Assembly: GCF_001567565.1 (NCBI RefSeq)
Contig: NZ_LSSW01000022.1
Coordinates: 124,001-188,000 of the forward strand
DNA: 64,000 bases
Source: Ectopseudomonas composti
GTDB lineage: Bacteria; Pseudomonadota; Gammaproteobacteria; Pseudomonadales; Pseudomonadaceae
Reading direction: 5' to 3'
Of the stretch, positions 1 to 64,000 are shown in pieces (within the stretch, counting starts at the first letter, position 1; each line of letters opens with the position of its first letter). Under the pieces are notes generated by a model, which was not told the DNA's origin, did not search any database, and worked only from the letters and a program-made list of their open reading frames with translations. A program made the translations under genes and the position numbers.

Positions 1-315
1 CACCAGTTGCCAACCCCAGAAGGTGAAGGCCGCAAGTTTCGGTGCAAACAGCGTGGTCTGACTGGTGCGTTGCACCGCGTAGTAGCTGGTGGCGAACAGG
101 GCGCAGCCACCGAAGGCGAAGATCACCGCATTGGTATGCAGCGGACGCAGACGGCCGAAGCTGGTCCACGGTAGGTTGAAGTTCAGTTCGGGCCAGGCCA
201 GCTGGGCAGCGATGAATACGCCGAGTCCCATGCCGACGATGCCCCAAACCACCGTCATAATGGCGAACTGGCGAACCACCCTGTAGTTGTAGGCGGAACG
301 GGTTGTTGTGTTCAT
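1..315 (-). CDS. ccoN: cbb3-type cytochrome c oxidase subunit I, N-terminal part
   Basis: Catalytic heme-copper subunit of the high-affinity cbb3 terminal oxidase in the inner membrane. Only the first 105 codons are present and the gene runs off the left edge. The translation begins [17 protein letters not shown], and the segments [14 protein letters not shown] and [21 protein letters not shown] match the Pseudomonas CcoN N-terminus as I remember it, including the first hydrophobic helices. The ATG at 313-315 fits that family start. It is divergent from the hydrolase at 417, and a candidate ANR box lies at 442-455. Which cco copy this is (the constitutive or the low-oxygen one) cannot be decided from the fragment. 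Confidence 0.93.
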
Positions 316-416
316 GTCTGGGCTTCCATCCACGGTTATGGCAGAGCGGCCGACATCCGTGGCACCCCTAGGCATGAGCAGGCCATGAACACCACGGATA
401 TCGACGCGAGGCAAGC

Positions 417-1091
417 ATGAGCAAAGGGCCATTGGGGTTTATTGACGCCGGTCAATGTGAGCAGGGACTGCCCTGGCAGTGGGACGAACCGCCGCAGGCG
501 GCCTCGAGCACTTTGATCCTTGCCCATGGCGCGGGTGCGCCGATGGACAGCCCGTTCATGCAGGCCATGGCTCAGGGTCTGGCGGCACGGGGCGTACGCG
601 TGGTGCGCTTCGAATTCGCCTACATGGCGCAGCGCCGGCTGGATGGGCGCAAACGGCCGCCCAATCCACAGGCGCAACTGCTGCAGCAATGGCGCGATGT
701 GCATGCGCAGGTGCGCCAACGGGTCGCAGGGCCCTTGGCCATTGGCGGCAAGTCCATGGGGGGGCGCATGGCCAGCCTGCTGGCTGATGAACTGGGCGTT
801 TCTGCGCTGATCTGTCTGGGCTATCCCTTCTATGCCGCCGGCAAGCCGGAAAAGCCACGCGTCGCTCATCTGGCTGAACTGCGCACGCCAACCTTGATCA
901 TCCAGGGGCAGCGCGATGCCCTGGGCAATCAGGAGACCGTTGCGGGTTATGCGCTTTCAGCGGCCATCGAGCTGCACTGGTTGCAGGCCGCCGATCATGA
1001 CCTCAAGCCTTTGAAGGCGTCGGGTTTCACTCATGAGCAGCACCTCGCGACAGCTGCGGGGGTGATGGAGAGTTTTCTGGGAGCGAAGTGA
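417..1091 (+). CDS. Alpha/beta hydrolase of the KANL3/Tex30 type
   Basis: A 224-residue single-domain cytoplasmic alpha/beta hydrolase. It shows [15 protein letters not shown] (oxyanion-side HGAGA, about residues 33-47), a nucleophile elbow [11 protein letters not shown] with Ser113, then QGQRDALG (Asp167) and AADHDLKP (His194), so a complete Ser-Asp-His triad. This pattern fits the Tex30/KANL3 family of small hydrolases, whose bacterial substrates are unknown. The start at 417 has a GAGG ribosome site five bases upstream. The gene is divergent from ccoN and its first codons overlap the candidate ANR site. A redox role is not implied by the sequence. Confidence 0.85.
442..455 (-). promoter_or_regulatory. 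Candidate ANR/FNR box for ccoN
   Basis: TTGACGCCGGTCAA is a perfect inverted repeat of TTGAC/GTCAA with 4-bp spacing, matching the ANR/FNR consensus TTGAT-N4-ATCAA at 8 of 10 positions. Its centre (448.5) would place a class II start near 407, with CATGCT (414-419, minus strand) as a plausible -10 and a leader of about 92 nt before ccoN. The box lies inside the first codons of the divergent hydrolase. ANR control of cco genes is established in Pseudomonas; use of this site is inferred. Confidence 0.55.
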
Positions 1092-1441
1092 CCGCCGATC
1101 CGAGCCGGGCGGCAGGCTCTCATTCAGACACTTTTTCCCCGCCAGAGCGCCGTAAAAGCGGTTGCGCTTGACCGTCCGGTCACGCAATGTGACAGCTGAG
1201 TGTCCGGCCCCGCTTCAGGGTGGACACAGCAGGCTTCCAGCTATCCTGTGAGTAGACGGTGGCCCTGCACGGTGCGCCGTGCCACGCAATGGGGCGGCGC
1301 GTCATGACGAGAACACTGCGATGCACTGTAATGGTGCTCTATGTTTTGGCTTGATAGGTAAGTTACTGATTTTAAAGGATTAATAGTGCTGGCTCGGGCC
1401 TTGCAGAGGATGCTGCAAGTCCGGGTGACAAGGAGTACGGC
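1092..1441. other. Intergenic stretch, 350 bp
   Basis: No ORF with a ribosome site, RNA gene or strong hairpin was seen. It must contain the promoter of the ATP-grasp operon. An AT-rich patch at about 1340-1385 (TTGATA at 1351-1356, then TTTTAAAGG and TTAATA) is the likeliest promoter location, but no -35/-10 pair has good spacing. Confidence 0.4.
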
Positions 1442-2851
1442 ATGGCCCGCACCTTTTATGACGAGATGTACGACGCGAGCGGCGCTGTCCGCCCGCACTA
1501 CCGCGAATTTGCCCGCTGGTTGGCAGAAACGCCGGACGATCTGCTGGCCCAGCGCCGACGAGAAGCCGACCTGCTGTTCCACCGCGCCGGCATCACCTTC
1601 ACCCTCTATGGGGATGATCAGGGTACCGAGCGCCTGATCCCCTTCGACATCATTCCCCGCTCCATCCCCGCCAGTGAATGGCGCATCGTCGAGCGCGGCT
1701 GCATTCAGCGTGTGCAGGCGCTCAACCTGTTTCTCGCCGACCTTTACCACGATCAGCGCATCATCAAGGCCGGCATCATCCCGGCCGAGCAGGTGCTGGC
1801 CAACGAAGGCTACCAGATGGCCATGCAGGGCCTCGATCTGCACCGCGATATCTACGCGCACATCGCCGGGGTCGATCTGGTGCGTGATGGCGACGGCAGT
1901 TACTACGTACTGGAAGACAACCTGCGCACCCCCAGCGGCGTCAGCTACATGCTCGAAGACCGCAAGATGATGATGCGCCTGTTCCCCGAGCTGTTCGCCG
2001 CGCAACGCGTGGCGCCGGTGGATCACTACCCGAACCTGCTGCTCGATGCACTGAAGAGTTCCAGCCCGCTGGACAATCCGACGGTGGTGGTGCTGACCCC
2101 GGGGCGCTTCAACAGCGCCTACTTCGAGCATGCCTTCCTTGCCCGTGAGATGGGCGTGGAGCTGGTGGAGGGCGCCGACCTGTTTGTGCGTGACGACAAG
2201 GTCTACATGCGTACCACCGCCGGTGCGCGTCAGGTGGACGTGATCTACCGTCGCCTCGACGACGCCTTCCTCGACCCGCTGGCCTTCAATCCCGACTCGA
2301 TGCTCGGCGTCGCCGGGCTGCTGTCGGCCTACCGCTCGCGCAATGTGGTGCTGGCCAACGCCATTGGCACCGGTGTGGCCGACGACAAGTCGATCTATCC
2401 CTATGTCGGCGACATGATCCGCTTCTACCTGGACGAGGAGCCGATCCTCAAGAACGTGCCCACCTGGCAGTGCCGCAAGCCTGCGGAGCTGTCCCACGTG
2501 CTGGCCAACCTGTCCGAGCTGGTGGTCAAGGAAACCCAGGGCTCCGGCGGCTACGGCATGCTGGTCGGCCCGGCGGCGAGCAAGGCCGAGATCGAAAACT
2601 TCCGCGCCCGCCTGATCGCCAGGCCAGAGGCCTATATCGCCCAGCCGACGCTGAGCCTGTCGACCTGCCCGACCTTCGTCGAGCGCGGCATCGCACCGCG
2701 TCATATCGATCTGCGCCCGTTCGTCCTGACCGGCCGCGAAACCCGCCTGGTGCCGGGCGGCCTGACCCGCGTGGCACTGCGTGAAGGCTCGCTGGTGGTC
2801 AACTCGTCGCAAGGCGGCGGTACCAAGGACACCTGGGTGGTGGAGGACTGA
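1442..2851 (+). CDS. Circularly permuted ATP-grasp protein (DUF404/DUF407 type)
   Basis: A 469-residue protein of the circularly permuted type 1 ATP-grasp family, predicted amide- or peptide-bond-forming ligases that use ATP through an acyl-phosphate. Family segments include YDEMYDASGAVRPHY at the N-terminus, FTLYGDDQGTERLIPFD, VLEDNLRTPSGVSYMLEDR (about residues 156-174), IYRRLDDAFLDP, VKETQGSGGYGMLVGP (nucleotide-binding glycine-rich segment) and ARPEAYIAQPTLSLSTCPT. A ribosome site AAGGAG precedes the ATG. It is followed after 2 bp by the alpha-E gene and then the transglutaminase, a conserved trio. The product of the pathway is unknown. Confidence 0.92.
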   Translation: MARTFYDEMYDASGAVRPHYREFARWLAETPDDLLAQRRREADLLFHRAGITFTLYGDDQGTERLIPFDIIPRSIPASEWRIVERGCIQRVQALNLFLADLYHDQRIIKAGIIPAEQVLANEGYQMAMQGLDLHRDIYAHIAGVDLVRDGDGSYYVLEDNLRTPSGVSYMLEDRKMMMRLFPELFAAQRVAPVDHYPNLLLDALKSSSPLDNPTVVVLTPGRFNSAYFEHAFLAREMGVELVEGADLFVRDDKVYMRTTAGARQVDVIYRRLDDAFLDPLAFNPDSMLGVAGLLSAYRSRNVVLANAIGTGVADDKSIYPYVGDMIRFYLDEEPILKNVPTWQCRKPAELSHVLANLSELVVKETQGSGGYGMLVGPAASKAEIENFRARLIARPEAYIAQPTLSLSTCPTFVERGIAPRHIDLRPFVLTGRETRLVPGGLTRVALREGSLVVNSSQGGGTKDTWVVED

Positions 2852-2853
2852 TT

Positions 2854-3804
2854 ATGCTTTCGAGAACTGCCTCCGACCTGTACTGGATGTCGCGCTATCT
2901 GGAGCGTGCCGAGAACCTGGCGCGCATGCTCGACGTCAGCTATTCGCTGTCGCTGATGCCGCAGGATGGTCGCGGCGATGGCCTCGACGAGCTGGCCATG
3001 CCGCTGCTGATCACCGGCACCCTGGACGATTACCTGGAGCGCCACGGCCCGTTGCACGCCGAGCGCATGCTGCATTTCTTCGCCCTCGATGCGAGCAACC
3101 CCGGCAGCATCTACTGCTGCCTGCAGGCTGCGCGCAGCAACGCCCATGCGGTGCGTGGGCGAATCACCGCCGACATGTGGGAGAACATCAACGCCAGCTG
3201 GCTGGAAATGCGCGGTATCGCCGAGCAGGGCCTGGGGCGCTACGGCATCAGCCGCTTCTGCGAGTGGGTCAAGGAACGTTCGCACCTGTTCCGCGGCGCC
3301 ACCTTCGGCACCATCATGCGCGGTGAGGCTTATCGCTTCATTCGCCTGGGCACCTTCATCGAGCGCGCCGACAACACGCTGCGCTTGCTCGACGCGCGTT
3401 ACGAAATGCTCGGCGAGGAGATCGACGAGCTGGAAGAGCGGACTGCGCGCAGCTATTACCAGTGGAGTGCATTGTTGCGTGCACTGTCCTCATTCGAGGC
3501 CTTTGCCGAGAGTTACCGCGGCTCGCCGCGCACGCGCAAGGTTGCCGAGCTGCTGTTGCTGCGCCCGGACGTACCGCGCTCGCTGCGGGCCTGCATGGAA
3601 GAACTGAACCTGATGCTCGCCGGTCTACCGGGAGAGAACGGTCGCCCGGCGCAGCGCCTGGCCGCCGAGCTGGATGCGCGGCTGCGCTATACCAGCATCG
3701 ATGAAGTGCTCGACGAGGGCCTGCACGCCTGGCTCACGGACTTCATCCTGCTGGTGCGTCAGTTGGGCAACACCATTCACACGTCCTATCTGGAGGTCGC
3801 ATGA
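2854..3804 (+). CDS. Alpha-E domain protein (DUF403)
   Basis: A 316-residue all-helical alpha-E protein opening with MLSRTASDLYWMSRYLERAENLARMLD-type sequence, typical of the family, with the repeated ARG/GLU pattern RYLERAEN and later GTFIERADNTLRLLDARYEML (about residues 167-187). The biochemical role is unknown. It nearly always sits between a circularly permuted ATP-grasp gene and a transglutaminase gene, as here, and is thought to be part of the same peptide-modifying system. Two bases separate it from the upstream gene, and its stop overlaps the next start by four bases (ATGA), so translation is probably coupled. Confidence 0.92.
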   Translation: MLSRTASDLYWMSRYLERAENLARMLDVSYSLSLMPQDGRGDGLDELAMPLLITGTLDDYLERHGPLHAERMLHFFALDASNPGSIYCCLQAARSNAHAVRGRITADMWENINASWLEMRGIAEQGLGRYGISRFCEWVKERSHLFRGATFGTIMRGEAYRFIRLGTFIERADNTLRLLDARYEMLGEEIDELEERTARSYYQWSALLRALSSFEAFAESYRGSPRTRKVAELLLLRPDVPRSLRACMEELNLMLAGLPGENGRPAQRLAAELDARLRYTSIDEVLDEGLHAWLTDFILLVRQLGNTIHTSYLEVA

Positions 3805-4598
3805 GACTCTCGATCAGCCATGACACCACCTACCGTTACGATGATCAGGTGCGCGCGAGCATCCAGTACCTGCGTCTGACCCCGCACGACAGTGAACGCC
3901 AGCAGGTACTGAGCTGGCAGCTCGACCTGCCGCGACCGGTGCATGCCCAGCTCGATCCGTACGGCAACATCCTGCATGTGCTGACCCTGGATGAACCACA
4001 CGAGTCCATCGTCATCGGCGCCCGTGGTCAGGTGGAGATCGACGAAACCTGCGAGGCCGAGCATGAGCAGCAGTCGGCCTTGCCGTTCCTGCGCTTCACT
4101 CGCCTGACCCAGGCCGACGATGCCATGCGCGAATTCGCCGCCCAGCAGTGCAAGGCGCGCGCCGATCGCACCGGCCTGATCGATCTGATGCACGCGCTCA
4201 ATGCGCACATCGCCTACGAGCCGGGCATCACCGAGGTGGACACCAGTGCGGCCGAGGCTTTCGCAGGCCGCCGTGGCGTCTGCCAGGACCATACTCATGC
4301 CTTCCTCGCCTGCGCGCGCAGCCTGGGCATACCGGCGCGCTATGTGTCCGGCTATCTCTACACCGACGATGCCGAGCATCTGGCCAGCCACGCCTGGGCT
4401 GAGGCCTGGGTCGGCGATGCCTGGTACAGCTTCGACGTGACCAACTGCCTGGCGCGCCCGGAGCGTCACCTCAAGCTGGCGGTCGGCCTGGACTACCTCG
4501 ACGCCTGCCCGGTACGCGGCATGCGCCGTGGTGGTGGCTGCGAGCAGATGCATGCACAGGTGCAGGTGGCGCCGCTGCTGCAGGTGCGTCAGCAGTGA
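3801..4598 (+). CDS. Transglutaminase-like cysteine protease family protein
   Basis: A 265-residue protein with an N-terminal beta-rich 'bacterial transglutaminase N' domain (about residues 1-85) and a transglutaminase core. The catalytic triad is visible: GVCQDHTHAF (Cys161), ASHAWAEAW (His198) and YSFDVTN (Asp212). No signal peptide is seen, so it is probably cytosolic. It is the last gene of the ATP-grasp/alpha-E/transglutaminase operon and may hydrolyse or transfer the amide bond that the ligase makes; this is inference from co-occurrence. The end is convergent with the cytochrome c gene at 4685. Confidence 0.9.
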   Translation: MRLSISHDTTYRYDDQVRASIQYLRLTPHDSERQQVLSWQLDLPRPVHAQLDPYGNILHVLTLDEPHESIVIGARGQVEIDETCEAEHEQQSALPFLRFTRLTQADDAMREFAAQQCKARADRTGLIDLMHALNAHIAYEPGITEVDTSAAEAFAGRRGVCQDHTHAFLACARSLGIPARYVSGYLYTDDAEHLASHAWAEAWVGDAWYSFDVTNCLARPERHLKLAVGLDYLDACPVRGMRRGGGCEQMHAQVQVAPLLQVRQQ

Positions 4599-4657
4599 AG
4601 TGTCGATAGGCGCTGGGGGCGAGTACGGGGCGCTGTGAGCACCTCTGGCCCCCTAAC

Positions 4658-4680
4658 ACCGGTGCGTACGGCGCACCCTG
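4658..4680. repeat. Short GC-rich hairpin between convergent genes
   Basis: GGTGCG-tacgg-CGCACC (4661-4677) forms a 6-bp stem between the transglutaminase and cytochrome genes. It lacks a T tract, so it is a weak terminator candidate or a REP-like unit. A sequence of similar type (GTGCGCCG...CGGCGCAAC) lies at 10951-10974. Confidence 0.35.
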
Positions 4681-4684
4681 AGAC

Positions 4685-5491
4685 CTACAGATTTGCGCTG
4701 CTTTTGCGCTGGGCCATGTGCCGCAGGTAGGCGATCAGGCGTTCCAGTTCGGCGCTCGGCAGTACCTGTTCGCTGAAACCGGGCATGCGCCCCTGCGGCC
4801 AGCGCCGCAGGCTCTGCGGGTCGCGGATGTACTGGCGCAGGAAGTCACCGGCGAAGTATTCGGTCGGGTTGTGTGGGATGTTCAGGTCCGGGCCAAACTC
4901 GGAGTCGCCTGCGCCATTGAGGCGATGGCAGGCCATGCAGTTCTTCTGATAGGCAGCGAAGCCTGCCTGCACCTCGGTGCCTGCGTCCGTTGCCGGTAGC
5001 AGGGCAGGGAAGCGCTGCTCGACCGGCGCCAGCTGGCGAATCCTGGCAACCTGATAGGGCCACTGCTCGGGGCCGATATGGCTGGCGGCCGGATCGGTCC
5101 AGACCAGGTAGAACGGTCCGGCGCTGGGCTTGCCCTTGGCCAGCGGCGGCCAGGGACGCTGCGGGTCTTCGATGGCCAGCCAGGCCTTGGCGCCTTCGCT
5201 GGCCAGGAGAATCGCCGCCGGCAGTTCGGCGGCAAAGCCATCCAGCGCTACGGCCTGCAGATGGTCGCCGGGGGTGACGCCTTCCAGCAGCGTGCTCAAT
5301 GGCACCGCGCGGTAGTGCATGGCGCGCTTGTAGCTGACGTCATCGGCGATCTCGATATCGCGAGCCTGCGGGTGATTCAGCAGTTCGCTGCTGCTCCAGG
5401 TGTGCCGGCCATCGGTGAGCAGTACCTCGAACTCGGCGGCCTGCGCCAGGTTGCTCAGGATGATCAAGGCCAGAAGAAGCACGGCTCTCAT
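4685..5491 (-). CDS. Exported mono-heme cytochrome c with molybdopterin-oxidoreductase-like N-domain
   Basis: A 268-residue protein with a cleavable signal peptide (hydrophobic stretch ending AQA-A, about residues 1-18). The N-terminal region (about 20-150) resembles the sulfite-oxidase-like oxidoreductase fold but shows no obvious cofactor cysteine. The C-terminal class I cytochrome c domain has CMACH (185-189), with Met236 in GRMPGF as the likely sixth ligand. It should act in the periplasm as an electron-transfer protein; the substrate is unknown. It is co-transcribed with the upstream rhodanese, whose stop overlaps its start by four bases, which hints at sulfur chemistry but does not prove it. 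Confidence 0.85.
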   Translation of the reverse strand: MRAVLLLALIILSNLAQAAEFEVLLTDGRHTWSSSELLNHPQARDIEIADDVSYKRAMHYRAVPLSTLLEGVTPGDHLQAVALDGFAAELPAAILLASEGAKAWLAIEDPQRPWPPLAKGKPSAGPFYLVWTDPAASHIGPEQWPYQVARIRQLAPVEQRFPALLPATDAGTEVQAGFAAYQKNCMACHRLNGAGDSEFGPDLNIPHNPTEYFAGDFLRQYIRDPQSLRRWPQGRMPGFSEQVLPSAELERLIAYLRHMAQRKSSANL

Positions 5492-5847
5492 TCGTGGTGC
5501 TCCAGCAGTGGCAGCAAGTCGTCATAGGCGCCAGCGTTGATCACCTGGCTGTAGCCCATTTCCTCCAGACTCTGCTGGGCCAGTGCCGAACGGCGTCCGC
5601 TACGGCAATAGAGCACCAGCGGCTGGTCCTTGTCCGGTGCGACGCTGGCAATCCGTGCGGCGATTTCCTCATGACCGATACGGATGGCGCCGGGCAGCGC
5701 GCCCTGCGCGAATTCCTCGGCGCTGCGCACGTCGATCAGCAGGCTGTCGCCGCGCTGCAGGGCTGAAATGGCGGCAGCCTGGTCGATTTCACCTGCTTGC
5801 GCAGTGAGGATGGCGAACAGGCTGGTAAGCAGGAGAATCAGGCGCAT
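5488..5847 (-). CDS. Exported single-domain rhodanese
   Basis: A 119-residue protein with an N-terminal signal peptide (cleavage probably after AQA, residue 18) and one rhodanese domain. The active-site loop is CRSGRR with Cys81, preceded by LIDVRSAEEFAQGALPGAIRI, the usual CH2A-type motif. The six-residue loop is typical of sulfurtransferases rather than Cdc25-like phosphatases. It is the first gene of a two-gene operon with the cytochrome c gene (ATGA overlap), so both products are expected in the periplasm. It is divergent from the AEC transporter at 5941. Confidence 0.9.
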   Translation of the reverse strand: MRLILLLTSLFAILTAQAGEIDQAAAISALQRGDSLLIDVRSAEEFAQGALPGAIRIGHEEIAARIASVAPDKDQPLVLYCRSGRRSALAQQSLEEMGYSQVINAGAYDDLLPLLEHHE

Positions 5848-5940
5848 GGCAGGCTCCGGAGCGGGTAGGTGGGCCCGACATCATTGCCCGAGCCTTTCGT
5901 GCAGTCTAGGATGCCTCGCTCGACGTCACGGGAGTAGTAG

Positions 5941-6828
5941 ATGTTAGCCGAGTTGTTTGCCGTTCTGGCCCCGGTACTGATAGCGGCAGGCATTGGCTAC
6001 GGTTGGGTGCGCAGCGGTCACCAGTACCCCACTGATTTCATCGCGCGCCTGGTTCTGAACATCGGTACGCCCTGCCTGGTGCTCTCCACGCTGAGTCGTG
6101 CCGAGCTGGATATGGGCGCCTTCTCGCAAATGGCTCTGGCCTGCGCGTTGGTGACCTCGTCCATGGGGGTGGTTGGCTGGCTGTTGAGCCGTCTGTTCGG
6201 GCTGGACTGGAAAGTGCTGGTGCCGGCCTACCTGTTCCCCAACTCCGGCAACATGGGCCTGCCGATGGCGTTGTTCGCCTTCGGTGAATCAGGGCTGGCG
6301 TTGGCGGTGGCGTTCTTTCTGGTGCTGTCGGCGGCGCATTTCAGTATCGGCATGCTTTTGTCCGGCGCCGAGGCTTCCCTGCGGGGGCTGTTGCTCAACC
6401 CGATCATGCTCAGTCTGGCGCTGGTGCTTGCAGTGCTGTTTCTCGACCTTGAGTTGCCGCGATGGCTAGCCAATACGGTCGACCTGTTGGGCGGTATGAC
6501 CATACCGCTGATGCTGATCACCCTGGGTGTATCGCTGGCCAGCATCCGTGTAAGGCACCTGGGCAACGGCCTGCTGCTGGGTTTGCTGCGCATTCTCTGC
6601 GGGGCGGCGCTGGGCTGGATCATTGGCTGGGCAATCGGCCTGCAGCCGTTGGCTCACGCCGTGCTGGTGCTGCAGTCGTCGATGCCGGTGGCAGTGTTCA
6701 ACTACCTGTTCGCGGTACGCGCCGGTCGTTCACCTGAGCAGGTCGCCAGCCTGGTGCTGTGCTCGACGCTGCTGGCTTTCGCGTTGATTCCCTTGCTGCT
6801 GGCATGGTGGATACCCGCCCTGCGTTGA
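5941..6828 (+). CDS. AEC (auxin efflux carrier) family transporter
   Basis: A 295-residue inner-membrane transporter of the AEC/Mem_trans family, with about eight to ten hydrophobic segments. Family features include FPNSGNMGLPMALFAFGE (about residues 99-116, the conserved asparagine/glycine-rich NxGxxG segment) and a C-terminal half with LQSSMPVAVFNYLFAVRAG. Bacterial members export malate or other small organic anions; the substrate here cannot be read from sequence. It stands alone, divergent from the rhodanese gene. Confidence 0.9.
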   Translation: MLAELFAVLAPVLIAAGIGYGWVRSGHQYPTDFIARLVLNIGTPCLVLSTLSRAELDMGAFSQMALACALVTSSMGVVGWLLSRLFGLDWKVLVPAYLFPNSGNMGLPMALFAFGESGLALAVAFFLVLSAAHFSIGMLLSGAEASLRGLLLNPIMLSLALVLAVLFLDLELPRWLANTVDLLGGMTIPLMLITLGVSLASIRVRHLGNGLLLGLLRILCGAALGWIIGWAIGLQPLAHAVLVLQSSMPVAVFNYLFAVRAGRSPEQVASLVLCSTLLAFALIPLLLAWWIPALR

Positions 6829-6868
6829 GCGCGCTACGGCGTCGGCGCAGTGACGGGCGCTGTGAGGC

Positions 6869-6964
6869 TCAACTGACCAGGCGGGTCAGGTTGGGAAGGA
6901 TCAGGATGACCGCCGTGGCGAAAAGGATGACTCCAGCCTGGCGGTATTTCGGCTGTTTGAACAT
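6869..6964 (-). CDS. Putative 31-residue single-span membrane peptide
   Basis: The ORF encodes MFKQPKYRQAGV followed by a hydrophobic span (VILFATAVILILPNL) and a short basic end, a plausible one-helix inner-membrane peptide with its N-terminus inside. An AAAGG sequence lies about nine bases upstream. An in-frame extension to 7096 exists, but its N-terminal part looks non-coding, so the internal Met at 6964 is preferred. No family is recognised. It faces the AEC gene, 40 bp from that gene's stop. Confidence 0.45.
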   Translation of the reverse strand: MFKQPKYRQAGVILFATAVILILPNLTRLVS

Positions 6965-7419
6965 GGCCGCATGCCTTTTGTTGTTATGGGTGGCGTTGGG
7001 TAACTGCCTTACTGCCTGGCAGGTCGCTGCTTCACGTATGGGCGTGACGCTGATTCGCCGCTCCGGCATGTCCCGGCAGCGACTCTCTGTGCCCATTTGA
7101 TGGCGGAAACAGTATTAACTCTAGGGCTGGCATCACCGATCCTTTAGATGTCTTGGTTGCTAATGGTCCATGGTTAAAAACTTCGGGCTATGCATGGCCT
7201 CTGGCCATCGCGCAAGAAGGCTTGAGGCAGACGGTCTGCCTGGCCTTGGCCGACTGCGAGCGATCAAACGACCGTTCGTCTGAGCTCAGTGGTCAACGGC
7301 GCTGAGCGCTTAGGTCATTGAGCCCCGGCCCCTCGGCGCTATGGTAGGCAGGCTCAATATGAACATGCGTGGTCGGGACAACCTGTTCCGCCTGCGCCGT
7401 ATTAGTCTCCGAGGACGCC
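6965..7419. other. Intergenic stretch before the beta-oxidation genes
   Basis: No further convincing gene was seen in these 455 bp. The region should hold the promoters of the tiny peptide (leftward) and of the thiolase (rightward). The only clear motif is the operator-like inverted repeat at 7265-7278. Confidence 0.4.
7265..7278 (+). promoter_or_regulatory. Operator-like inverted repeat, PsrA/TetR type
   Basis: CAAACGACCGTTCG has half-sites CAAACG/CGTTCG around a 2-bp centre. It matches the PsrA consensus (G/C)AAAC-N2-4-GTTT(G/C) with one mismatch. PsrA is the fatty-acid-responsive TetR-type repressor of Pseudomonas beta-oxidation genes. It lies 142 bp upstream of the thiolase start. The assignment is inference from motif and context. 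Confidence 0.4.
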
Positions 7420-8625
7420 ATGACCGAAGCCTATATTTTCGATGCGCTGCGCACGCCCCGTGGCAAGGGCAAGAAGGACGGCGCGCTGTACAGCGTCAAA
7501 CCGGTGCAGCTGGCCGCCGGGCTGCTGAAAGCCCTGCAGATACGCAACGCTCTGGATACCAGCCAGGTCGACGACATCGTGCTCGGCTGCGTGACGCCGG
7601 TGGGCGATCAGGGTGCCGATATCGCCAAGACTGTCGCCATGGTCGCCGACTGGGACGTATGCGTGGCGGGTGTACAGCTCAATCGCTTCTGCGCCTCGGG
7701 GCTGGAGGCGGTGAACATCGGGGCGATGAAGGTGCGCTCCGGCTTCGAGGATCTGGTGGTGGTCGGCGGTGTGGAGTCCATGTCGCGGGTGCCCATGGGC
7801 TCCGATGGTGGTGCCTGGGTGATGGACCCGCAGACCAACATGCACAGCAACTTCGTCCCGCAAGGTATCGGTGCTGACCTGATCGCCACCCTCGAGGGCT
7901 TCAGCCGCGCCGACGTCGATGCCTTTGCCCTGCGCTCGCAGCACAAGGCTGCACGCGCCAGCGCCGATGGTTCGTTCGCCAGGTCGCTGGTGCCGGTGAC
8001 CGATCAGAACGGCATCGTGTTGCTGGATCATGACGAGTTCATTCGCGGCGATTGCACATTGGAAGGCCTCGGCAAGCTCAAACCCAGCTTCGAGATGATG
8101 GGGCAGATGGGCTTTGATTCGACTGCGCTGCGCGTCTACAGCCATGTCGAGCGTATCGAGCACGTACACACGCCGGGCAACAGCTCCGGCATCGTCGATG
8201 GCGCGGCGCTGATGCTGATCGGCTCCGAGGCCAAGGGCAAGGAACTGGGCCTGAAGCCGCGCGCACGCATCGTGGCCACGGCGGTGACCGGCACCGACCC
8301 GACCATCATGCTCACCGGCCCTGCGCCAGCCACGCGCAAGGCGCTGGCCAAAGCGGGGCTGTGCGTCGACGACATCGACCTGTTCGAGGTCAACGAGGCC
8401 TTCGCCTCGGTGGTGATGAAGTTCATGAAGGACATGGGCGTGAGCGAGGGCAAGGTCAACGTCAACGGCGGTTCCATCGCCATGGGCCACCCACTGGGCG
8501 CCACTGGTTGCGCCATCCTCGGCACGCTGCTCGATGAGCTGGAAAAGCGTCAGCTGCGTTACGGCCTGGCCACGCTCTGCGTCGGCGGCGGCATGGGTAT
8601 AGCGACCATCATCGAACGTATCTGA
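7420..8625 (+). CDS. Acetyl-CoA C-acyltransferase (thiolase)
   Basis: A 401-residue thiolase carrying the three family active-site elements: [14 protein letters not shown] (Cys91, acyl-enzyme nucleophile), [14 protein letters not shown] (His357) and CVGGGMG (Cys387). It cleaves 3-ketoacyl-CoA to acetyl-CoA and a shortened acyl-CoA, the last beta-oxidation step, in the cytosol. The start at 7420 is chosen because it begins [19 protein letters not shown] as the family does and has a GAGGA site upstream; an in-frame GTG at 7369 is rejected. It pairs with the FadB-like gene downstream and resembles PA1736/PA1737 of P. aeruginosa. Confidence 0.93.
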
Positions 8626-8676
8626 GGAGCTATCACGGGCTGCTGCGCTTGGCCATGCCGTGTTGGAAATCTTCTG

Positions 8677-8735
8677 AAAATGCTCATTTGCTACAGCAAA
8701 CTGCGCTTTCCGCATGATTTCCGCCTAGCCTGACC
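8677..8735. repeat. Decayed relative of the 21554-21691 MITE-like repeat
   Basis: The sequence shares blocks with the reverse complement of 21591-21640 in the same order: AAAATGCT, ATTT, AAACTGCGCTTT, ATTTC and GCCT, with divergent spacers between them. No terminal inverted repeats were found here. It lies in the 161-bp gap between the thiolase and FadB-like genes. I read it as a degenerate partial copy of the same family. Confidence 0.4.
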
Positions 8736-8786
8736 TTCGCTCGTGACGCCCCTGAAGCGCTCCCCGAACATTGGAAAGTGAATGAA

Positions 8787-10931
<2,145 letters not shown>

Positions 10932-10950
10932 ACCTGTTTTGCTGCAGTAG

Positions 10951-10974
10951 GTGCGCCGTGCTTCGCGGCGCAAC
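10951..10974. repeat. REP-like GC-rich hairpin
   Basis: GTGCGCCGTGCTTCGCGGCGCAAC contains GCGCCG/CGGCGC arms and resembles short palindromic units common between Pseudomonas genes. It lies directly before the terminator at 10974-11011. Confidence 0.35.
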
Positions 10975-11011
10975 CCATGAGAAACGGCCCGCTCGGGCCG
11001 TTTCTCATGGG
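10974..11011. terminator. Bidirectional hairpin terminator after the FadB-like gene
   Basis: A perfect 17-bp stem (10974-10990 with 10995-11011, arms beginning CCCATGAGAAACGGCCC) closes on loop GCTC. The stem carries internal GAAA/TTTC runs but is not followed by a pure T tract. Confidence 0.75.
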
Positions 11012-11100
11012 CATCCTCGATGCTGATCCAGTCGCTGTCAGGGCGAGCAGTGTGCGAGGCCCTTTCAAGGGAGTCATGAGGCGCCTCGATCAGCAAACGC

Positions 11101-11301
11101 TCACGCTGCCTGGCACCAGCCCTGGCGAATGCACACGGCTTCGTGGATCGCCAGCATCTCGCTGTGGCGAGTCGGCATGCGCAGGGTCAGCATGCTGCCA
11201 TCATCGAGCTGCAGAGCGGCTTCGCTCTCGAACTGCAGGCCACCGTCCTGCAGGTGGACATAGGTGACGCCGTAGGCGTCGACGCTGAGTTGGCTGTGCA
11301 T
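11101..11301 (-). CDS. Conserved-looking small protein of unknown function, 66 aa
   Basis: The ORF encodes a soluble, acidic protein beginning MHSQLSVDAYGVTYVHLQ and ending near a Cys-rich tail (VCIRQGWCQAA). AGGAGA lies seven bases upstream of the ATG, a strong ribosome site that supports a real gene. No family is recognised and no membrane segment is present. It lies 21 bp downstream of another tiny ORF (11323-11436) on the same strand, probably in one transcript. Confidence 0.65.
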   Translation of the reverse strand: MHSQLSVDAYGVTYVHLQDGGLQFESEAALQLDDGSMLTLRMPTRHSEMLAIHEAVCIRQGWCQAA

Positions 11302-11322
11302 GGCTGCTCTCCTGCGCTTGCG

Positions 11323-11436
11323 TTAGCTCGGACGTGCGTCACGGGCTGCGGGCGCTGCCTGATTCGGGCGAACCGGTGCGCTAGTCTGGAAGGCGGATGC
11401 AGCGGCGAAGCTGGCGAGTGCGGCGTAGATGCTCAT
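11323..11436 (-). CDS. Putative 37-residue peptide
   Basis: The ORF reads MSIYAALASFAAASAFQ and then a Pro/Ala-rich tail ending ARDARPS. An AAGGAAA site seven bases upstream of the ATG is good. The N-terminal half is short, hydrophobic and alanine-rich; the tail has alternating Pro/Arg. It could be a small membrane-associated peptide. The family is unknown. It appears to be the first gene of a two-gene unit with 11101-11301. Confidence 0.5.
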   Translation of the reverse strand: MSIYAALASFAAASAFQTSAPVRPNQAAPAARDARPS

Positions 11437-11581
11437 GATCGATTTCCTTCTGTGCGATGAGGGCGGCTGCCCGATGGGGTGATAGTCGCCGCGCTCACGC
11501 AATCGCAGAAGTGAATGGCATGCATGGTAACTATCGAAGCCGCTGATAACGCTTCGTCCGGCACTCGCGGTGCAATGTGAT

Positions 11582-11597
11582 GTCAATTTTAATTGAC
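11582..11597. promoter_or_regulatory. Perfect 16-bp palindrome
   Basis: GTCAATTTTAATTGAC has 7-bp arms around TT, in the AT-rich gap between the tiny leftward genes and the rightward amidotransferase. It looks like an operator for a dimeric regulator; the regulator is unknown. Confidence 0.4.
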
Positions 11598-11734
11598 GAC
11601 TGTTCGTGGCGTCGCACAGTGCCGATAATCGTGAATCAGCTTGAAAATCAGGGTTGGCTATTTCTTTGTGCGAGTTCATGTGTTAAGAAAAACGCACAAA
11701 TAACCCTCCCTCCGTGTTCACCACAGGAAACCTC

Positions 11735-12460
11735 ATGTCACTGCGTATCTGCATCCTGGAAACTGACATCCTTCGCCCCGAACTGGTCGACCAGTATCAG
11801 GGCTATGGGCGCATGTTCGAGCAACTCTTCGCTCAACAGCCGGTCGCGGCGGAGTTCAGTGTCTACAACGTGGTGGATGGGCATTACCCGCCCGATAGCG
11901 AGAAATTCGACGCTTATCTGGTGACTGGCAGCAAGGCTGATTCCTTCGGTAGTGACCCATGGATTCAGACGCTCAAGGAGTATCTGCTCGAGCGCTACAA
12001 GCGTGGCGACAAGTTGCTGGGTATCTGCTTCGGTCACCAATTGCTGGCGCTGTTGCTGGGCGGTAAGGCGGAGCGTGCCGAACAGGGCTGGGGGGTTGGC
12101 GTGCACAGTTACCGCCTGGCAGGCAAGCCGGAGTGGATGAGCCCGGCACTGGACGAGCTGCAGCTGCTGATCAGCCATCAGGACCAGGTCACCCGCCTGC
12201 CGGAGAAGGCCACGCTGCTGGCTTCCAGTGATTTCTGCCCGATCGGCGCCTACCACATCGAAGATCAGGTGCTGTGCTTCCAGGGCCATCCTGAGTTCGT
12301 TCACGATTATTCGCGAGCGCTGCTCGAGCTGCGTCAGCAGCACCTGGGCGAGAAGGTCTATCAGCAGGGTGTGGACAGTCTCCAGCATGCGCAGCAGGGC
12401 AGCGCCGTGGCTGAGTGGATGATGCGCTTCGTTGCCCAGGGCAAGCAGGCCAAGGCCTGA
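11735..12460 (+). CDS. Class I glutamine amidotransferase, GMP-synthase-like
   Basis: A 241-residue stand-alone class I glutamine amidotransferase-like protein. It has the nucleophile elbow LLGICFGHQLLA (Cys98) and FQGHPEF (His185, Glu187), the full Cys-His-Glu triad. Stand-alone members hydrolyse glutamine or gamma-glutamyl compounds; the partner or substrate is unknown. The ATG at 11735 has AGGAAA six bases upstream; an in-frame GTG at 11714 lacks one. It is monocistronic and followed by a strong terminator. Confidence 0.88.
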   Translation: MSLRICILETDILRPELVDQYQGYGRMFEQLFAQQPVAAEFSVYNVVDGHYPPDSEKFDAYLVTGSKADSFGSDPWIQTLKEYLLERYKRGDKLLGICFGHQLLALLLGGKAERAEQGWGVGVHSYRLAGKPEWMSPALDELQLLISHQDQVTRLPEKATLLASSDFCPIGAYHIEDQVLCFQGHPEFVHDYSRALLELRQQHLGEKVYQQGVDSLQHAQQGSAVAEWMMRFVAQGKQAKA

Positions 12461-12480
12461 GGTCAGTTTCTGCGAAGAAG

Positions 12481-12506
12481 AAAAAGCCCGGTTTTCCGGG
12501 CTTTTT
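12481..12506 (+). terminator. Rho-independent terminator of the amidotransferase gene
   Basis: AAAAAGCCCGG-TTTT-CCGGGCTTTTT is a perfect 11-bp stem with a T5 run. Confidence 0.9.
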
Positions 12507-12794
12507 CATGCCTGCTGAGTGAGTACGAAGCAAGGCGAGATCCGCTCGCTTCTGCTTGGCGGCGGGCTGCTGTTCAGGCCAGGTTCAGGCGATGGGTCAG
12601 CTTGTGGTTGCATTCGATACTGCCGCCATTGCCGTGGGCTTGAGAGAGGCGGGACAGGTTCTGTGCTCCAGGCCAAGAGTTGGCGTGGGCACAGAATCGT
12701 CTGAGTCATTTCGCTTGAATAACGGATGCTCGGCAGCGTCGCTATCGCTGGATCTGATGGTTGAGCTGGGTTATCCATTCGGACCGTATAGGCA

Positions 12795-13517
12795 TCAGGC
12801 CGACGCCAGTTCCCTGTCCATACTGCTGATGCACTCGCTCATGGCCTGTTGGCAGCGCTCCATCAAGGCGGGCATATCATCCAGGCTCATGCCGGCAGTG
12901 GGGATGGCAGGCAGCGAGCGAATCATGATGCGGCCGCTGTTCCAGCGATTCAGGCGCATGGCTTGGCTGTAGTTGCTCACGCACACCGGGATGATCGGCA
13001 CGCCGGCGCTGATCGCCATCTGGAACGCCCCTTTCTTGAATGGCAGCAGGCCGCGGCCGAGGTTGCGCGTGCCTTCGGGGAATACCCAGATCGAGGTGTC
13101 GCGATTGCGCAGGGTTTCGGTGGTGGTCAGCATCGCGCGCTTGGCGGCGACGGCGTTGCTGCGATCGATCAGCACGTTACCGGCCAGCCAGTACAGCTGA
13201 CCGAAGAATGGCACCCACTTGAGGCTCTGCTTGCCAATGCTCACGGTGCGCTGCGGCACCACGCGTCCGAGCACGTACAGATCGAAGTTGGACTGGTGGT
13301 TGGCGATGATCACGCAGGAACGCTGGTGCTCCAGTAGCGGGCGTACATCGGTCTTCAGCTTCAGGCGCAGCAGGCACAGCGCGGGCAGCGAATAGAGGCG
13401 GGCGCAGAGGCGGCTGTTGTCCGGGTTGAACGGGCGACACAGGCCGATCAGCAGACCCAGGAGACCGGCCAGAATGAAATGCACGCCCATCAGCAGCATG
13501 CGCAAAACGAAGAGCAT
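12795..13517 (-). CDS. plsC: 1-acyl-sn-glycerol-3-phosphate acyltransferase
   Basis: A 240-residue inner-membrane acyltransferase that adds the second acyl chain to lysophosphatidic acid in phospholipid synthesis. It has an N-terminal hydrophobic helix (about residues 5-28), the NHQSNFD catalytic box (His74 and Asp79, HX4D) and the glycerol-phosphate-binding FPEGTRN (146-152). Block III GVPIIPV is also present. The length is typical for PlsC. Pseudomonas carry several PlsC paralogues, so which one this is remains open. The downstream 288 bp (12507-12794) hold only an 8-bp inverted repeat (TTCTGTGC/GCACAGAA, 12659-12696). Confidence 0.9.
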   Translation of the reverse strand: MLFVLRMLLMGVHFILAGLLGLLIGLCRPFNPDNSRLCARLYSLPALCLLRLKLKTDVRPLLEHQRSCVIIANHQSNFDLYVLGRVVPQRTVSIGKQSLKWVPFFGQLYWLAGNVLIDRSNAVAAKRAMLTTTETLRNRDTSIWVFPEGTRNLGRGLLPFKKGAFQMAISAGVPIIPVCVSNYSQAMRLNRWNSGRIMIRSLPAIPTAGMSLDDMPALMERCQQAMSECISSMDRELASA

Positions 13518-13654
13518 TGGGGAGAACCATCGGAGGAGGGGCGCGCAGTGTACGGACGTTCACTCTGCCGGGCAATTGCTTGAAACCTGCGCCTGGTGTC
13601 GGCTAACGTCCTGAATTGTCGCAGAACTTGTCGGTTTCCGTGGTCCATGTAGAA

Positions 13655-13674
13655 AGGGCGCCTCACGGCGCCCT
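13655..13674 (-). terminator. Terminator of alaC
   Basis: AGGGCGCC-TCAC-GGCGCCCT is an 8-bp stem followed on the minus strand by TTTCT, seven bases past the alaC stop. Confidence 0.75.
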
Positions 13675-13681
13675 CTGCGCT

Positions 13682-14911
13682 TTACTCGGTCTCTGCCTTG
13701 GCCGGCTTGCCTGGCAGCAAACCGTCGGCACGGAACATCGCCTTGATGCCGCGCAGTGCCTGACGGCTACGGTCCTGATTCTCGATCAGGGCGAAGCGCA
13801 CGTGGTCGTCGCCATAGTCACCAAAACCGAGGCCGGGCGAGACGCAGACCTTGGCCTCGGCCAGCAGCTTTTTGGCGAACTCCAGCGAGCCCAGGTGAGC
13901 GTAGGCCTCGGGAATCTTCGCCCAGATGTACATCGAGGCCTTGGGCTTCTCCACCATCCAGCCGATCTCGTGCAGGCCCTTGACCAGCAGGTTGCGGCGC
14001 TGGCGGTACTGCTCGGCGATGTCCAGCACGCACTGCTGGTCACCTTCCAGGGCGGCGATGGCTGCCACTTGCAGCGGGGTGAAGGTGCCGTAGTCGTGGT
14101 AGCTCTTGATTCGCGCCAGGGCGCTGACCAGCTCCGGGTTGCCGACCATGAAGCCGATGCGCCAGCCGGCCATGTTGTAGCTCTTGGACAGGGTGAAGAA
14201 CTCCACCGCGATGTCCTTGGCGCCGGGCACCTGCATGATCGACGGGGCTTTCCAGCCATCGTAGACGATGTCGGCATAGGCCAGGTCATGCACCACCAGT
14301 ACGTCGTATTGCTTGGCCAGGGTTACCACGCGCTCGAAGAAATCCAGCTCCACGCACTGGGCCGTGGGGTTGGAGGGGAAGCCGAGGATCATCATCTTCG
14401 GCTTGGGAATCGATTCGCGGATGGCGCGTTCCAGTTCGGCGAAGAAGTCCACGCCCGGCACCAGGGGGACGGAGCGCACCTGGGCGCCGGCGATCACCGC
14501 ACCGTAGATGTGGATCGGATAGCTGGGGTTGGGCACCAGCACGGTATCGCCATGATCCAGGGTGGCCAGCATCAGGTGCGCCAGGCCTTCCTTGGAGCCG
14601 ATGGTGACGATGGCTTCGCTTTCCGGATCGATCTCCACGTCGTAGCGGTCCTTGTACCAGCGCGAGATGGCGCGGCGCAGGCGCGGAATACCGCGGGAGG
14701 TGGAGTAGCCGTGGGTGTCTTCACGCTGAGCGACCTGCACGAGCTTGTCGACGATGTGCGGCGGAGTCGCGCCATCGGGGTTGCCCATGGAGAAGTCGAT
14801 GATGTCCTCGCCGCGACGGCGTGCTGCCATCTTCAGTTCGGCGGTGATGTTGAAGACGTAGGGGGGGAGACGATCGATGCGCGCAAAGCGGCGCTTGGCA
14901 TTGTCAGCCAT
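13682..14911 (-). CDS. alaC: Alanine transaminase, AlaC/YfdZ type
   Basis: A 409-residue fold-type I PLP aminotransferase. Visible motifs are [12 protein letters not shown] (about 41-52), [58 protein letters not shown] (PLP ring-binding Asp/Tyr) and [13 protein letters not shown] with the Schiff-base Lys243. This set matches AlaC, which interconverts pyruvate/glutamate and alanine/2-oxoglutarate. The start [21 protein letters not shown] at 14911 has GAGGAAA upstream; a longer in-frame start at 14980 is rejected. Own terminator downstream. Confidence 0.9.
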
Positions 14912-15044
14912 GATTTCCTCGGATACGTAAGCGCCCGGAACCGTCCGAGCGACGCTGGCCACCGCTGTGGCCGGTGGCAAAGATAAGGGCTGTCGAGCTT
15001 GGCTGTCCAGTGCAGTTGTCGGCGAAAATAGCGCAGCAGTCGCT

Positions 15045-16394
15045 TCAGCTCAGCTCGTTTTTCAAGCGCAGCAGCAAGGCGCCGAGTGCTTTCACAGCGG
15101 CATCTTCGGTGCGCCAGGAGCAGAGACTCAGGCGAAAGGCGGGGCGCCCCTGCCAGACGGTCGGTCCGAACCAGACTTCGCCGGAGGCCTGGGCTGCCTG
15201 GCGAATGGCGATGGTCTGTTCGTCTGAATCGCCACGCACCAAGACCTGGTTCAGCACAACCCGATTGAGTACTTGATAGCCGGCGTTGCGCAGTGTGCCG
15301 GCCAGTTCTTCAGCCTGGCGGATATGGCGGTCGATCATCGCTTGCAGACCTGTGCGGCCCAGATAGGCCAGGGCCGCCCAGATGGCGATGCCCCGGGCGC
15401 GGCGAGAGAACTCCAGCGTCAGGTTTTTCTGTGCATCCTTGCTCGCCGAGGCGTAGGCGGCATCGCTGTTCATCGCGACGGCCAGTGCATCGGCGTCACG
15501 GCAGATCGCCATGGCGCAGTCGTAGGGGGTGTTCAGCCATTTGTGTCCATCGGTCGTCCAGCTATCCGCCAGCTCGACGCCCTCGAGCAAGTGCGCCGAG
15601 GATGATGCGCGCGCCCAGAGGCCGAACGCGCCATCGACATGCACCCAGGCGTTAGCCTTGCGGGCGACGGCAATCAGCTCGGCAAAAGGGTCGAACTCGC
15701 CGGTATTGACCTCGCCGGCCTGCAAGATCAGCAGCGTGCGCTCATCCAGTTCAGGGAGGCGGGCCGGGTCGATACGCCCGTACTCGTCCACGGGGGCGTA
15801 GTGCAGGTGGTTCATGCCGAAGCCGAGCACGCGCAGCGCTTTCTTCACCGTGATGTGCGCCGTTTCCGCAAGTACGACGCGGATCTGCGGTGCGCCGAGC
15901 AATCCGTCACCATCGAAATCCCAGCCCTGGCGGGCCAGTAGCGTGCGCCGTGCAGCGCAAATACAGGCCAGGGTGCAGGCGGTTGCACTGGTGCCAAAGC
16001 CCACCGCGCTCTGATCCGGTAGCCCCAGCGCTTGGCAGACCCAGCGTCCGGCAATCTTTTCCAGCCGATCAGCGACTGGAGAATTGTCGAAGGACGAGGC
16101 GCATTGATCCCAGGCCAGTACCAGGCGTTCGGCAGCGGCTGCCACTGGCAGCGTCGCGCCGATGACGAAGCCGAAGTAGCGCGCAGCATTGCTCGCCACG
16201 GTGGCCGGTGAGCCAATCTCGTCGAGTTGGCGCAGCACCTGCTCGGCATCGCCGCCATCCTCCGGCAGGCTCTGGTCGAAAGTGGCCAGGGCCGCGAGGG
16301 CCTGGGCGTCGGGGAAGACCCGCCGTCCGTCAAGGCTGTCCAGGTAGGCGAGAGCTCGTCGATCGGCTTCTGCCAGCAGATTGCGTTCGTTCAT
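15045..16394 (-). CDS. PLP-dependent group II decarboxylase-like protein
   Basis: A 449-residue fold-type I PLP enzyme of the glutamate/aromatic amino-acid decarboxylase group. Features are [34 protein letters not shown] (His180, stacks on PLP), [12 protein letters not shown] (Asp254) and the Schiff-base motif [13 protein letters not shown] (Lys285). It could decarboxylate an aromatic or acidic amino acid, but the substrate cannot be assigned. It is monocistronic; its upstream gap holds four TACAGT repeats (16483-16543), which suggests a dedicated regulator encoded elsewhere. Confidence 0.88.
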
Positions 16395-16482
16395 GGGCTG
16401 TACTCGGTATAGGGCTGAGACCGCTTACCCTAGCCGAGGCGCGCCGGGCGGGGCATACACAGGCGCCAGCGAAGGCGACTGC

Positions 16483-16543
16483 TACAGTTGCCCGAGTGAT
16501 ACAGTCTGAACCGATACAGTGCACTGTTTCAGCGGTACAGTTG
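16483..16543 (-). promoter_or_regulatory. TACAGT repeat array upstream of the PLP decarboxylase
   Basis: Four direct TACAGT copies start at 16483, 16500, 16515 and 16536. The third is part of the perfect palindrome ACAGTGCACTGT (16516-16527). The array occupies the 150-bp gap between nasT and the decarboxylase start. Repeated short direct sites are typical of MocR/GntR regulators, which often control PLP-enzyme genes; that link is inference. Confidence 0.55.
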
Positions 16544-16544
16544 C

Positions 16545-17123
16545 TCAGCCGCCGAGCATGTCGTGCATGGCGATGATCTGTTCGGCCACCTGGATCAGCT
16601 TCTGCTGGCGGCTCATGGCCTGGCGCCGCATCAGGGTATAGGCCTCCTCTTCGTCGCAGCTCTTCATCTTCATCAGCAGGCCCTTGGCCAGTTCCACGCG
16701 CTTGCGTTCGGCCAGCTGCGCATCACGTGCCTGCAACTGCGCACGCAGCGCCTGGTCGCTTTCGAAGCGGGCCATGGCCACGTCGAGAATCGGCTGCAGG
16801 CGCTGGGCATGGATGCCTTCGACGATGTAGGCGCTGACGCCGCTCTGGATCGCCTGACGCATCACGCCGGGGTCATGCTCGTCGGTGAACATGACGATCG
16901 GACGCGGCTGGTCGCGGCTGACCAGCACCACCTGTTCCATCACATCGCGTCCGGGGGATTCGGTATCGATCAGAATCACGTCCGGACGCACCGCCTCGAC
17001 GCGCTCGGGCAGGTCGATGGTCAGGCCGGATTCGTCGATGACCTCGAAACCCGCCTCGATCAGCGCGCATTTCAGGCGGCCGACTTTCTTGGGGGTATCG
17101 TTGATCAGCAGGATACGCAGCAT
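16545..17123 (-). CDS. nasT: ANTAR-domain nitrate response regulator NasT
   Basis: A 192-residue regulator with an N-terminal receiver-like domain (LLINDTPKKVGRL, VILIDTESPGRD, SGVSAYIVEGI) and a C-terminal ANTAR RNA-binding domain (about 130-190) with ELAKGLLMKMKSCDEEEAYTLMRRQAMSRQQKLIQ as its core. In known systems NasT binds two-hexaloop leader RNAs and prevents transcription termination; NasS holds it inactive until nitrate or nitrite binds NasS. The gene follows nasS by 18 bp. A matching RNA target is visible in the leader of nasS itself (18448-18493). The nas structural genes are not next to it in this window. Confidence 0.92.
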   Translation of the reverse strand: MLRILLINDTPKKVGRLKCALIEAGFEVIDESGLTIDLPERVEAVRPDVILIDTESPGRDVMEQVVLVSRDQPRPIVMFTDEHDPGVMRQAIQSGVSAYIVEGIHAQRLQPILDVAMARFESDQALRAQLQARDAQLAERKRVELAKGLLMKMKSCDEEEAYTLMRRQAMSRQQKLIQVAEQIIAMHDMLGG

Positions 17124-17141
17124 CGATGGCTCTCCGGGCAG

Positions 17142-18353
17142 TTACAGGGCGACAGCCGGGCCGTCGGCCAGGGCGTGGAGGCGAAAGCTGCGGGCGTAGG
17201 CGGCTGGATCGCTGCCGTCCCAGCAGGTGCCGTCCTGCAGGATCGAGCGGCGCATCTCGCTCGGCACTGCAATGCCCAGTGCCGTGGCGGCCTCGCGGTA
17301 CAGGGCCAGTTGCTGCACCTGACGGGCTACGCCCAGGTAGTCGGGGTCGCTGCGTAGCAGGCCCCAGCGGCGGAACTGGGTCATGAACCACATGGCGTCG
17401 GACAGGTACGGCTGATTGACCAGGCCGCCGGCGTGGAAGCGCAGTGGGTGCTCGTCCTGCCAGGCGTGGCCGAGGCCGTTCTGATACTGGCCGAGGAAGC
17501 GTGGTGTGATCGCTGAAACCGGGGCGTTGACGTATTCGCTGCCGCTCAGCAGCAGGGCGGTGCTGCGTTTGTTCTCTTCGCTTTCGTCGATAAAGCGCGC
17601 GGCCTCGAGCACGGCCATGATCAGGGCGCGGGCGGTGTTGGGGTTCTGCTGGGCGAAGGCGCGGGTGCAGCCCAGCACCTTCTCCGGGTGATCCGGCCAG
17701 ATCGCCTGGATGGTGGTGACGGTGCAGCCGAGCTGCTCATCGACGGCCTTGGCGGTCCAGGGTTCGCCGACGCAGAAACCGTCGATGCGCTCGGCCTGCA
17801 GGTGCTCGATCATCTGCGGTGGAGGCACCACCACGCTGTCGACGTCGCGCAGGGGGTGAATGCCCTGGCTGGCCAGCCAGTAGTAGAGCCACATGGCGTG
17901 GGTGCCGGTGGGAAAGGTCTGGGCGAAGGTCAGGTGTGCTTCATGCTGGTGCACGTATTGGTGCAGTGCCTCGCCATTGGTCACGCCGGCCGCTTGCAGG
18001 GTGTGCGACAGGTTGATGCTCTGGCCGTTCTGGTTCAGCCCCATGAGTACGGCCATATCGGTTGCCGGAGCGCCGCCAAGGCCAAGCTGCACGCCGTAGA
18101 TCAGGCCGTACAGGCTATGGGCGGCGTCCAGCTCACCGCTGAGCAGGCGGTCGCGCAGGCCGGCCCAGGACGTCTGGCGTTTCAGCCTGATGCTCAGTCC
18201 GTATTTCTCGGCGAAGCCCTGAGTGGCGGCCACCACCACCGAGGCCGAATCGCTCAGCGCCATGAAGCCGATGTCCAGCACGCTCTTTTCCGGAGCGTCG
18301 CTGCCCCAGGACCAGGTCAGGGCGTCGCTGCGAGGGGTTTCGTGTTCGCTCAT
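17142..18353 (-). CDS. nasS: Nitrate sensor NasS (NrtA/CmpA-like binding protein)
   Basis: A 403-residue protein homologous to the NrtA/CmpA substrate-binding components but without a signal peptide (MSEHETPRSDALTWSWGSD), so it is cytoplasmic as expected for NasS. Conserved parts are IGFMALSDSASVVVAATQGFAEKYGL, QTSWAGLRDRLLSGELDAAHSLYG and DGFCVGEPWTAKAV (about 195-208). It senses nitrate/nitrite and sequesters NasT in their absence. It heads the nasS-nasT operon. The leader contains a sigma-54 promoter, two ANTAR-type hairpins and a terminator, pointing to autoregulation. Confidence 0.92.
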   Translation of the reverse strand: MSEHETPRSDALTWSWGSDAPEKSVLDIGFMALSDSASVVVAATQGFAEKYGLSIRLKRQTSWAGLRDRLLSGELDAAHSLYGLIYGVQLGLGGAPATDMAVLMGLNQNGQSINLSHTLQAAGVTNGEALHQYVHQHEAHLTFAQTFPTGTHAMWLYYWLASQGIHPLRDVDSVVVPPPQMIEHLQAERIDGFCVGEPWTAKAVDEQLGCTVTTIQAIWPDHPEKVLGCTRAFAQQNPNTARALIMAVLEAARFIDESEENKRSTALLLSGSEYVNAPVSAITPRFLGQYQNGLGHAWQDEHPLRFHAGGLVNQPYLSDAMWFMTQFRRWGLLRSDPDYLGVARQVQQLALYREAATALGIAVPSEMRRSILQDGTCWDGSDPAAYARSFRLHALADGPAVAL

Positions 18354-18405
18354 GCTGCTTCCTTAGGCTCACCAGAGGGGGCTTGGCTCGCCGATGGCTG
18401 GCCAC

Positions 18406-18457
18406 AAAAAAGCGTCGTACCGAACCCTGGCGCGAAAGGCCGGGATCGATACGACGC
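18406..18457 (-). terminator. Intrinsic terminator in the nasS leader
   Basis: On the minus strand GCGTCGTA...TACGACGC (18457-18450 with 18419-18412) extends inward through TCGA/TCGG and CCCGGC/GCC-A-GGG to a long stem with one T-T mismatch and one bulged A, followed by TTTTTT (18411-18406). It ends 52 bp before the nasS start codon, so it must be overcome for nasS to be expressed from an upstream promoter. Confidence 0.85.
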
Positions 18458-18493
18458 CGTTGTCGATCAAGCCATTCCGTCGTTGGAAAGGCT
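18448..18493 (-). promoter_or_regulatory. ANTAR-type two-hexaloop antiterminator RNA
   Basis: Hairpin P1 (18493-18470): AGCC/GGCT and TTCC/GGAA stems around a U-U mismatch, loop AACGAC. Hairpin P2 (18468-18448): GAT/ATC and CGAC/GTCG stems with one bulged U, loop AACGGC. Both six-base loops have A1 and G4, the conserved recognition bases for ANTAR proteins, and a single base separates the hairpins. The 3' side of P2 is the 5' arm of the terminator at 18406-18457, so P2 and the terminator exclude each other. Confidence 0.8.
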
Positions 18494-18509
18494 GTTTGTA
18501 TCCTGATGA

Positions 18510-18525
18510 AGCAAGGCATATGCCA
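18510..18525 (-). promoter_or_regulatory. Sigma-54 promoter for nasST
   Basis: TGGCATATGCCTTGCT matches TGGCAC-N5-TTGCW with one mismatch and has exact GG-N10-GC spacing. The predicted start is about 18499, just upstream of hairpin P1, which gives a leader of about 146 nt. NtrC is the likely activator; no NtrC site was identified. Confidence 0.65.
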
Positions 18526-18565
18526 GTCTGCCAGGTGGCTGGCTGTCAGGAGCGATTGGCCATAA

Positions 18566-18592
18566 AAAAGCCCCGCACGAGGCGGGGCTTTT
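18566..18592 (-). terminator. Terminator of acnB
   Basis: AAAAGCCCCGC-ACGAG-GCGGGGCTTTT is an 11-bp stem with a T run on both strands, 14 bp after the acnB stop. Confidence 0.9.
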
Positions 18593-18606
18593 CTGTAACG
18601 CGTGGA

Positions 18607-21216
18607 TCAGGCCTGAACGACCGGGATCTTGGCGTTTTCCGCAGCTTCACGGAAGTCGGCGATCTGGTCGAAGCTCAGGTAGCGGTAGATGTCGCCAGCC
18701 ATGCTGTCGATATCCTTGGCGTAGACCATGTACTCCTCGACGGTCGGCAGCTTGCCGAGAATCGAAGCGACCGCAGCCAGTTCGGCAGAGGCCAGGTACA
18801 CGTTGGCGCCATCGCCCAGACGGTTCGGGAAGTTACGGGTGGAGGTCGACACCACGGTGGAGTTGGCAGCGACGCGAGCCTGGTTACCCATGCACAGCGA
18901 GCAGCCCGGCATCTCCATACGTGCACCGGCCTTGCCGTAGATGCCGTAGTAGCCTTCCTCGGTCAGCTGGTGAGCATCCATCTTGGTCGGCGGCGACAGC
19001 CACAGACGGGTCGGGATACCGCCCTTGACCTTGTCCAGCAGCTTGCCGGCAGCGCGGAAGTGACCGATGTTGGTCATGCACGAACCGATGAACACTTCGT
19101 CGATCTTGTCGCCAGCCACGGTGGACAGCAGACGGGCGTCGTCCGGGTCGTTCGGGGCGCACAGTACCGGCTCGTTGAGCTCGGCCAGGTCGATTTCGAT
19201 GACTTCGGCGTACTCGGCATCGGCGTCGGCGGACAGCAGTTGCGGGTTGGCCAGCCAGGCTTCCATGGCTTGAGCACGACGCTCCATGGTGCGGGCATCA
19301 CCGTAGCCTTCGCTGATCATCCAGCGCAGCAGGGTGATGTTGGACTGCAGGTACTCGGCGATGGCCGCTTCCGGCAGTTTGATGGTGCAGCCGGCAGCCG
19401 AACGCTCGGCAGAGGCGTCGGACAGCTCGAACGCCTGCTCGACGGTCAGGTTTTCCAGGCCTTCGATCTCGAGGATGCGGCCGGAGAAGATGTTCTTCTT
19501 GCCTTTCTTCTCGACGGTCAGCAGGCCTTTCTGGATGGCGTAGTAAGGGATGGCATGTACCAGGTCACGCAGGGTGATACCCGGTTGCATCTTGCCCTTG
19601 AAACGCACCAGAACGGATTCCGGCATGTCCAGCGGCATGACGCCGGTGGCAGCGGCGAAGGCCACCAGGCCGGAGCCGGCCGGGAAGCTGATGCCGATCG
19701 GGAAGCGGGTGTGCGAGTCGCCACCGGTGCCAACGGTGTCAGGCAGCAGCATGCGGTTCAGCCAGCTGTGGATGATGCCGTCGCCCGGACGCAGAGACAC
19801 GCCGCCACGGGTGCGGATGAAATCCGGCAGGGTGTGGTGGGTGGTGACGTCGATCGGCTTCGGATAGGCCGCAGTGTGGCAGAACGACTGCATGACCAGG
19901 TCAGCGGAGAAGCCCAGGCACGCCAGGTCTTTCAGCTCGTCGCGGGTCATCGGGCCAGTGGTGTCCTGGGAGCCGACGGTGGTCATCTTCGGTTCGCAGT
20001 AGGTGCCCGGGCGAACGCCTTTGCCTTCCGGCAGGCCGCAGGCCTTGCCGACCATCTTCTGCGCCAGGGTGTAGCCCTTGCCAGTGTCGACCGGTGCTTC
20101 CGGCAGTGCGAACAGGTCGGTCGGGCCCAGGCCCAACTCGGCACGCGCCTTCTCGGTCAGGCCACGGCCCACGATCAGCGGGATACGGCCGCCAGCGCGG
20201 ACTTCGTCGAGCAGCACCGGGGTCTTCAGTTCGAAGGTGGTGATGACTTCGTCGGTGCCGTGCTTGCAGACTTTGCCAGCGTGCGGGTAGACGTCGATCA
20301 CGTCGCCCATGTTGATGTTCGAGACGTCGAACTCGATCGGCAGAGCGCCGGCATCTTCCATGGTGTTGTAGAAGATCGGGGCGATCTTGCTGCCGAAGCA
20401 GAAACCGCCAGCGCGCTTGTTCGGCACGTAGGGGATGTCGTCGCCGAAGAACCACAGCACCGAGTTGGTGGCGGATTTACGCGAGGAACCGGTACCGACC
20501 ACGTCACCGACGTAGGCAACCGGGAAGCCCTTGGCCTTGATCTCTTCGATCTGCTTCAGCGGGCCGACAGCGCCTTGCTGCTCCGGCACGATACCGTCGC
20601 GAGCCATTTTCAGCATGGCCAGGGCGTGCAGCGGGATGTCAGGGCGCGACCAGGCGTCCGGGGCAGGGGACAGGTCATCGGTGTTGGTTTCGCCAGGCAC
20701 CTTGAACACGGCCAGGCTGTATTTCTCGGCGATGACCGGTTTGTTGGTGAACCATTCGCCATCGGCCCAGGATTGCAGTACGGCCTTGGCGTTGGCATTG
20801 CCAGCCTTGGCTTTCTCGGCGACGTCGTGGAAGGCGTCGAACATCAGCAGGGTGTGCTTGAGTTGTTCGGCAGCGACAGTGCCCAGGGTGGCATCGCCCA
20901 GCAGCTCGACCATGGTGGCGATGTTGTAGCCGCCCTGCATGGTACCCAGCAGCTCGACAGCGCGTTGCTTGTTGATCAGCGGGGAAGTGGCTTCGCCCTT
21001 GGCAACGGCAGAGAGGAAACCGGCCTTGACGTAGGCGGCTTCGTCGACGCCCGGCGGTACGCGGTTGGTGATCAGATCCAGGAGGAATTCTTCTTCACCG
21101 GCCGGTGGGTTTTTCAGCAATTCGACCAGGCCAGCGGTCTGCTCGGCGTTCAGCGGCTGGGGAACGATTCCCAGGGCGGCACGCTCTTCTACGTGTTTGC
21201 GATAGGCTTCAAGCAC
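18607..21216 (-). CDS. acnB: Aconitate hydratase B (bifunctional, 2-methylisocitrate dehydratase)
   Basis: An 869-residue iron-sulfur enzyme of the TCA cycle (citrate to isocitrate). It has the AcnB-specific N-terminal HEAT-like region starting [17 protein letters not shown], the swivel region with [17 protein letters not shown], and the core with [21 protein letters not shown], the cluster ligand segments [19 protein letters not shown] (Cys) and [12 protein letters not shown] (two Cys). The length is normal. The start is a GTG at 21216, with GAGGG eight bases upstream, giving the family N-terminus; the upstream in-frame ATG at 21243 would add nine unusual residues. It is monocistronic with its own terminator and a leader holding a long inverted repeat. 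Confidence 0.96.
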
Positions 21217-21334
21217 AGTTATTACCCTCATCAGTGGTCCCAAAGGGTTGTCCGGGACGCGATCCAGAGACCCGTGAACCGGGCGCTTTTCGACTTTATG
21301 AGCCGATCAGCCGAGGTTTCACGAGTGTCTTGTA

Positions 21335-21473
21335 GAAGCTGCTTTCAAAGTTTTACGCCGGCAGGACGGTTTCTGATGAGGGCGGACGCAGACGCTCGGG
21401 GGGACTCCAAGTGGCTGCGCCGCCATCGTACCTGCAGGATCGACTGTGCTCGTGACGCTTTGAAAACAGCTTC
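21335..21473 (-). repeat. 139-bp nested inverted repeat in the acnB leader
   Basis: Outer arms GAAGCTGCTTTCAAAG (21335-21350) and CTTTGAAAACAGCTTC (21458-21473) pair over 16 bp with one G-U in RNA. Inside, GGCGGCGCAG pairs with CTGCGTCCGCC (one bulge) and CAGG/CCTG arms pair as well, forming a long rod. It lies 119 bp upstream of the acnB start, so it may be a structured leader RNA or a small non-autonomous mobile element. Confidence 0.6.
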
Positions 21474-21553
21474 CAACGGACATTGGCGCCATAAAAGGCG
21501 GGCCGATTCTAATGGAAAGCGCGAATAAAGTTAAGCCGATGTCCTTGTCGTGG

Positions 21554-21691
21554 CAGGCTGCTGAAAACCTGAGCGGGGCAGGCAATACAAGGCAGAAATG
21601 GCGAGAAAAGCGCAGTTTAGCTTCCCTAAATCAGCATTTTGACGCCGTTTTTAGCGCAGTAGGGCCAACGCAGGTAGTTTTCAGTGGCCTG
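21554..21691. mobile_element. MITE-like repeat, 138 bp
   Basis: The terminal inverted repeats are CAGGCTGCTGAAAAC (21554-21568) and GTTTTCAGTGGCCTG (21677-21691), matching at 13 of 15 positions. The interior contains TTTAG-CTTCC-CTAAA and no ORF. The sequence resembles a small repeat I remember from other Pseudomonas intergenic regions. No clear target-site duplication was seen. A decayed relative lies at 8677-8735. Confidence 0.6.
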
Positions 21692-21762
21692 TCGGCAGGG
21701 GTGATCTGGATTAGACAAAGGGCTAAGATGCCAGGCTGTTTTGCCGTCTATGTTGTTTCGCC

Positions 21763-22239
21763 ATGTCCAATCAGCGCATCAAGACGCCCTGCGTGGGGCT
21801 TTGCTCGACCGTTTACGGTGATGTCGTGTGCCGTGGTTGCAAGCGCTTTCACCATGAAGTGATCAACTGGAACAGCTACAACGACGATGAGAAACGCGCC
21901 GTCTGGACGCGCCTGGAAGTCTTGCTGGTGCAGGTGATGGCGGCCAAGCTGGAGGTGTTCGACGAGCAGCGCCTGCGACGCCAGTTGGAGCAGCGGCAGA
22001 TTCGCTTCGTACCGCAGCAGTCGCCTTATTGTTGGGCCTATCAGCTGATCGCGCGGGGCGCGCGGGTGATCAACCAGCTGGAAGCCTACGGCATGGTGTT
22101 GTTGCCCGAGTTTCGCAACTGGGCGCTGCCTGAATTGCGCGATGCCATCGACCGTGAGTTCTTCCTGTTGTCCGAGGCGCACTACGAGCGCTACATCGCG
22201 CCGAAGTTTCTGCGCGAGGGACTGGAACTGCGGGTTTGA
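21763..22239 (+). CDS. DUF1289 domain protein
   Basis: A 158-residue protein with the short N-terminal DUF1289 cysteine motif: Cys10 and Cys14 in TPCVGLC, then Cys23 and Cys26 in VCRGCKRFHHEV. The spacing suggests a zinc or iron-sulfur site. The C-terminal two thirds are helical and charged. The function is unknown. It is a single gene, convergent with the universal stress gene and sharing a terminator with it. Confidence 0.85.
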   Translation: MSNQRIKTPCVGLCSTVYGDVVCRGCKRFHHEVINWNSYNDDEKRAVWTRLEVLLVQVMAAKLEVFDEQRLRRQLEQRQIRFVPQQSPYCWAYQLIARGARVINQLEAYGMVLLPEFRNWALPELRDAIDREFFLLSEAHYERYIAPKFLREGLELRV

Positions 22240-22254
22240 CGCCTGCGATCCAAT

Positions 22255-22286
22255 GAAAATGCCGCTCGCAATCGAGCGGCATTTTC
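22255..22286. terminator. Bidirectional terminator between DUF1289 and usp genes
   Basis: GAAAATGCCGCTCG-CAAT-CGAGCGGCATTTTC is a perfect 14-bp stem with T runs on both strands. Confidence 0.9.
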
Positions 22287-22301
22287 GTTTCAGTCAATGG
22301 C

Positions 22302-23165
22302 TCAGCGCTGCGCCACCAGCTCTTCGAGATGAGCGATGACATCGTCAGGCTTGAGCACCAGTACGTCGCTCTCCAGTGCATCGAGTATGACCTCGGCAGT
22401 GTTGCCGATCAGCGCGCCGGAAAGGCCGGTGCGCGCCACGGTGCCGATCACCGTAACCGCCGCGCTGATCTGGTGGGCGACCTGCGGAATCACCACGTCG
22501 GCCGGGCCTTCGAGCACGTGCAGGCGATCGTCGCTGATGTCGTATTCGGCCTGGAAGCTGCGGCACTGTTCGCGGTAGCGCGCTTCGATGGTTTCCTTGA
22601 GCTGAAAGGTGGGGTCGGCGGCCGACAGCATCGGCGTCGGGTGTGCGGTGACCACATGCAGGGTGCCCTTGGCCAGCCCGGCGATATCGTAGCCGTGGCT
22701 GACGATGCCGGAGTGCAGTGCGTGGTGCTCGCCGTCCGCATTGCCGACGTCAACGGCTGCGAGGATATTGCCGCCGGTCCAGGGGGATTCGCTCTTGACC
22801 ATCAGCACCGGCGACGGGCAGTAGCGCAGCAGCTTCCAGTCTTCCGGGGTGAGAATGGCCTTCTTCAGCGGGTTGTCGGGCAGGTGCTGCTTGATCACCA
22901 GGCTGCAGCCTTCGGCCTGTTGCACGGCGATGATGGTCTGGTGCGGGTTGTCGTGCCAGGACTGCTGAGTGGAAGCGCTGAAGCCTTCCGTGTCGAGGCT
23001 GCTGCCGAGATCATTGAGCCAGGCGCTGTGGTCGCCTTTCTTGTCGCAGACCAGCAGATGCAGGTGCGACTGGGTGACTCCGGCTATCAGTTTTGCCCGT
23101 TTCAGCGCGAGGCCTTCGGGGTGCTGGGGCTCCATCACCACCAGAATGCTGCGTATCGCTTGCAT
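22302..23165 (-). CDS. Tandem universal stress protein, UspE type
   Basis: A 287-residue cytoplasmic protein with two Usp domains. The first (1-130) begins MQAIRSILVVMEP; the second (about 133-287) ends with the ATP-binding loop VIGTVARTGLSGALIGNTAEVIL (G-2x-G-9x-G-S/T pattern). In P. aeruginosa, proteins of this class are induced under anaerobiosis through Anr and aid energy-starvation survival. The upstream region here carries a near-consensus ANR box centred at -41.5 from a TATAGT -10, so low-oxygen induction is likely. The gene is divergent from miaE. Confidence 0.9.
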   Translation of the reverse strand: MQAIRSILVVMEPQHPEGLALKRAKLIAGVTQSHLHLLVCDKKGDHSAWLNDLGSSLDTEGFSASTQQSWHDNPHQTIIAVQQAEGCSLVIKQHLPDNPLKKAILTPEDWKLLRYCPSPVLMVKSESPWTGGNILAAVDVGNADGEHHALHSGIVSHGYDIAGLAKGTLHVVTAHPTPMLSAADPTFQLKETIEARYREQCRSFQAEYDISDDRLHVLEGPADVVIPQVAHQISAAVTVIGTVARTGLSGALIGNTAEVILDALESDVLVLKPDDVIAHLEELVAQR

Positions 23166-23199
23166 GGTCGTCTCCCTGAGAGTGAATAGCGCTCATTCA

Positions 23200-23242
23200 A
23201 CTATAGGTGCGTCGTTGCCAGCGGCTTGTTGACCTGCATCAA
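23200..23242 (-). promoter_or_regulatory. ANR-dependent class II promoter of usp
   Basis: TTGACCTGCATCAA (23229-23242) matches the ANR/FNR consensus at 9 of 10 positions. TATAGT (23205-23200, minus strand) is a good -10, giving a start near 23194, exactly 41.5 bp from the box centre, and a 28-nt leader. Confidence 0.8.
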
Positions 23243-23272
23243 CGGCGTGCTGGTCGTCGGGCCTGCCACTCG

Positions 23273-23278
23273 TATAAT
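23273..23278 (+). promoter_or_regulatory. Consensus -10 for miaE
   Basis: TATAAT on the plus strand predicts a start near 23285; no good -35 is visible at 17 bp. The shared ANR box would be centred near -49.5 from this start, so miaE could also respond to oxygen. MiaE uses O2 as a substrate. Confidence 0.5.
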
Positions 23279-23367
23279 GGCCCGCCATTTTCAACCTCGC
23301 CAGCATCCAGAGCGCTTCAATCATGATGTCAAATACCCAGCATGTTCCGAGTAAAGGCGAGGAACCT

Positions 23368-23976
23368 GTGTCGATCCTGCAGGAAATTCTTGGTTTTCTC
23401 GGTGGCGTCGCCACGCCCGATGCCTGGCTGGACGAGGCCTTGCGCCAGCAGGAGACTCTCCTGCTCGACCATCGCAACCTGGAATACAAGGCGGCGCAGA
23501 CGGCCCTGAGCCTGATGGGACGCTACCTGACCAAGACCGAATTGACCGCGAGAATGTCGCGTTTGGCCCGTGAGGAGCTGGTGCACTTCGAGCAGGTGAG
23601 CAAGATCATCCGTGGTCGTGGCATCGAGGTTCGCCATGTCTCCGCATCCCGCTACGCCGCAGGCCTGCGCGCGCTGCTACGCGGTGGCGAGGTGGAGCGA
23701 CTGGTGGATGTGCTGGTGGTGGGTGCGTTCATCGAGGCGCGCTCGTGCGAGCGCTTCGCCGCGCTGGTGCCGCGCCTGGACGCCGAACTGGCCAAGTTCT
23801 ACGCCGGGTTGCTGGAGAGCGAGGGGCGCCACTACCGGGGCTACCTCAAGCTCGCTTATCTGTATGGCGATGCCGCCGACGTCGATACTCGTATCGACGT
23901 CGTGCGTGCGGTTGAGCAGGAGCTGATCACCTCGCCGGATGAGCAGTTCCGCTTTCACAGTGGCGTGCCGCTTTAG
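23368..23976 (+). CDS. miaE: tRNA-(ms2io6A)-hydroxylase
   Basis: A ferritin-like diiron monooxygenase that hydroxylates the isopentenyl group of ms2i6A37 in tRNA, using O2. The carboxylate/His ligand helices are visible in QETLLLDHRNLEYKAAQTAL, RLAREELVHFEQV, ARSCERFAALV and LLESEGRHYRGY. I chose the GTG at 23368 because the family begins around SILQEILGFLGG and GAGG lies five bases upstream. An in-frame ATG pair at 23323/23326 would add 14-15 residues without a good ribosome site and is the alternative. It is convergent with the MFS gene. Confidence 0.92.
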   Translation: MSILQEILGFLGGVATPDAWLDEALRQQETLLLDHRNLEYKAAQTALSLMGRYLTKTELTARMSRLAREELVHFEQVSKIIRGRGIEVRHVSASRYAAGLRALLRGGEVERLVDVLVVGAFIEARSCERFAALVPRLDAELAKFYAGLLESEGRHYRGYLKLAYLYGDAADVDTRIDVVRAVEQELITSPDEQFRFHSGVPL

Positions 23977-24017
23977 CGCCTCTGGGGCATTGTTCCTCAA
24001 GCGGCATGCCGCGCGAT

Positions 24018-25220
24018 TCAGCAGGCACCGGCGGTCGTCGGCGGCAGCAGTGCTGCCTTGTCACCCCGCAGGACGATCACCGCCAGCAACACCAGCAGCA
24101 AGGACATTGCGGCCAGGCCGAAGAACACGCCTTGCAGGGAGCCGACGGTTTCGCGGACGTACCCGGCCAGCAGGTTGCCCAGCGCGCCGCCCATGCCGAA
24201 AGCGACCATGCAGATACCACTGATCTGCATGGTCGCGGTGGACGAGTAACGACGGTTGACCCAGCCGGCAACGATGCCCCACATGGGAAAGTACATCAGC
24301 CCGTAGCCGAACCCGGCGACCAGCGCCCAGCGTCCCGGATCATGGGCGAACGCCCACAGGCCCGCGGCAAAGCCGCTGAATATCAACATCAAGGCCACGC
24401 CGTGGCCCTTGCGGTCGGCCAGCCTGCCGATCACCAGCCCGGCGAGCATGCCAGTGCCGCCCACCATCGCCCAGGTGTAGCCGCCCAGTGTCGCCGGCAG
24501 GCCGAGTTCGGCCAGGTAGGTGTTGAGCCAGTAGGAGAACGGCATGGTGGTGAATCCCACCAGCAGGCAGATCAGGCAGGCGATCAGGGCGGTACGTTCA
24601 CCGAGGACGATCGCCAGCAGGCGCCGTGGGGCGATCATCGCCTCGCGGTTGTCCATTGTCGCCCCGGGCGCTTTGGGCAGATTTCGCAGCAGCTGCCAGG
24701 TCAGGCAGACCACCAGCGCGCCGAACAGTGCGGCGAGTTGCCAGCTCATCTGCCAGCCGAGTGCGGGCACCACCAGGAGTATCAGCAGGCCGTTGATGGC
24801 ATAGCCCCAGGCCGTGCCGCTGGAGGCGCAGGAGAGGTAGGTGGCGCGGTCTTCAGGGCGGGCGCAGCGGCTCAGGATCTCGACGATGCAACCCCAGCTG
24901 ATCGCCGCGCTGGCGGCCAGGCAGGTCAACACCAGGGTGATGGCCAGGGGATCGCGTAGCTGCGACATCATGAACAGCAGGCAACTGGCCAGGCAGCCGG
25001 TCAGCAGAGCCAGGCGACTGGTGCCGAGGTGATGGCCGAACGTACCCAGCAGCAGGGCGCCGCCCAGATAGGCCAGTTGGGTCAGTGCGCCGATGGTTGC
25101 CAATTGCCAGGAGCTGAATCCGATGGATTCCCCCATGAAAGGCAACAGCGCGGCGAACAGGAACATGCCGAATCCATGGCTGACGATCTGGTTCATGGCG
25201 AACGTGGTGGGCATCCGCAT
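24018..25220 (-). CDS. MFS transporter
   Basis: A 400-residue inner-membrane protein with about twelve hydrophobic helices. The MFS loop 2-3 motif is seen as GTFGHHLGTSRLALL and its second-half repeat as GRLADRKGHGVAL. It probably exports or imports a small molecule by proton coupling; the substrate is unknown. It is divergent from the LysR gene at 25347 (126 bp between starts), so the regulator probably controls it. ACGGAG precedes the start. Confidence 0.88.
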   Translation of the reverse strand: MRMPTTFAMNQIVSHGFGMFLFAALLPFMGESIGFSSWQLATIGALTQLAYLGGALLLGTFGHHLGTSRLALLTGCLASCLLFMMSQLRDPLAITLVLTCLAASAAISWGCIVEILSRCARPEDRATYLSCASSGTAWGYAINGLLILLVVPALGWQMSWQLAALFGALVVCLTWQLLRNLPKAPGATMDNREAMIAPRRLLAIVLGERTALIACLICLLVGFTTMPFSYWLNTYLAELGLPATLGGYTWAMVGGTGMLAGLVIGRLADRKGHGVALMLIFSGFAAGLWAFAHDPGRWALVAGFGYGLMYFPMWGIVAGWVNRRYSSTATMQISGICMVAFGMGGALGNLLAGYVRETVGSLQGVFFGLAAMSLLLVLLAVIVLRGDKAALLPPTTAGAC

Positions 25221-25346
25221 GGATTCGGGCTCCGTAAAGGTGGGATGGACATCCGCAGGCCGCGGATGGCGCTAAGGTAGAGGCTTGCCAGAATTCGTGG
25301 AAACGATAAATATTGATCGTCACCTTCAATAAAGCTGAATTCTGCG

Positions 25347-26201
25347 ATGCGCGACCTGCCCATAGCGCTGCTGCGTACCTTCGTGGTGGTCGCCGAGACG
25401 CTCAACCTGACCAGTGCAGCGCTGCGCCTGCATCGCGCGCCGTCGACCATCAGCATGCAGCTCAACCGCCTGGAGGCCCTGGTGGCGGTCGAGCTGCTGC
25501 AGCGCGGGCAGTATGGCGTCAGGCTGACCCATGCTGGCGAACAGCTGAAGGCCCATGCCCAGCAGTTGCTCAACCTGCATGACCGCGTGCTGGGCAGCTT
25601 TCGCCACGCCGAGGTAGTAGGGCGGGTGCGCTTTGGCACGCATGACCAGTACGCCACGCGCAACCTCACGCCGCTTCTGGAAGCCTTCGTCCTGAGTTAT
25701 CCCGAGGCCAGCCTCGAGGTGCTCTGTGACCACCGCCCCGAGTATCTGGCGACATGCGTGGCAGAGGGCAAGCTGGATCTGGCGTTGGCAGAGATGCCGG
25801 TTGCCTCTGGCGGTGGCAGCCGGCTGTTTCGCGACCAGTTGGTCTGGGTGCGCACCGATGCCCATGCGCTCCATGAGCGTATGCCCTTGCCGCTGGCGGT
25901 ATTCGTCGAGGGTTGCCTGCATCGTGACTCGGCATGCGCGGCGCTTGCCGCTGCTGGGATTGCATACCGAATCGCCTTTGCCAGCCAAAGCCGCGCCGGT
26001 GTCCTGGCTGCGGTGCGCGCTGGAATCGGTGTGGGCATCGTGCCGCGCTCGACTCTGGAGCCGGATCTGCGGGTGATCGAAACCTTGCCCGCGCTACCGG
26101 CGACTGACATCACCCTGTTCGTCGCCGATCAGGTCAACGAGGCGACCCGGCGTCTGGCGCAGACCATCGAGGCAAGCCCGCAATACCGCGTGGGGCAGTG
26201 A
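25347..26201 (+). CDS. LysR-family transcriptional regulator
   Basis: A 284-residue LysR regulator with an N-terminal winged helix-turn-helix (LPIALLRTFVVVAETLNLTSAALRLHRAPSTISMQLNRLEALVAVELLQR-type pattern, residues 4-53) and a C-terminal effector domain. It is divergent from the MFS transporter, the usual arrangement for a LysR and its target. Its TGA abuts the stop of lpxH with no space (TGATCA at 26199-26204), so no terminator separates the two. Confidence 0.9.
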   Translation: MRDLPIALLRTFVVVAETLNLTSAALRLHRAPSTISMQLNRLEALVAVELLQRGQYGVRLTHAGEQLKAHAQQLLNLHDRVLGSFRHAEVVGRVRFGTHDQYATRNLTPLLEAFVLSYPEASLEVLCDHRPEYLATCVAEGKLDLALAEMPVASGGGSRLFRDQLVWVRTDAHALHERMPLPLAVFVEGCLHRDSACAALAAAGIAYRIAFASQSRAGVLAAVRAGIGVGIVPRSTLEPDLRVIETLPALPATDITLFVADQVNEATRRLAQTIEASPQYRVGQ

Positions 26202-26924
26202 TCAGGCGAGCGGGAAGGGCGCCTGCTGCCAATCCGCACCGTCGATCTGCAAGGCCCAGCCCTGGCGATCCCAGTCGCCCAGCACGATGCGCCGTGCCGG
26301 TTGGCCGTTAACGATCAGCTCATGCACCGCCGGCCTGTGGGTGTGCCCGTGAATCAGCGTACGCACGCCGTGCGCAGCCATCACCCTGACCACTTCCTCT
26401 GGGGTGACATCGACGATCTCGCTGGCTTTCATCCGCGTCTGCGCGCGGCTTTCGTTGCGCAGCTTGCGCGCCAGCTTCTGGCGCGTGCCTAGCGGCAGGT
26501 TGCGCAGGATCAGCAGGCTGAGCGGGTTGCGCAGCCAGCGACGCAGCTTCATGTAGCCGACATCCAGGGTGCACAGGCTGTCGCCATGCATCAGCAGCAC
26601 GCGTTCACCGCCCAGCTGCACCGTGCAGGGATCGCTGAGCAGGGTGCAGCCCGCCTCACGGCAGAAGCGCTTGCCGATGAGAAAGTCGCGATTGCCATGC
26701 ATCAGATAGAGACGCGTGCCGGCGTCGCTCAATTCGCGCAGGGCAGTGGCGATCTCGTGCTGGAAGGGCGTCATGCCATCGTCGCCGATCCAGACTTCGA
26801 AGAAGTCGCCGAGGATGTACAGCGCCTCGGCCTGGCGCGCACGCGTTGAGAGAAAATGCAGAAACGCCCGGGTGATGTCCGGGCGTTTCTCTTCGAGGTG
26901 CAGATCGGAGATCAGCAGGATCAT
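26202..26924 (-). CDS. lpxH: UDP-2,3-diacylglucosamine diphosphatase
   Basis: A 240-residue peripheral membrane metallophosphoesterase that releases UMP to form lipid X in lipid A synthesis. The metal-binding motifs are complete: [33 protein letters not shown] and HGHTHRP. The length is typical of the beta/gamma-proteobacterial enzyme. It follows ppiB by four bases, so the two form an operon. Essential gene in related bacteria. Confidence 0.95.
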
Positions 26925-26928
26925 CGAC

Positions 26929-27426
26929 TTACTCGGCTACGACTTCAGCCTTCTCGATGATTACGTCGTCCACCGGAACGTCCTGGTGGCCGGATTTCAT
27001 GGTGGTGGCCACGCCCTTGATCTTCTCGACCACGTCCATGCCTTCGACCACTTCACCGAACACGGCGTAGCCCCAGCCCTGAACGGTCGGTGCACTGTGG
27101 TTGAGGAAGGCGTTGTCGGCGACGTTGATGAAGAACTGCGCGCTGGCCGAATGCGGCTCCATGGTGCGGGCCATGGCGACGGTGCCGACCTTGTTGGCGA
27201 CGCCGTTGTTGGCTTCGTTCTTGATCGGCGCGCGGGTCGGCTTTTGCTTCATGCCTGGCTCGAAACCACCGCCCTGGATCATGAAGTTGCCGATCACGCG
27301 GTGGAAGATGGTGCCGTCGTAATGGCCTTCCTTCACGTATTGCTCGAAGTTGGCCACGGTTTCCGGGGCCTTGTCGGCGAACAGGTTCAGGGTGATGACG
27401 CCGTGGTTGGTGTGCAGTTTGATCAT
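26929..27426 (-). CDS. ppiB: Cytoplasmic peptidyl-prolyl cis-trans isomerase B (cyclophilin)
   Basis: A 165-residue cyclophilin without a signal peptide. Core motifs are [18 protein letters not shown] (catalytic Arg, Phe, Gln), [25 protein letters not shown] and [20 protein letters not shown]. It speeds proline isomerisation during folding. It starts the ppiB-lpxH operon and is divergent from glnS, 160 bp away, as in P. aeruginosa. Confidence 0.95.
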
Positions 27427-27586
27427 GATCGTATCCGTGATGAGGCAGGTTCGAGCCAGTGGCCCTGAGGTGAACAGCGCTTGTCAGGGTGGCATGCACC
27501 CTGTCAGGGGCTTGACAGGTTGGTTATGATACGGACTTTGCCCGAAGCGGCCTACCCTGTGCCGCGCCAGTATTGTTAAGGACACC

Positions 27587-29251
27587 ATGAGCAAGCCTAC
27601 CGTCGAAAAAGCTGCCAATTTCCTGCGCCCCATCGTCCAGGCTGACCTGGACAGCGGCAAGCACGCCCAGATCGTGACCCGCTTTCCGCCGGAGCCCAAC
27701 GGCTATCTGCACATCGGCCATGCCAAGAGCATCTGCCTGAACTTCGGCCTGGCCGAAGAGTTCGGCGGCCAGTGCAACCTGCGTTTCGACGACACCAACC
27801 CGGCCAAGGAAGACCAGGAATACATCGACGCGATCAAGGCTGACGTCGAGTGGCTGGGCTTCAAGTGGGCCGGCGAGGAGCGCTACGCCTCCAACTATTT
27901 CGACCAGCTGCATGCCTGGGCCATCGAGCTGATCAAGGCCGGCAAGGCTTTCGTCTGCGACCTCAATGCCGAGCAAATGCGTGAGTACCGCGGCAGCCTC
28001 AACGAGCCGGGCAAGAACAGCCCGTTCCGTGAGCGCAGCGTCGAAGAGAACCTCGACCTGTTCGCCCGCATGAAGGCCGGTGAGTTCCCCGATGGCGCCC
28101 GTTCGCTGCGCGCCAAGATCGACATGGCCTCGCCGAACATCAATCTGCGCGACCCGATCCTCTATCGCATCCGCCACGCTCACCACCACCAGACCGGCGA
28201 CAAGTGGTGCATTTACCCTAGCTACGACTTCACCCATGGCCAGTCCGATGCCATCGAAGGTGTGACCCACTCGATCTGCACCCTGGAGTTCGAAGATCAC
28301 CGCCCGCTGTACGAATGGTTCCTGGAAAACCTGGCTGTGCCGGCGCAACCGCGCCAGTACGAATTTGCCCGCCTGAACCTGAACTACACCATCACCAGCA
28401 AGCGCAAGCTCAAGCAACTGGTCGACGAGAAGCACGTCAACGGCTGGGACGACCCGCGCATGTCGACGTTGTCCGGCTATCGCCGTCGCGGCTATACCCC
28501 GGCTTCGATCCGTACCTTCTGCGACATGATCGGCGTCAACCGCGCCGGTGGCCTGGTGGACATCGGCATGCTCGAGTTCGCCATTCGTGACGACCTGGAC
28601 GCCAACGCCGCGCGCGCCATGTGCGTGCTCAAGCCGCTGAAAGTGGTGATCACCAATTACCCCGAGGGCAAGCTGGAGAACCTCGAACTGTCGCGCCATC
28701 CCAAGCAGGACATGGGCGTGCGCGTGTTGCCGTTCTCCCGCGAGATCTACATCGACGCCAGCGATTTCGAGGAAACCCCGCCGGACGGCTTCAAGCGCCT
28801 GATCCCGGGCGGCGAAGTGCGCCTGCGCGGCAGCTACGTGATTCGCGCCGACGAGGCCATCAAGGACGCCGCCGGCAATATCGTCGAGCTGCGCTGCTCC
28901 TATGACGAGAACACCCTGGGCAAGAACCCCGAAGGGCGCAAGGTCAAGGGCGTGATCCACTGGGTGCCGGCAGCCGAAAGCGTCGAGTGCGAAGTGCGTC
29001 TGTACGACCGCCTGTTCCGCTCGGCCAATCCGGAGAAGAGTGAAGAGGGCGGCAGCTTCCTCGACAACATCAACCCCGAGTCGCTGGTGGTGCTCACCGG
29101 TTGCCGCGCCGAGCCTTCGCTGGCTCAGGCTGCTGCCGAGGACCGTTTCCAGTTCGAGCGCGAAGGCTACTTCTGCCTGGACAAGGATTCGACGGCCGAG
29201 GCGCTGGTGTTCAACCGTACCGTCACCTTGCGCGATTCGTGGGGGCAGTAA
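27587..29251 (+). CDS. glnS: Glutaminyl-tRNA synthetase
   Basis: A 554-residue class I synthetase that charges tRNA-Gln. The HIGH motif appears in [17 protein letters not shown] (about 28-44) and the KMSKS-like motif in [30 protein letters not shown] and [27 protein letters not shown] are diagnostic for GlnS rather than GltX. A two-domain beta-barrel anticodon region completes the length. The stop overlaps the cysS start by one base (TAATG). Confidence 0.97.
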
Positions 29252-30636
29252 TGGCACTGTCGATCTACAACACGCTTAGCAAGGTCAAGGAACCGTTCAA
29301 GCCGCTGATCGGTAACAGCGTACGCATGTACGTGTGCGGCATGACCGTCTATGACTTCTGCCACATTGGCCATGCCCGGGTGATGGTCGCCTTCGACGTG
29401 GTCACCCGCTGGCTGCGTCAGCGCGGCTATGACGTGACCTATGTGCGCAATATCACCGACATCGATGACAAGATCATCAAGCGTGCCAATGAGAACGGCG
29501 AGCCGTTCGAGGCACTGGTTGAGCGCATGATTGCGGCGATGCACGAGGACGAGGCGCGTCTGTCCGTGCTGCGCCCGGACATCGAGCCGCGCGCCACCGG
29601 CCATATCGCCGGCATGCACCAGATGATCCAGACCCTGATCGACAAGGGTTACGCCTATGCGCCGGGCAATGGCGACGTGTACTACCGCGTCGGCAAGTTC
29701 GTGGGCTACGGCAAGCTGTCGCGCAAGAAGATCGAAGACCTGAAGATCGGTGCGCGCATCGAGGTCGACGAGGCCAAGGAAGATCCGCTGGACTTCGTCC
29801 TGTGGAAGGGCGTCAAACCGGGTGAGCCGAGCTGGCAGTCGCCTTGGGGCGCTGGGCGTCCGGGCTGGCATATCGAATGCTCGGTGATGTCCACCTGCTG
29901 CCTCGGCGAGACCTTCGACATCCACGGCGGCGGCCCGGACCTGGTGTTCCCGCACCACGAGAACGAGATCGCGCAGAGCGAGGCGGCCACCGGCAAGCAG
30001 TACGCCAATGCCTGGATGCACGCCGGCGCGGTGCGCGTGGATGGCGAGAAGATGTCCAAGAGCCTGGGCAACTTCTTCACCATCCGCGAGGTGCTGGAGA
30101 AGTACCAGCCGGAGGTGGTGCGCTACCTGCTGGTGTCCAGCCACTACCGCAGCCCGATCAACTACTCGGAAGAGAGCCTCAAGGAAGCCAAGGGCGCCCT
30201 GGAGCGCTTCTACAATGGTCTGAAAGGCCTGCCGGAAGCCGCGCCTGCCGGTGGCGAGGACTTCGTCGAGCGCTTCGGCGCGGCGATGGATGACGACTTC
30301 AACTCGCCGGAAGCCTGCGCGGTGTTGTTCGAGATGATTCGCGAGGTCAACCGCCTGCGCGAATCCGACGTGCAGGCCGCTGCCGGCCTGGCTGCCCAGC
30401 TCAAGCAGCTGGCCGGCGTGCTCGGTGTGCTGCAGCTGGAGCCGGAGGCCTTCCTCCAGGCTGGCGCTGCCGGCAAGGTCGATGCCGCTGAGGTCGAGGC
30501 GCTGATCGCCGCGCGCCTGCAGGCCCGCGCCGACAAGAACTGGGCAGAAAGCGACCGCATCCGCGACCAGATCACCGCCATGGGCGTGGTGCTGGAAGAC
30601 GGCAAAGGCGGCACCACCTGGCGCCTGGCCGAATAG
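29251..30636 (+). CDS. cysS: Cysteinyl-tRNA synthetase
   Basis: A 461-residue class I synthetase. The zinc site and HIGH motif are in [19 protein letters not shown] (about 26-44), the zinc-binding WHIECSVMS follows, [20 protein letters not shown] contains further zinc ligands, and [10 protein letters not shown] is the KMSKS loop. The start at 29251 is set by the family N-terminus [16 protein letters not shown] and the one-base overlap with glnS. The order glnS-cysS next to ppiB is conserved in Pseudomonas. Confidence 0.97.
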
Positions 30637-30647
30637 GGCTGGTGCTT

Positions 30648-30683
30648 AACGACAAAGGCCGCTTCTCAGCGGCCTTTGTCGTT
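30648..30683. terminator. Terminator after cysS
   Basis: AACGACAAAGGCCGC-TTCTCA-GCGGCCTTTGTCGTT is a perfect 15-bp stem between the convergent cysS and LysR genes. Confidence 0.85.
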
Positions 30684-30697
30684 TCTGGGAGGGCGCG

Positions 30698-31630
30698 CTA
30701 GCGAGGCTGGCGGGCGTCGAAATGCGCGGCCCAGCGCTGTTCTCGAAATCGCTCGACGATGAAGTCGATGAACACTCGCGTCTTGGCTGGCAACTGCTTC
30801 TGGGCGCTGAAGTACAGGCTGAGGCTACCGGTGTCGACATACCAGTCCGGCAATACTCGCTGCAAGCTGCCACGTTGCAGATAGGGTAGCGCGTGGACGG
30901 TGCTGACCAGGGTGATGCCCAGGCCTTGCTGGGCGGCATGGCAGGCTGCTTCGGGGTCGTTGAAGGTCATGCGCTGCTTGAGTTCGAAGGTGGCTTGATG
31001 GTCGTCACGGGTGCGCAGTGGCCAGCTGCGCACCCGGCCAGTTTGCGGCGAACGCATGAGGATGCCGTCGTGCCGTGCCAGATCCTCCGGCGTTTCGATG
31101 GTGGGATGCCTGGCAAGGTAGTGCGCCGACGCCAGCAGCACCCGGTGAGCAGGGGCCAACTGCCGGGCAATTGCGCCAGGAGGCAGCTCGAAGCCGCCGC
31201 CGATGGCCGCGTCGAAACCCTCGCCGATAAGGTCGACGGCGCGGTTGTCGAAATGCCAGTCCGGGCTGATCGCCGGGTAGCGCGCGAGGAAAACGCTCAG
31301 GTGCGGCAGGATGTAATCGCGGCCGAACGCCAGGCCCATGCTCACCTTGAGGGTGCCTGCGGGTTGGCCCTGGCTGCTCGCCAGATTGGCCACTGCGCCC
31401 TGAATGCTCGCCAGTCCGCCCGACACCTCGGCAAGAAAGCGTTCGCCGGCCTCAGTCAGGGTCAGACGTCTGGTGCTGCGCAGGAACAGACGCACGCCGA
31501 GGTTGGACTCTAATCGGGCGACGTTCTTGCCCACGGCTGCTGGGGTCAGGCCCAGTCGCCGTGCGGCCTCGGCGAAGCTGCCTGCCTCGGCTGCACGGAC
31601 GAAGCACTCGATGCTGCTGAGGGTTTCCAT
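30698..31630 (-). CDS. LysR-family transcriptional regulator
   Basis: A 310-residue LysR regulator: the N-terminal helix-turn-helix has VRAAEAGSFAEAARRLGLTPAAVGKNVARLESNLGVRLFLRSTR-type sequence (residues 10-55), then an effector domain. The start METLSSIECF at 31630 has GGAG five bases upstream; an in-frame extension to 31648 adds six unlikely residues. It is divergent from the SDR oxidoreductase (120 bp), the likely target. It is not adjacent to ampC and should not be called AmpR. Confidence 0.9.
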   Translation of the reverse strand: METLSSIECFVRAAEAGSFAEAARRLGLTPAAVGKNVARLESNLGVRLFLRSTRRLTLTEAGERFLAEVSGGLASIQGAVANLASSQGQPAGTLKVSMGLAFGRDYILPHLSVFLARYPAISPDWHFDNRAVDLIGEGFDAAIGGGFELPPGAIARQLAPAHRVLLASAHYLARHPTIETPEDLARHDGILMRSPQTGRVRSWPLRTRDDHQATFELKQRMTFNDPEAACHAAQQGLGITLVSTVHALPYLQRGSLQRVLPDWYVDTGSLSLYFSAQKQLPAKTRVFIDFIVERFREQRWAAHFDARQPR

Positions 31631-31750
31631 GGATGCTCCGTAAACCATTGGTATCGACTGAATATAGCGATTGCCAGCTTATCGGTTGTGAGTCGTGGGT
31701 GAATACTGAGTCCGTGCTTCATTCAACCCCTCAGTCACAGGAGATTAGCC

Positions 31751-32500
31751 ATGAGCCTCAATCAACCCCTTGCAAACAAGGTCGCCTTCATTCAGGGCGG
31801 TTCGCGCGGCATCGGTGCCGCCATCGCCCAACGCCTGGCCAAGGACGGTGCAGCCGTTGCATTGACCTACGTCTCTTCGGCGTCTGGTGCCCTCGAAGTG
31901 GTGCGTGAAATCGAAGCCGTCGGTGGCCACGCCATCGCCATCCAGGCCGACAGTCGTGACGAGCAGGCCATTCGCGCCGCCATCCGACACGCGCTGGATA
32001 CCTTCGGTCGACTCGATATTCTGGTGAATAACGCCGGTGTGCTGGCGGTGGCGCCGATCGAAGAGTTCAGCGTCGAGGATCTTGATCGCACCCTTGACGT
32101 CAACGTGCGTAGTGTAGTGATCGCCAGCCAGGAGGCCGCGCGGGTGATGGGCGAGGGCGGCCGCATCATCACCATCGGCAGCACCAACGCCGAGCGCATG
32201 CCGTTCGCCGGTGGTTCGGTCTATGCGCTGAGCAAGGCGGCGGTAGCTGGTTTCACCAAAGGCCTGGCTCGTGATCTGGGGCCGCGCGGCATCACGGTCA
32301 ACAACGTGCAGCCTGGTCCGGTGGATACCGATATGAACCCGGATCATGGTGATTTCGCCCAGTCACTGAAGCAGACCATGGCCCTGCAGCGCTATGGCAA
32401 GGCCGAGGAAATCGCCAGCTTCGTGGCCTATCTGGCTGGCCCTGAGGCGGCTTACATCACAGGCGCCAACCTGACCATTGACGGTGGTTTCTCGGCCTGA
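31751..32500 (+). CDS. SDR-family oxidoreductase (3-oxoacyl-ACP reductase-like)
   Basis: A 249-residue classical short-chain dehydrogenase. The NADP(H) glycine motif is QGGSRGIGAAIA (about 15-26), NNAGVLAVAP follows, and the catalytic Tyr-xxx-Lys is in SVYALSKAAVAGFTKGLARDLGPRGITVN. QPGPVDTDMNP and the terminal ITGANLTIDGGFSA complete the fold. The substrate is unknown. It is divergent from a LysR regulator and probably controlled by it. Confidence 0.92.
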   Translation: MSLNQPLANKVAFIQGGSRGIGAAIAQRLAKDGAAVALTYVSSASGALEVVREIEAVGGHAIAIQADSRDEQAIRAAIRHALDTFGRLDILVNNAGVLAVAPIEEFSVEDLDRTLDVNVRSVVIASQEAARVMGEGGRIITIGSTNAERMPFAGGSVYALSKAAVAGFTKGLARDLGPRGITVNNVQPGPVDTDMNPDHGDFAQSLKQTMALQRYGKAEEIASFVAYLAGPEAAYITGANLTIDGGFSA

Positions 32501-32561
32501 CAAGGCGGGGGCGCCCGCAGAGTGTGCTGGAGGGGCCGATGGTTCACCCGTCCTGCCAGAA

Positions 32562-35627
<3,066 letters not shown>

Positions 35628-35686
35628 CGGTGATCTCTTCTTGTCGGTTCGCGATCTGCGCCGCGATCCGTCCAGTCTCGTTCAAG

Positions 35687-35750
35687 ACTGTTCAAAGTCA
35701 ATGAACGAATTGTTCAATTGTTCACATTCGACTGTTCAAAACTGTTCATT
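35687..35750 (+). promoter_or_regulatory. TGTTCA repeat array, candidate enhancer (UAS)
   Basis: TGTTCA occurs at 35689, 35711, 35719, 35733 and 35743, plus TGAAC at 35702. TGAACGAATTGTTCA (35702-35716) is a perfect inverted repeat with a 5-bp spacer, and ACTGTTCA occurs three times (35687, 35731, 35741). The array lies about 100-165 bp upstream of the predicted sigma-54 start at 35852, the normal place for an enhancer. Confidence 0.65.
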
Positions 35751-35825
35751 GGAAAACAGCAGGCGCGAGCTTGTTGGGAGAGCTTTTCTATATTTATCAA
35801 TTGGATGCGATGAATAGATACGGGT

Positions 35826-35841
35826 TGGCACGCTTGTCGCT
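35826..35841 (+). promoter_or_regulatory. Sigma-54 promoter of the ABC importer operon
   Basis: TGGCACGCTTGTCGCT matches TGGCAC-N5-TTGCW with one mismatch and has exact GG-N10-GC spacing (GG 35827-35828, GC 35839-35840). The predicted start is 35852, 35 nt before the first gene. Confidence 0.75.
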
Positions 35842-35886
35842 CTGAGTGTTCGTAATCGAATGGCACGACAAGAAAAAGGACAGGCC

Positions 35887-36981
35887 ATGTCGCTCACGCT
35901 CGAACACGTCACCCGTATCGTCGACGGCCAGCTGCACATTGATGACGCCTGCCTGAGTTTCGAACCCGGCTCCTTCAACGTTTTGCTCGGCCGCACACTG
36001 GCAGGCAAGACCAGCCTGATGCGCCTGATGGCCGGGCTGGATCGGCCCAGCAGCGGTCGCGTGCTGATGAACGGCGCCGATGTCACTGGCGTGCCGGTGC
36101 GCCAGCGCAATGTGTCGATGGTCTATCAGCAGTTCATCAACTACCCGACCCTTACGGTGTTCGAGAACATCGCCTCGCCGCTGCGTCAGGCCGGTGTGGC
36201 CAAGGAACAGATCGTCGAGAAGGTCGAGGCCACGGCGCGCATGCTGCGCATCGACCAGCTGCTGTCGCGCTATCCGCTGGAACTGTCCGGCGGCCAGCAG
36301 CAGCGTACGGCCATGGCGCGGGCGCTGGTCAAGGACGCCTCGCTGATCCTCTTCGATGAGCCCCTGGTCAACCTCGACTACAAGTTGCGCGAAGAGCTGC
36401 GCCAGGAAATGCGCGAGCTGTTCCAGGCGCGCCACACCATCGCCATCTACGCCACCACCGAGCCCAACGAGGCGCTGGCCCTGGGTGGCACCACCACCAT
36501 CCTGCACGAGGGGCGGGTGGTGCAGAGCGGCAAGACCGCCGAGGTTTACCACCGGCCGCAGCAGGTGCTGGCTGCCGAGTTGTTCTCCGAGCCTGCGATC
36601 AATCTGATGCCGGGGCGCATCAGCGGCTCCGAGGTGAGCTTCGCCGACTGCGTGCACTTTCCGCTCAACCCCGATCTGCGCGGCATCGCCGAAGGTGAGT
36701 ATCGGTTTGGCGTGCGGCCCAGCCATATCGGCTTGGTGCCATCGAACGACGATGATCTGGAACTGGCGGTGACCGTGGAGCTGGCCGAGATCAGCGGCTC
36801 GGAAACCTTCCTGCATGTACGCAATGAACAGTTCGTGCTGGTGCTGCACCTGCCGGGCGTGCACGAGTACGCCGTGGATACGCCGATCCTCATCTATATC
36901 CCCACCCACAAACTCTTCGTCTTCGCCGCCGACGGGCAACTGGTGCAGGCACCCAGTCGGCGTCAGGGGAGGGCAGCCTGA
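35887..36981 (+). CDS. ABC importer ATPase 1 (GlpS-like), partly degenerate
   Basis: A 364-residue nucleotide-binding subunit of a carbohydrate-type importer (CUT1), similar to GlpS of the rhizobial GlpSTPQV glycerol system. The signature LSGGQ (133-137) and Walker B LILFDE (153-158) are intact. Walker A reads GRTLAGKT (35-42) with Leu in place of the conserved Gly, and the switch histidine is replaced by Thr191 (IYATTEP). A C-terminal TOBE-like regulatory region follows (about 240-360). The start at 35887 is preferred over 35860. The stop overlaps the next start (TGATG). First gene of the operon. Confidence 0.88.
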   Translation: MSLTLEHVTRIVDGQLHIDDACLSFEPGSFNVLLGRTLAGKTSLMRLMAGLDRPSSGRVLMNGADVTGVPVRQRNVSMVYQQFINYPTLTVFENIASPLRQAGVAKEQIVEKVEATARMLRIDQLLSRYPLELSGGQQQRTAMARALVKDASLILFDEPLVNLDYKLREELRQEMRELFQARHTIAIYATTEPNEALALGGTTTILHEGRVVQSGKTAEVYHRPQQVLAAELFSEPAINLMPGRISGSEVSFADCVHFPLNPDLRGIAEGEYRFGVRPSHIGLVPSNDDDLELAVTVELAEISGSETFLHVRNEQFVLVLHLPGVHEYAVDTPILIYIPTHKLFVFAADGQLVQAPSRRQGRAA

Positions 36982-38074
36982 TGGCCGAGATTCGCTTGCA
37001 CAACCTCGCGCACAGTTACAGCGGTGTGTCGAAGGCGCCGGAAGATTATGCGATCCGCGAAATGAACCATGTCTGGCAGCAGGGCGGCGCCTATGCGCTG
37101 CTGGGGCCATCCGGCTGCGGCAAGTCGACCTTGCTCAACATCATCTCCGGTCTGCTCAGTCCTTCGCAGGGCGAGGTGCAGTTCGACGGCAAGGCGGTCA
37201 ATGCGCTGTCGCCGCAAGAGCGCAATATCGCCCAGGTTTTCCAGTTCCCGGTGGTCTACGACACCATGACGGTGTTCGACAACCTGGCCTTCCCGCTGCG
37301 CAATCAAGGTATGGACGCCGCGCGGGTGATGAGCAAGGTGCACGAGATCGCCGAGGTGCTGGAGCTGCACCCGCTGCTGCACAAGAAAGCGCGCAACCTC
37401 ACCGCCGACGAGAAGCAGAAGGTCTCCATGGGCCGTGGCCTGGTGCGTGACGATGTATCGGCGATCCTCTTCGACGAACCGCTGACGGTGATCGACCCGC
37501 ATCTGAAGTGGAAGCTGCGGCGCAAGCTCAAGCAGATCCACGAGCAGTTCAACATCACCATGGTCTACGTCACCCACGACCAGCTGGAGGCCTCCACCTT
37601 CGCCGACAAGATCGCGGTGATGTACGGCGGGCAGATCGTCCAGTTCGGCACGCCGCGCGAGCTGTTCGAGCGTCCCGGGCACACCTTCGTCGGCTATTTC
37701 ATCGGCAGCCCGGGCATGAACCTGATCGAGGTGCAGCGCCGCGAGGGTGGCGTGCGTTTCGCCGATACCGTGCTGCCCTTGCCCGACGCGCTCAACCGGC
37801 GCCTGGCCGAACTGGGCGGCAAGCGCCTGCAGGTGGGGATTCGCCCCGAGTTCGTGCACATCTGGGATGGCGCCTACGAAGACGCGCTGTGTGGCCAGGT
37901 GCTGCATGTCGAGGATCTGGGCACCTACAAGATCCTCACCTTCGACCTCGATGGCCAGGTGCTCAAGGCGCGCCTGCAGGAAGACCAGCCAGTGCCGCGC
38001 GAGCAGGTGTATCTGAGCTTTCCGGCGCAGTGGCTGATGCTCTACGCCGATGACTACCTGGTGGAGGTGGCGCC

Positions 38075-38078
<4 letters not shown>
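36981..38078 (+). CDS. ABC importer ATPase 2 (GlpT-like), degenerate signature
   Basis: A 365-residue partner ATPase. Walker A GPSGCGKS (42-49), Walker B ILFDE (162-166) and the switch His199 (VYVTHD) are canonical, but the ABC signature is LTADE (140-144) instead of LSGGQ. In a heterodimer with the upstream ATPase, its Walker A would meet that protein's intact LSGGQ to make one consensus site, while the opposite site is degenerate on both sides. A TOBE-like C-terminal domain is present. The stop overlaps the first permease start by four bases (ATGA). Confidence 0.88.
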
Positions 38079-38938
<860 letters not shown>

Positions 38939-38946
38939 GGCCGACC

Positions 38947-39747
<801 letters not shown>

Positions 39748-39759
39748 GGGAGGTTCGTC

Positions 39760-40032
39760 ATGAGCTGGATGGCCTGGACTCTGCCGACCGCACTGTTCTT
39801 CACCGGTATCGCCGTGCTGCTGGCCGGCATGATGCTGGTCGAGCTGCGCTGGCCGTGCGTCGAACGCAAGGGTTTTCTGCCGATCACCACCACCCGGGGT
39901 GATCGGTTGTTCATCGGTCTGCTCGGCAGCGCCTACCTGCACCTGCTGGTAATCGGCGTGACCGACTGGAGCGTGTGGATAGCCTCGCTGCTATCACTGT
40001 TGTGGCTGTGCGCAGTCATGCGCTGGGGCTGA
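39760..40032 (+). CDS. DUF2160 small membrane protein
   Basis: A 90-residue protein with two or three hydrophobic segments (LPTALFFTGIAVLLAGMMLVE; LFIGLLGSAYLHLLVIGV; WIASLLSLLWLCAVMRWG). DUF2160 members are found almost only inside operons for GlpSTPQV-like importers, between the permease and the binding-protein genes, as here. The role is unknown; it may be an accessory subunit of the membrane complex. A GGGAGG site precedes the ATG. Confidence 0.88.
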   Translation: MSWMAWTLPTALFFTGIAVLLAGMMLVELRWPCVERKGFLPITTTRGDRLFIGLLGSAYLHLLVIGVTDWSVWIASLLSLLWLCAVMRWG

Positions 40033-40083
40033 GCCGGGCTTTTGCCGGTATGCCTCTCCCCAAATCCTGAGATGGAGGTCTCT

Positions 40084-41826
40084 ATGTTCGACAATAACAA
40101 CAAGACCCGACATAGCATGGCGCTGGCTGCCTTGCTGGCGTTGTCCGGTTTGAGCGGTGCTGCCTGGGCGGATGCCTACGAAGAGGCTGCAAAGAAATGG
40201 ATCAATGATGAATTCAATCCCTCGACCCTGACGCCCGAGCAGCAACTCGAAGAACTGAAATGGTTCATCAAGGCCGCCGAGCCCTTCCGCGGCATGGATA
40301 TCAGCGTGGTGTCGGAAACCATCACCACCCATGAATACGAGTCCAAAGTGCTGGCCAAGGCCTTCAGTGAGATCACTGGCATCAAGCTGCGCCATGATCT
40401 GCTGCAGGAAGGCGATGTGGTGGAGAAACTGCAGACCCAGATGCAGTCCGACAGGAACATCTACGATGGCTGGGTCAACGACTCCGACCTGATCGGCACC
40501 CACGCCCGCTACGGCAAGGCCATGGCGATCAGCGACATGATCAAGGGTGAGGCCAAGGACTTCACCTCGCCTACCCTGGATCTCGAAGACTTCATCGGTA
40601 TTTCCTTCACCACCGGGCCGGACGGCAAGTTGTACCAACTGCCCGATCAGCAGTTCGCCAACCTCTACTGGTTCCGCGCCGACTGGTTCGAGCGGCCTGA
40701 GCTCAAGGCCAAGTTCAAGGAAATCTATGGCTACGAGCTGGGTGTGCCGGTCAACTGGTCGGCCTACGAGGACATCGCCGAGTTCTTCTCCAAGCACGTC
40801 AAGGAGATCGACGGTCAGCGCATCTACGGCCATATGGACTACGGCAAGAAAGATCCATCGCTGGGCTGGCGCTTCACCGACGCCTGGTTCTCCATGGCTG
40901 GCGGCGGTGACAAGGGCCTGCCCAACGGCCTGCCGGTGGACGAGTGGGGCATTCGCGTCGAGGGCTGCCGGCCGGTGGGCTCCAGTGTCGCGCGTGGCGG
41001 TGCCACCAACGCCCCGGCGGCGGTGTTCGCCACGCAGAAGTACGTCGACTGGATGCGCCAGTACGCGCCACCGGAAGCGCAGGGTATGACCTTCTCCGAA
41101 GCCGGGCCGGTGCCGGCGCAGGGCGCCATCGCCCAGCAGATCTTCTGGTACACCGCCTTCACTGCCGACATGACCAAACCGGGCTTGCCGGTGGTCAACG
41201 CGGACGGCACGCCGAAATGGCGCATGGCGCCGTCGCCCAAGGGGCCGTACTGGGAAGAGGGTATGAAGCTGGGCTATCAGGACACCGGTTCCTGGACCTT
41301 CCTCAAGTCCACTCCGGAGAAACAGCGCCTGGCCGCCTGGCTCTACGCTCAGTTCGTCACGTCCAAGACCGTCTCGCTGAAAAAGACCCTGGTGGGCCTG
41401 ACGCCGATTCGTGAGTCGGACATCAACTCGCAAGCCATGACCGACGTGGCGCCCAAGCTCGGTGGTCTGGTGGAGTTCTACCGCAGCCCGGCCCGCGTGC
41501 AATGGACGCCGACCGGCACCAACGTGCCGGACTATCCGCGCCTGGCTCAGCTCTGGTGGCAGTTCATCGCCGAGGCCGCCAGTGGCGACAAGACGCCACA
41601 ACAGGCGCTCGATGGCCTGGCCGCAGCGCAGGACACCATGCTCGGCCGCCTGGAGCGTTCCAATGTACTGGGTGAGTGCGGGCCGAAACTGAACGAACCG
41701 CGTGACCCGCAGTACTGGTTCGACCAGCCGGGTGCGCCCAAGCCCAAGCTGGCCAACGAGAAGCCCAAGGGCGAAACCATCGCCTACGACGAGCTGCTCA
41801 AATCCTGGGAGCAGGCGCGTAAGTGA
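40084..41826 (+). CDS. Extracellular solute-binding protein of the glycerol-type importer (GlpV-like)
   Basis: A 580-residue periplasmic binding protein, larger than usual, as in the GlpV group. The signal peptide is about residues 1-30 (ending GAAWA-DA). The start at 40084 has GGAGG six bases upstream; a longer in-frame start at 40042 would add 14 residues. Segments such as YQLPDQQFANLYWFRADWFERPELKAKF fit family-1 solute-binding proteins. It is the last gene of the operon and is followed by a strong terminator. Glycerol or a related polyol is a plausible ligand, but the sequence does not prove it. Confidence 0.88.
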   Translation: MFDNNNKTRHSMALAALLALSGLSGAAWADAYEEAAKKWINDEFNPSTLTPEQQLEELKWFIKAAEPFRGMDISVVSETITTHEYESKVLAKAFSEITGIKLRHDLLQEGDVVEKLQTQMQSDRNIYDGWVNDSDLIGTHARYGKAMAISDMIKGEAKDFTSPTLDLEDFIGISFTTGPDGKLYQLPDQQFANLYWFRADWFERPELKAKFKEIYGYELGVPVNWSAYEDIAEFFSKHVKEIDGQRIYGHMDYGKKDPSLGWRFTDAWFSMAGGGDKGLPNGLPVDEWGIRVEGCRPVGSSVARGGATNAPAAVFATQKYVDWMRQYAPPEAQGMTFSEAGPVPAQGAIAQQIFWYTAFTADMTKPGLPVVNADGTPKWRMAPSPKGPYWEEGMKLGYQDTGSWTFLKSTPEKQRLAAWLYAQFVTSKTVSLKKTLVGLTPIRESDINSQAMTDVAPKLGGLVEFYRSPARVQWTPTGTNVPDYPRLAQLWWQFIAEAASGDKTPQQALDGLAAAQDTMLGRLERSNVLGECGPKLNEPRDPQYWFDQPGAPKPKLANEKPKGETIAYDELLKSWEQARK

Positions 41827-41881
41827 GGTCAGCGCCGTTCCTGTGAGAACGGCTGGGCGGCATTCCGCTTCAGCCGCGATA

Positions 41882-41909
41882 AAAAACGGCACCCTAGGGT
41901 GCCGTTTTT
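41882..41909. terminator. Bidirectional terminator between importer operon and folD
   Basis: AAAAACGGCACC-CTAG-GGTGCCGTTTTT is a perfect 28-bp palindrome with T5 on both strands. Confidence 0.92.
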
Positions 41910-41925
41910 CATTCAACCATGCTGC

Positions 41926-42780
41926 TTATTTATGCAGGTGCTCGGCCGCGTGCAGGGTGTTTTCCAGCAGCCCGGCGCGAGTCATCGGGCCGACGCCGCC
42001 CGGAACCGGGGTGATCCAGCCGGCGCGGGGCAGGGCGGTCTCATACACCACGTCACCGACCAGTTTGCCGTCGTCCTGGCGATTGATACCAACATCGATG
42101 ACGATGGCGCCTTCCTTGATCCACTCACCCCTGACCAGTCCCGGCTTGCCGACGGCGACCACGACGATATCGGCCTGGCCGACGTGAGCGGCCAGGTCCT
42201 TGGTGAAGCGATGGGTGACGGTGACGGTGCAGCCGGCCAGCAGCAGCTCCATGGCCATCGGACGACCGACGATATTGGAGGCACCGACCACGACCGCGTG
42301 CAGACCGTAGAGATCGACGCCGGTGCTGTGCAGCAGGGTCATGATGCCTTTGGGGGTGCAGGGGCGTAGCAGCGGCATGCGCTGAGCCAGGCGGCCGATG
42401 TTATAGGGGTGGAAGCCGTCGACGTCCTTGTCCGGGCGAATGCGCTCGAGCAAGGGGGATGCATCCAGATGCTCCGGCAGCGGCAGCTGTACCAGAATGC
42501 CGTCGATGGTCGGGTCTTCGTTGAGTTCGTCGATCAATGCGAGCAGATCAGCCTGGCTGGTCTCTGCCGGCAGATCATAGGCACGGGAGAGAAAGCCGAC
42601 TTCTTCGCAATCCTTGCGTTTATGTGACACATAGACCTGGGAGGCGGGATCGGTACCTACCAGGATCACAGCCAAGCCAGGCGCACGAAGGCCTTGCTGA
42701 CGGCGTTCGGCGACACGTTGGGCAATCTGCTGGCGGAGGCTGGCGGCGATCGCCTTGCCGTCGATCAGTTGTGCGGTCAT
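41926..42780 (-). CDS. folD: Methylenetetrahydrofolate dehydrogenase / cyclohydrolase
   Basis: A 284-residue bifunctional one-carbon enzyme. The signature segments are [16 protein letters not shown] (Tyr and catalytic Lys, about 50-65), [13 protein letters not shown] and the NADP-binding [25 protein letters not shown] (about 165-190), then the C-terminal [17 protein letters not shown]. It oxidises methylene-THF and hydrolyses methenyl-THF in the cytosol. It is divergent from the tRNA cluster, as in P. aeruginosa. Confidence 0.97.
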
Positions 42781-42911
42781 TGCGCTGGTTAACCATTAAT
42801 AAGGATGAAAAAAGGACGCGCATTCTCGCATGGGCGCTCACTTGGGCAAAGGCGCCTGCCGTCGTTTTCGCGTAACTCCTTTAAATCGCTGAATTTTTTT
42901 GAAAATTTCTG

Positions 42912-42938
42912 TTGACGAGGTTGGGAGGCGTCTATAAC
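42912..42938 (+). promoter_or_regulatory. Promoter of the tRNA cluster
   Basis: TTGACG (42912-42917) and TATAAC (42933-42938) are separated by 15 bp. A GC-rich stretch (CGCCCCGC) follows at the start site, as in stringently controlled tRNA promoters. The leader to tRNA-Arg is about 105 nt. Confidence 0.6.
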
Positions 42939-43049
42939 ATTCGCCCCGCTTCTCAGGAACAGCCACTCGCTGGGTGAGACGGCAAGAGCCAAGCCCTGGT
43001 GGTGAGGCTGGAGCCGAAAGCTTCTAAGTCTGCGCTAGCGGATGGATAA

Positions 43050-43126
43050 GCGCCCGTAGCTCAGCTGGATAGAGCATCCGCCTTCTAAGCGGATGGTCGC
43101 AGGTTCGAGTCCTGCCGGGTGCGCCA
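43050..43126 (+). tRNA. tRNA-Arg (TCT)
   Basis: A 77-base cloverleaf: acceptor GCGCCCG pairs with CGGGTGC, the anticodon stem-loop is CCGCCTTCTAAGCGG with TCT, the T loop is GGTTCGAGTCC, and the 3' end is an encoded CCA. Confidence 0.96.
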
Positions 43127-43164
43127 TTTGGCGGTCAGGCAATTTGAGTAAGCAAAGCAATATG

Positions 43165-43240
43165 GTGGGCGTAGCTCAGTTGGTAGAGCACAGGATTGTG
43201 GCTCCTGGTGTCGTGGGTTCGATTCCCATCGTCCACCCCA
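43165..43240 (+). tRNA. tRNA-His (GTG)
   Basis: A 76-base cloverleaf: acceptor GTGGGCG with CGTCCAC, anticodon loop TTGTGGC with GTG, T loop GGTTCGATTCC, and encoded CCA. A G at 43164 can serve as the extra G-1 facing the C before CCA. Confidence 0.96.
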
Positions 43241-43250
43241 TATTCCAAAG

Positions 43251-43280
43251 CGCCAGGCCCAAAGCCTGGCGTTTTTGTTT
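43251..43280 (+). terminator. Terminator-like hairpin between tRNA-His and tRNA-Leu
   Basis: CGCCAGGC-CCAAA-GCCTGGCG is followed by TTTTTGTTTT. It ends only 15 bp before tRNA-Leu. Confidence 0.75.
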
Positions 43281-43295
43281 TAGGCTGCAAACCAC

Positions 43296-43380
43296 GCGGA
43301 CGTGGTGAAATTGGTAGACACACCAGATTTAGGTTCTGGCGCCGCAAGGTGTGAGAGTTCGAGTCTCTCCGTCCGCACCA
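43296..43380 (+). tRNA. tRNA-Leu (TAG)
   Basis: An 85-base class II tRNA with a long variable arm: acceptor GCGGACG with CGTCCGC, anticodon loop TTTAGGT with TAG, variable arm CGCCGCAAGGTG, and encoded CCA. Confidence 0.96.
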
Positions 43381-43506
43381 TCTTTACAAATCCTCCCGAT
43401 TGCCGCCTGCTTCTAGGGTGACTTCTTCATATTGACCCTCTAGAATGCTTGGCCTTGATTCGGGGCCGGTTCGAGCCGGCTTATGTCTGTGCAACGAGGA
43501 ATATCC

Positions 43507-44817
43507 ATGCAAGTTTCTGTTGAAAGCACTTCTGCTCTTGAGCGTCGCATGACCGTCGGCGTACCCGTCGAGCGCATCGAGACTGAAGTCAACAAGCGTC
43601 TGCAACAGACTGCCCGTCGCGCCAAGGTTCCTGGCTTCCGTCCTGGCAAGGTGCCGATGAGCGTTATCCGTCAGCGTTACGAAGACGCCGCTCGTCAGGA
43701 AGCCCTGGGCGACCTGATCCAGGCTACCTTCTACGAAGCCGTGGTCGAGCAGAAGCTGAACCCGGCCGGCGCTCCGTCGGTTGAGCCGAAGTCCTTCGAG
43801 AAGGGCCAGGCACTGGAATACGTGGCCACTTTCGAAGTGTTCCCGGAGTTTGAGGTCACTGGCCTGGACGGCATTTCCATCGAGCGCCTGCAGGCTGACG
43901 TGGTTGATAGCGACGTCGATAACATGCTGGACATTCTGCGTAAGCAGAATACCCGCTTCGAAGCTGTTGAACGTGCTGCCGAGAGCGGTGACCAGCTGAA
44001 CATCGACTTCGTTGGCAAGATCGACGGCGAAGCCTTCGCTGGCGGCAGCGCCAAGGGTACTCAGCTGGTGCTGGGCTCTGGCCGCATGATTCCGGGCTTC
44101 GAAGATGCCCTGGTTGGTGCCAAGGCTGGTGAAGAGCGCGTGATCAACCCGACTTTCCCCGAGGATTACCAGAACCTCGATCTGGCCGGCAAGACCGCCG
44201 AGTTCACCGTTACCGTGAACGAGGTTTCCGCCCCGCAACTGCCTGAGCTGAACGACGAATTCTTCGCCCTGTTCGGTATCAAGGAAGGCGGTCTGGAAGG
44301 TTTCCGCGCCGAAGTCCGCAAGAACATGGAGCGCGAACTGCGCCAGGCCATCAAGTCCAAGGTCAAGAACCAGGTAATGGACGGCCTGCTGGCTGCCAAC
44401 CCGGTCGAGGTGCCGAAGGCGCTGATCGGCAATGAAGTTGATCGCCTGCGCGTGCAAGCCGTTCAGCAGTTCGGTGGCAACATCAAGCCTGACCAACTGC
44501 CGGCCGAGCTGTTCGAAGAGCAAGCCAAGCGCCGTGTCGTGCTGGGCCTGATCGTCGCCGAAGTGGTCAAGCAGTTCGAGCTGAAGCCGGACGAAGCCCG
44601 CGTGCGTGAGCTGATCGAAGAGATGGCTTCGGCCTATCAAGAGCCCGAGCAAGTGGTTGCCTGGTACTACAAGAACGACCAGCAAATGAACGAAGTACGT
44701 TCGGTTGTACTGGAAGAGCAAGTTGTAGATACTGTTCTGCAGAAGGCCAACGTGACCGATAAAGCGGTTTCCTACGAAGACGCAGTCAAGCCGGCGGAAG
44801 CTCCTAAAGCCGACTGA
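43507..44817 (+). CDS. tig: Trigger factor
   Basis: A 436-residue ribosome-associated chaperone and prolyl isomerase. The ribosome-binding signature appears in [20 protein letters not shown] (about 40-59). An FKBP-type domain follows ([20 protein letters not shown]...[21 protein letters not shown], about 155-215), then the helical C-terminal domain. The start [15 protein letters not shown] at 43507 has GAGGAA upstream; an in-frame extension to 43483 is rejected. It precedes clpP-clpX-lon, the conserved quality-control cluster. Confidence 0.97.
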
Positions 44818-44844
44818 TCTCGTAACCTCGTTCGAGTACACCAC

Positions 44845-44872
44845 CATAAGCCAGCCTCCGTGCTGGCTTATG
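44845..44872 (+). terminator. Hairpin after tig
   Basis: CATAAGCCAGC-CTCCGT-GCTGGCTTATG is an 11-bp stem, followed by only a weak T tract (TGTATTTG), so it probably attenuates rather than stops transcription into clpP. Confidence 0.6.
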
Positions 44873-44911
44873 TGTATTTGAGACATGACTATTAGGGAGT
44901 GAGCGCAAGAC

Positions 44912-45553
44912 ATGTCCCGCAATCCTTTTATGCAAAACATGCCTGAAATCCAGGCCGCTGGCGGCCTGGTGCCGATGGTCATCGAGCAATCCGCTCGTGG
45001 CGAGCGTGCCTACGACATCTATTCGCGCCTGCTCAAAGAGCGCGTGATCTTTCTGGTCGGCCAGGTCGAGGACTACATGGCCAACCTGATCTGCGCCCAG
45101 TTGCTGTTCCTGGAAGCAGAAAACCCGGACAAGGACATTCACCTGTACATCAACTCGCCGGGTGGTTCGGTGACGGCCGGTATGGCGATCTACGACACCA
45201 TGCAGTTCATCAAGGCCGACGTGTCCACCACCTGCATCGGTCAAGCCTGCAGCATGGGTGCATTCCTGCTGGCCGGTGGCGCCAAGGGTAAGCGTTTCTG
45301 CCTGCCGAACTCGCGCGTGATGATTCACCAGCCGCTGGGCGGCTTCCAGGGCCAGGCCTCGGATATCGAGATCCATGCCAAGGAAATTCTCTTCATTCGC
45401 GAGCGTCTGAACGAGTTGCTGGCTGAGCACACCGGGCAAAGCCTGGAAACCATCGAGCGTGATACCAACCGCGACAACTTCATGAGTGCGTCGCGCGCCG
45501 TGGAATATGGTCTCGTCGATGCTGTTCATGAAAAGCGTCAAATGCCGGTCTAG
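44912..45553 (+). CDS. clpP: ATP-dependent Clp protease proteolytic subunit
   Basis: A 213-residue serine protease that forms the tetradecameric chamber for ClpX or ClpA substrates. The catalytic triad is Ser114 ([11 protein letters not shown]), His139 ([12 protein letters not shown]) and Asp188 ([10 protein letters not shown]). The N-terminus [23 protein letters not shown] includes the propeptide typical of the family. It lies between tig and clpX. No RpoH motif was seen directly upstream of it. Confidence 0.97.
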
Positions 45554-45597
45554 ATGAGGCGCCGGCTACGGGCATTGGCAATGACGCGACCTGCGCC

Positions 45598-45626
45598 CTT
45601 GAAAATGCCCGCATTTGCCTTCATCT
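45598..45626 (+). promoter_or_regulatory. RpoH (sigma-32) promoter of clpX
   Basis: CTTGAAA (45598-45604), a 14-bp spacer, then CTTCATCT (45619-45626; consensus CCCCATNT). The predicted start is about 45633, 27 nt before the clpX ATG. Confidence 0.7.
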
Positions 45627-45659
45627 TGTGTTTCAAGCCTACCGTATTGGATTGATCGA

Positions 45660-46940
45660 ATGACTGATACCCGTAACGGTGAGGACAACGGCAAACTGCT
45701 TTATTGCTCCTTCTGCGGCAAAAGCCAGCATGAAGTGCGCAAGTTGATCGCCGGTCCTTCCGTCTTCATCTGCGACGAATGCGTCGACCTGTGCAATGAC
45801 ATCATCCGCGAGGAGGTGCAGGAAGCACAGGCCGAGAGCAGCGCGCACAAACTCCCGGCACCCAAGGAAATCAGCTCCATCCTCGATCAGTATGTGATTG
45901 GTCAGGAGCGCGCCAAAAAGGTGCTGTCGGTAGCGGTGTACAACCACTACAAGCGTCTGAACCAGCGTGAGAAAAAAGACGATGTCGAACTGGGCAAGAG
46001 CAATATCCTGCTGATCGGTCCGACCGGTTCCGGCAAGACCCTGCTCGCCGAAACGCTGGCGCGTCTGCTCAACGTACCGTTCACCATCGCCGATGCCACC
46101 ACCCTGACCGAAGCCGGTTACGTGGGTGAGGACGTCGAGAACATCATTCAGAAACTGCTGCAGAAGTGCGATTACGATGTCGAGAAGGCCCAGATGGGTA
46201 TCGTCTACATCGACGAGATCGACAAGATCTCGCGCAAGTCGGACAACCCGTCGATCACTCGTGACGTGTCGGGCGAGGGCGTACAGCAGGCGTTGCTGAA
46301 ACTGATCGAAGGCACGGTCGCCTCGGTTCCGCCGCAGGGCGGGCGCAAGCATCCGCAGCAGGAGTTCCTGCAGGTCGATACGCGCAATATCCTGTTCATC
46401 TGCGGCGGTGCGTTCGCCGGTCTGGAGAAGGTCATTCAGGCGCGCTCCACCAAGGGTGGCATCGGTTTCGGTGCGGAAGTGCGCAGCAAGCAGGAAGGCA
46501 AGAAAATCGGCGAGTCTCTGCGTGAGGTCGAGCCGGACGATCTGGTCAAGTTCGGCCTGATTCCGGAATTCGTCGGTCGCCTGCCGGTGATCGCGACCCT
46601 GGAAGAGCTGGACGAGGCTGCGCTGGTGCAGATCCTTACCGAGCCGAAGAATGCGCTGACCAAGCAGTACGCCAAGCTGTTCGAGATGGAAGGCGTGGAT
46701 CTGGAGTTCCGCTCCGATGCGCTGAAGTCCGTGGCGCAGAAGGCGCTGGAGCGCAAGACCGGCGCGCGTGGTCTGCGTTCGATCCTCGAGGGCATTCTGC
46801 TCGACACCATGTACGAGATCCCGTCCCAGCAGGACGTGAGCAAGGTGGTGATCGACGAGAGCGTCATCGAGGGATCGTCCAAGCCGCTGTTGATCTACGA
46901 GAACAGCGAGCCGCCGGCGAAGGCCGCGCCAGACGCCTGA
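45660..46940 (+). CDS. clpX: ATP-dependent Clp protease ATP-binding subunit ClpX
   Basis: A 426-residue AAA+ unfoldase that feeds substrates to ClpP. The N-terminal zinc domain has Cys16, Cys19, Cys38 and Cys41. Walker A is [15 protein letters not shown], the pore loop is near YVGEDVENI, Walker B is [11 protein letters not shown], and the [28 protein letters not shown] segment is diagnostic. The start [16 protein letters not shown] at 45660 fits the family; an in-frame start at 45615 is rejected. It has its own heat-shock promoter in addition to any read-through from clpP. Confidence 0.98.
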
Positions 46941-46960
46941 CGGCTGTTACACGATGCAAA

Positions 46961-46983
46961 GAAGGGGCCCTTTGGGCCCCTTC
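46961..46983 (+). terminator. Terminator after clpX
   Basis: GAAGGGGCCC-TTT-GGGCCCCTTC is followed by GCTTTTC, 20 bp after the clpX stop. Confidence 0.85.
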
Positions 46984-47001
46984 GCTTTTCTGGACATTGC
47001 G

Positions 47002-47030
47002 CTTGTTTTTTGTGGGAGCTACCCCCATCT
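47002..47030 (+). promoter_or_regulatory. RpoH (sigma-32) promoter of lon
   Basis: CTTGTTT (47002-47008), a 14-bp spacer, then CCCCATCT (47023-47030), a perfect match to the -10 consensus CCCCATNT. The predicted start is about 47037. Confidence 0.75.
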
Positions 47031-47089
47031 TAAAAGCCAAGGGTAATCCCGCCTGTTTACGGCCCTTGGGCCGCTGCTGAGCCGAAATC

Positions 47090-49486
<2,397 letters not shown>

Positions 49487-49499
49487 CAGGGGGGCTTCC

Positions 49500-49529
49500 T
49501 TGACACAATTTTTGAGCCCTTGTTATAAA
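49500..49529 (+). promoter_or_regulatory. Sigma-70 promoter of hupB
   Basis: TTGACA (49500-49505), an 18-bp spacer, then TATAAA (49524-49529), leaving an untranslated leader of about 85 nt. This near-consensus promoter fits an abundant protein. Confidence 0.75.
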
Positions 49530-49621
49530 GCGGCTCTTATTGTGTCAGCAGGCCATCCAGCACCCGCTTTGCTTACACTAAAAATCAAGAAACAAACTCA
49601 ACAGAAATAAGGGGACTTAGA

Positions 49622-49894
49622 GTGAACAAGTCGGAACTGATCGATGCCATCGCTGCATCTGCTGATATCCCGAAAGCTGTTGCTGGCCGCGCGCTGGATG
49701 CAGTGATTGAATCCGTCACTGGCGCTCTGAAGGCTGGTGATTCCGTCGTACTGGTTGGCTTCGGCACCTTCGCTGTCAAAGAGCGTGCTGCTCGCACTGG
49801 CCGCAACCCGCAGACCGGCAAGCCGATCAGCATCGCTGCTGCCAAGATCCCAGGTTTCAAAGCTGGCAAGGCTCTGAAAGACGCCGTCAACTAA
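49622..49894 (+). CDS. hupB: DNA-binding protein HU-beta
   Basis: A 90-residue nucleoid protein. It starts [19 protein letters not shown] and carries the DNA-clasping arm sequence [24 protein letters not shown] with the intercalating proline region, then [12 protein letters not shown]. The start codon is GTG, with AAGGGGA upstream. The order lon-hupB-ppiD is conserved in gamma-proteobacteria. It has its own strong promoter and terminator. Confidence 0.97.
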
Positions 49895-50000
49895 GCGTCT
49901 TCCGGGTTTGCCTCGCTGTCAGGCTCTGTCTGGCGGCTGTTAGGAGGCAGAGCAGGTAGTCCTAGACTCTTCTGCACTGACCGCTTAACGCGTTACGAGA

Positions 50001-50027
50001 AGGCGCATCCAAGGATGCGCCTTTCTT
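50001..50027 (+). terminator. Terminator after hupB
   Basis: AGGCGCAT-CCAAGG-ATGCGCCT is followed by TTCTT. Confidence 0.8.
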
Positions 50028-50090
50028 CTATCTGGACATATTACCCACACTGCGCGGCTGGTGACTCTGTACAGTCGTTCTGGGGGAAGC

Positions 50091-51938
50091 ATGCTGCAAA
50101 ACATCAGGGACAATTCACGCGGTTGGATTGCCAAAATCATCATCGGCCTCATCGTCATGCTGATGGCCTTTACTGGTTTCGAAGCCATCGTCACGGGCAC
50201 CAGCAACCGCAACAACGCGGCCGACGTGAACGGTGACACCATTACCCTCAACGAGCTCAGCCAGGCTGTTGAAATGCAGCGCCGTCAGCTGCTGCAGCAA
50301 CTGGGCCGTGATTTCGATGCCTCTCTGCTCGATGACAAGCTGCTGCGTGAGGCTTCGCTCAAGGGGCTGATCGAGCGCAAGCTGCTGCTGCAGGCAGCTG
50401 GCGACGCTCATTTCGCCTTTTCGCAGGGATCGCTGGATCAGGTGATTCTGCAAACCCCCGAATTTCAGGTAGATGGCCGCTTCGATAGTGCGCGCTTCGA
50501 CCAGGTCATTCGCCAGATGGGCTATACCCGCCTGCAGTTCCGTCAGATGCTGGAAGAGGAAATGCTGATCGGGCAGCTGCGTGCCGGTATCGGTGCCAGT
50601 AGCTTCGTTACTGAGCAGGAGGCGCGTGCGTTCGCCAATCTGGAGCGCCAGACCCGTGACTTCGCCAGCCACACCATCAAGGCCGACGGTGCTGCGATCG
50701 AGCTGAGCGATAGCGACGTCAAAGCCTATTACGACGAGCATGCCGGCGAATTCATGAGCCCCGAGCAAGTGGTGCTGGAGTATGTCGAGCTGGACAAGGA
50801 CAGCTTCTTCGATCAGATCGAAGTCAGCGACGAAGACCTCAAGCCGTTGTACGAAAGCGAAATCGCCAACCTGGCTGAGCAGCGTCAGGCTGCACACATC
50901 CTGATCGAAGGCGATGACGAAGCGGCCCGCACCAAGATCAAAGAAATCAAGGCGCGTGTGGATGCAGGTGAAGACTTCGCCGCACTGGCCAAGGAATTCT
51001 CGCAGGATCCGGGGTCGGCTGCCGATGGCGGCGACTTGGGTTATGCCGGTCCGGGTGTATACGATCCGGCCTTCGAAAAGGCGCTCTACGCGCTGCAGCA
51101 GGGCCAGGTATCCGAGCCGGTGAAGAGCGAGTTCGGCTGGCACCTGATCAAGCTGCTCGGCGTTCAGTCGCCTGAAGTGCCCAGCTTCGACAGCCTCAAG
51201 GACAAGCTGGCGCGTGACTTCAAGGCGCAGCAGGTCGAGCAGCGTTTCGTCGAGGCGACCAAGCAACTGGAAGACGCCGCGTTCGAAGCATCGGACCTGG
51301 CGCAGCCGGCTCAGGAACTGGGGCTCGAACTCAAGACCAGCGAACCTTTCGGTCGTGAGGGTGGTGCAACGGGTATTACCGCCAACCGTCAGGTGCTGCA
51401 GGCTGCATTCAGCCCTGAGGTTCTGGAGGACGGCACCAACAGCCCGACCATCGAGCTGGATCCGAGCACCGTGGTTGTCGTGCGCGTGAAAGAGCACAAC
51501 AAGCCCGAGCAACTGCCGCTGGAGCAAGTTGCCGCGAGCATTCGCGCTCATCTGCAGCAGGAGCGCGCCGCCGCTGCTGCCAAGGCTGAGGGCGAGAAGC
51601 AGTTGGCTGCTGCCGAGGCTGGTGAAGTGACAGGCGGTGATTGGCAGGTTCAGGAAGCCGCCACGCGCAGCCAGGACGGCATAGAGCCGAAGGTGCTGCA
51701 GGCGCTGTTCCGCATGCCCAAGCCAGCCAAGGCGGGTGAGCCGACCTTTGCCGGCGTGACGCTGAACAATGGTGACTACGTCGTGCTGCGCCTCGATGGT
51801 GTGAACGTACCGGAACAGGCACTGGCAGACGAAGAGCTTGCCATGTACCGCAACTTCCTGGCCTCGCGCGAGGGGCAACAGGACTTCGCGGCGCTGCGCA
51901 AGCAGCTTGAAGCCAGGGCCGACATCGAGCGATTCTGA
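50091..51938 (+). CDS. ppiD: Periplasmic folding chaperone PpiD (SurA-like, PpiC domain)
   Basis: A 615-residue inner-membrane-anchored periplasmic chaperone. The N-terminal cytoplasmic tail MLQNIRDNSRGWIAK precedes one transmembrane helix (about 16-36). A SurA-like helical region follows, then a parvulin domain (about 260-355) with AAHILIEGDDEAA, FAALAKEFSQDPGSAADGGDLGYAGPG and FGWHLIKLLGV. PpiD parvulin domains are usually catalytically weak. The start at 50091 has GGGGAAG upstream; a longer in-frame start at 50061 is rejected. Confidence 0.95.
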   Translation: MLQNIRDNSRGWIAKIIIGLIVMLMAFTGFEAIVTGTSNRNNAADVNGDTITLNELSQAVEMQRRQLLQQLGRDFDASLLDDKLLREASLKGLIERKLLLQAAGDAHFAFSQGSLDQVILQTPEFQVDGRFDSARFDQVIRQMGYTRLQFRQMLEEEMLIGQLRAGIGASSFVTEQEARAFANLERQTRDFASHTIKADGAAIELSDSDVKAYYDEHAGEFMSPEQVVLEYVELDKDSFFDQIEVSDEDLKPLYESEIANLAEQRQAAHILIEGDDEAARTKIKEIKARVDAGEDFAALAKEFSQDPGSAADGGDLGYAGPGVYDPAFEKALYALQQGQVSEPVKSEFGWHLIKLLGVQSPEVPSFDSLKDKLARDFKAQQVEQRFVEATKQLEDAAFEASDLAQPAQELGLELKTSEPFGREGGATGITANRQVLQAAFSPEVLEDGTNSPTIELDPSTVVVVRVKEHNKPEQLPLEQVAASIRAHLQQERAAAAAKAEGEKQLAAAEAGEVTGGDWQVQEAATRSQDGIEPKVLQALFRMPKPAKAGEPTFAGVTLNNGDYVVLRLDGVNVPEQALADEELAMYRNFLASREGQQDFAALRKQLEARADIERF

Positions 51939-51952
51939 TCGCTGTTGCCTAT

Positions 51953-51983
51953 GAAAAAGCCCCGCCTAGTGCGGGGCTTTTTC
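51953..51983. terminator. Terminator between ppiD and the PLD gene
   Basis: GAAAAAGCCCCGC-CTAGT-GCGGGGCTTTTTC is a 13-bp stem with T5 on both strands, between convergent genes. Confidence 0.92.
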
Positions 51984-51991
51984 GTTTGCGC

Positions 51992-53536
51992 TCATAACAG
52001 CCATTCGATAGGCAGCCAAGACAGCAGGCGGATGCCCAGTTTCTTCAGCAGGCCCGCGCCGGGCTCGCTGTCCAGCCGGCGTTGCTCGCCATTTACCCGC
52101 TCAAGCCAGTAGATCTGGCCGTTTTCGTCCAGGCCCAGTTCGTAGGCGTTGGCCGGGATATCGCTTTCGAATGCCTGGCCAATGGCTGCTGCCAAGGGTG
52201 GGCTTTCGATGATGAAGCCCATCTCCGTGTTGAGGCGGGCCGAGCGAGGGTCGAAGTTGAATGAGCCGATGAAGACGCGCTGATCATCCAGGGCGAAGGT
52301 CTTCGCATGCAGGCTGGAGCCGGAGCTGCCGAATGGACCGGCCTTCTCCCGATGCTGGTCGTCTGCACCCAGGCGCATTTCATAGAGTTTGACGCCGCCT
52401 TCCAGCAGGGCGCGACGGTACTTGGCGTAGCCGGCATGGACGGGCGTCACGTCCGTTGCCTCCAGGGCATTGGTAAGAATGCGCACTTGCACGCCGCGCT
52501 GCACCATGGCGGTGAACATGTCGACACCGCTTTGCGTGGGGACGAAGTAGGGGGAGACCAGGTCGACCCGTGACGTGGGGGTGTCGAGCATGTTCGCCAG
52601 ATCGCTGATCAAAAGCTCGCCGTCACTGGCCTCGCCAAGGCCCTTGGCAGGGTCGTCACTGACCAGTGTGGTCTTGCTCCATTGGAAACTCAGGTTCCTG
52701 TCCAGCAAGCGGGCAATGAAGTCGCTCTCGCGCAGGGCCTTCACATAGCCGCTGGCGGCAGGTGTCCGGGAAAGGTCTGCCGCGACATTGTGCAAACGCA
52801 GTGGGGTGCTCTGCGTGCGCGGCACGATCAACTCCAGCGGGTAGCTGGACTCGCTGGCCCAGTAACGATCGAAATCGGCTGAGGTGTCGGCTACGACCGG
52901 TCCGATGGCCAGCGCATCGAGGTCGGCGAAAAGCACGCCCTCACTGGCATCGAAGTACTCGTCGCCGATGTTGCGCCCGCCGATGATGGTGGCCTGGTTG
53001 TCGACGGTAAGTGACTTGTTGTGCATGCGTCGGTTGGCACGAGGGAAATGGATCAGGTAGCCCAGTATCTTGGCCTGGCGCAGGGAGAAGGGGTTGAACA
53101 GGCGTACTTCGATGTTGGGGGGCTGATCGAGGGTGCTCAGGATCTTGTCGAGTCCGGTGATGCCATTGTCATCGAGCAACAGGCGGACGCGTACGCCGCG
53201 CTCGGCCGCTCTGAGCAAGGCGTCGAGCAACAGGGTGCCGGTTATGTCGTCGCGCCAGATGTAGTACTGCACGTCGAGACTACGCTCCGCCGCCTCGACC
53301 AGGAGCATGCGCGCCGCGAAGGCGTCGTGAGCATCCGCCAGCGTCAGGATGCCGGACAGGCCGGGATGAGCGTCTCGCTCACCGCTCAGCGCCTGTCCCA
53401 GCGTGGTATCGGCTGTTTCGGCCTGGGTGAAGGCGTGGCTCTCGCTGCGGCCATCCAGTGCCGGTAGCGCACAGCCTGTGACCAGGCTGCATAGCGCGGT
53501 GATCAGGCAGGTTCGCCACAGGCTTGTCGGGACCAT
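51992..53536 (-). CDS. Phospholipase D-family lipoprotein (cardiolipin synthase-like)
   Basis: A 514-residue protein with a lipoprotein signal (lipobox LVTGC, Cys22) and two PLD catalytic HKD motifs: MHNKSLTVDNQATIIGGRN and LHAKTFALDDQRVFIGSFN. This architecture fits YmdC/ClsC-like phosphatidyltransferases or exported PLD enzymes. The lipoprotein signal suggests it is membrane-anchored on the periplasmic side. It sits between ppiD and fabI, where I recall no gene in PAO1, so it may be a lineage-specific insertion. Confidence 0.88.
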   Translation of the reverse strand: MVPTSLWRTCLITALCSLVTGCALPALDGRSESHAFTQAETADTTLGQALSGERDAHPGLSGILTLADAHDAFAARMLLVEAAERSLDVQYYIWRDDITGTLLLDALLRAAERGVRVRLLLDDNGITGLDKILSTLDQPPNIEVRLFNPFSLRQAKILGYLIHFPRANRRMHNKSLTVDNQATIIGGRNIGDEYFDASEGVLFADLDALAIGPVVADTSADFDRYWASESSYPLELIVPRTQSTPLRLHNVAADLSRTPAASGYVKALRESDFIARLLDRNLSFQWSKTTLVSDDPAKGLGEASDGELLISDLANMLDTPTSRVDLVSPYFVPTQSGVDMFTAMVQRGVQVRILTNALEATDVTPVHAGYAKYRRALLEGGVKLYEMRLGADDQHREKAGPFGSSGSSLHAKTFALDDQRVFIGSFNFDPRSARLNTEMGFIIESPPLAAAIGQAFESDIPANAYELGLDENGQIYWLERVNGEQRRLDSEPGAGLLKKLGIRLLSWLPIEWLL

Positions 53537-53660
53537 CGACTCATCTCTGTCTAGGCTTCCAAGCTAGGACAACGCCAACCTCGATGCGTGCCTGTGTTGA
53601 TTGAGGATGGGGCGAAAGGCGCTGGATACGTTCAGGATCGGCTCTGGCAAGGTTTGCCGG

Positions 53661-53705
53661 AAACGAAAACGCCGCAGTCCGGTGGGGGCTGCGGCGTTTT
53701 CGTTT
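53661..53705 (-). terminator. Terminator of fabI
   Basis: A 17-bp stem (53661-53677 with 53689-53705, arms starting AAACGAAAACGCCGCAG) with T-rich 3' sides on both strands. It also separates fabI from the divergent PLD gene. Confidence 0.85.
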
Positions 53706-53762
53706 TGGCGCGGGCGCCGTTTGGCAGAGGTTCTGGCCGATTAGATGCCAGGCGACTGCCGA

Positions 53763-54557
53763 TCAGTCTTCCATGGCACCCATGGCGGTGGTGTTGAAGC
53801 CGCCGTCGACGTACATGATTTCACCGCTGATGCCCGAAGCGAGGTCGGAGCACAGGAAGGCACCGGCGTTGCCGACTTCCTCGATGGTGACGTTGCGGCG
53901 CAGCGGAGTCTGCTTCTCGTTGGCGGCCAGCATCTTGCGGAAGCTGGCGATGCCGCTGGCGGCCAGGGTGCGGATCGGGCCGGCGGAAATGGCGTTGACG
54001 CGGGTGCCTTCCGGGCCGAGGCTGCCGGCCAGGTAGCGAACGCCGGCCTCCAGGCTGGCCTTGGCCATGCCCATGACGTTGTAGTTGGGCATGGTGCGCT
54101 CGGCGCCCAGGTAGGAGAGGGTGAGCAGGCTGCCGTTGCGGCCTTTCATCATCTCGCGGCCGGCCTTGGCCAGTGCGACGAAGCTGTAGGCGCTGATGTC
54201 GTGGGCGATCTTGAAGCCTTCACGGGTGGTGACGTCGGTGAAGTCGCCGTTGAGCTGGTCGCCCGGAGCGAAGCCGACCGAGTGGACGATGCAGTCCAGG
54301 CCGTCCCATTTCTTGCTCAGCGCTTCGAATACCGAGGCGATTTCTTCGTCGTTGGCGACGTCACAAGGGAAGCACAGGTCGGCGTTGGAGCCCCAGCCGG
54401 CAGCGAAGTCTTCTACGCGGCCCTTGAGCTTCTCGTTCTGGTAGGTGAAAGCCAGCTCGGCACCTTCGCGGTGCATGGCCGCGGCGATGCCCGAGGCGAT
54501 GGACAGTTTGCTGGCAACGCCAACGATGAGTACGCGCTTACCGGTTAGAAAACCCAT
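53763..54557 (-). CDS. fabI: Enoyl-ACP reductase (NADH)
   Basis: A 264-residue SDR-type reductase that completes each fatty-acid elongation cycle; target of triclosan in other bacteria. The cofactor motif is [16 protein letters not shown], and the catalytic Tyr149 and Tyr159-x6-Lys166 are in [23 protein letters not shown]. It begins 28 bp after the nppD stop on the same strand, so it may be read with the npp operon, as in P. aeruginosa. Confidence 0.97.
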
Positions 54558-54585
54558 TGTGCTATTCCTCTTCCTGTTTCAAGGA

Positions 54586-56199
54586 TCAGTGAGCCGTTGC
54601 CGGGGCCAGAAAAGCGGCGTCCAGCAACTGCTGCGTATAAGGGTGTTGCGGTGCGTTGAAGATCGACTCGGCAGACCCCTGTTCGACCACCTGGCCCTGC
54701 TTGACCACCATCAACTGGTGGCTCAGCGCTCTGACTACCGCCAGATCATGGCTGATAAACAGATAGGTCAGGTTGTACTTGGCCTGCAAGCCGCGCAACA
54801 ACTCCACCACCTGACGCTGCACCGTGCGGTCGAGCGCCGAAGTGGGCTCGTCCAGCAGGATCAGCGCCGGTTTCAACACCAGTGCCCGGGCAATGGCAAT
54901 CCGCTGCCGTTGCCCGCCAGAAAACTCGTGGGGGTAGCGATGCCGCGTTTGCGGATCCAGCCCTACCTCCAAAAGCGCGTCGATGATGGCTTGTTCCTGC
55001 TCCGCCTCGTTGCCCATACCGTGAATGCGCAGACCTTCACCGACGATCTGGCTCACCGACATGCGTGGGCTCAGGCTGCCGAAGGGGTCCTGAAACACCA
55101 CCTGCATCTGCCGCCGCAGCGGGCGTACTTCCTGCTGGCTGAGGCCCTGCAGCTGCTGGCCCTGGAAGCGGATATCACCGCGGCTGGCGAGCAGCCGCAG
55201 AATGGCCATGCCCAGCGTGGATTTACCGGAACCACTTTCGCCGACGATGCCCAGGGTCTGGCCCTGAGGCAGGCTGAAGTTGATGCCGTCCACCGCTTTG
55301 ACATGATCCACCGTCCGGCGCAGCAGGCCCTTCTTGATCGGGAACCATACGCGCAGGTCGTCCACTTCCAGCAACGGCTGGCCCACGGGGTTGGCCGCAG
55401 GGTCGCCGCTGGGTTCGGCACCGAGCAGTTCCTTGGTGTAGGGATGCTGCGGAGCCTGGAACAATTCTTCACACGACGCCTGTTCGACGACGCGACCGCG
55501 CTGCATGACACATACGCGATGGGCAATTCTGCGAACCAGGTTGAGATCGTGGCTGATCAGCAGCAGCGACATGCCCAGGCGCGCCTGCAGATCCTTGAGC
55601 AATTCGAGGATTTTCAGCTGTACGGTGACGTCCAGCGCAGTGGTGGGTTCGTCGGCGATCAGCAGTTGCGGCTCGTTGGCCAGGGCCATGGCGATCATCA
55701 CGCGCTGACGCTGGCCACCGGACAACTCATGGGGGTAGGCCTTCAGGCGCTTCTTCGGTTCGGGGATGCCGACCAGCTCCAGCAGCTCCAGGGTGCGCGC
55801 GCTGGCGGCCTTGCCGCGCAGCCCCTTGTGCAGGGCGAGCACCTCGTTGATCTGCTTCTCGATACTGTGCAAGGGGTTGAGCGAGGTCATCGGCTCCTGG
55901 AAGACCATGGCGATGCGATTGCCACGAATGCCGCGCAGACGGCCTTCGCCGAGCTTGAGCAGGTCCTCGCCGGCGTAGTCGATGCTGCCATGCGGATGGC
56001 GGGCGAGCGGGTAGGGCAGCAGGCGCAGGATCGAGTGCGCCGTGACCGATTTGCCCGAGCCGCTCTCGCCAACCAGGGCCAGGGTTTCGCCTTTGTGAAT
56101 GTCGAAGCTGACGCCGTCGACCACGCGCTGGCACTGCTGGCCCATGACGAACTCGACGGCCAGGTCGCGAACTTGCAGCAGGGTTTCGTTCTGGCTCAT
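54586..56199 (-). CDS. nppD: Peptide/nucleoside-peptide ABC transporter ATPase (two domains)
   Basis: A 537-residue fusion of two ABC ATPase domains, as in YejF. Domain 1 has [14 protein letters not shown] and [15 protein letters not shown] with [12 protein letters not shown]; domain 2 has [14 protein letters not shown] and [15 protein letters not shown] with [12 protein letters not shown], and both have SHDL switch histidines. It powers the npp importer. The start [10 protein letters not shown] at 56199 is one base past the nppC stop; a longer in-frame start at 56223 is rejected. Last gene of the npp operon. Confidence 0.93.
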
Positions 56200-56200
56200 G

Positions 56201-57220
56201 TCATTTCCTCGGGTCGAAGGCATCGCGGGCGGCTTCGCCGATGAATACCAGCAGGCTCAGCATGATCGCCAGCACGGCGAATGCGCTGATGCCCAGCCAG
56301 GGCGCCTGCAGGTTGCTCTTGCCCTGCGCGACTAGCTCGCCGAGCGACGGCGCGCCGGGCGGCAGGCCGAAGCCGAGGAAGTCCAGAGCGGTCAGGGTGC
56401 CGATGGCACCGGTGAGGATGAAGGGCATGAAGGTCATGGTCGAGACCATGGCATTGGGCAGGATATGACGGAACATGATCGCCCCGTTGCCCATGCCCAG
56501 CGCCCGAGCCGCCCGCACGTACTCGAGGTTGCGGCCACGAAGGAATTCAGCGCGCACCACGTCGACCAGACTCATCCAGGAAAACAGCAGCATGATGCCC
56601 AGCAGCCACCAGAAGTTCGGTTGCACGAAGCTGGCGAGGATGATCAGCAGGTAGAGCACTGGTAGGCCCGACCAGATTTCCAGGAAGCGCTGGCCGAGCA
56701 GGTCGACCCAGCCGCCGTAGAAACCTTGCAGTGCACCGGCGATCACGCCGATCACCGAGCTGGCCAGGGTCAGGATCAGGGCGAACAGCACCGAGATGCG
56801 GAAGCCATAGATCACCCGTGCCAGCACGTCACGGCCCTGGTCGTCGGTGCCCAGCCAGTTCTGCGCCGAAGGTGGTGCGGGGGCCGGGACTTCCAGATCG
56901 TAGTTGATGCTGGAGTAGCTGAAGGGGATCGGCGGCCAGATCATCTTGCCGTCCTTTGCCGCGATCAGGTCCTGGATGTATGGGCTCTTGTAGTTGGCTT
57001 GCAGCGGAAATTCGCCGCCGAACACGGTTTCCGGGTAGCGCTTGAGCACCGGGAAATACCATTGCCCGTCGTAACGCACGGCCAGTGGCTTGTCGTTGGC
57101 GATCAGTTCGGCGCCCAGGCTCAGGCCGAACAGCAGGAGGAACAGCCATAGTGACCACCAGCCGCGTTTGTGCGCCTTGAAGCGGTCGAGGCGGCGTCGG
57201 TTGAGGGGGGAGAGTTTCAT
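56201..57220 (-). CDS. nppC: Npp ABC transporter permease (YejE-like)
   Basis: A 339-residue inner-membrane permease of the oligopeptide DppC/YejE type. It has a hydrophobic helix near residues 20-40, a long periplasmic segment, the NWLGTDDQGRDVLARVIYG motif characteristic of this group (about 118-136), and the EAA loop in EYVRAARALGMGNGAIMFRHILPNA. Two bases separate it from nppB and one from nppD. It pairs with NppB to form the channel. Confidence 0.93.
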   Translation of the reverse strand: MKLSPLNRRRLDRFKAHKRGWWSLWLFLLLFGLSLGAELIANDKPLAVRYDGQWYFPVLKRYPETVFGGEFPLQANYKSPYIQDLIAAKDGKMIWPPIPFSYSSINYDLEVPAPAPPSAQNWLGTDDQGRDVLARVIYGFRISVLFALILTLASSVIGVIAGALQGFYGGWVDLLGQRFLEIWSGLPVLYLLIILASFVQPNFWWLLGIMLLFSWMSLVDVVRAEFLRGRNLEYVRAARALGMGNGAIMFRHILPNAMVSTMTFMPFILTGAIGTLTALDFLGFGLPPGAPSLGELVAQGKSNLQAPWLGISAFAVLAIMLSLLVFIGEAARDAFDPRK

Positions 57221-57222
57221 GC

Positions 57223-58296
57223 TCAGCCCTCCCTGCTTTCGAAGTCGATGCGAGGATCGACCAGGGTGTAGGTAATGTCACCGATCAATTTCACGACCAG
57301 CCCCAGCAAGGTGAAGATGAACAGGGTGCCGAACACCACCGGATAGTCGCGGTTGATCGCCGCCTCGAAGCTCATCAGGCCCAGGCCGTCGAGGGAGAAG
57401 ATCACCTCGATCAGCAGGGAGCCGGTGAAGAAGATGCCGATGAAGGCGGCGGGGAAGCCGGCGATGATCAGCAGCATGGCGTTGCGGAACACATGACCGT
57501 AAAGCACGCGGTGATTGGTCAGGCCCTTGGCGCGGGCGGTCACCACATACTGTTTGTTGATCTCGTCGAGGAAGCTGTTCTTGGTCAGCAGGGTAAGGGT
57601 GGCGAAGTTGCCGATCACCAGCGCAGTGACTGGCAGCACCAGGTGCCAGAAATAATCGAGAATCTTGCCGCCTAGGCTGAGTTGTTCGAAGTTGTTCGAG
57701 GTCAGCCCGCGCAGCGGGAACCAGTCCCAGTAGCTGCCACCGGCGAACAACACGATGAGCAGGATGGCGAAGAGGAAGGCCGGAATGGCGTAGCCGATGA
57801 TGATCGCTGAACTGGTCCAGACATCGAAGGCACTGCCATGGCGGGTGGCCTTGGCGATGCCCAGGGGGATGGAGACCAGATACATGATCAGGGTGCTCCA
57901 CAGGCCAAGCGAGATCGAGACCGGCATCTTTTCGATGATCAGGTCGATGACCTGCGCATCGCGGAAGAAACTGGAGCCGAAATCCAGTTGCGCGTAGTTC
58001 TTGAGCATGATCCAGAAACGTTCCGGCGCCGACTTGTCGAAGCCGTACATCTTCTCGATTTCCTTGATCAGCTGCGGGTCGAGGCCCTGGGCGCCGCGAT
58101 AGTTGGAGCCGGCCACCGAGACCTCGGCGCCACCACCGGCGATGCGGCTGGTGGCGCCCTCGAAGCCCTCCAGCTTGGCGATCATCTGCTCGACCGGGCC
58201 GCCAGGCGCGGCCTGGATGATGATGAAGTTGATCACCAGAATGCCGAACAGGGTCGGGATGATCAGCAGCAGGCGGCGCAAGATATAGGCCAGCAT
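57223..58296 (-). CDS. nppB: Npp ABC transporter permease (YejB-like)
   Basis: A 357-residue inner-membrane permease starting [28 protein letters not shown], typical of DppB/YejB proteins. A long periplasmic loop (about 30-120) and an EAA loop ([26 protein letters not shown]) are present. It follows nppA2 by one base. In P. aeruginosa the homologous system imports peptidyl-nucleoside antibiotics, and the E. coli relative YejABEF imports microcin C. Confidence 0.93.
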
Positions 58297-58297
58297 G

Positions 58298-60145
58298 TTA
58301 TTGCTCCGCCTGTTCTGCGGCTGGTTGCTGGGCCTCGTTTGGCTGCTCCAGGCCTGGGCGTACCCACCAGGTGTGCAGGCCGATGTCGTAGAGCGGCGTC
58401 ACCTTCGGATGCTCGAAGCGGTTCCAGTAGGCAACACGCCAGGTCTTGATATGCCAGTTGGGGATCACGTAGTAGCCCCACAGCAATGCGCGATCCAGCG
58501 ACCGGGTGTGGGCGATCAGGTTCTGCCGCGAGTCGGCGTTGATCAGCCCTTCGACCAGTTGGTCGATGGCCGGGTCTTTCAGGCCGATGTAGTTACGGCT
58601 GCCCGGGTTGTCGGCGCTGGAGGAGTGCCAGTATTCACGCTGTTCGTTGCCCGGCGAGTTGGACTGGCCGAAACCGCCGACGATCATGTCGAAATCACGC
58701 GAGCGCAGGCGGTTGATGTACTGCGAAACGTCGACCCGGCGGATCACCATCTCGATGCCGAGGTCGGCCAGGTTGCGCTTGAAGGGCAGCAGCACGCGCT
58801 CGAACTCGGTCTGCGCGAGCAGGAATTCGAAACTGACCGGCTGGCCATTGGCGTCGAGCATGTGATCGCCATCGATGCGCCAGCCGGCCTGCTGCAGCAA
58901 CTGATAGGCGCGGCGCTGCTGTTCGCGGATGATGCCGCTGCCGTCGGTGACCGGCACGCGGAATTCTTCGTTGAACACTTCGGCTGGAACCTTGCCGCGC
59001 AGCGGTTCGAGGATCGCCAGTTCGTCTTCGCCAGGCAGCCCCCGCGAGCCCAGTTCGGAGTTGTCGAAGTAGCTGCGGGTGCGGATGTAGGCGCCGTTGA
59101 ACAGGCGCTTGTTGGCCCATTCGAAGTCGAACAGCAGGCCCAGCGCCTCACGCACGCGGCGATCCTGGAACTGAGGGCGGCGGGTGTTGAAGATGAAGCC
59201 CTGCATCCCTGTCGGGTTGCGGTTCTGGATTTCTTCCTTGATCAGCTGGCCATTGGCGACCGCCGGGGTGTTGTAGGCAGTGGCCCAGTTCTTCGCGCTG
59301 GTTTCCAGCCAGTAGTCGAACTGGCCTGCCTTGAGCGCCTCCAGGGCCACGGTGTTGTCGCGGTAGTAGTCGATCTGGATGGTGTCGAAGTTGTAGAAGC
59401 CACGGCTCACCGGCAAGTCCTTGGCCCACCAGTCCTTGACCCGCTCGTAGCGGATGCTGCGGCCGGGCTGGACGCGACCGACCTTGTACGGACCACTGCC
59501 CAGCGGCACATCCAGGTTGCTCTTGCTGAAGTCGCGCTCGGCCCACCAGTGTTTGGGCAGAATCGGTAGTTGGCCGACGATCAGCGGTAACTCGCGATTG
59601 CCGGCATGCTTGAACACGAAGCGCACGCTGCGTGGCGACTCCACTTCCACCTGGGCGACGTCGGCGTAGTAGCCACGATACATCGGCGCGCCTTTTTCCA
59701 TCAGCGTATCGAAGGTGAATTTCACGTCTTCGGCGGTGATCGGCGTGCCGTCGTGAAAGCGCGCCTCCTTGCGAATCAGAAAGCGCACCCAGGCATTGTC
59801 GGGCGCCTTCTCGATCTTCTCGGCTACCAGACCATAGGCGGTGAAGGGCTCATCCATGCTCTGTACGGCCAGGGTGTCGTAGATCAGGTTGATCTCGTCG
59901 GCGGACACGCCTTTGCTGATGAACGGGTTGAGGCTGTCGAAGCCACCGAAGCCGGCTTCGCGGAAGGTGCCGCCCTTGGGCGCGTCGGGGTTGGTGTATT
60001 CGAAGTGGGTGAAATTGGCGGGGTATTTGGGCGGCTCGTCATAGAGCGTGACGGCGTGCTTGGGGGCGGCGAAGGCCAGGCCGGCGAGGCCGAGCAGAAT
60101 GAGGCTGCTACCGTGAAGCAGGAAACTGCGCAGCGGGTGGGTCAT
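58298..60145 (-). CDS. nppA2: Npp substrate-binding protein 2 (YejA-like)
   Basis: A 615-residue periplasmic peptide-binding protein (SBP family 5) with an N-terminal signal peptide ending GLAFA-AP. Family blocks include [51 protein letters not shown] and [20 protein letters not shown]. The start [12 protein letters not shown] overlaps the nppA1 stop by four bases (ATGA). It is one of two tandem paralogous binding proteins in the operon. Confidence 0.93.
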
Positions 60146-61971
60146 CGAGGGTTCTCCGTTGGCTTCAGCCACCAGGTGCGCAGGCCCAGCGTGTAGGGCG
60201 GCGTGGTGACGAAGGCGAACCGGTTGCGGTACGCCAGGCGGTGATAGTTGATGTACCAGTTGGGAATGCTGTAGTGCTGCCAGAGCAGGACCCGGTCGAG
60301 GGCGCGAGCGGCGGCGATCTGCTCGTCGCGGGTCTGCGCCGAGAGCAGCTTGTCGATCATTTCGTCGACCACCGGATCGTTGACGCCTGCGTAGTTCTTG
60401 CCGCCCTTGACGTTAACCTGACTGGAATGGAAATACAGCGATTGCTCCAGGCCCGGACTGAGGGTTTGCGGCAGGGTCAGCAAAATCATGTCGTAGTCGA
60501 ACTGGTCGAGGCGTTGCTTGTACTGGGCGCGGTCGACGGTGCGCAGGTTGGCCTGTATGCCGATGCTGGCAAGGTTGGCGGTATAGGGCTGGAGAATGCG
60601 TTCGAGGCTGGGGTTGACCAGCATGATCTCGAATTCGAGACGTTGGCCTCGGGCATTGCGCAGTTCCTGGCCGACGGGTTTCCAGCCGGCTTCGGCCAAT
60701 AGACCGAGGGCGCGACGCAAGGTTTCCCGCGGGATGCCGCGCCCATCGGTTACCGGCTGCTTCGGCGCCTCGGTGAACAGGCGCGCGGGCAGTTTGTCGC
60801 GGTGCGGTGACAGCAGCAGCCATTCCGCACCCTCGGGCTTGCCGGTGGCCGAGAACTCGCTGTTGGGGTAATAGCTGGCGGCGCGCATGTAGGCGTTGTT
60901 GAACAGGGTGCGATTGGTCCACTCGAAATCGAACATCATCCCCAGCGCTTCGCGCACCCTGCGGTCGCTGAATATCTCACGGCGCGTGTTCATGAACAGC
61001 GCCTGGGTCTGGGTCGGGATCTGGTGCGGTATCTCGGCGCGAACCACGTCACCACGGGTCACGGCCGGAAAGCGATAACCGTTGCTCCAGTTCTTTGCCT
61101 GATTCTCGATGTAGAAATCGAATTCGCCGGCCTTGAAGGCTTCGAAGGCGACATGGTTGTCGCGGTAGAACTCCACTTCGATACGGTCGAAGTTGTACTT
61201 GCCGCGATTGACCGGCAGGTCCTTGCCCCACCAGTCCTTCACCCGTTCGAACACCAGGCGGCGGCCCGGCACCACCTGGACGATGCGATAGGGCCCGCTG
61301 CCCAGTGGCGCATCGAAGGTGGTGCTCTTGAAGTCGCGGTCCTTCCAGTAGTGCTGCGGCAACACCGGTAGTTCACCCAGGCGCAGGATCAGCAGCGGGT
61401 TGCCGGCGCGCTTGAAGACGAAGCGGATGCGATGACGGCCAAGAATGTCGACGCGCTTCACTTCCTGCAGGTTGGTGCGGTATTGCGGGTGGCCGTCACT
61501 GCGTAGCAGGCGATAGGAAAACGCCACGTCGTAGGCTGTGATGGGTTTGCCGTCGTGAAAGCGTGCTTCCGGTCGCAGGTTGAACACCACCCAGCTGCGG
61601 TCCTCGCTGTATTCGACGCTTTTGGCGATCAGGCCGTAGCTCGAAGCCGGCTCATCACCCGAAGGGTCATAGGCGCCGGTGCCGACCATCAGGGGTTCGT
61701 TCAGCTCGTTGGCGCCATATTGCAGGAAGTGCGCTGTGCTGATCGGACTGCTGCCCTTGAAGGTGTAGGGGTTGAGCGTATCGAATGTGCCGGACGCCAT
61801 GATGCGCAACGTGCCACCTTTGGGCGCATCGGGGTTGACCCAGTCGAAATGACTGAAGCTGGCGGGGTACTTGAGTGTCCCGAACTGGGCGTAGCCGTGG
61901 CTCTCGCTGATAGTCGCAGAGGCGGGAAAGCTCAAGGCCAGGCTGAGGAACAGCAGTAGGAGGGGACGCAT
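60142..61971 (-). CDS. nppA1: Npp substrate-binding protein 1 (YejA-like)
   Basis: A 609-residue periplasmic binding protein of SBP family 5, paralogous to the next gene (shared blocks [36 protein letters not shown] and RVREALGMMFDFEWTNRTLF). The signal peptide is about 1-19 (MRPLLLLFLSLALSFPASA). The Met at 61971 gives a clean signal peptide; an ATG seven codons upstream (61992) is an alternative, and both have weak ribosome sites. It heads the nppA1-A2-B-C-D operon and is divergent from the HDOD gene. Confidence 0.92.
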   Translation of the reverse strand: MRPLLLLFLSLALSFPASATISESHGYAQFGTLKYPASFSHFDWVNPDAPKGGTLRIMASGTFDTLNPYTFKGSSPISTAHFLQYGANELNEPLMVGTGAYDPSGDEPASSYGLIAKSVEYSEDRSWVVFNLRPEARFHDGKPITAYDVAFSYRLLRSDGHPQYRTNLQEVKRVDILGRHRIRFVFKRAGNPLLILRLGELPVLPQHYWKDRDFKSTTFDAPLGSGPYRIVQVVPGRRLVFERVKDWWGKDLPVNRGKYNFDRIEVEFYRDNHVAFEAFKAGEFDFYIENQAKNWSNGYRFPAVTRGDVVRAEIPHQIPTQTQALFMNTRREIFSDRRVREALGMMFDFEWTNRTLFNNAYMRAASYYPNSEFSATGKPEGAEWLLLSPHRDKLPARLFTEAPKQPVTDGRGIPRETLRRALGLLAEAGWKPVGQELRNARGQRLEFEIMLVNPSLERILQPYTANLASIGIQANLRTVDRAQYKQRLDQFDYDMILLTLPQTLSPGLEQSLYFHSSQVNVKGGKNYAGVNDPVVDEMIDKLLSAQTRDEQIAAARALDRVLLWQHYSIPNWYINYHRLAYRNRFAFVTTPPYTLGLRTWWLKPTENPR

Positions 61972-62119
61972 CGGGCGTGAGATCCGATCCATGGCGGCGT
62001 TTGGGCTTCTGGGGCGGTACAGTAACAGCTTGTATCGGCAGGAAAAAGAGTGCCGTGGCGGGCGGTCGCCCGTGACGCTTTGGCATACACTTGCAGCAGA
62101 CGTCACGAGGGCACGAACT

Positions 62120-63562
62120 TTGTCGGAACATAGCCATGGTCTGCAGTCATGGATTGATCGCTTCAACCAAGCCGAACTGCCCGCGCTGGCCTCGGTGGTA
62201 CAGGATCTACAGCGCCTGGCGCAGCAGGAGTCTGCCTCGGTACAGCAACTGGCCGATGTGTTACTGCGTGATGCCGCGCTGACCTCCAAGGTGCTGCGGG
62301 TGGCCAACAGCGTTTATTACAACCCCTCGCAAGAAGCCATCAAGACCATTTCGCGGGCCATCGTGCTGATCGGTTTCGACAACGTTCGGCTGATCTGTCT
62401 TTCCGTCAGTCTGATCGACGGTTTGCTTACCCGCGCGCCACGTGAACAACTGCAGACGCTGCTCGCGCGTTCCTTTCACGCTGCCGTGCAGGCACGCAAC
62501 ATGGCCAGCTATGTGATTGCCGGGCATGCCGAAGAGGTGTTCATCGCGGCGTTGCTGCATCACCTGGGCGAGCTCGCGTTCTGGGGCTGTGGCGGGGCGC
62601 AGGCCGACGAGCTGGCCGCTGCTCTTGAGCGCCCGGGTGTCGATGCCGATGAGGCCGTGCGCGAAATACTCGGTACCAGCTTCCGGCAACTGACCCAGGC
62701 ACTGCTGAAAAGCTGGAGTCTGGGTGAGACCGCCAGCCTGGCACAGGCCGGCGCCAGCCCTCATGATCCGGCGGCTTATGCGGTACAGCTGGGAGTGCGC
62801 ATCAGCGAGGCAGCGCTCGAAGGCTGGGACTGCGCGGAGATGGACAGTGCTATGGGCAAGGTGGCCGCCTTTATCGGTCTGGCGCCGGAAGAAGCCCTGC
62901 AGCAGGTGTTGGCCAGCGCAGACGAGGCGGTCAAGGTCGCCTCGACCTTCGGTGCCAGCAAGCTTTGCAAGCTGATCCCCAGCACTGACCCCGAGCATAT
63001 TCGTCAACAGCAGGAGGCGCGCCGCGCGCAGTTGTTGCAGCCGGATCTGCTGGTGATGCAGCAGGCCCTGCAGGATCTCGGGTTGATGGTTAGTGCCAGA
63101 GGCGACGTCGGTTTGGTGCTCGATACCCTGTTGCAAGGTCTGCACCGCGGCGCCGGCCTGGAGCGGGTGATGCTCACGGTGCTGGCCGATGGGCAAAGCC
63201 GCTTTCGCGCCAAGCGGGTAATAGGTGAGAAGACTCAGCACTGGCTGGAGGACTTCGTGCTGCCGGCCGAACAGGCGGAGCAGCCGCATATCTTCAGTTA
63301 TGCGTTGCGCCATCGTGAGGCGATCTGGATGGGCGTGCCCGCCAGCTACAACCTGGCCGAGCTGGTGACCCAGCCAATTCGACGCAGCCTCGGCGGCGGC
63401 ATGTTCTTCATCGCACCGATCCTCGCCGGTACGCGGGAGATCGGGGTGCTCTATGCCGATAGTCGATTGTCCGGGCGAGCGCTACGGCATGAGCAGTTCG
63501 TGGCGTTTCAGCGCTTCACGCAACTGACCGGCCGCTGCCTGGAAGCGATCAGCAAGCGCTGA
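62120..63562 (+). CDS. HDOD-domain signalling protein with GAF-like C-terminus
   Basis: A 480-residue cytoplasmic protein with an N-terminal HDOD domain (about 15-210): ELPALASVVQDLQRLAQ, LRDAALTSKVLRVANSVYYN and AIVLIGFDNVRLICLSVSL, then FIAALLHHLGELAFW. The C-terminal third (about 330-480) resembles a GAF module. HDOD proteins act in chemotaxis, type IV pili or cyclic-di-GMP networks but have no catalytic HD residues. The start is taken as the TTG at 62120, with GAGGG nine bases upstream; longer in-frame starts would overlap the nppA1 promoter and start. Its stop abuts the mltD stop (TGATCA). Confidence 0.85.
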   Translation: MSEHSHGLQSWIDRFNQAELPALASVVQDLQRLAQQESASVQQLADVLLRDAALTSKVLRVANSVYYNPSQEAIKTISRAIVLIGFDNVRLICLSVSLIDGLLTRAPREQLQTLLARSFHAAVQARNMASYVIAGHAEEVFIAALLHHLGELAFWGCGGAQADELAAALERPGVDADEAVREILGTSFRQLTQALLKSWSLGETASLAQAGASPHDPAAYAVQLGVRISEAALEGWDCAEMDSAMGKVAAFIGLAPEEALQQVLASADEAVKVASTFGASKLCKLIPSTDPEHIRQQQEARRAQLLQPDLLVMQQALQDLGLMVSARGDVGLVLDTLLQGLHRGAGLERVMLTVLADGQSRFRAKRVIGEKTQHWLEDFVLPAEQAEQPHIFSYALRHREAIWMGVPASYNLAELVTQPIRRSLGGGMFFIAPILAGTREIGVLYADSRLSGRALRHEQFVAFQRFTQLTGRCLEAISKR

Positions 63563-64000
63563 TCAGGGCAGGTAGAGGGTCAGCATTTCGCCTGGGCGCA
63601 GGGTTTCGGTGCGCGGATTCCAGGCTTGCAGGCGCTTGAGGTCGATCTTGAAGCGCTTGGCGATCACGTACAGCGAATCGCCGTGCTGCACGCGGTAGTA
63701 GGTGGCCTTGTCGTGCGCGCGCGAGCTGCTGCGAGTGTTGCTGGCGACCTGCGCGCCGTTATCTGCCGCCGCCAGACTGAGCACCTGGCCGACTTTCAGC
63801 TGATTGCCTTGCAGCTTGTTCCAGCGCTTCAGGTCATGCACCGCAACCTGGTTGGCGCGAGCGATCTGCCACAGGCTGTCGCCGTTCTTCACCTGATAGG
63901 TGCGCCTGCTCGTGCTCTGGGCGACGTTACGCTGTTGATACAGCGGCTCGCTCGGCTGGGCGCCGGGTTTGCCCGGAATGGTCAGCTCCTGGCCGATGCT
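63563..64000 (-). CDS. mltD: Membrane-bound lytic murein transglycosylase D, C-terminal part
   Basis: The last 145 codons of a leftward gene cut by the right edge. Two full LysM repeats are visible: TYQVKNGDSLWQIARANQV...LKVGQVLSLA (about 63762-63907) and TYYRVQHGDSLYVIAKRFKI...LRPGEMLTLYLP, with the tail of another (IGQELTIPG) at the edge. A chain of LysM repeats at the C-terminus is the MltD architecture, and P. aeruginosa has mltD next to the npp operon. The lytic transglycosylase domain lies outside the window, so the call leans on synteny. Confidence 0.85.
   Translation of the reverse strand, partial: SIGQELTIPGKPGAQPSEPLYQQRNVAQSTSRRTYQVKNGDSLWQIARANQVAVHDLKRWNKLQGNQLKVGQVLSLAAADNGAQVASNTRSSSRAHDKATYYRVQHGDSLYVIAKRFKIDLKRLQAWNPRTETLRPGEMLTLYLP

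Follow-up and report, generated by a model that had tools for sequence, protein, structure and literature searches.

Does an ANTAR protein control the very operon from which it is made? The question is raised by the 253-base gap that separates nasS from its upstream neighbour acnB (TIGR00117) in the 64-kb stretch of DNA analysed here (hereafter the window), a gap which contains a promoter and a leader. NasS (17142-18353, minus strand, 403 aa) is an NMT1-like nitrate-binding sensor (Pfam PF13379, 294.8 bits) in which a signal peptide is not evident according to our own reading of the sequence. NasT (16545-17123, minus strand, 192 aa) is made up of a receiver-like domain (PF00072, 31.0 bits) and an ANTAR domain (PF03861, 60.8 bits), both above the cut-off. 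It provides the genome with an ANTAR protein and is 99% identical to the NasT found in records of P. mendocina, P. sediminis, P. composti and P. alcaliphila, the species near which this Pseudomonas stands. The two genes are followed in the window by a PLP decarboxylase gene and then by alaC; further away, three consecutive tRNA genes lie at 43050-43377 on the plus strand. A terminator-like site (18570-18583, minus strand) lies between acnB and the promoter of nasS and probably insulates nasST from acnB; the scan found 2 such sites in 2.4 kb against 1.3 expected, which is weak alone. The first-pass annotation had remarked that the nitrate assimilation genes are not adjacent, and the narK/nasA-like, nrtA-like and nirB genes do sit on another contig. 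Since the leaders of these nitrate genes are found there and not in the window, the leader in front of nasS serves the sensor operon itself. We consider it very probable that this leader is an ANTAR-type transcription attenuator placed on NasT's own operon, most likely bound by NasT.

Anatomy and folding of the leader

The leader at nasS-nasT carries two hexaloop hairpins, as first described. P1 (18470-18493, minus strand) is made up of the 5' strand AGCCUUUCC, the loop AACGAC and the 3' strand GGAAUGGCU, read from 18493 to 18470 with one U.U mismatch; it is supported by the predicted folds and by covariation in relatives, and it begins six bases past the predicted +1 (~18499), where it had been placed. 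P2 (18452-18465, minus strand; CGAC[AACGGC]GUCG) is predicted when the first 50 nt are folded; GAU/AUC and a one-base bulge allow its extension to 18468-18448. The earlier statement that P2 starts one base after P1 holds with this extension; the distance is four bases without it. Both hexaloops have A1 and G4, again as claimed, and both are closed by a C-G pair. The intrinsic terminator (18406-18458, minus strand), also supported by folds and covariation, pairs 18458-18446 with 18423-18411 in a 13-bp stem and ends in T6 (18411-18406). Its 5' arm consists of the 3' strand of P2 plus loop bases 4-6, so that P2 and the terminator are mutually exclusive, in agreement with the overlap originally proposed.

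RNAfold predictions follow the growth of the transcript. The first 50 nt of the leader fold into P1 and P2, at 60 nt the P2 region prefers a different and longer pairing next to P1, and P1 and the terminator are predicted at 96 nt (-44.7 kcal/mol, z = -5.2 relative to shuffles; z = -5.8 in a second run). The passage from P1 and P2 at 50 nt to P1 and the terminator at 96 nt would be the order expected of an attenuator in these models. The uniqueness of this arrangement was evaluated with a strict detector that requires P1, P2, A1/G4 and C-G closing pairs in both loops, a terminator overlapping P2 and a T-run. The nasS leader is its only match on both strands of the window, and 30 first-order Markov windows contained 0 matches. 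The same detector recovers 53/81 known leaders (about two thirds), or 55/81 with a laxer P1.

The sigma-54-type promoter and nitrogen control

The -24/-12 element with GG and GC at the correct spacing that had been reported is present at 18525-18511 (minus strand; TGGCATATGCCTTGC) and predicts the +1 given above. TGGCAYRNNNNTTGCW is matched exactly nowhere else in the window (1 found, 0.13 expected), and 4 matches are found with one mismatch where 3.1 are expected; since the latter number is close to chance, the promoter alone is weak evidence. Its conservation is wider: a TGGYR-N5/6-YTGC element occurs upstream of nasS in 80/80 named loci, Azotobacter vinelandii among them, these loci being the 80 that rank highest in NasT similarity among 540 relatives. 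In 71/77 distinct leaders, 27-28 nt separate the -12 element from the loop of P1, and this constancy links the leader RNA to this promoter and its start site. No sigma-70 promoter was found in a scan of 16300-18700. In a crude scan for NtrC palindromes, 10/81 upstream regions came within 3 mismatches against 13.4% in shuffles, which is not above chance. Two other candidates were discarded: TGGCGCGGGTTTTGC, found in 8 loci of genus g6 between -204 and -217, which as a promoter would be far from nasS and inside an apparent upstream terminator, and a 3-pair stem that RNAalifold placed among the promoter bases.

The first-pass annotation considered an autoregulated nasST operon with a sigma-54 promoter as not commonly described. 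This does not hold for the promoter, present in all the named loci and whose sigma-54/NtrC control is published in the portions consulted of several papers (PMC8657755, PMC7214821, PMC8443478, PMC12316311); for the leader itself, no description was found. According to these portions, nasS decreases 121- and 91-fold and nasT 93- and 83-fold in ntrB and ntrC mutants of P. aeruginosa PA14 (PMC7214821), both genes are down in a P. stutzeri ntrC mutant (PMC8443478), sigma-54 affects nasST (PMC8657755) and the COG that includes NasT has 66 predicted sigma-54 promoters (PMC12316311). In an excerpt on nitrogen-limited P. putida, nasT increases 7.25-fold in the wild type, and an rpoN mutant still shows a 4.00-fold rise that is not significant (PMC7801951), a result that counts against a strict sigma-54 dependence of nasST. 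The search that returned no description of the nasST leader covered an open-access full-text library. A work by Gutierrez from 1995 on Azotobacter is said to discuss nasST autoregulation.

Rfam relatives and sister leaders

The leader matches the Rfam narK RNA (RF03032) at 18451-18524 on the minus strand with 42.8 bits (E = 5.1e-7; 2.0e-6 for the whole genome), 0.4 bits below the gathering score of 43.2. Judged by this score, it is a near-threshold relative of the narK RNA and not a curated member. It matches P11/nalA (RF00625) with 24.2 bits, below the threshold of 70. Weak Rfam matches on the plus strand and to RsmX/RsmY correspond to the acnB terminator region and were rejected. When the whole genome was searched with RF03032, three places rose above noise (the next match has 19.6 bits). 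In addition to the nasS leader, these are a 68.2-bit match upstream of a NarK-family transporter gene (TIGR00886, narK/nasA-like) and a 35.0-bit match upstream of an NMT1-like (nrtA-like) gene that shares its operon with a nitrate ABC ATPase gene (TIGR01184). The nirB gene (TIGR02374) is preceded by a P11/nalA element (123.6 bits, L021:2814-2952, minus strand), which the narK model misses (15.3 bits). By eye, a -24/-12-like element can be recognized in all four leaders of the genome, as can a terminator and the two hexaloop hairpins. Positions 1-15 of the RF03032 model (GGCaCAgcucUUGCU) are unpaired and can be read as the sigma-54 -24/-12 element, the model hairpin corresponds to P1 with CCAACGGCGG, and P2 and the terminator are absent from its structure line. 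The narK RNA of Rfam thus seems, from this comparison of sequences, to join a stretch of promoter DNA to an ANTAR hairpin, and not to be RNA over all of its 72 bases.

These likenesses place the leader among known systems. It matches the narK RNA end to end but sits on a regulator operon instead of a transporter gene. The nalA/P11 leader of nirBD has the same sigma-54 promoter, P1/P2 hexaloops and terminator, and in Pseudomonas NasT acts with it by antitermination, as summarized in the portion consulted of a review (PMC12830290); it differs in its target, which is the sensor pair in the case of the nasS leader. The available portions of two papers describe the same two short hairpins with A1/G4 hexaloops, P2 overlapping the terminator, as targets of EutV, NasR, AmiR and NasT-like proteins (PMC3369931, PMC7496416). 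The hairpin spacer is 5-12 nt in the E. faecalis eut leaders described there (PMC3369931) and 1-4 nt in the nasS leader. Nevertheless, the eut range is no rule for NasT targets, since the nasA leader of the same genome has a loop-to-loop distance of 24 nt. Self-control by an ANTAR protein has a precedent in amiECBRS of P. aeruginosa (an operon named in the excerpt of PMC3369936), because amiR belongs to the operon that its own leader controls; there, the regulator genes come after the target enzyme genes, whereas sensor and regulator come first in nasST. In Paracoccus denitrificans, excerpts report the same sensing of nitrate by NasS and NasT, with release of NasT from NasS and NasT binding to the leader (PMC3795266), and an NtrC site within the leader region of nasT that is important for expression (PMC5424462). 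Yet, according to the latter, the NasT-responsive hairpins of that species precede nasA and not nasTS, whereas here they precede nasS-nasT. An excerpt on Bradyrhizobium also tells of several NasT-regulated genes without a recognisable hairpin and of narK-bjgb, which has the hairpin and is not activated by NasT (PMC6759348); these data count against the generality of the rule that links NasT to such hairpins.

Conservation and covariation

In all 80 named loci, nasS lies directly upstream of nasT; these loci were chosen by NasT similarity and under-sample the leaderless lineages. Their leaders were aligned with the window (alignment A1: 77/80 loci plus the window, 78 rows, 77 of them distinct). 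L062 and L074, whose leaders are shortened by the assigned nasS start, and L095, which has a long insertion, were left out. In the latter locus (P. caricapapayae, 3471 onward), additional sequence separates P2 from the terminator's 3' arm, and the nasS leader is longer by ~170 bases. The alignment is anchored on a promoter regex and the conservation of its promoter columns is partly by construction.

The initial description had been staked on covariation across relatives. This was found in P1 and in the terminator and not in P2, which is nearly invariant and uninformative in this respect, since its three inner pairs hardly vary. Over P1 and the terminator in the 77 distinct rows, 91.4% of the cells are paired, compared to 35-51% when the partners are slid by 1-3 columns, and double changes occur in 12/18 pairs. 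The covariation score is 0.409, against 0.255 in shuffled and 0.064-0.130 in slid alignments, and 0/500 shuffles reach the observed value on any of five measures. The terminator stem alone has 94.4% of its cells paired and double changes in 6/11 pairs. Covariation was counted twice, by our own count with one P1 gap shifted and by a tool with the unshifted alignment and a smaller P1, and the results agree.

The recognition features are not equally preserved. Among the 77 distinct relatives, A1/G4 is present in loop 2 of 76 and in loop 1 of 63, and the loop starts are separated by 22-25 nt in 74. In 14 relatives the P1 loop is devoid of A1/G4, among them a clade closely related to the window in which it reads GGCGAC or GACGAC; the P1 stem is kept and the first loop position is G in L022, L024, L028, L030, L031, L033, L038 and L044, all near the window. 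Recognition of P1 may be decaying in that sister clade.

Distribution, gain and loss

The narK motif (E <= 0.01, 111 genomes) and nasT (1e-60, 106 genomes) were compared in 148 genomes of Pseudomonadaceae. Both are present in 104 of them, 7 have only the motif, 2 only nasT and 35 neither, a co-occurrence with a Fisher p of 1.4e-24 that is uncorrected for relatedness. The 106 genomes contain 115 NasT matches. Two nasT genes occur in nine of the family genomes (G011, G070, G078, G086, G094, G101, G136, G141 and G146), and the second nasT copies sampled in them also have a promoter and an attenuator in front of their nasS.

Upstream regions were taken for 80 of the 115 matches and, after removal of three without a NasS match, 77 nasS loci remained. 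An attenuator is found at 47 of these. This number includes L266, scored as present by hand, as its nasS start is misplaced and it resembles the genome of L074. The other 30 lack it, and 18 of them keep a canonical promoter within 200 nt; the attenuator is thus dispensable. The loci with a promoter and no attenuator belong to genus g15 (14/14), g10 (2) and g9 (2), that is, L242-L256 except L248, L226, L227, L215 and L217. In genus g6, neither promoter nor attenuator is found within 200 nt in 10/13 loci. When mapped on the NasS tree, a quick LG+G4 reconstruction on which gain is not separable from loss, attenuator presence requires 7 state changes, 6 of them forced by starred branches, compared to 24 for shuffled labels. 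On this reconstruction, the nasST attenuator has changed state at least six times among the relatives.

Outside the family, 50 loci were drawn from the 47 + 54 listed NasT matches. In the ~1.5 kb upstream of nasT, the strict detector found a leader in 0/50 loci, a lower bound since it misses about a third of the known leaders, and it found one downstream of nasT in 21. The downstream position is the classical layout, in which the leader acts on the genes that follow. In L162 and L164, from another lineage, a leader between nasT and nasS was considered, the downstream gene having a product 54% identical to NasS. This reading was rejected: in L162, this protein starts with an apparent Tat-type signal, indicative of a periplasmic nitrate-binding protein, and so the layout is classical.

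A further hairpin (GTTC-N6-G..AC) covers the ribosome-binding site of nasS, just past the terminator, in 31/158 upstream regions of relatives drawn from two sets that overlap in species (for example L051:3743-3757, L064 and L081); there is none in the window. Its loops have A1/G4 in 31/31 cases (11 distinct), though the search pattern did not require it. RNAfold gives it a 7-base loop, and its fold is no better than that of shuffles. This third hairpin is possibly a NasT site that would act on translation.

Proposed mechanism and alternatives

Several scenarios may explain these observations. In the one that we favor, NtrC would presumably activate the sigma-54 promoter when nitrogen is scarce and transcription would start at ~18499. 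Within ~95 bases, the leader RNA would either fold into the terminator or have P1 and P2 held by an active ANTAR protein, most likely NasT, which nitrate or nitrite would release from NasS. In the latter case, the 5' arm of the terminator would be occupied and the polymerase would continue into nasS and nasT. By this route NasT would boost expression of the operon that encodes it, and NasS, translated from that message too, would limit this effect.

ANTAR sponge RNAs exist in Listeria and Enterococcus (Rli55/EutX), and one possibility is that the main product here is the terminated leader RNA of ~95 nt, whose P1 and P2 would titrate NasT from other leaders. An RNA with P1 and P2, driven by sigma-54 and provided with a strong terminator, is present, and the sister leader of nirB is the Rfam sRNA P11. 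Nevertheless, the terminated fold sequesters P2 within the terminator, and all examined loci with an attenuator have the leader immediately before nasS, a placement that sponging would not need; we thus deem this scenario improbable. It seems about as improbable that the element is a partial terminator that merely lowers nasST expression without any input from NasT. The persistence of two A1/G4 hexaloops, a fixed spacing and a covarying P1 would not be expected in that case, even though relatives without the leader cope and some relatives have decayed P1 loops. Alternatively, the leader could belong to an operon that extends further and has as its true target the decarboxylase gene (15045-16394), which is on the same strand ~150 bases past nasT, with no same-strand terminator-like site between them in our scan. 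This enzyme has no evident role related to nitrogen oxyanions, the neighbours of nasS-nasT with this leader differ in other sampled species, and the next narK-type leader comes 7 bases after nasT in two family genomes (G079 and G071), all of which make this target very unlikely.

The preferred reading, an attenuator through which NasT opens its own operon, can be extended to the family as a whole. The nasST attenuator would then be a plug-in feedback module of Pseudomonadaceae by which NasT gates its own synthesis as well as that of its inhibitor NasS. At least six gains or losses of this module would have occurred, often with retention of the sigma-54 promoter, and the third A1/G4 hairpin would add translational control by NasT in Azotobacter and P. 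alcaligenes-like relatives. In this complete form, the proposal is speculative and rather doubtful.

Implications

The ANTAR attenuator is of a kind already known; here it is placed on the nasST regulator operon, and its evolutionary pattern is unexpected. The nasS leader also suggests the nature of the narK RNA of Rfam, a sigma-54 promoter fused to an ANTAR target. The relatives that keep only the promoter are natural leaderless controls, which allow a comparison of the same sensor in the presence and in the absence of the loop. Should NasT indeed open its own operon, a double feedback loop would be part of nitrate assimilation in Pseudomonas and Azotobacter, with activator and inhibitor encoded on one gated message, and such a loop can set sensitivity, a threshold or bistability.
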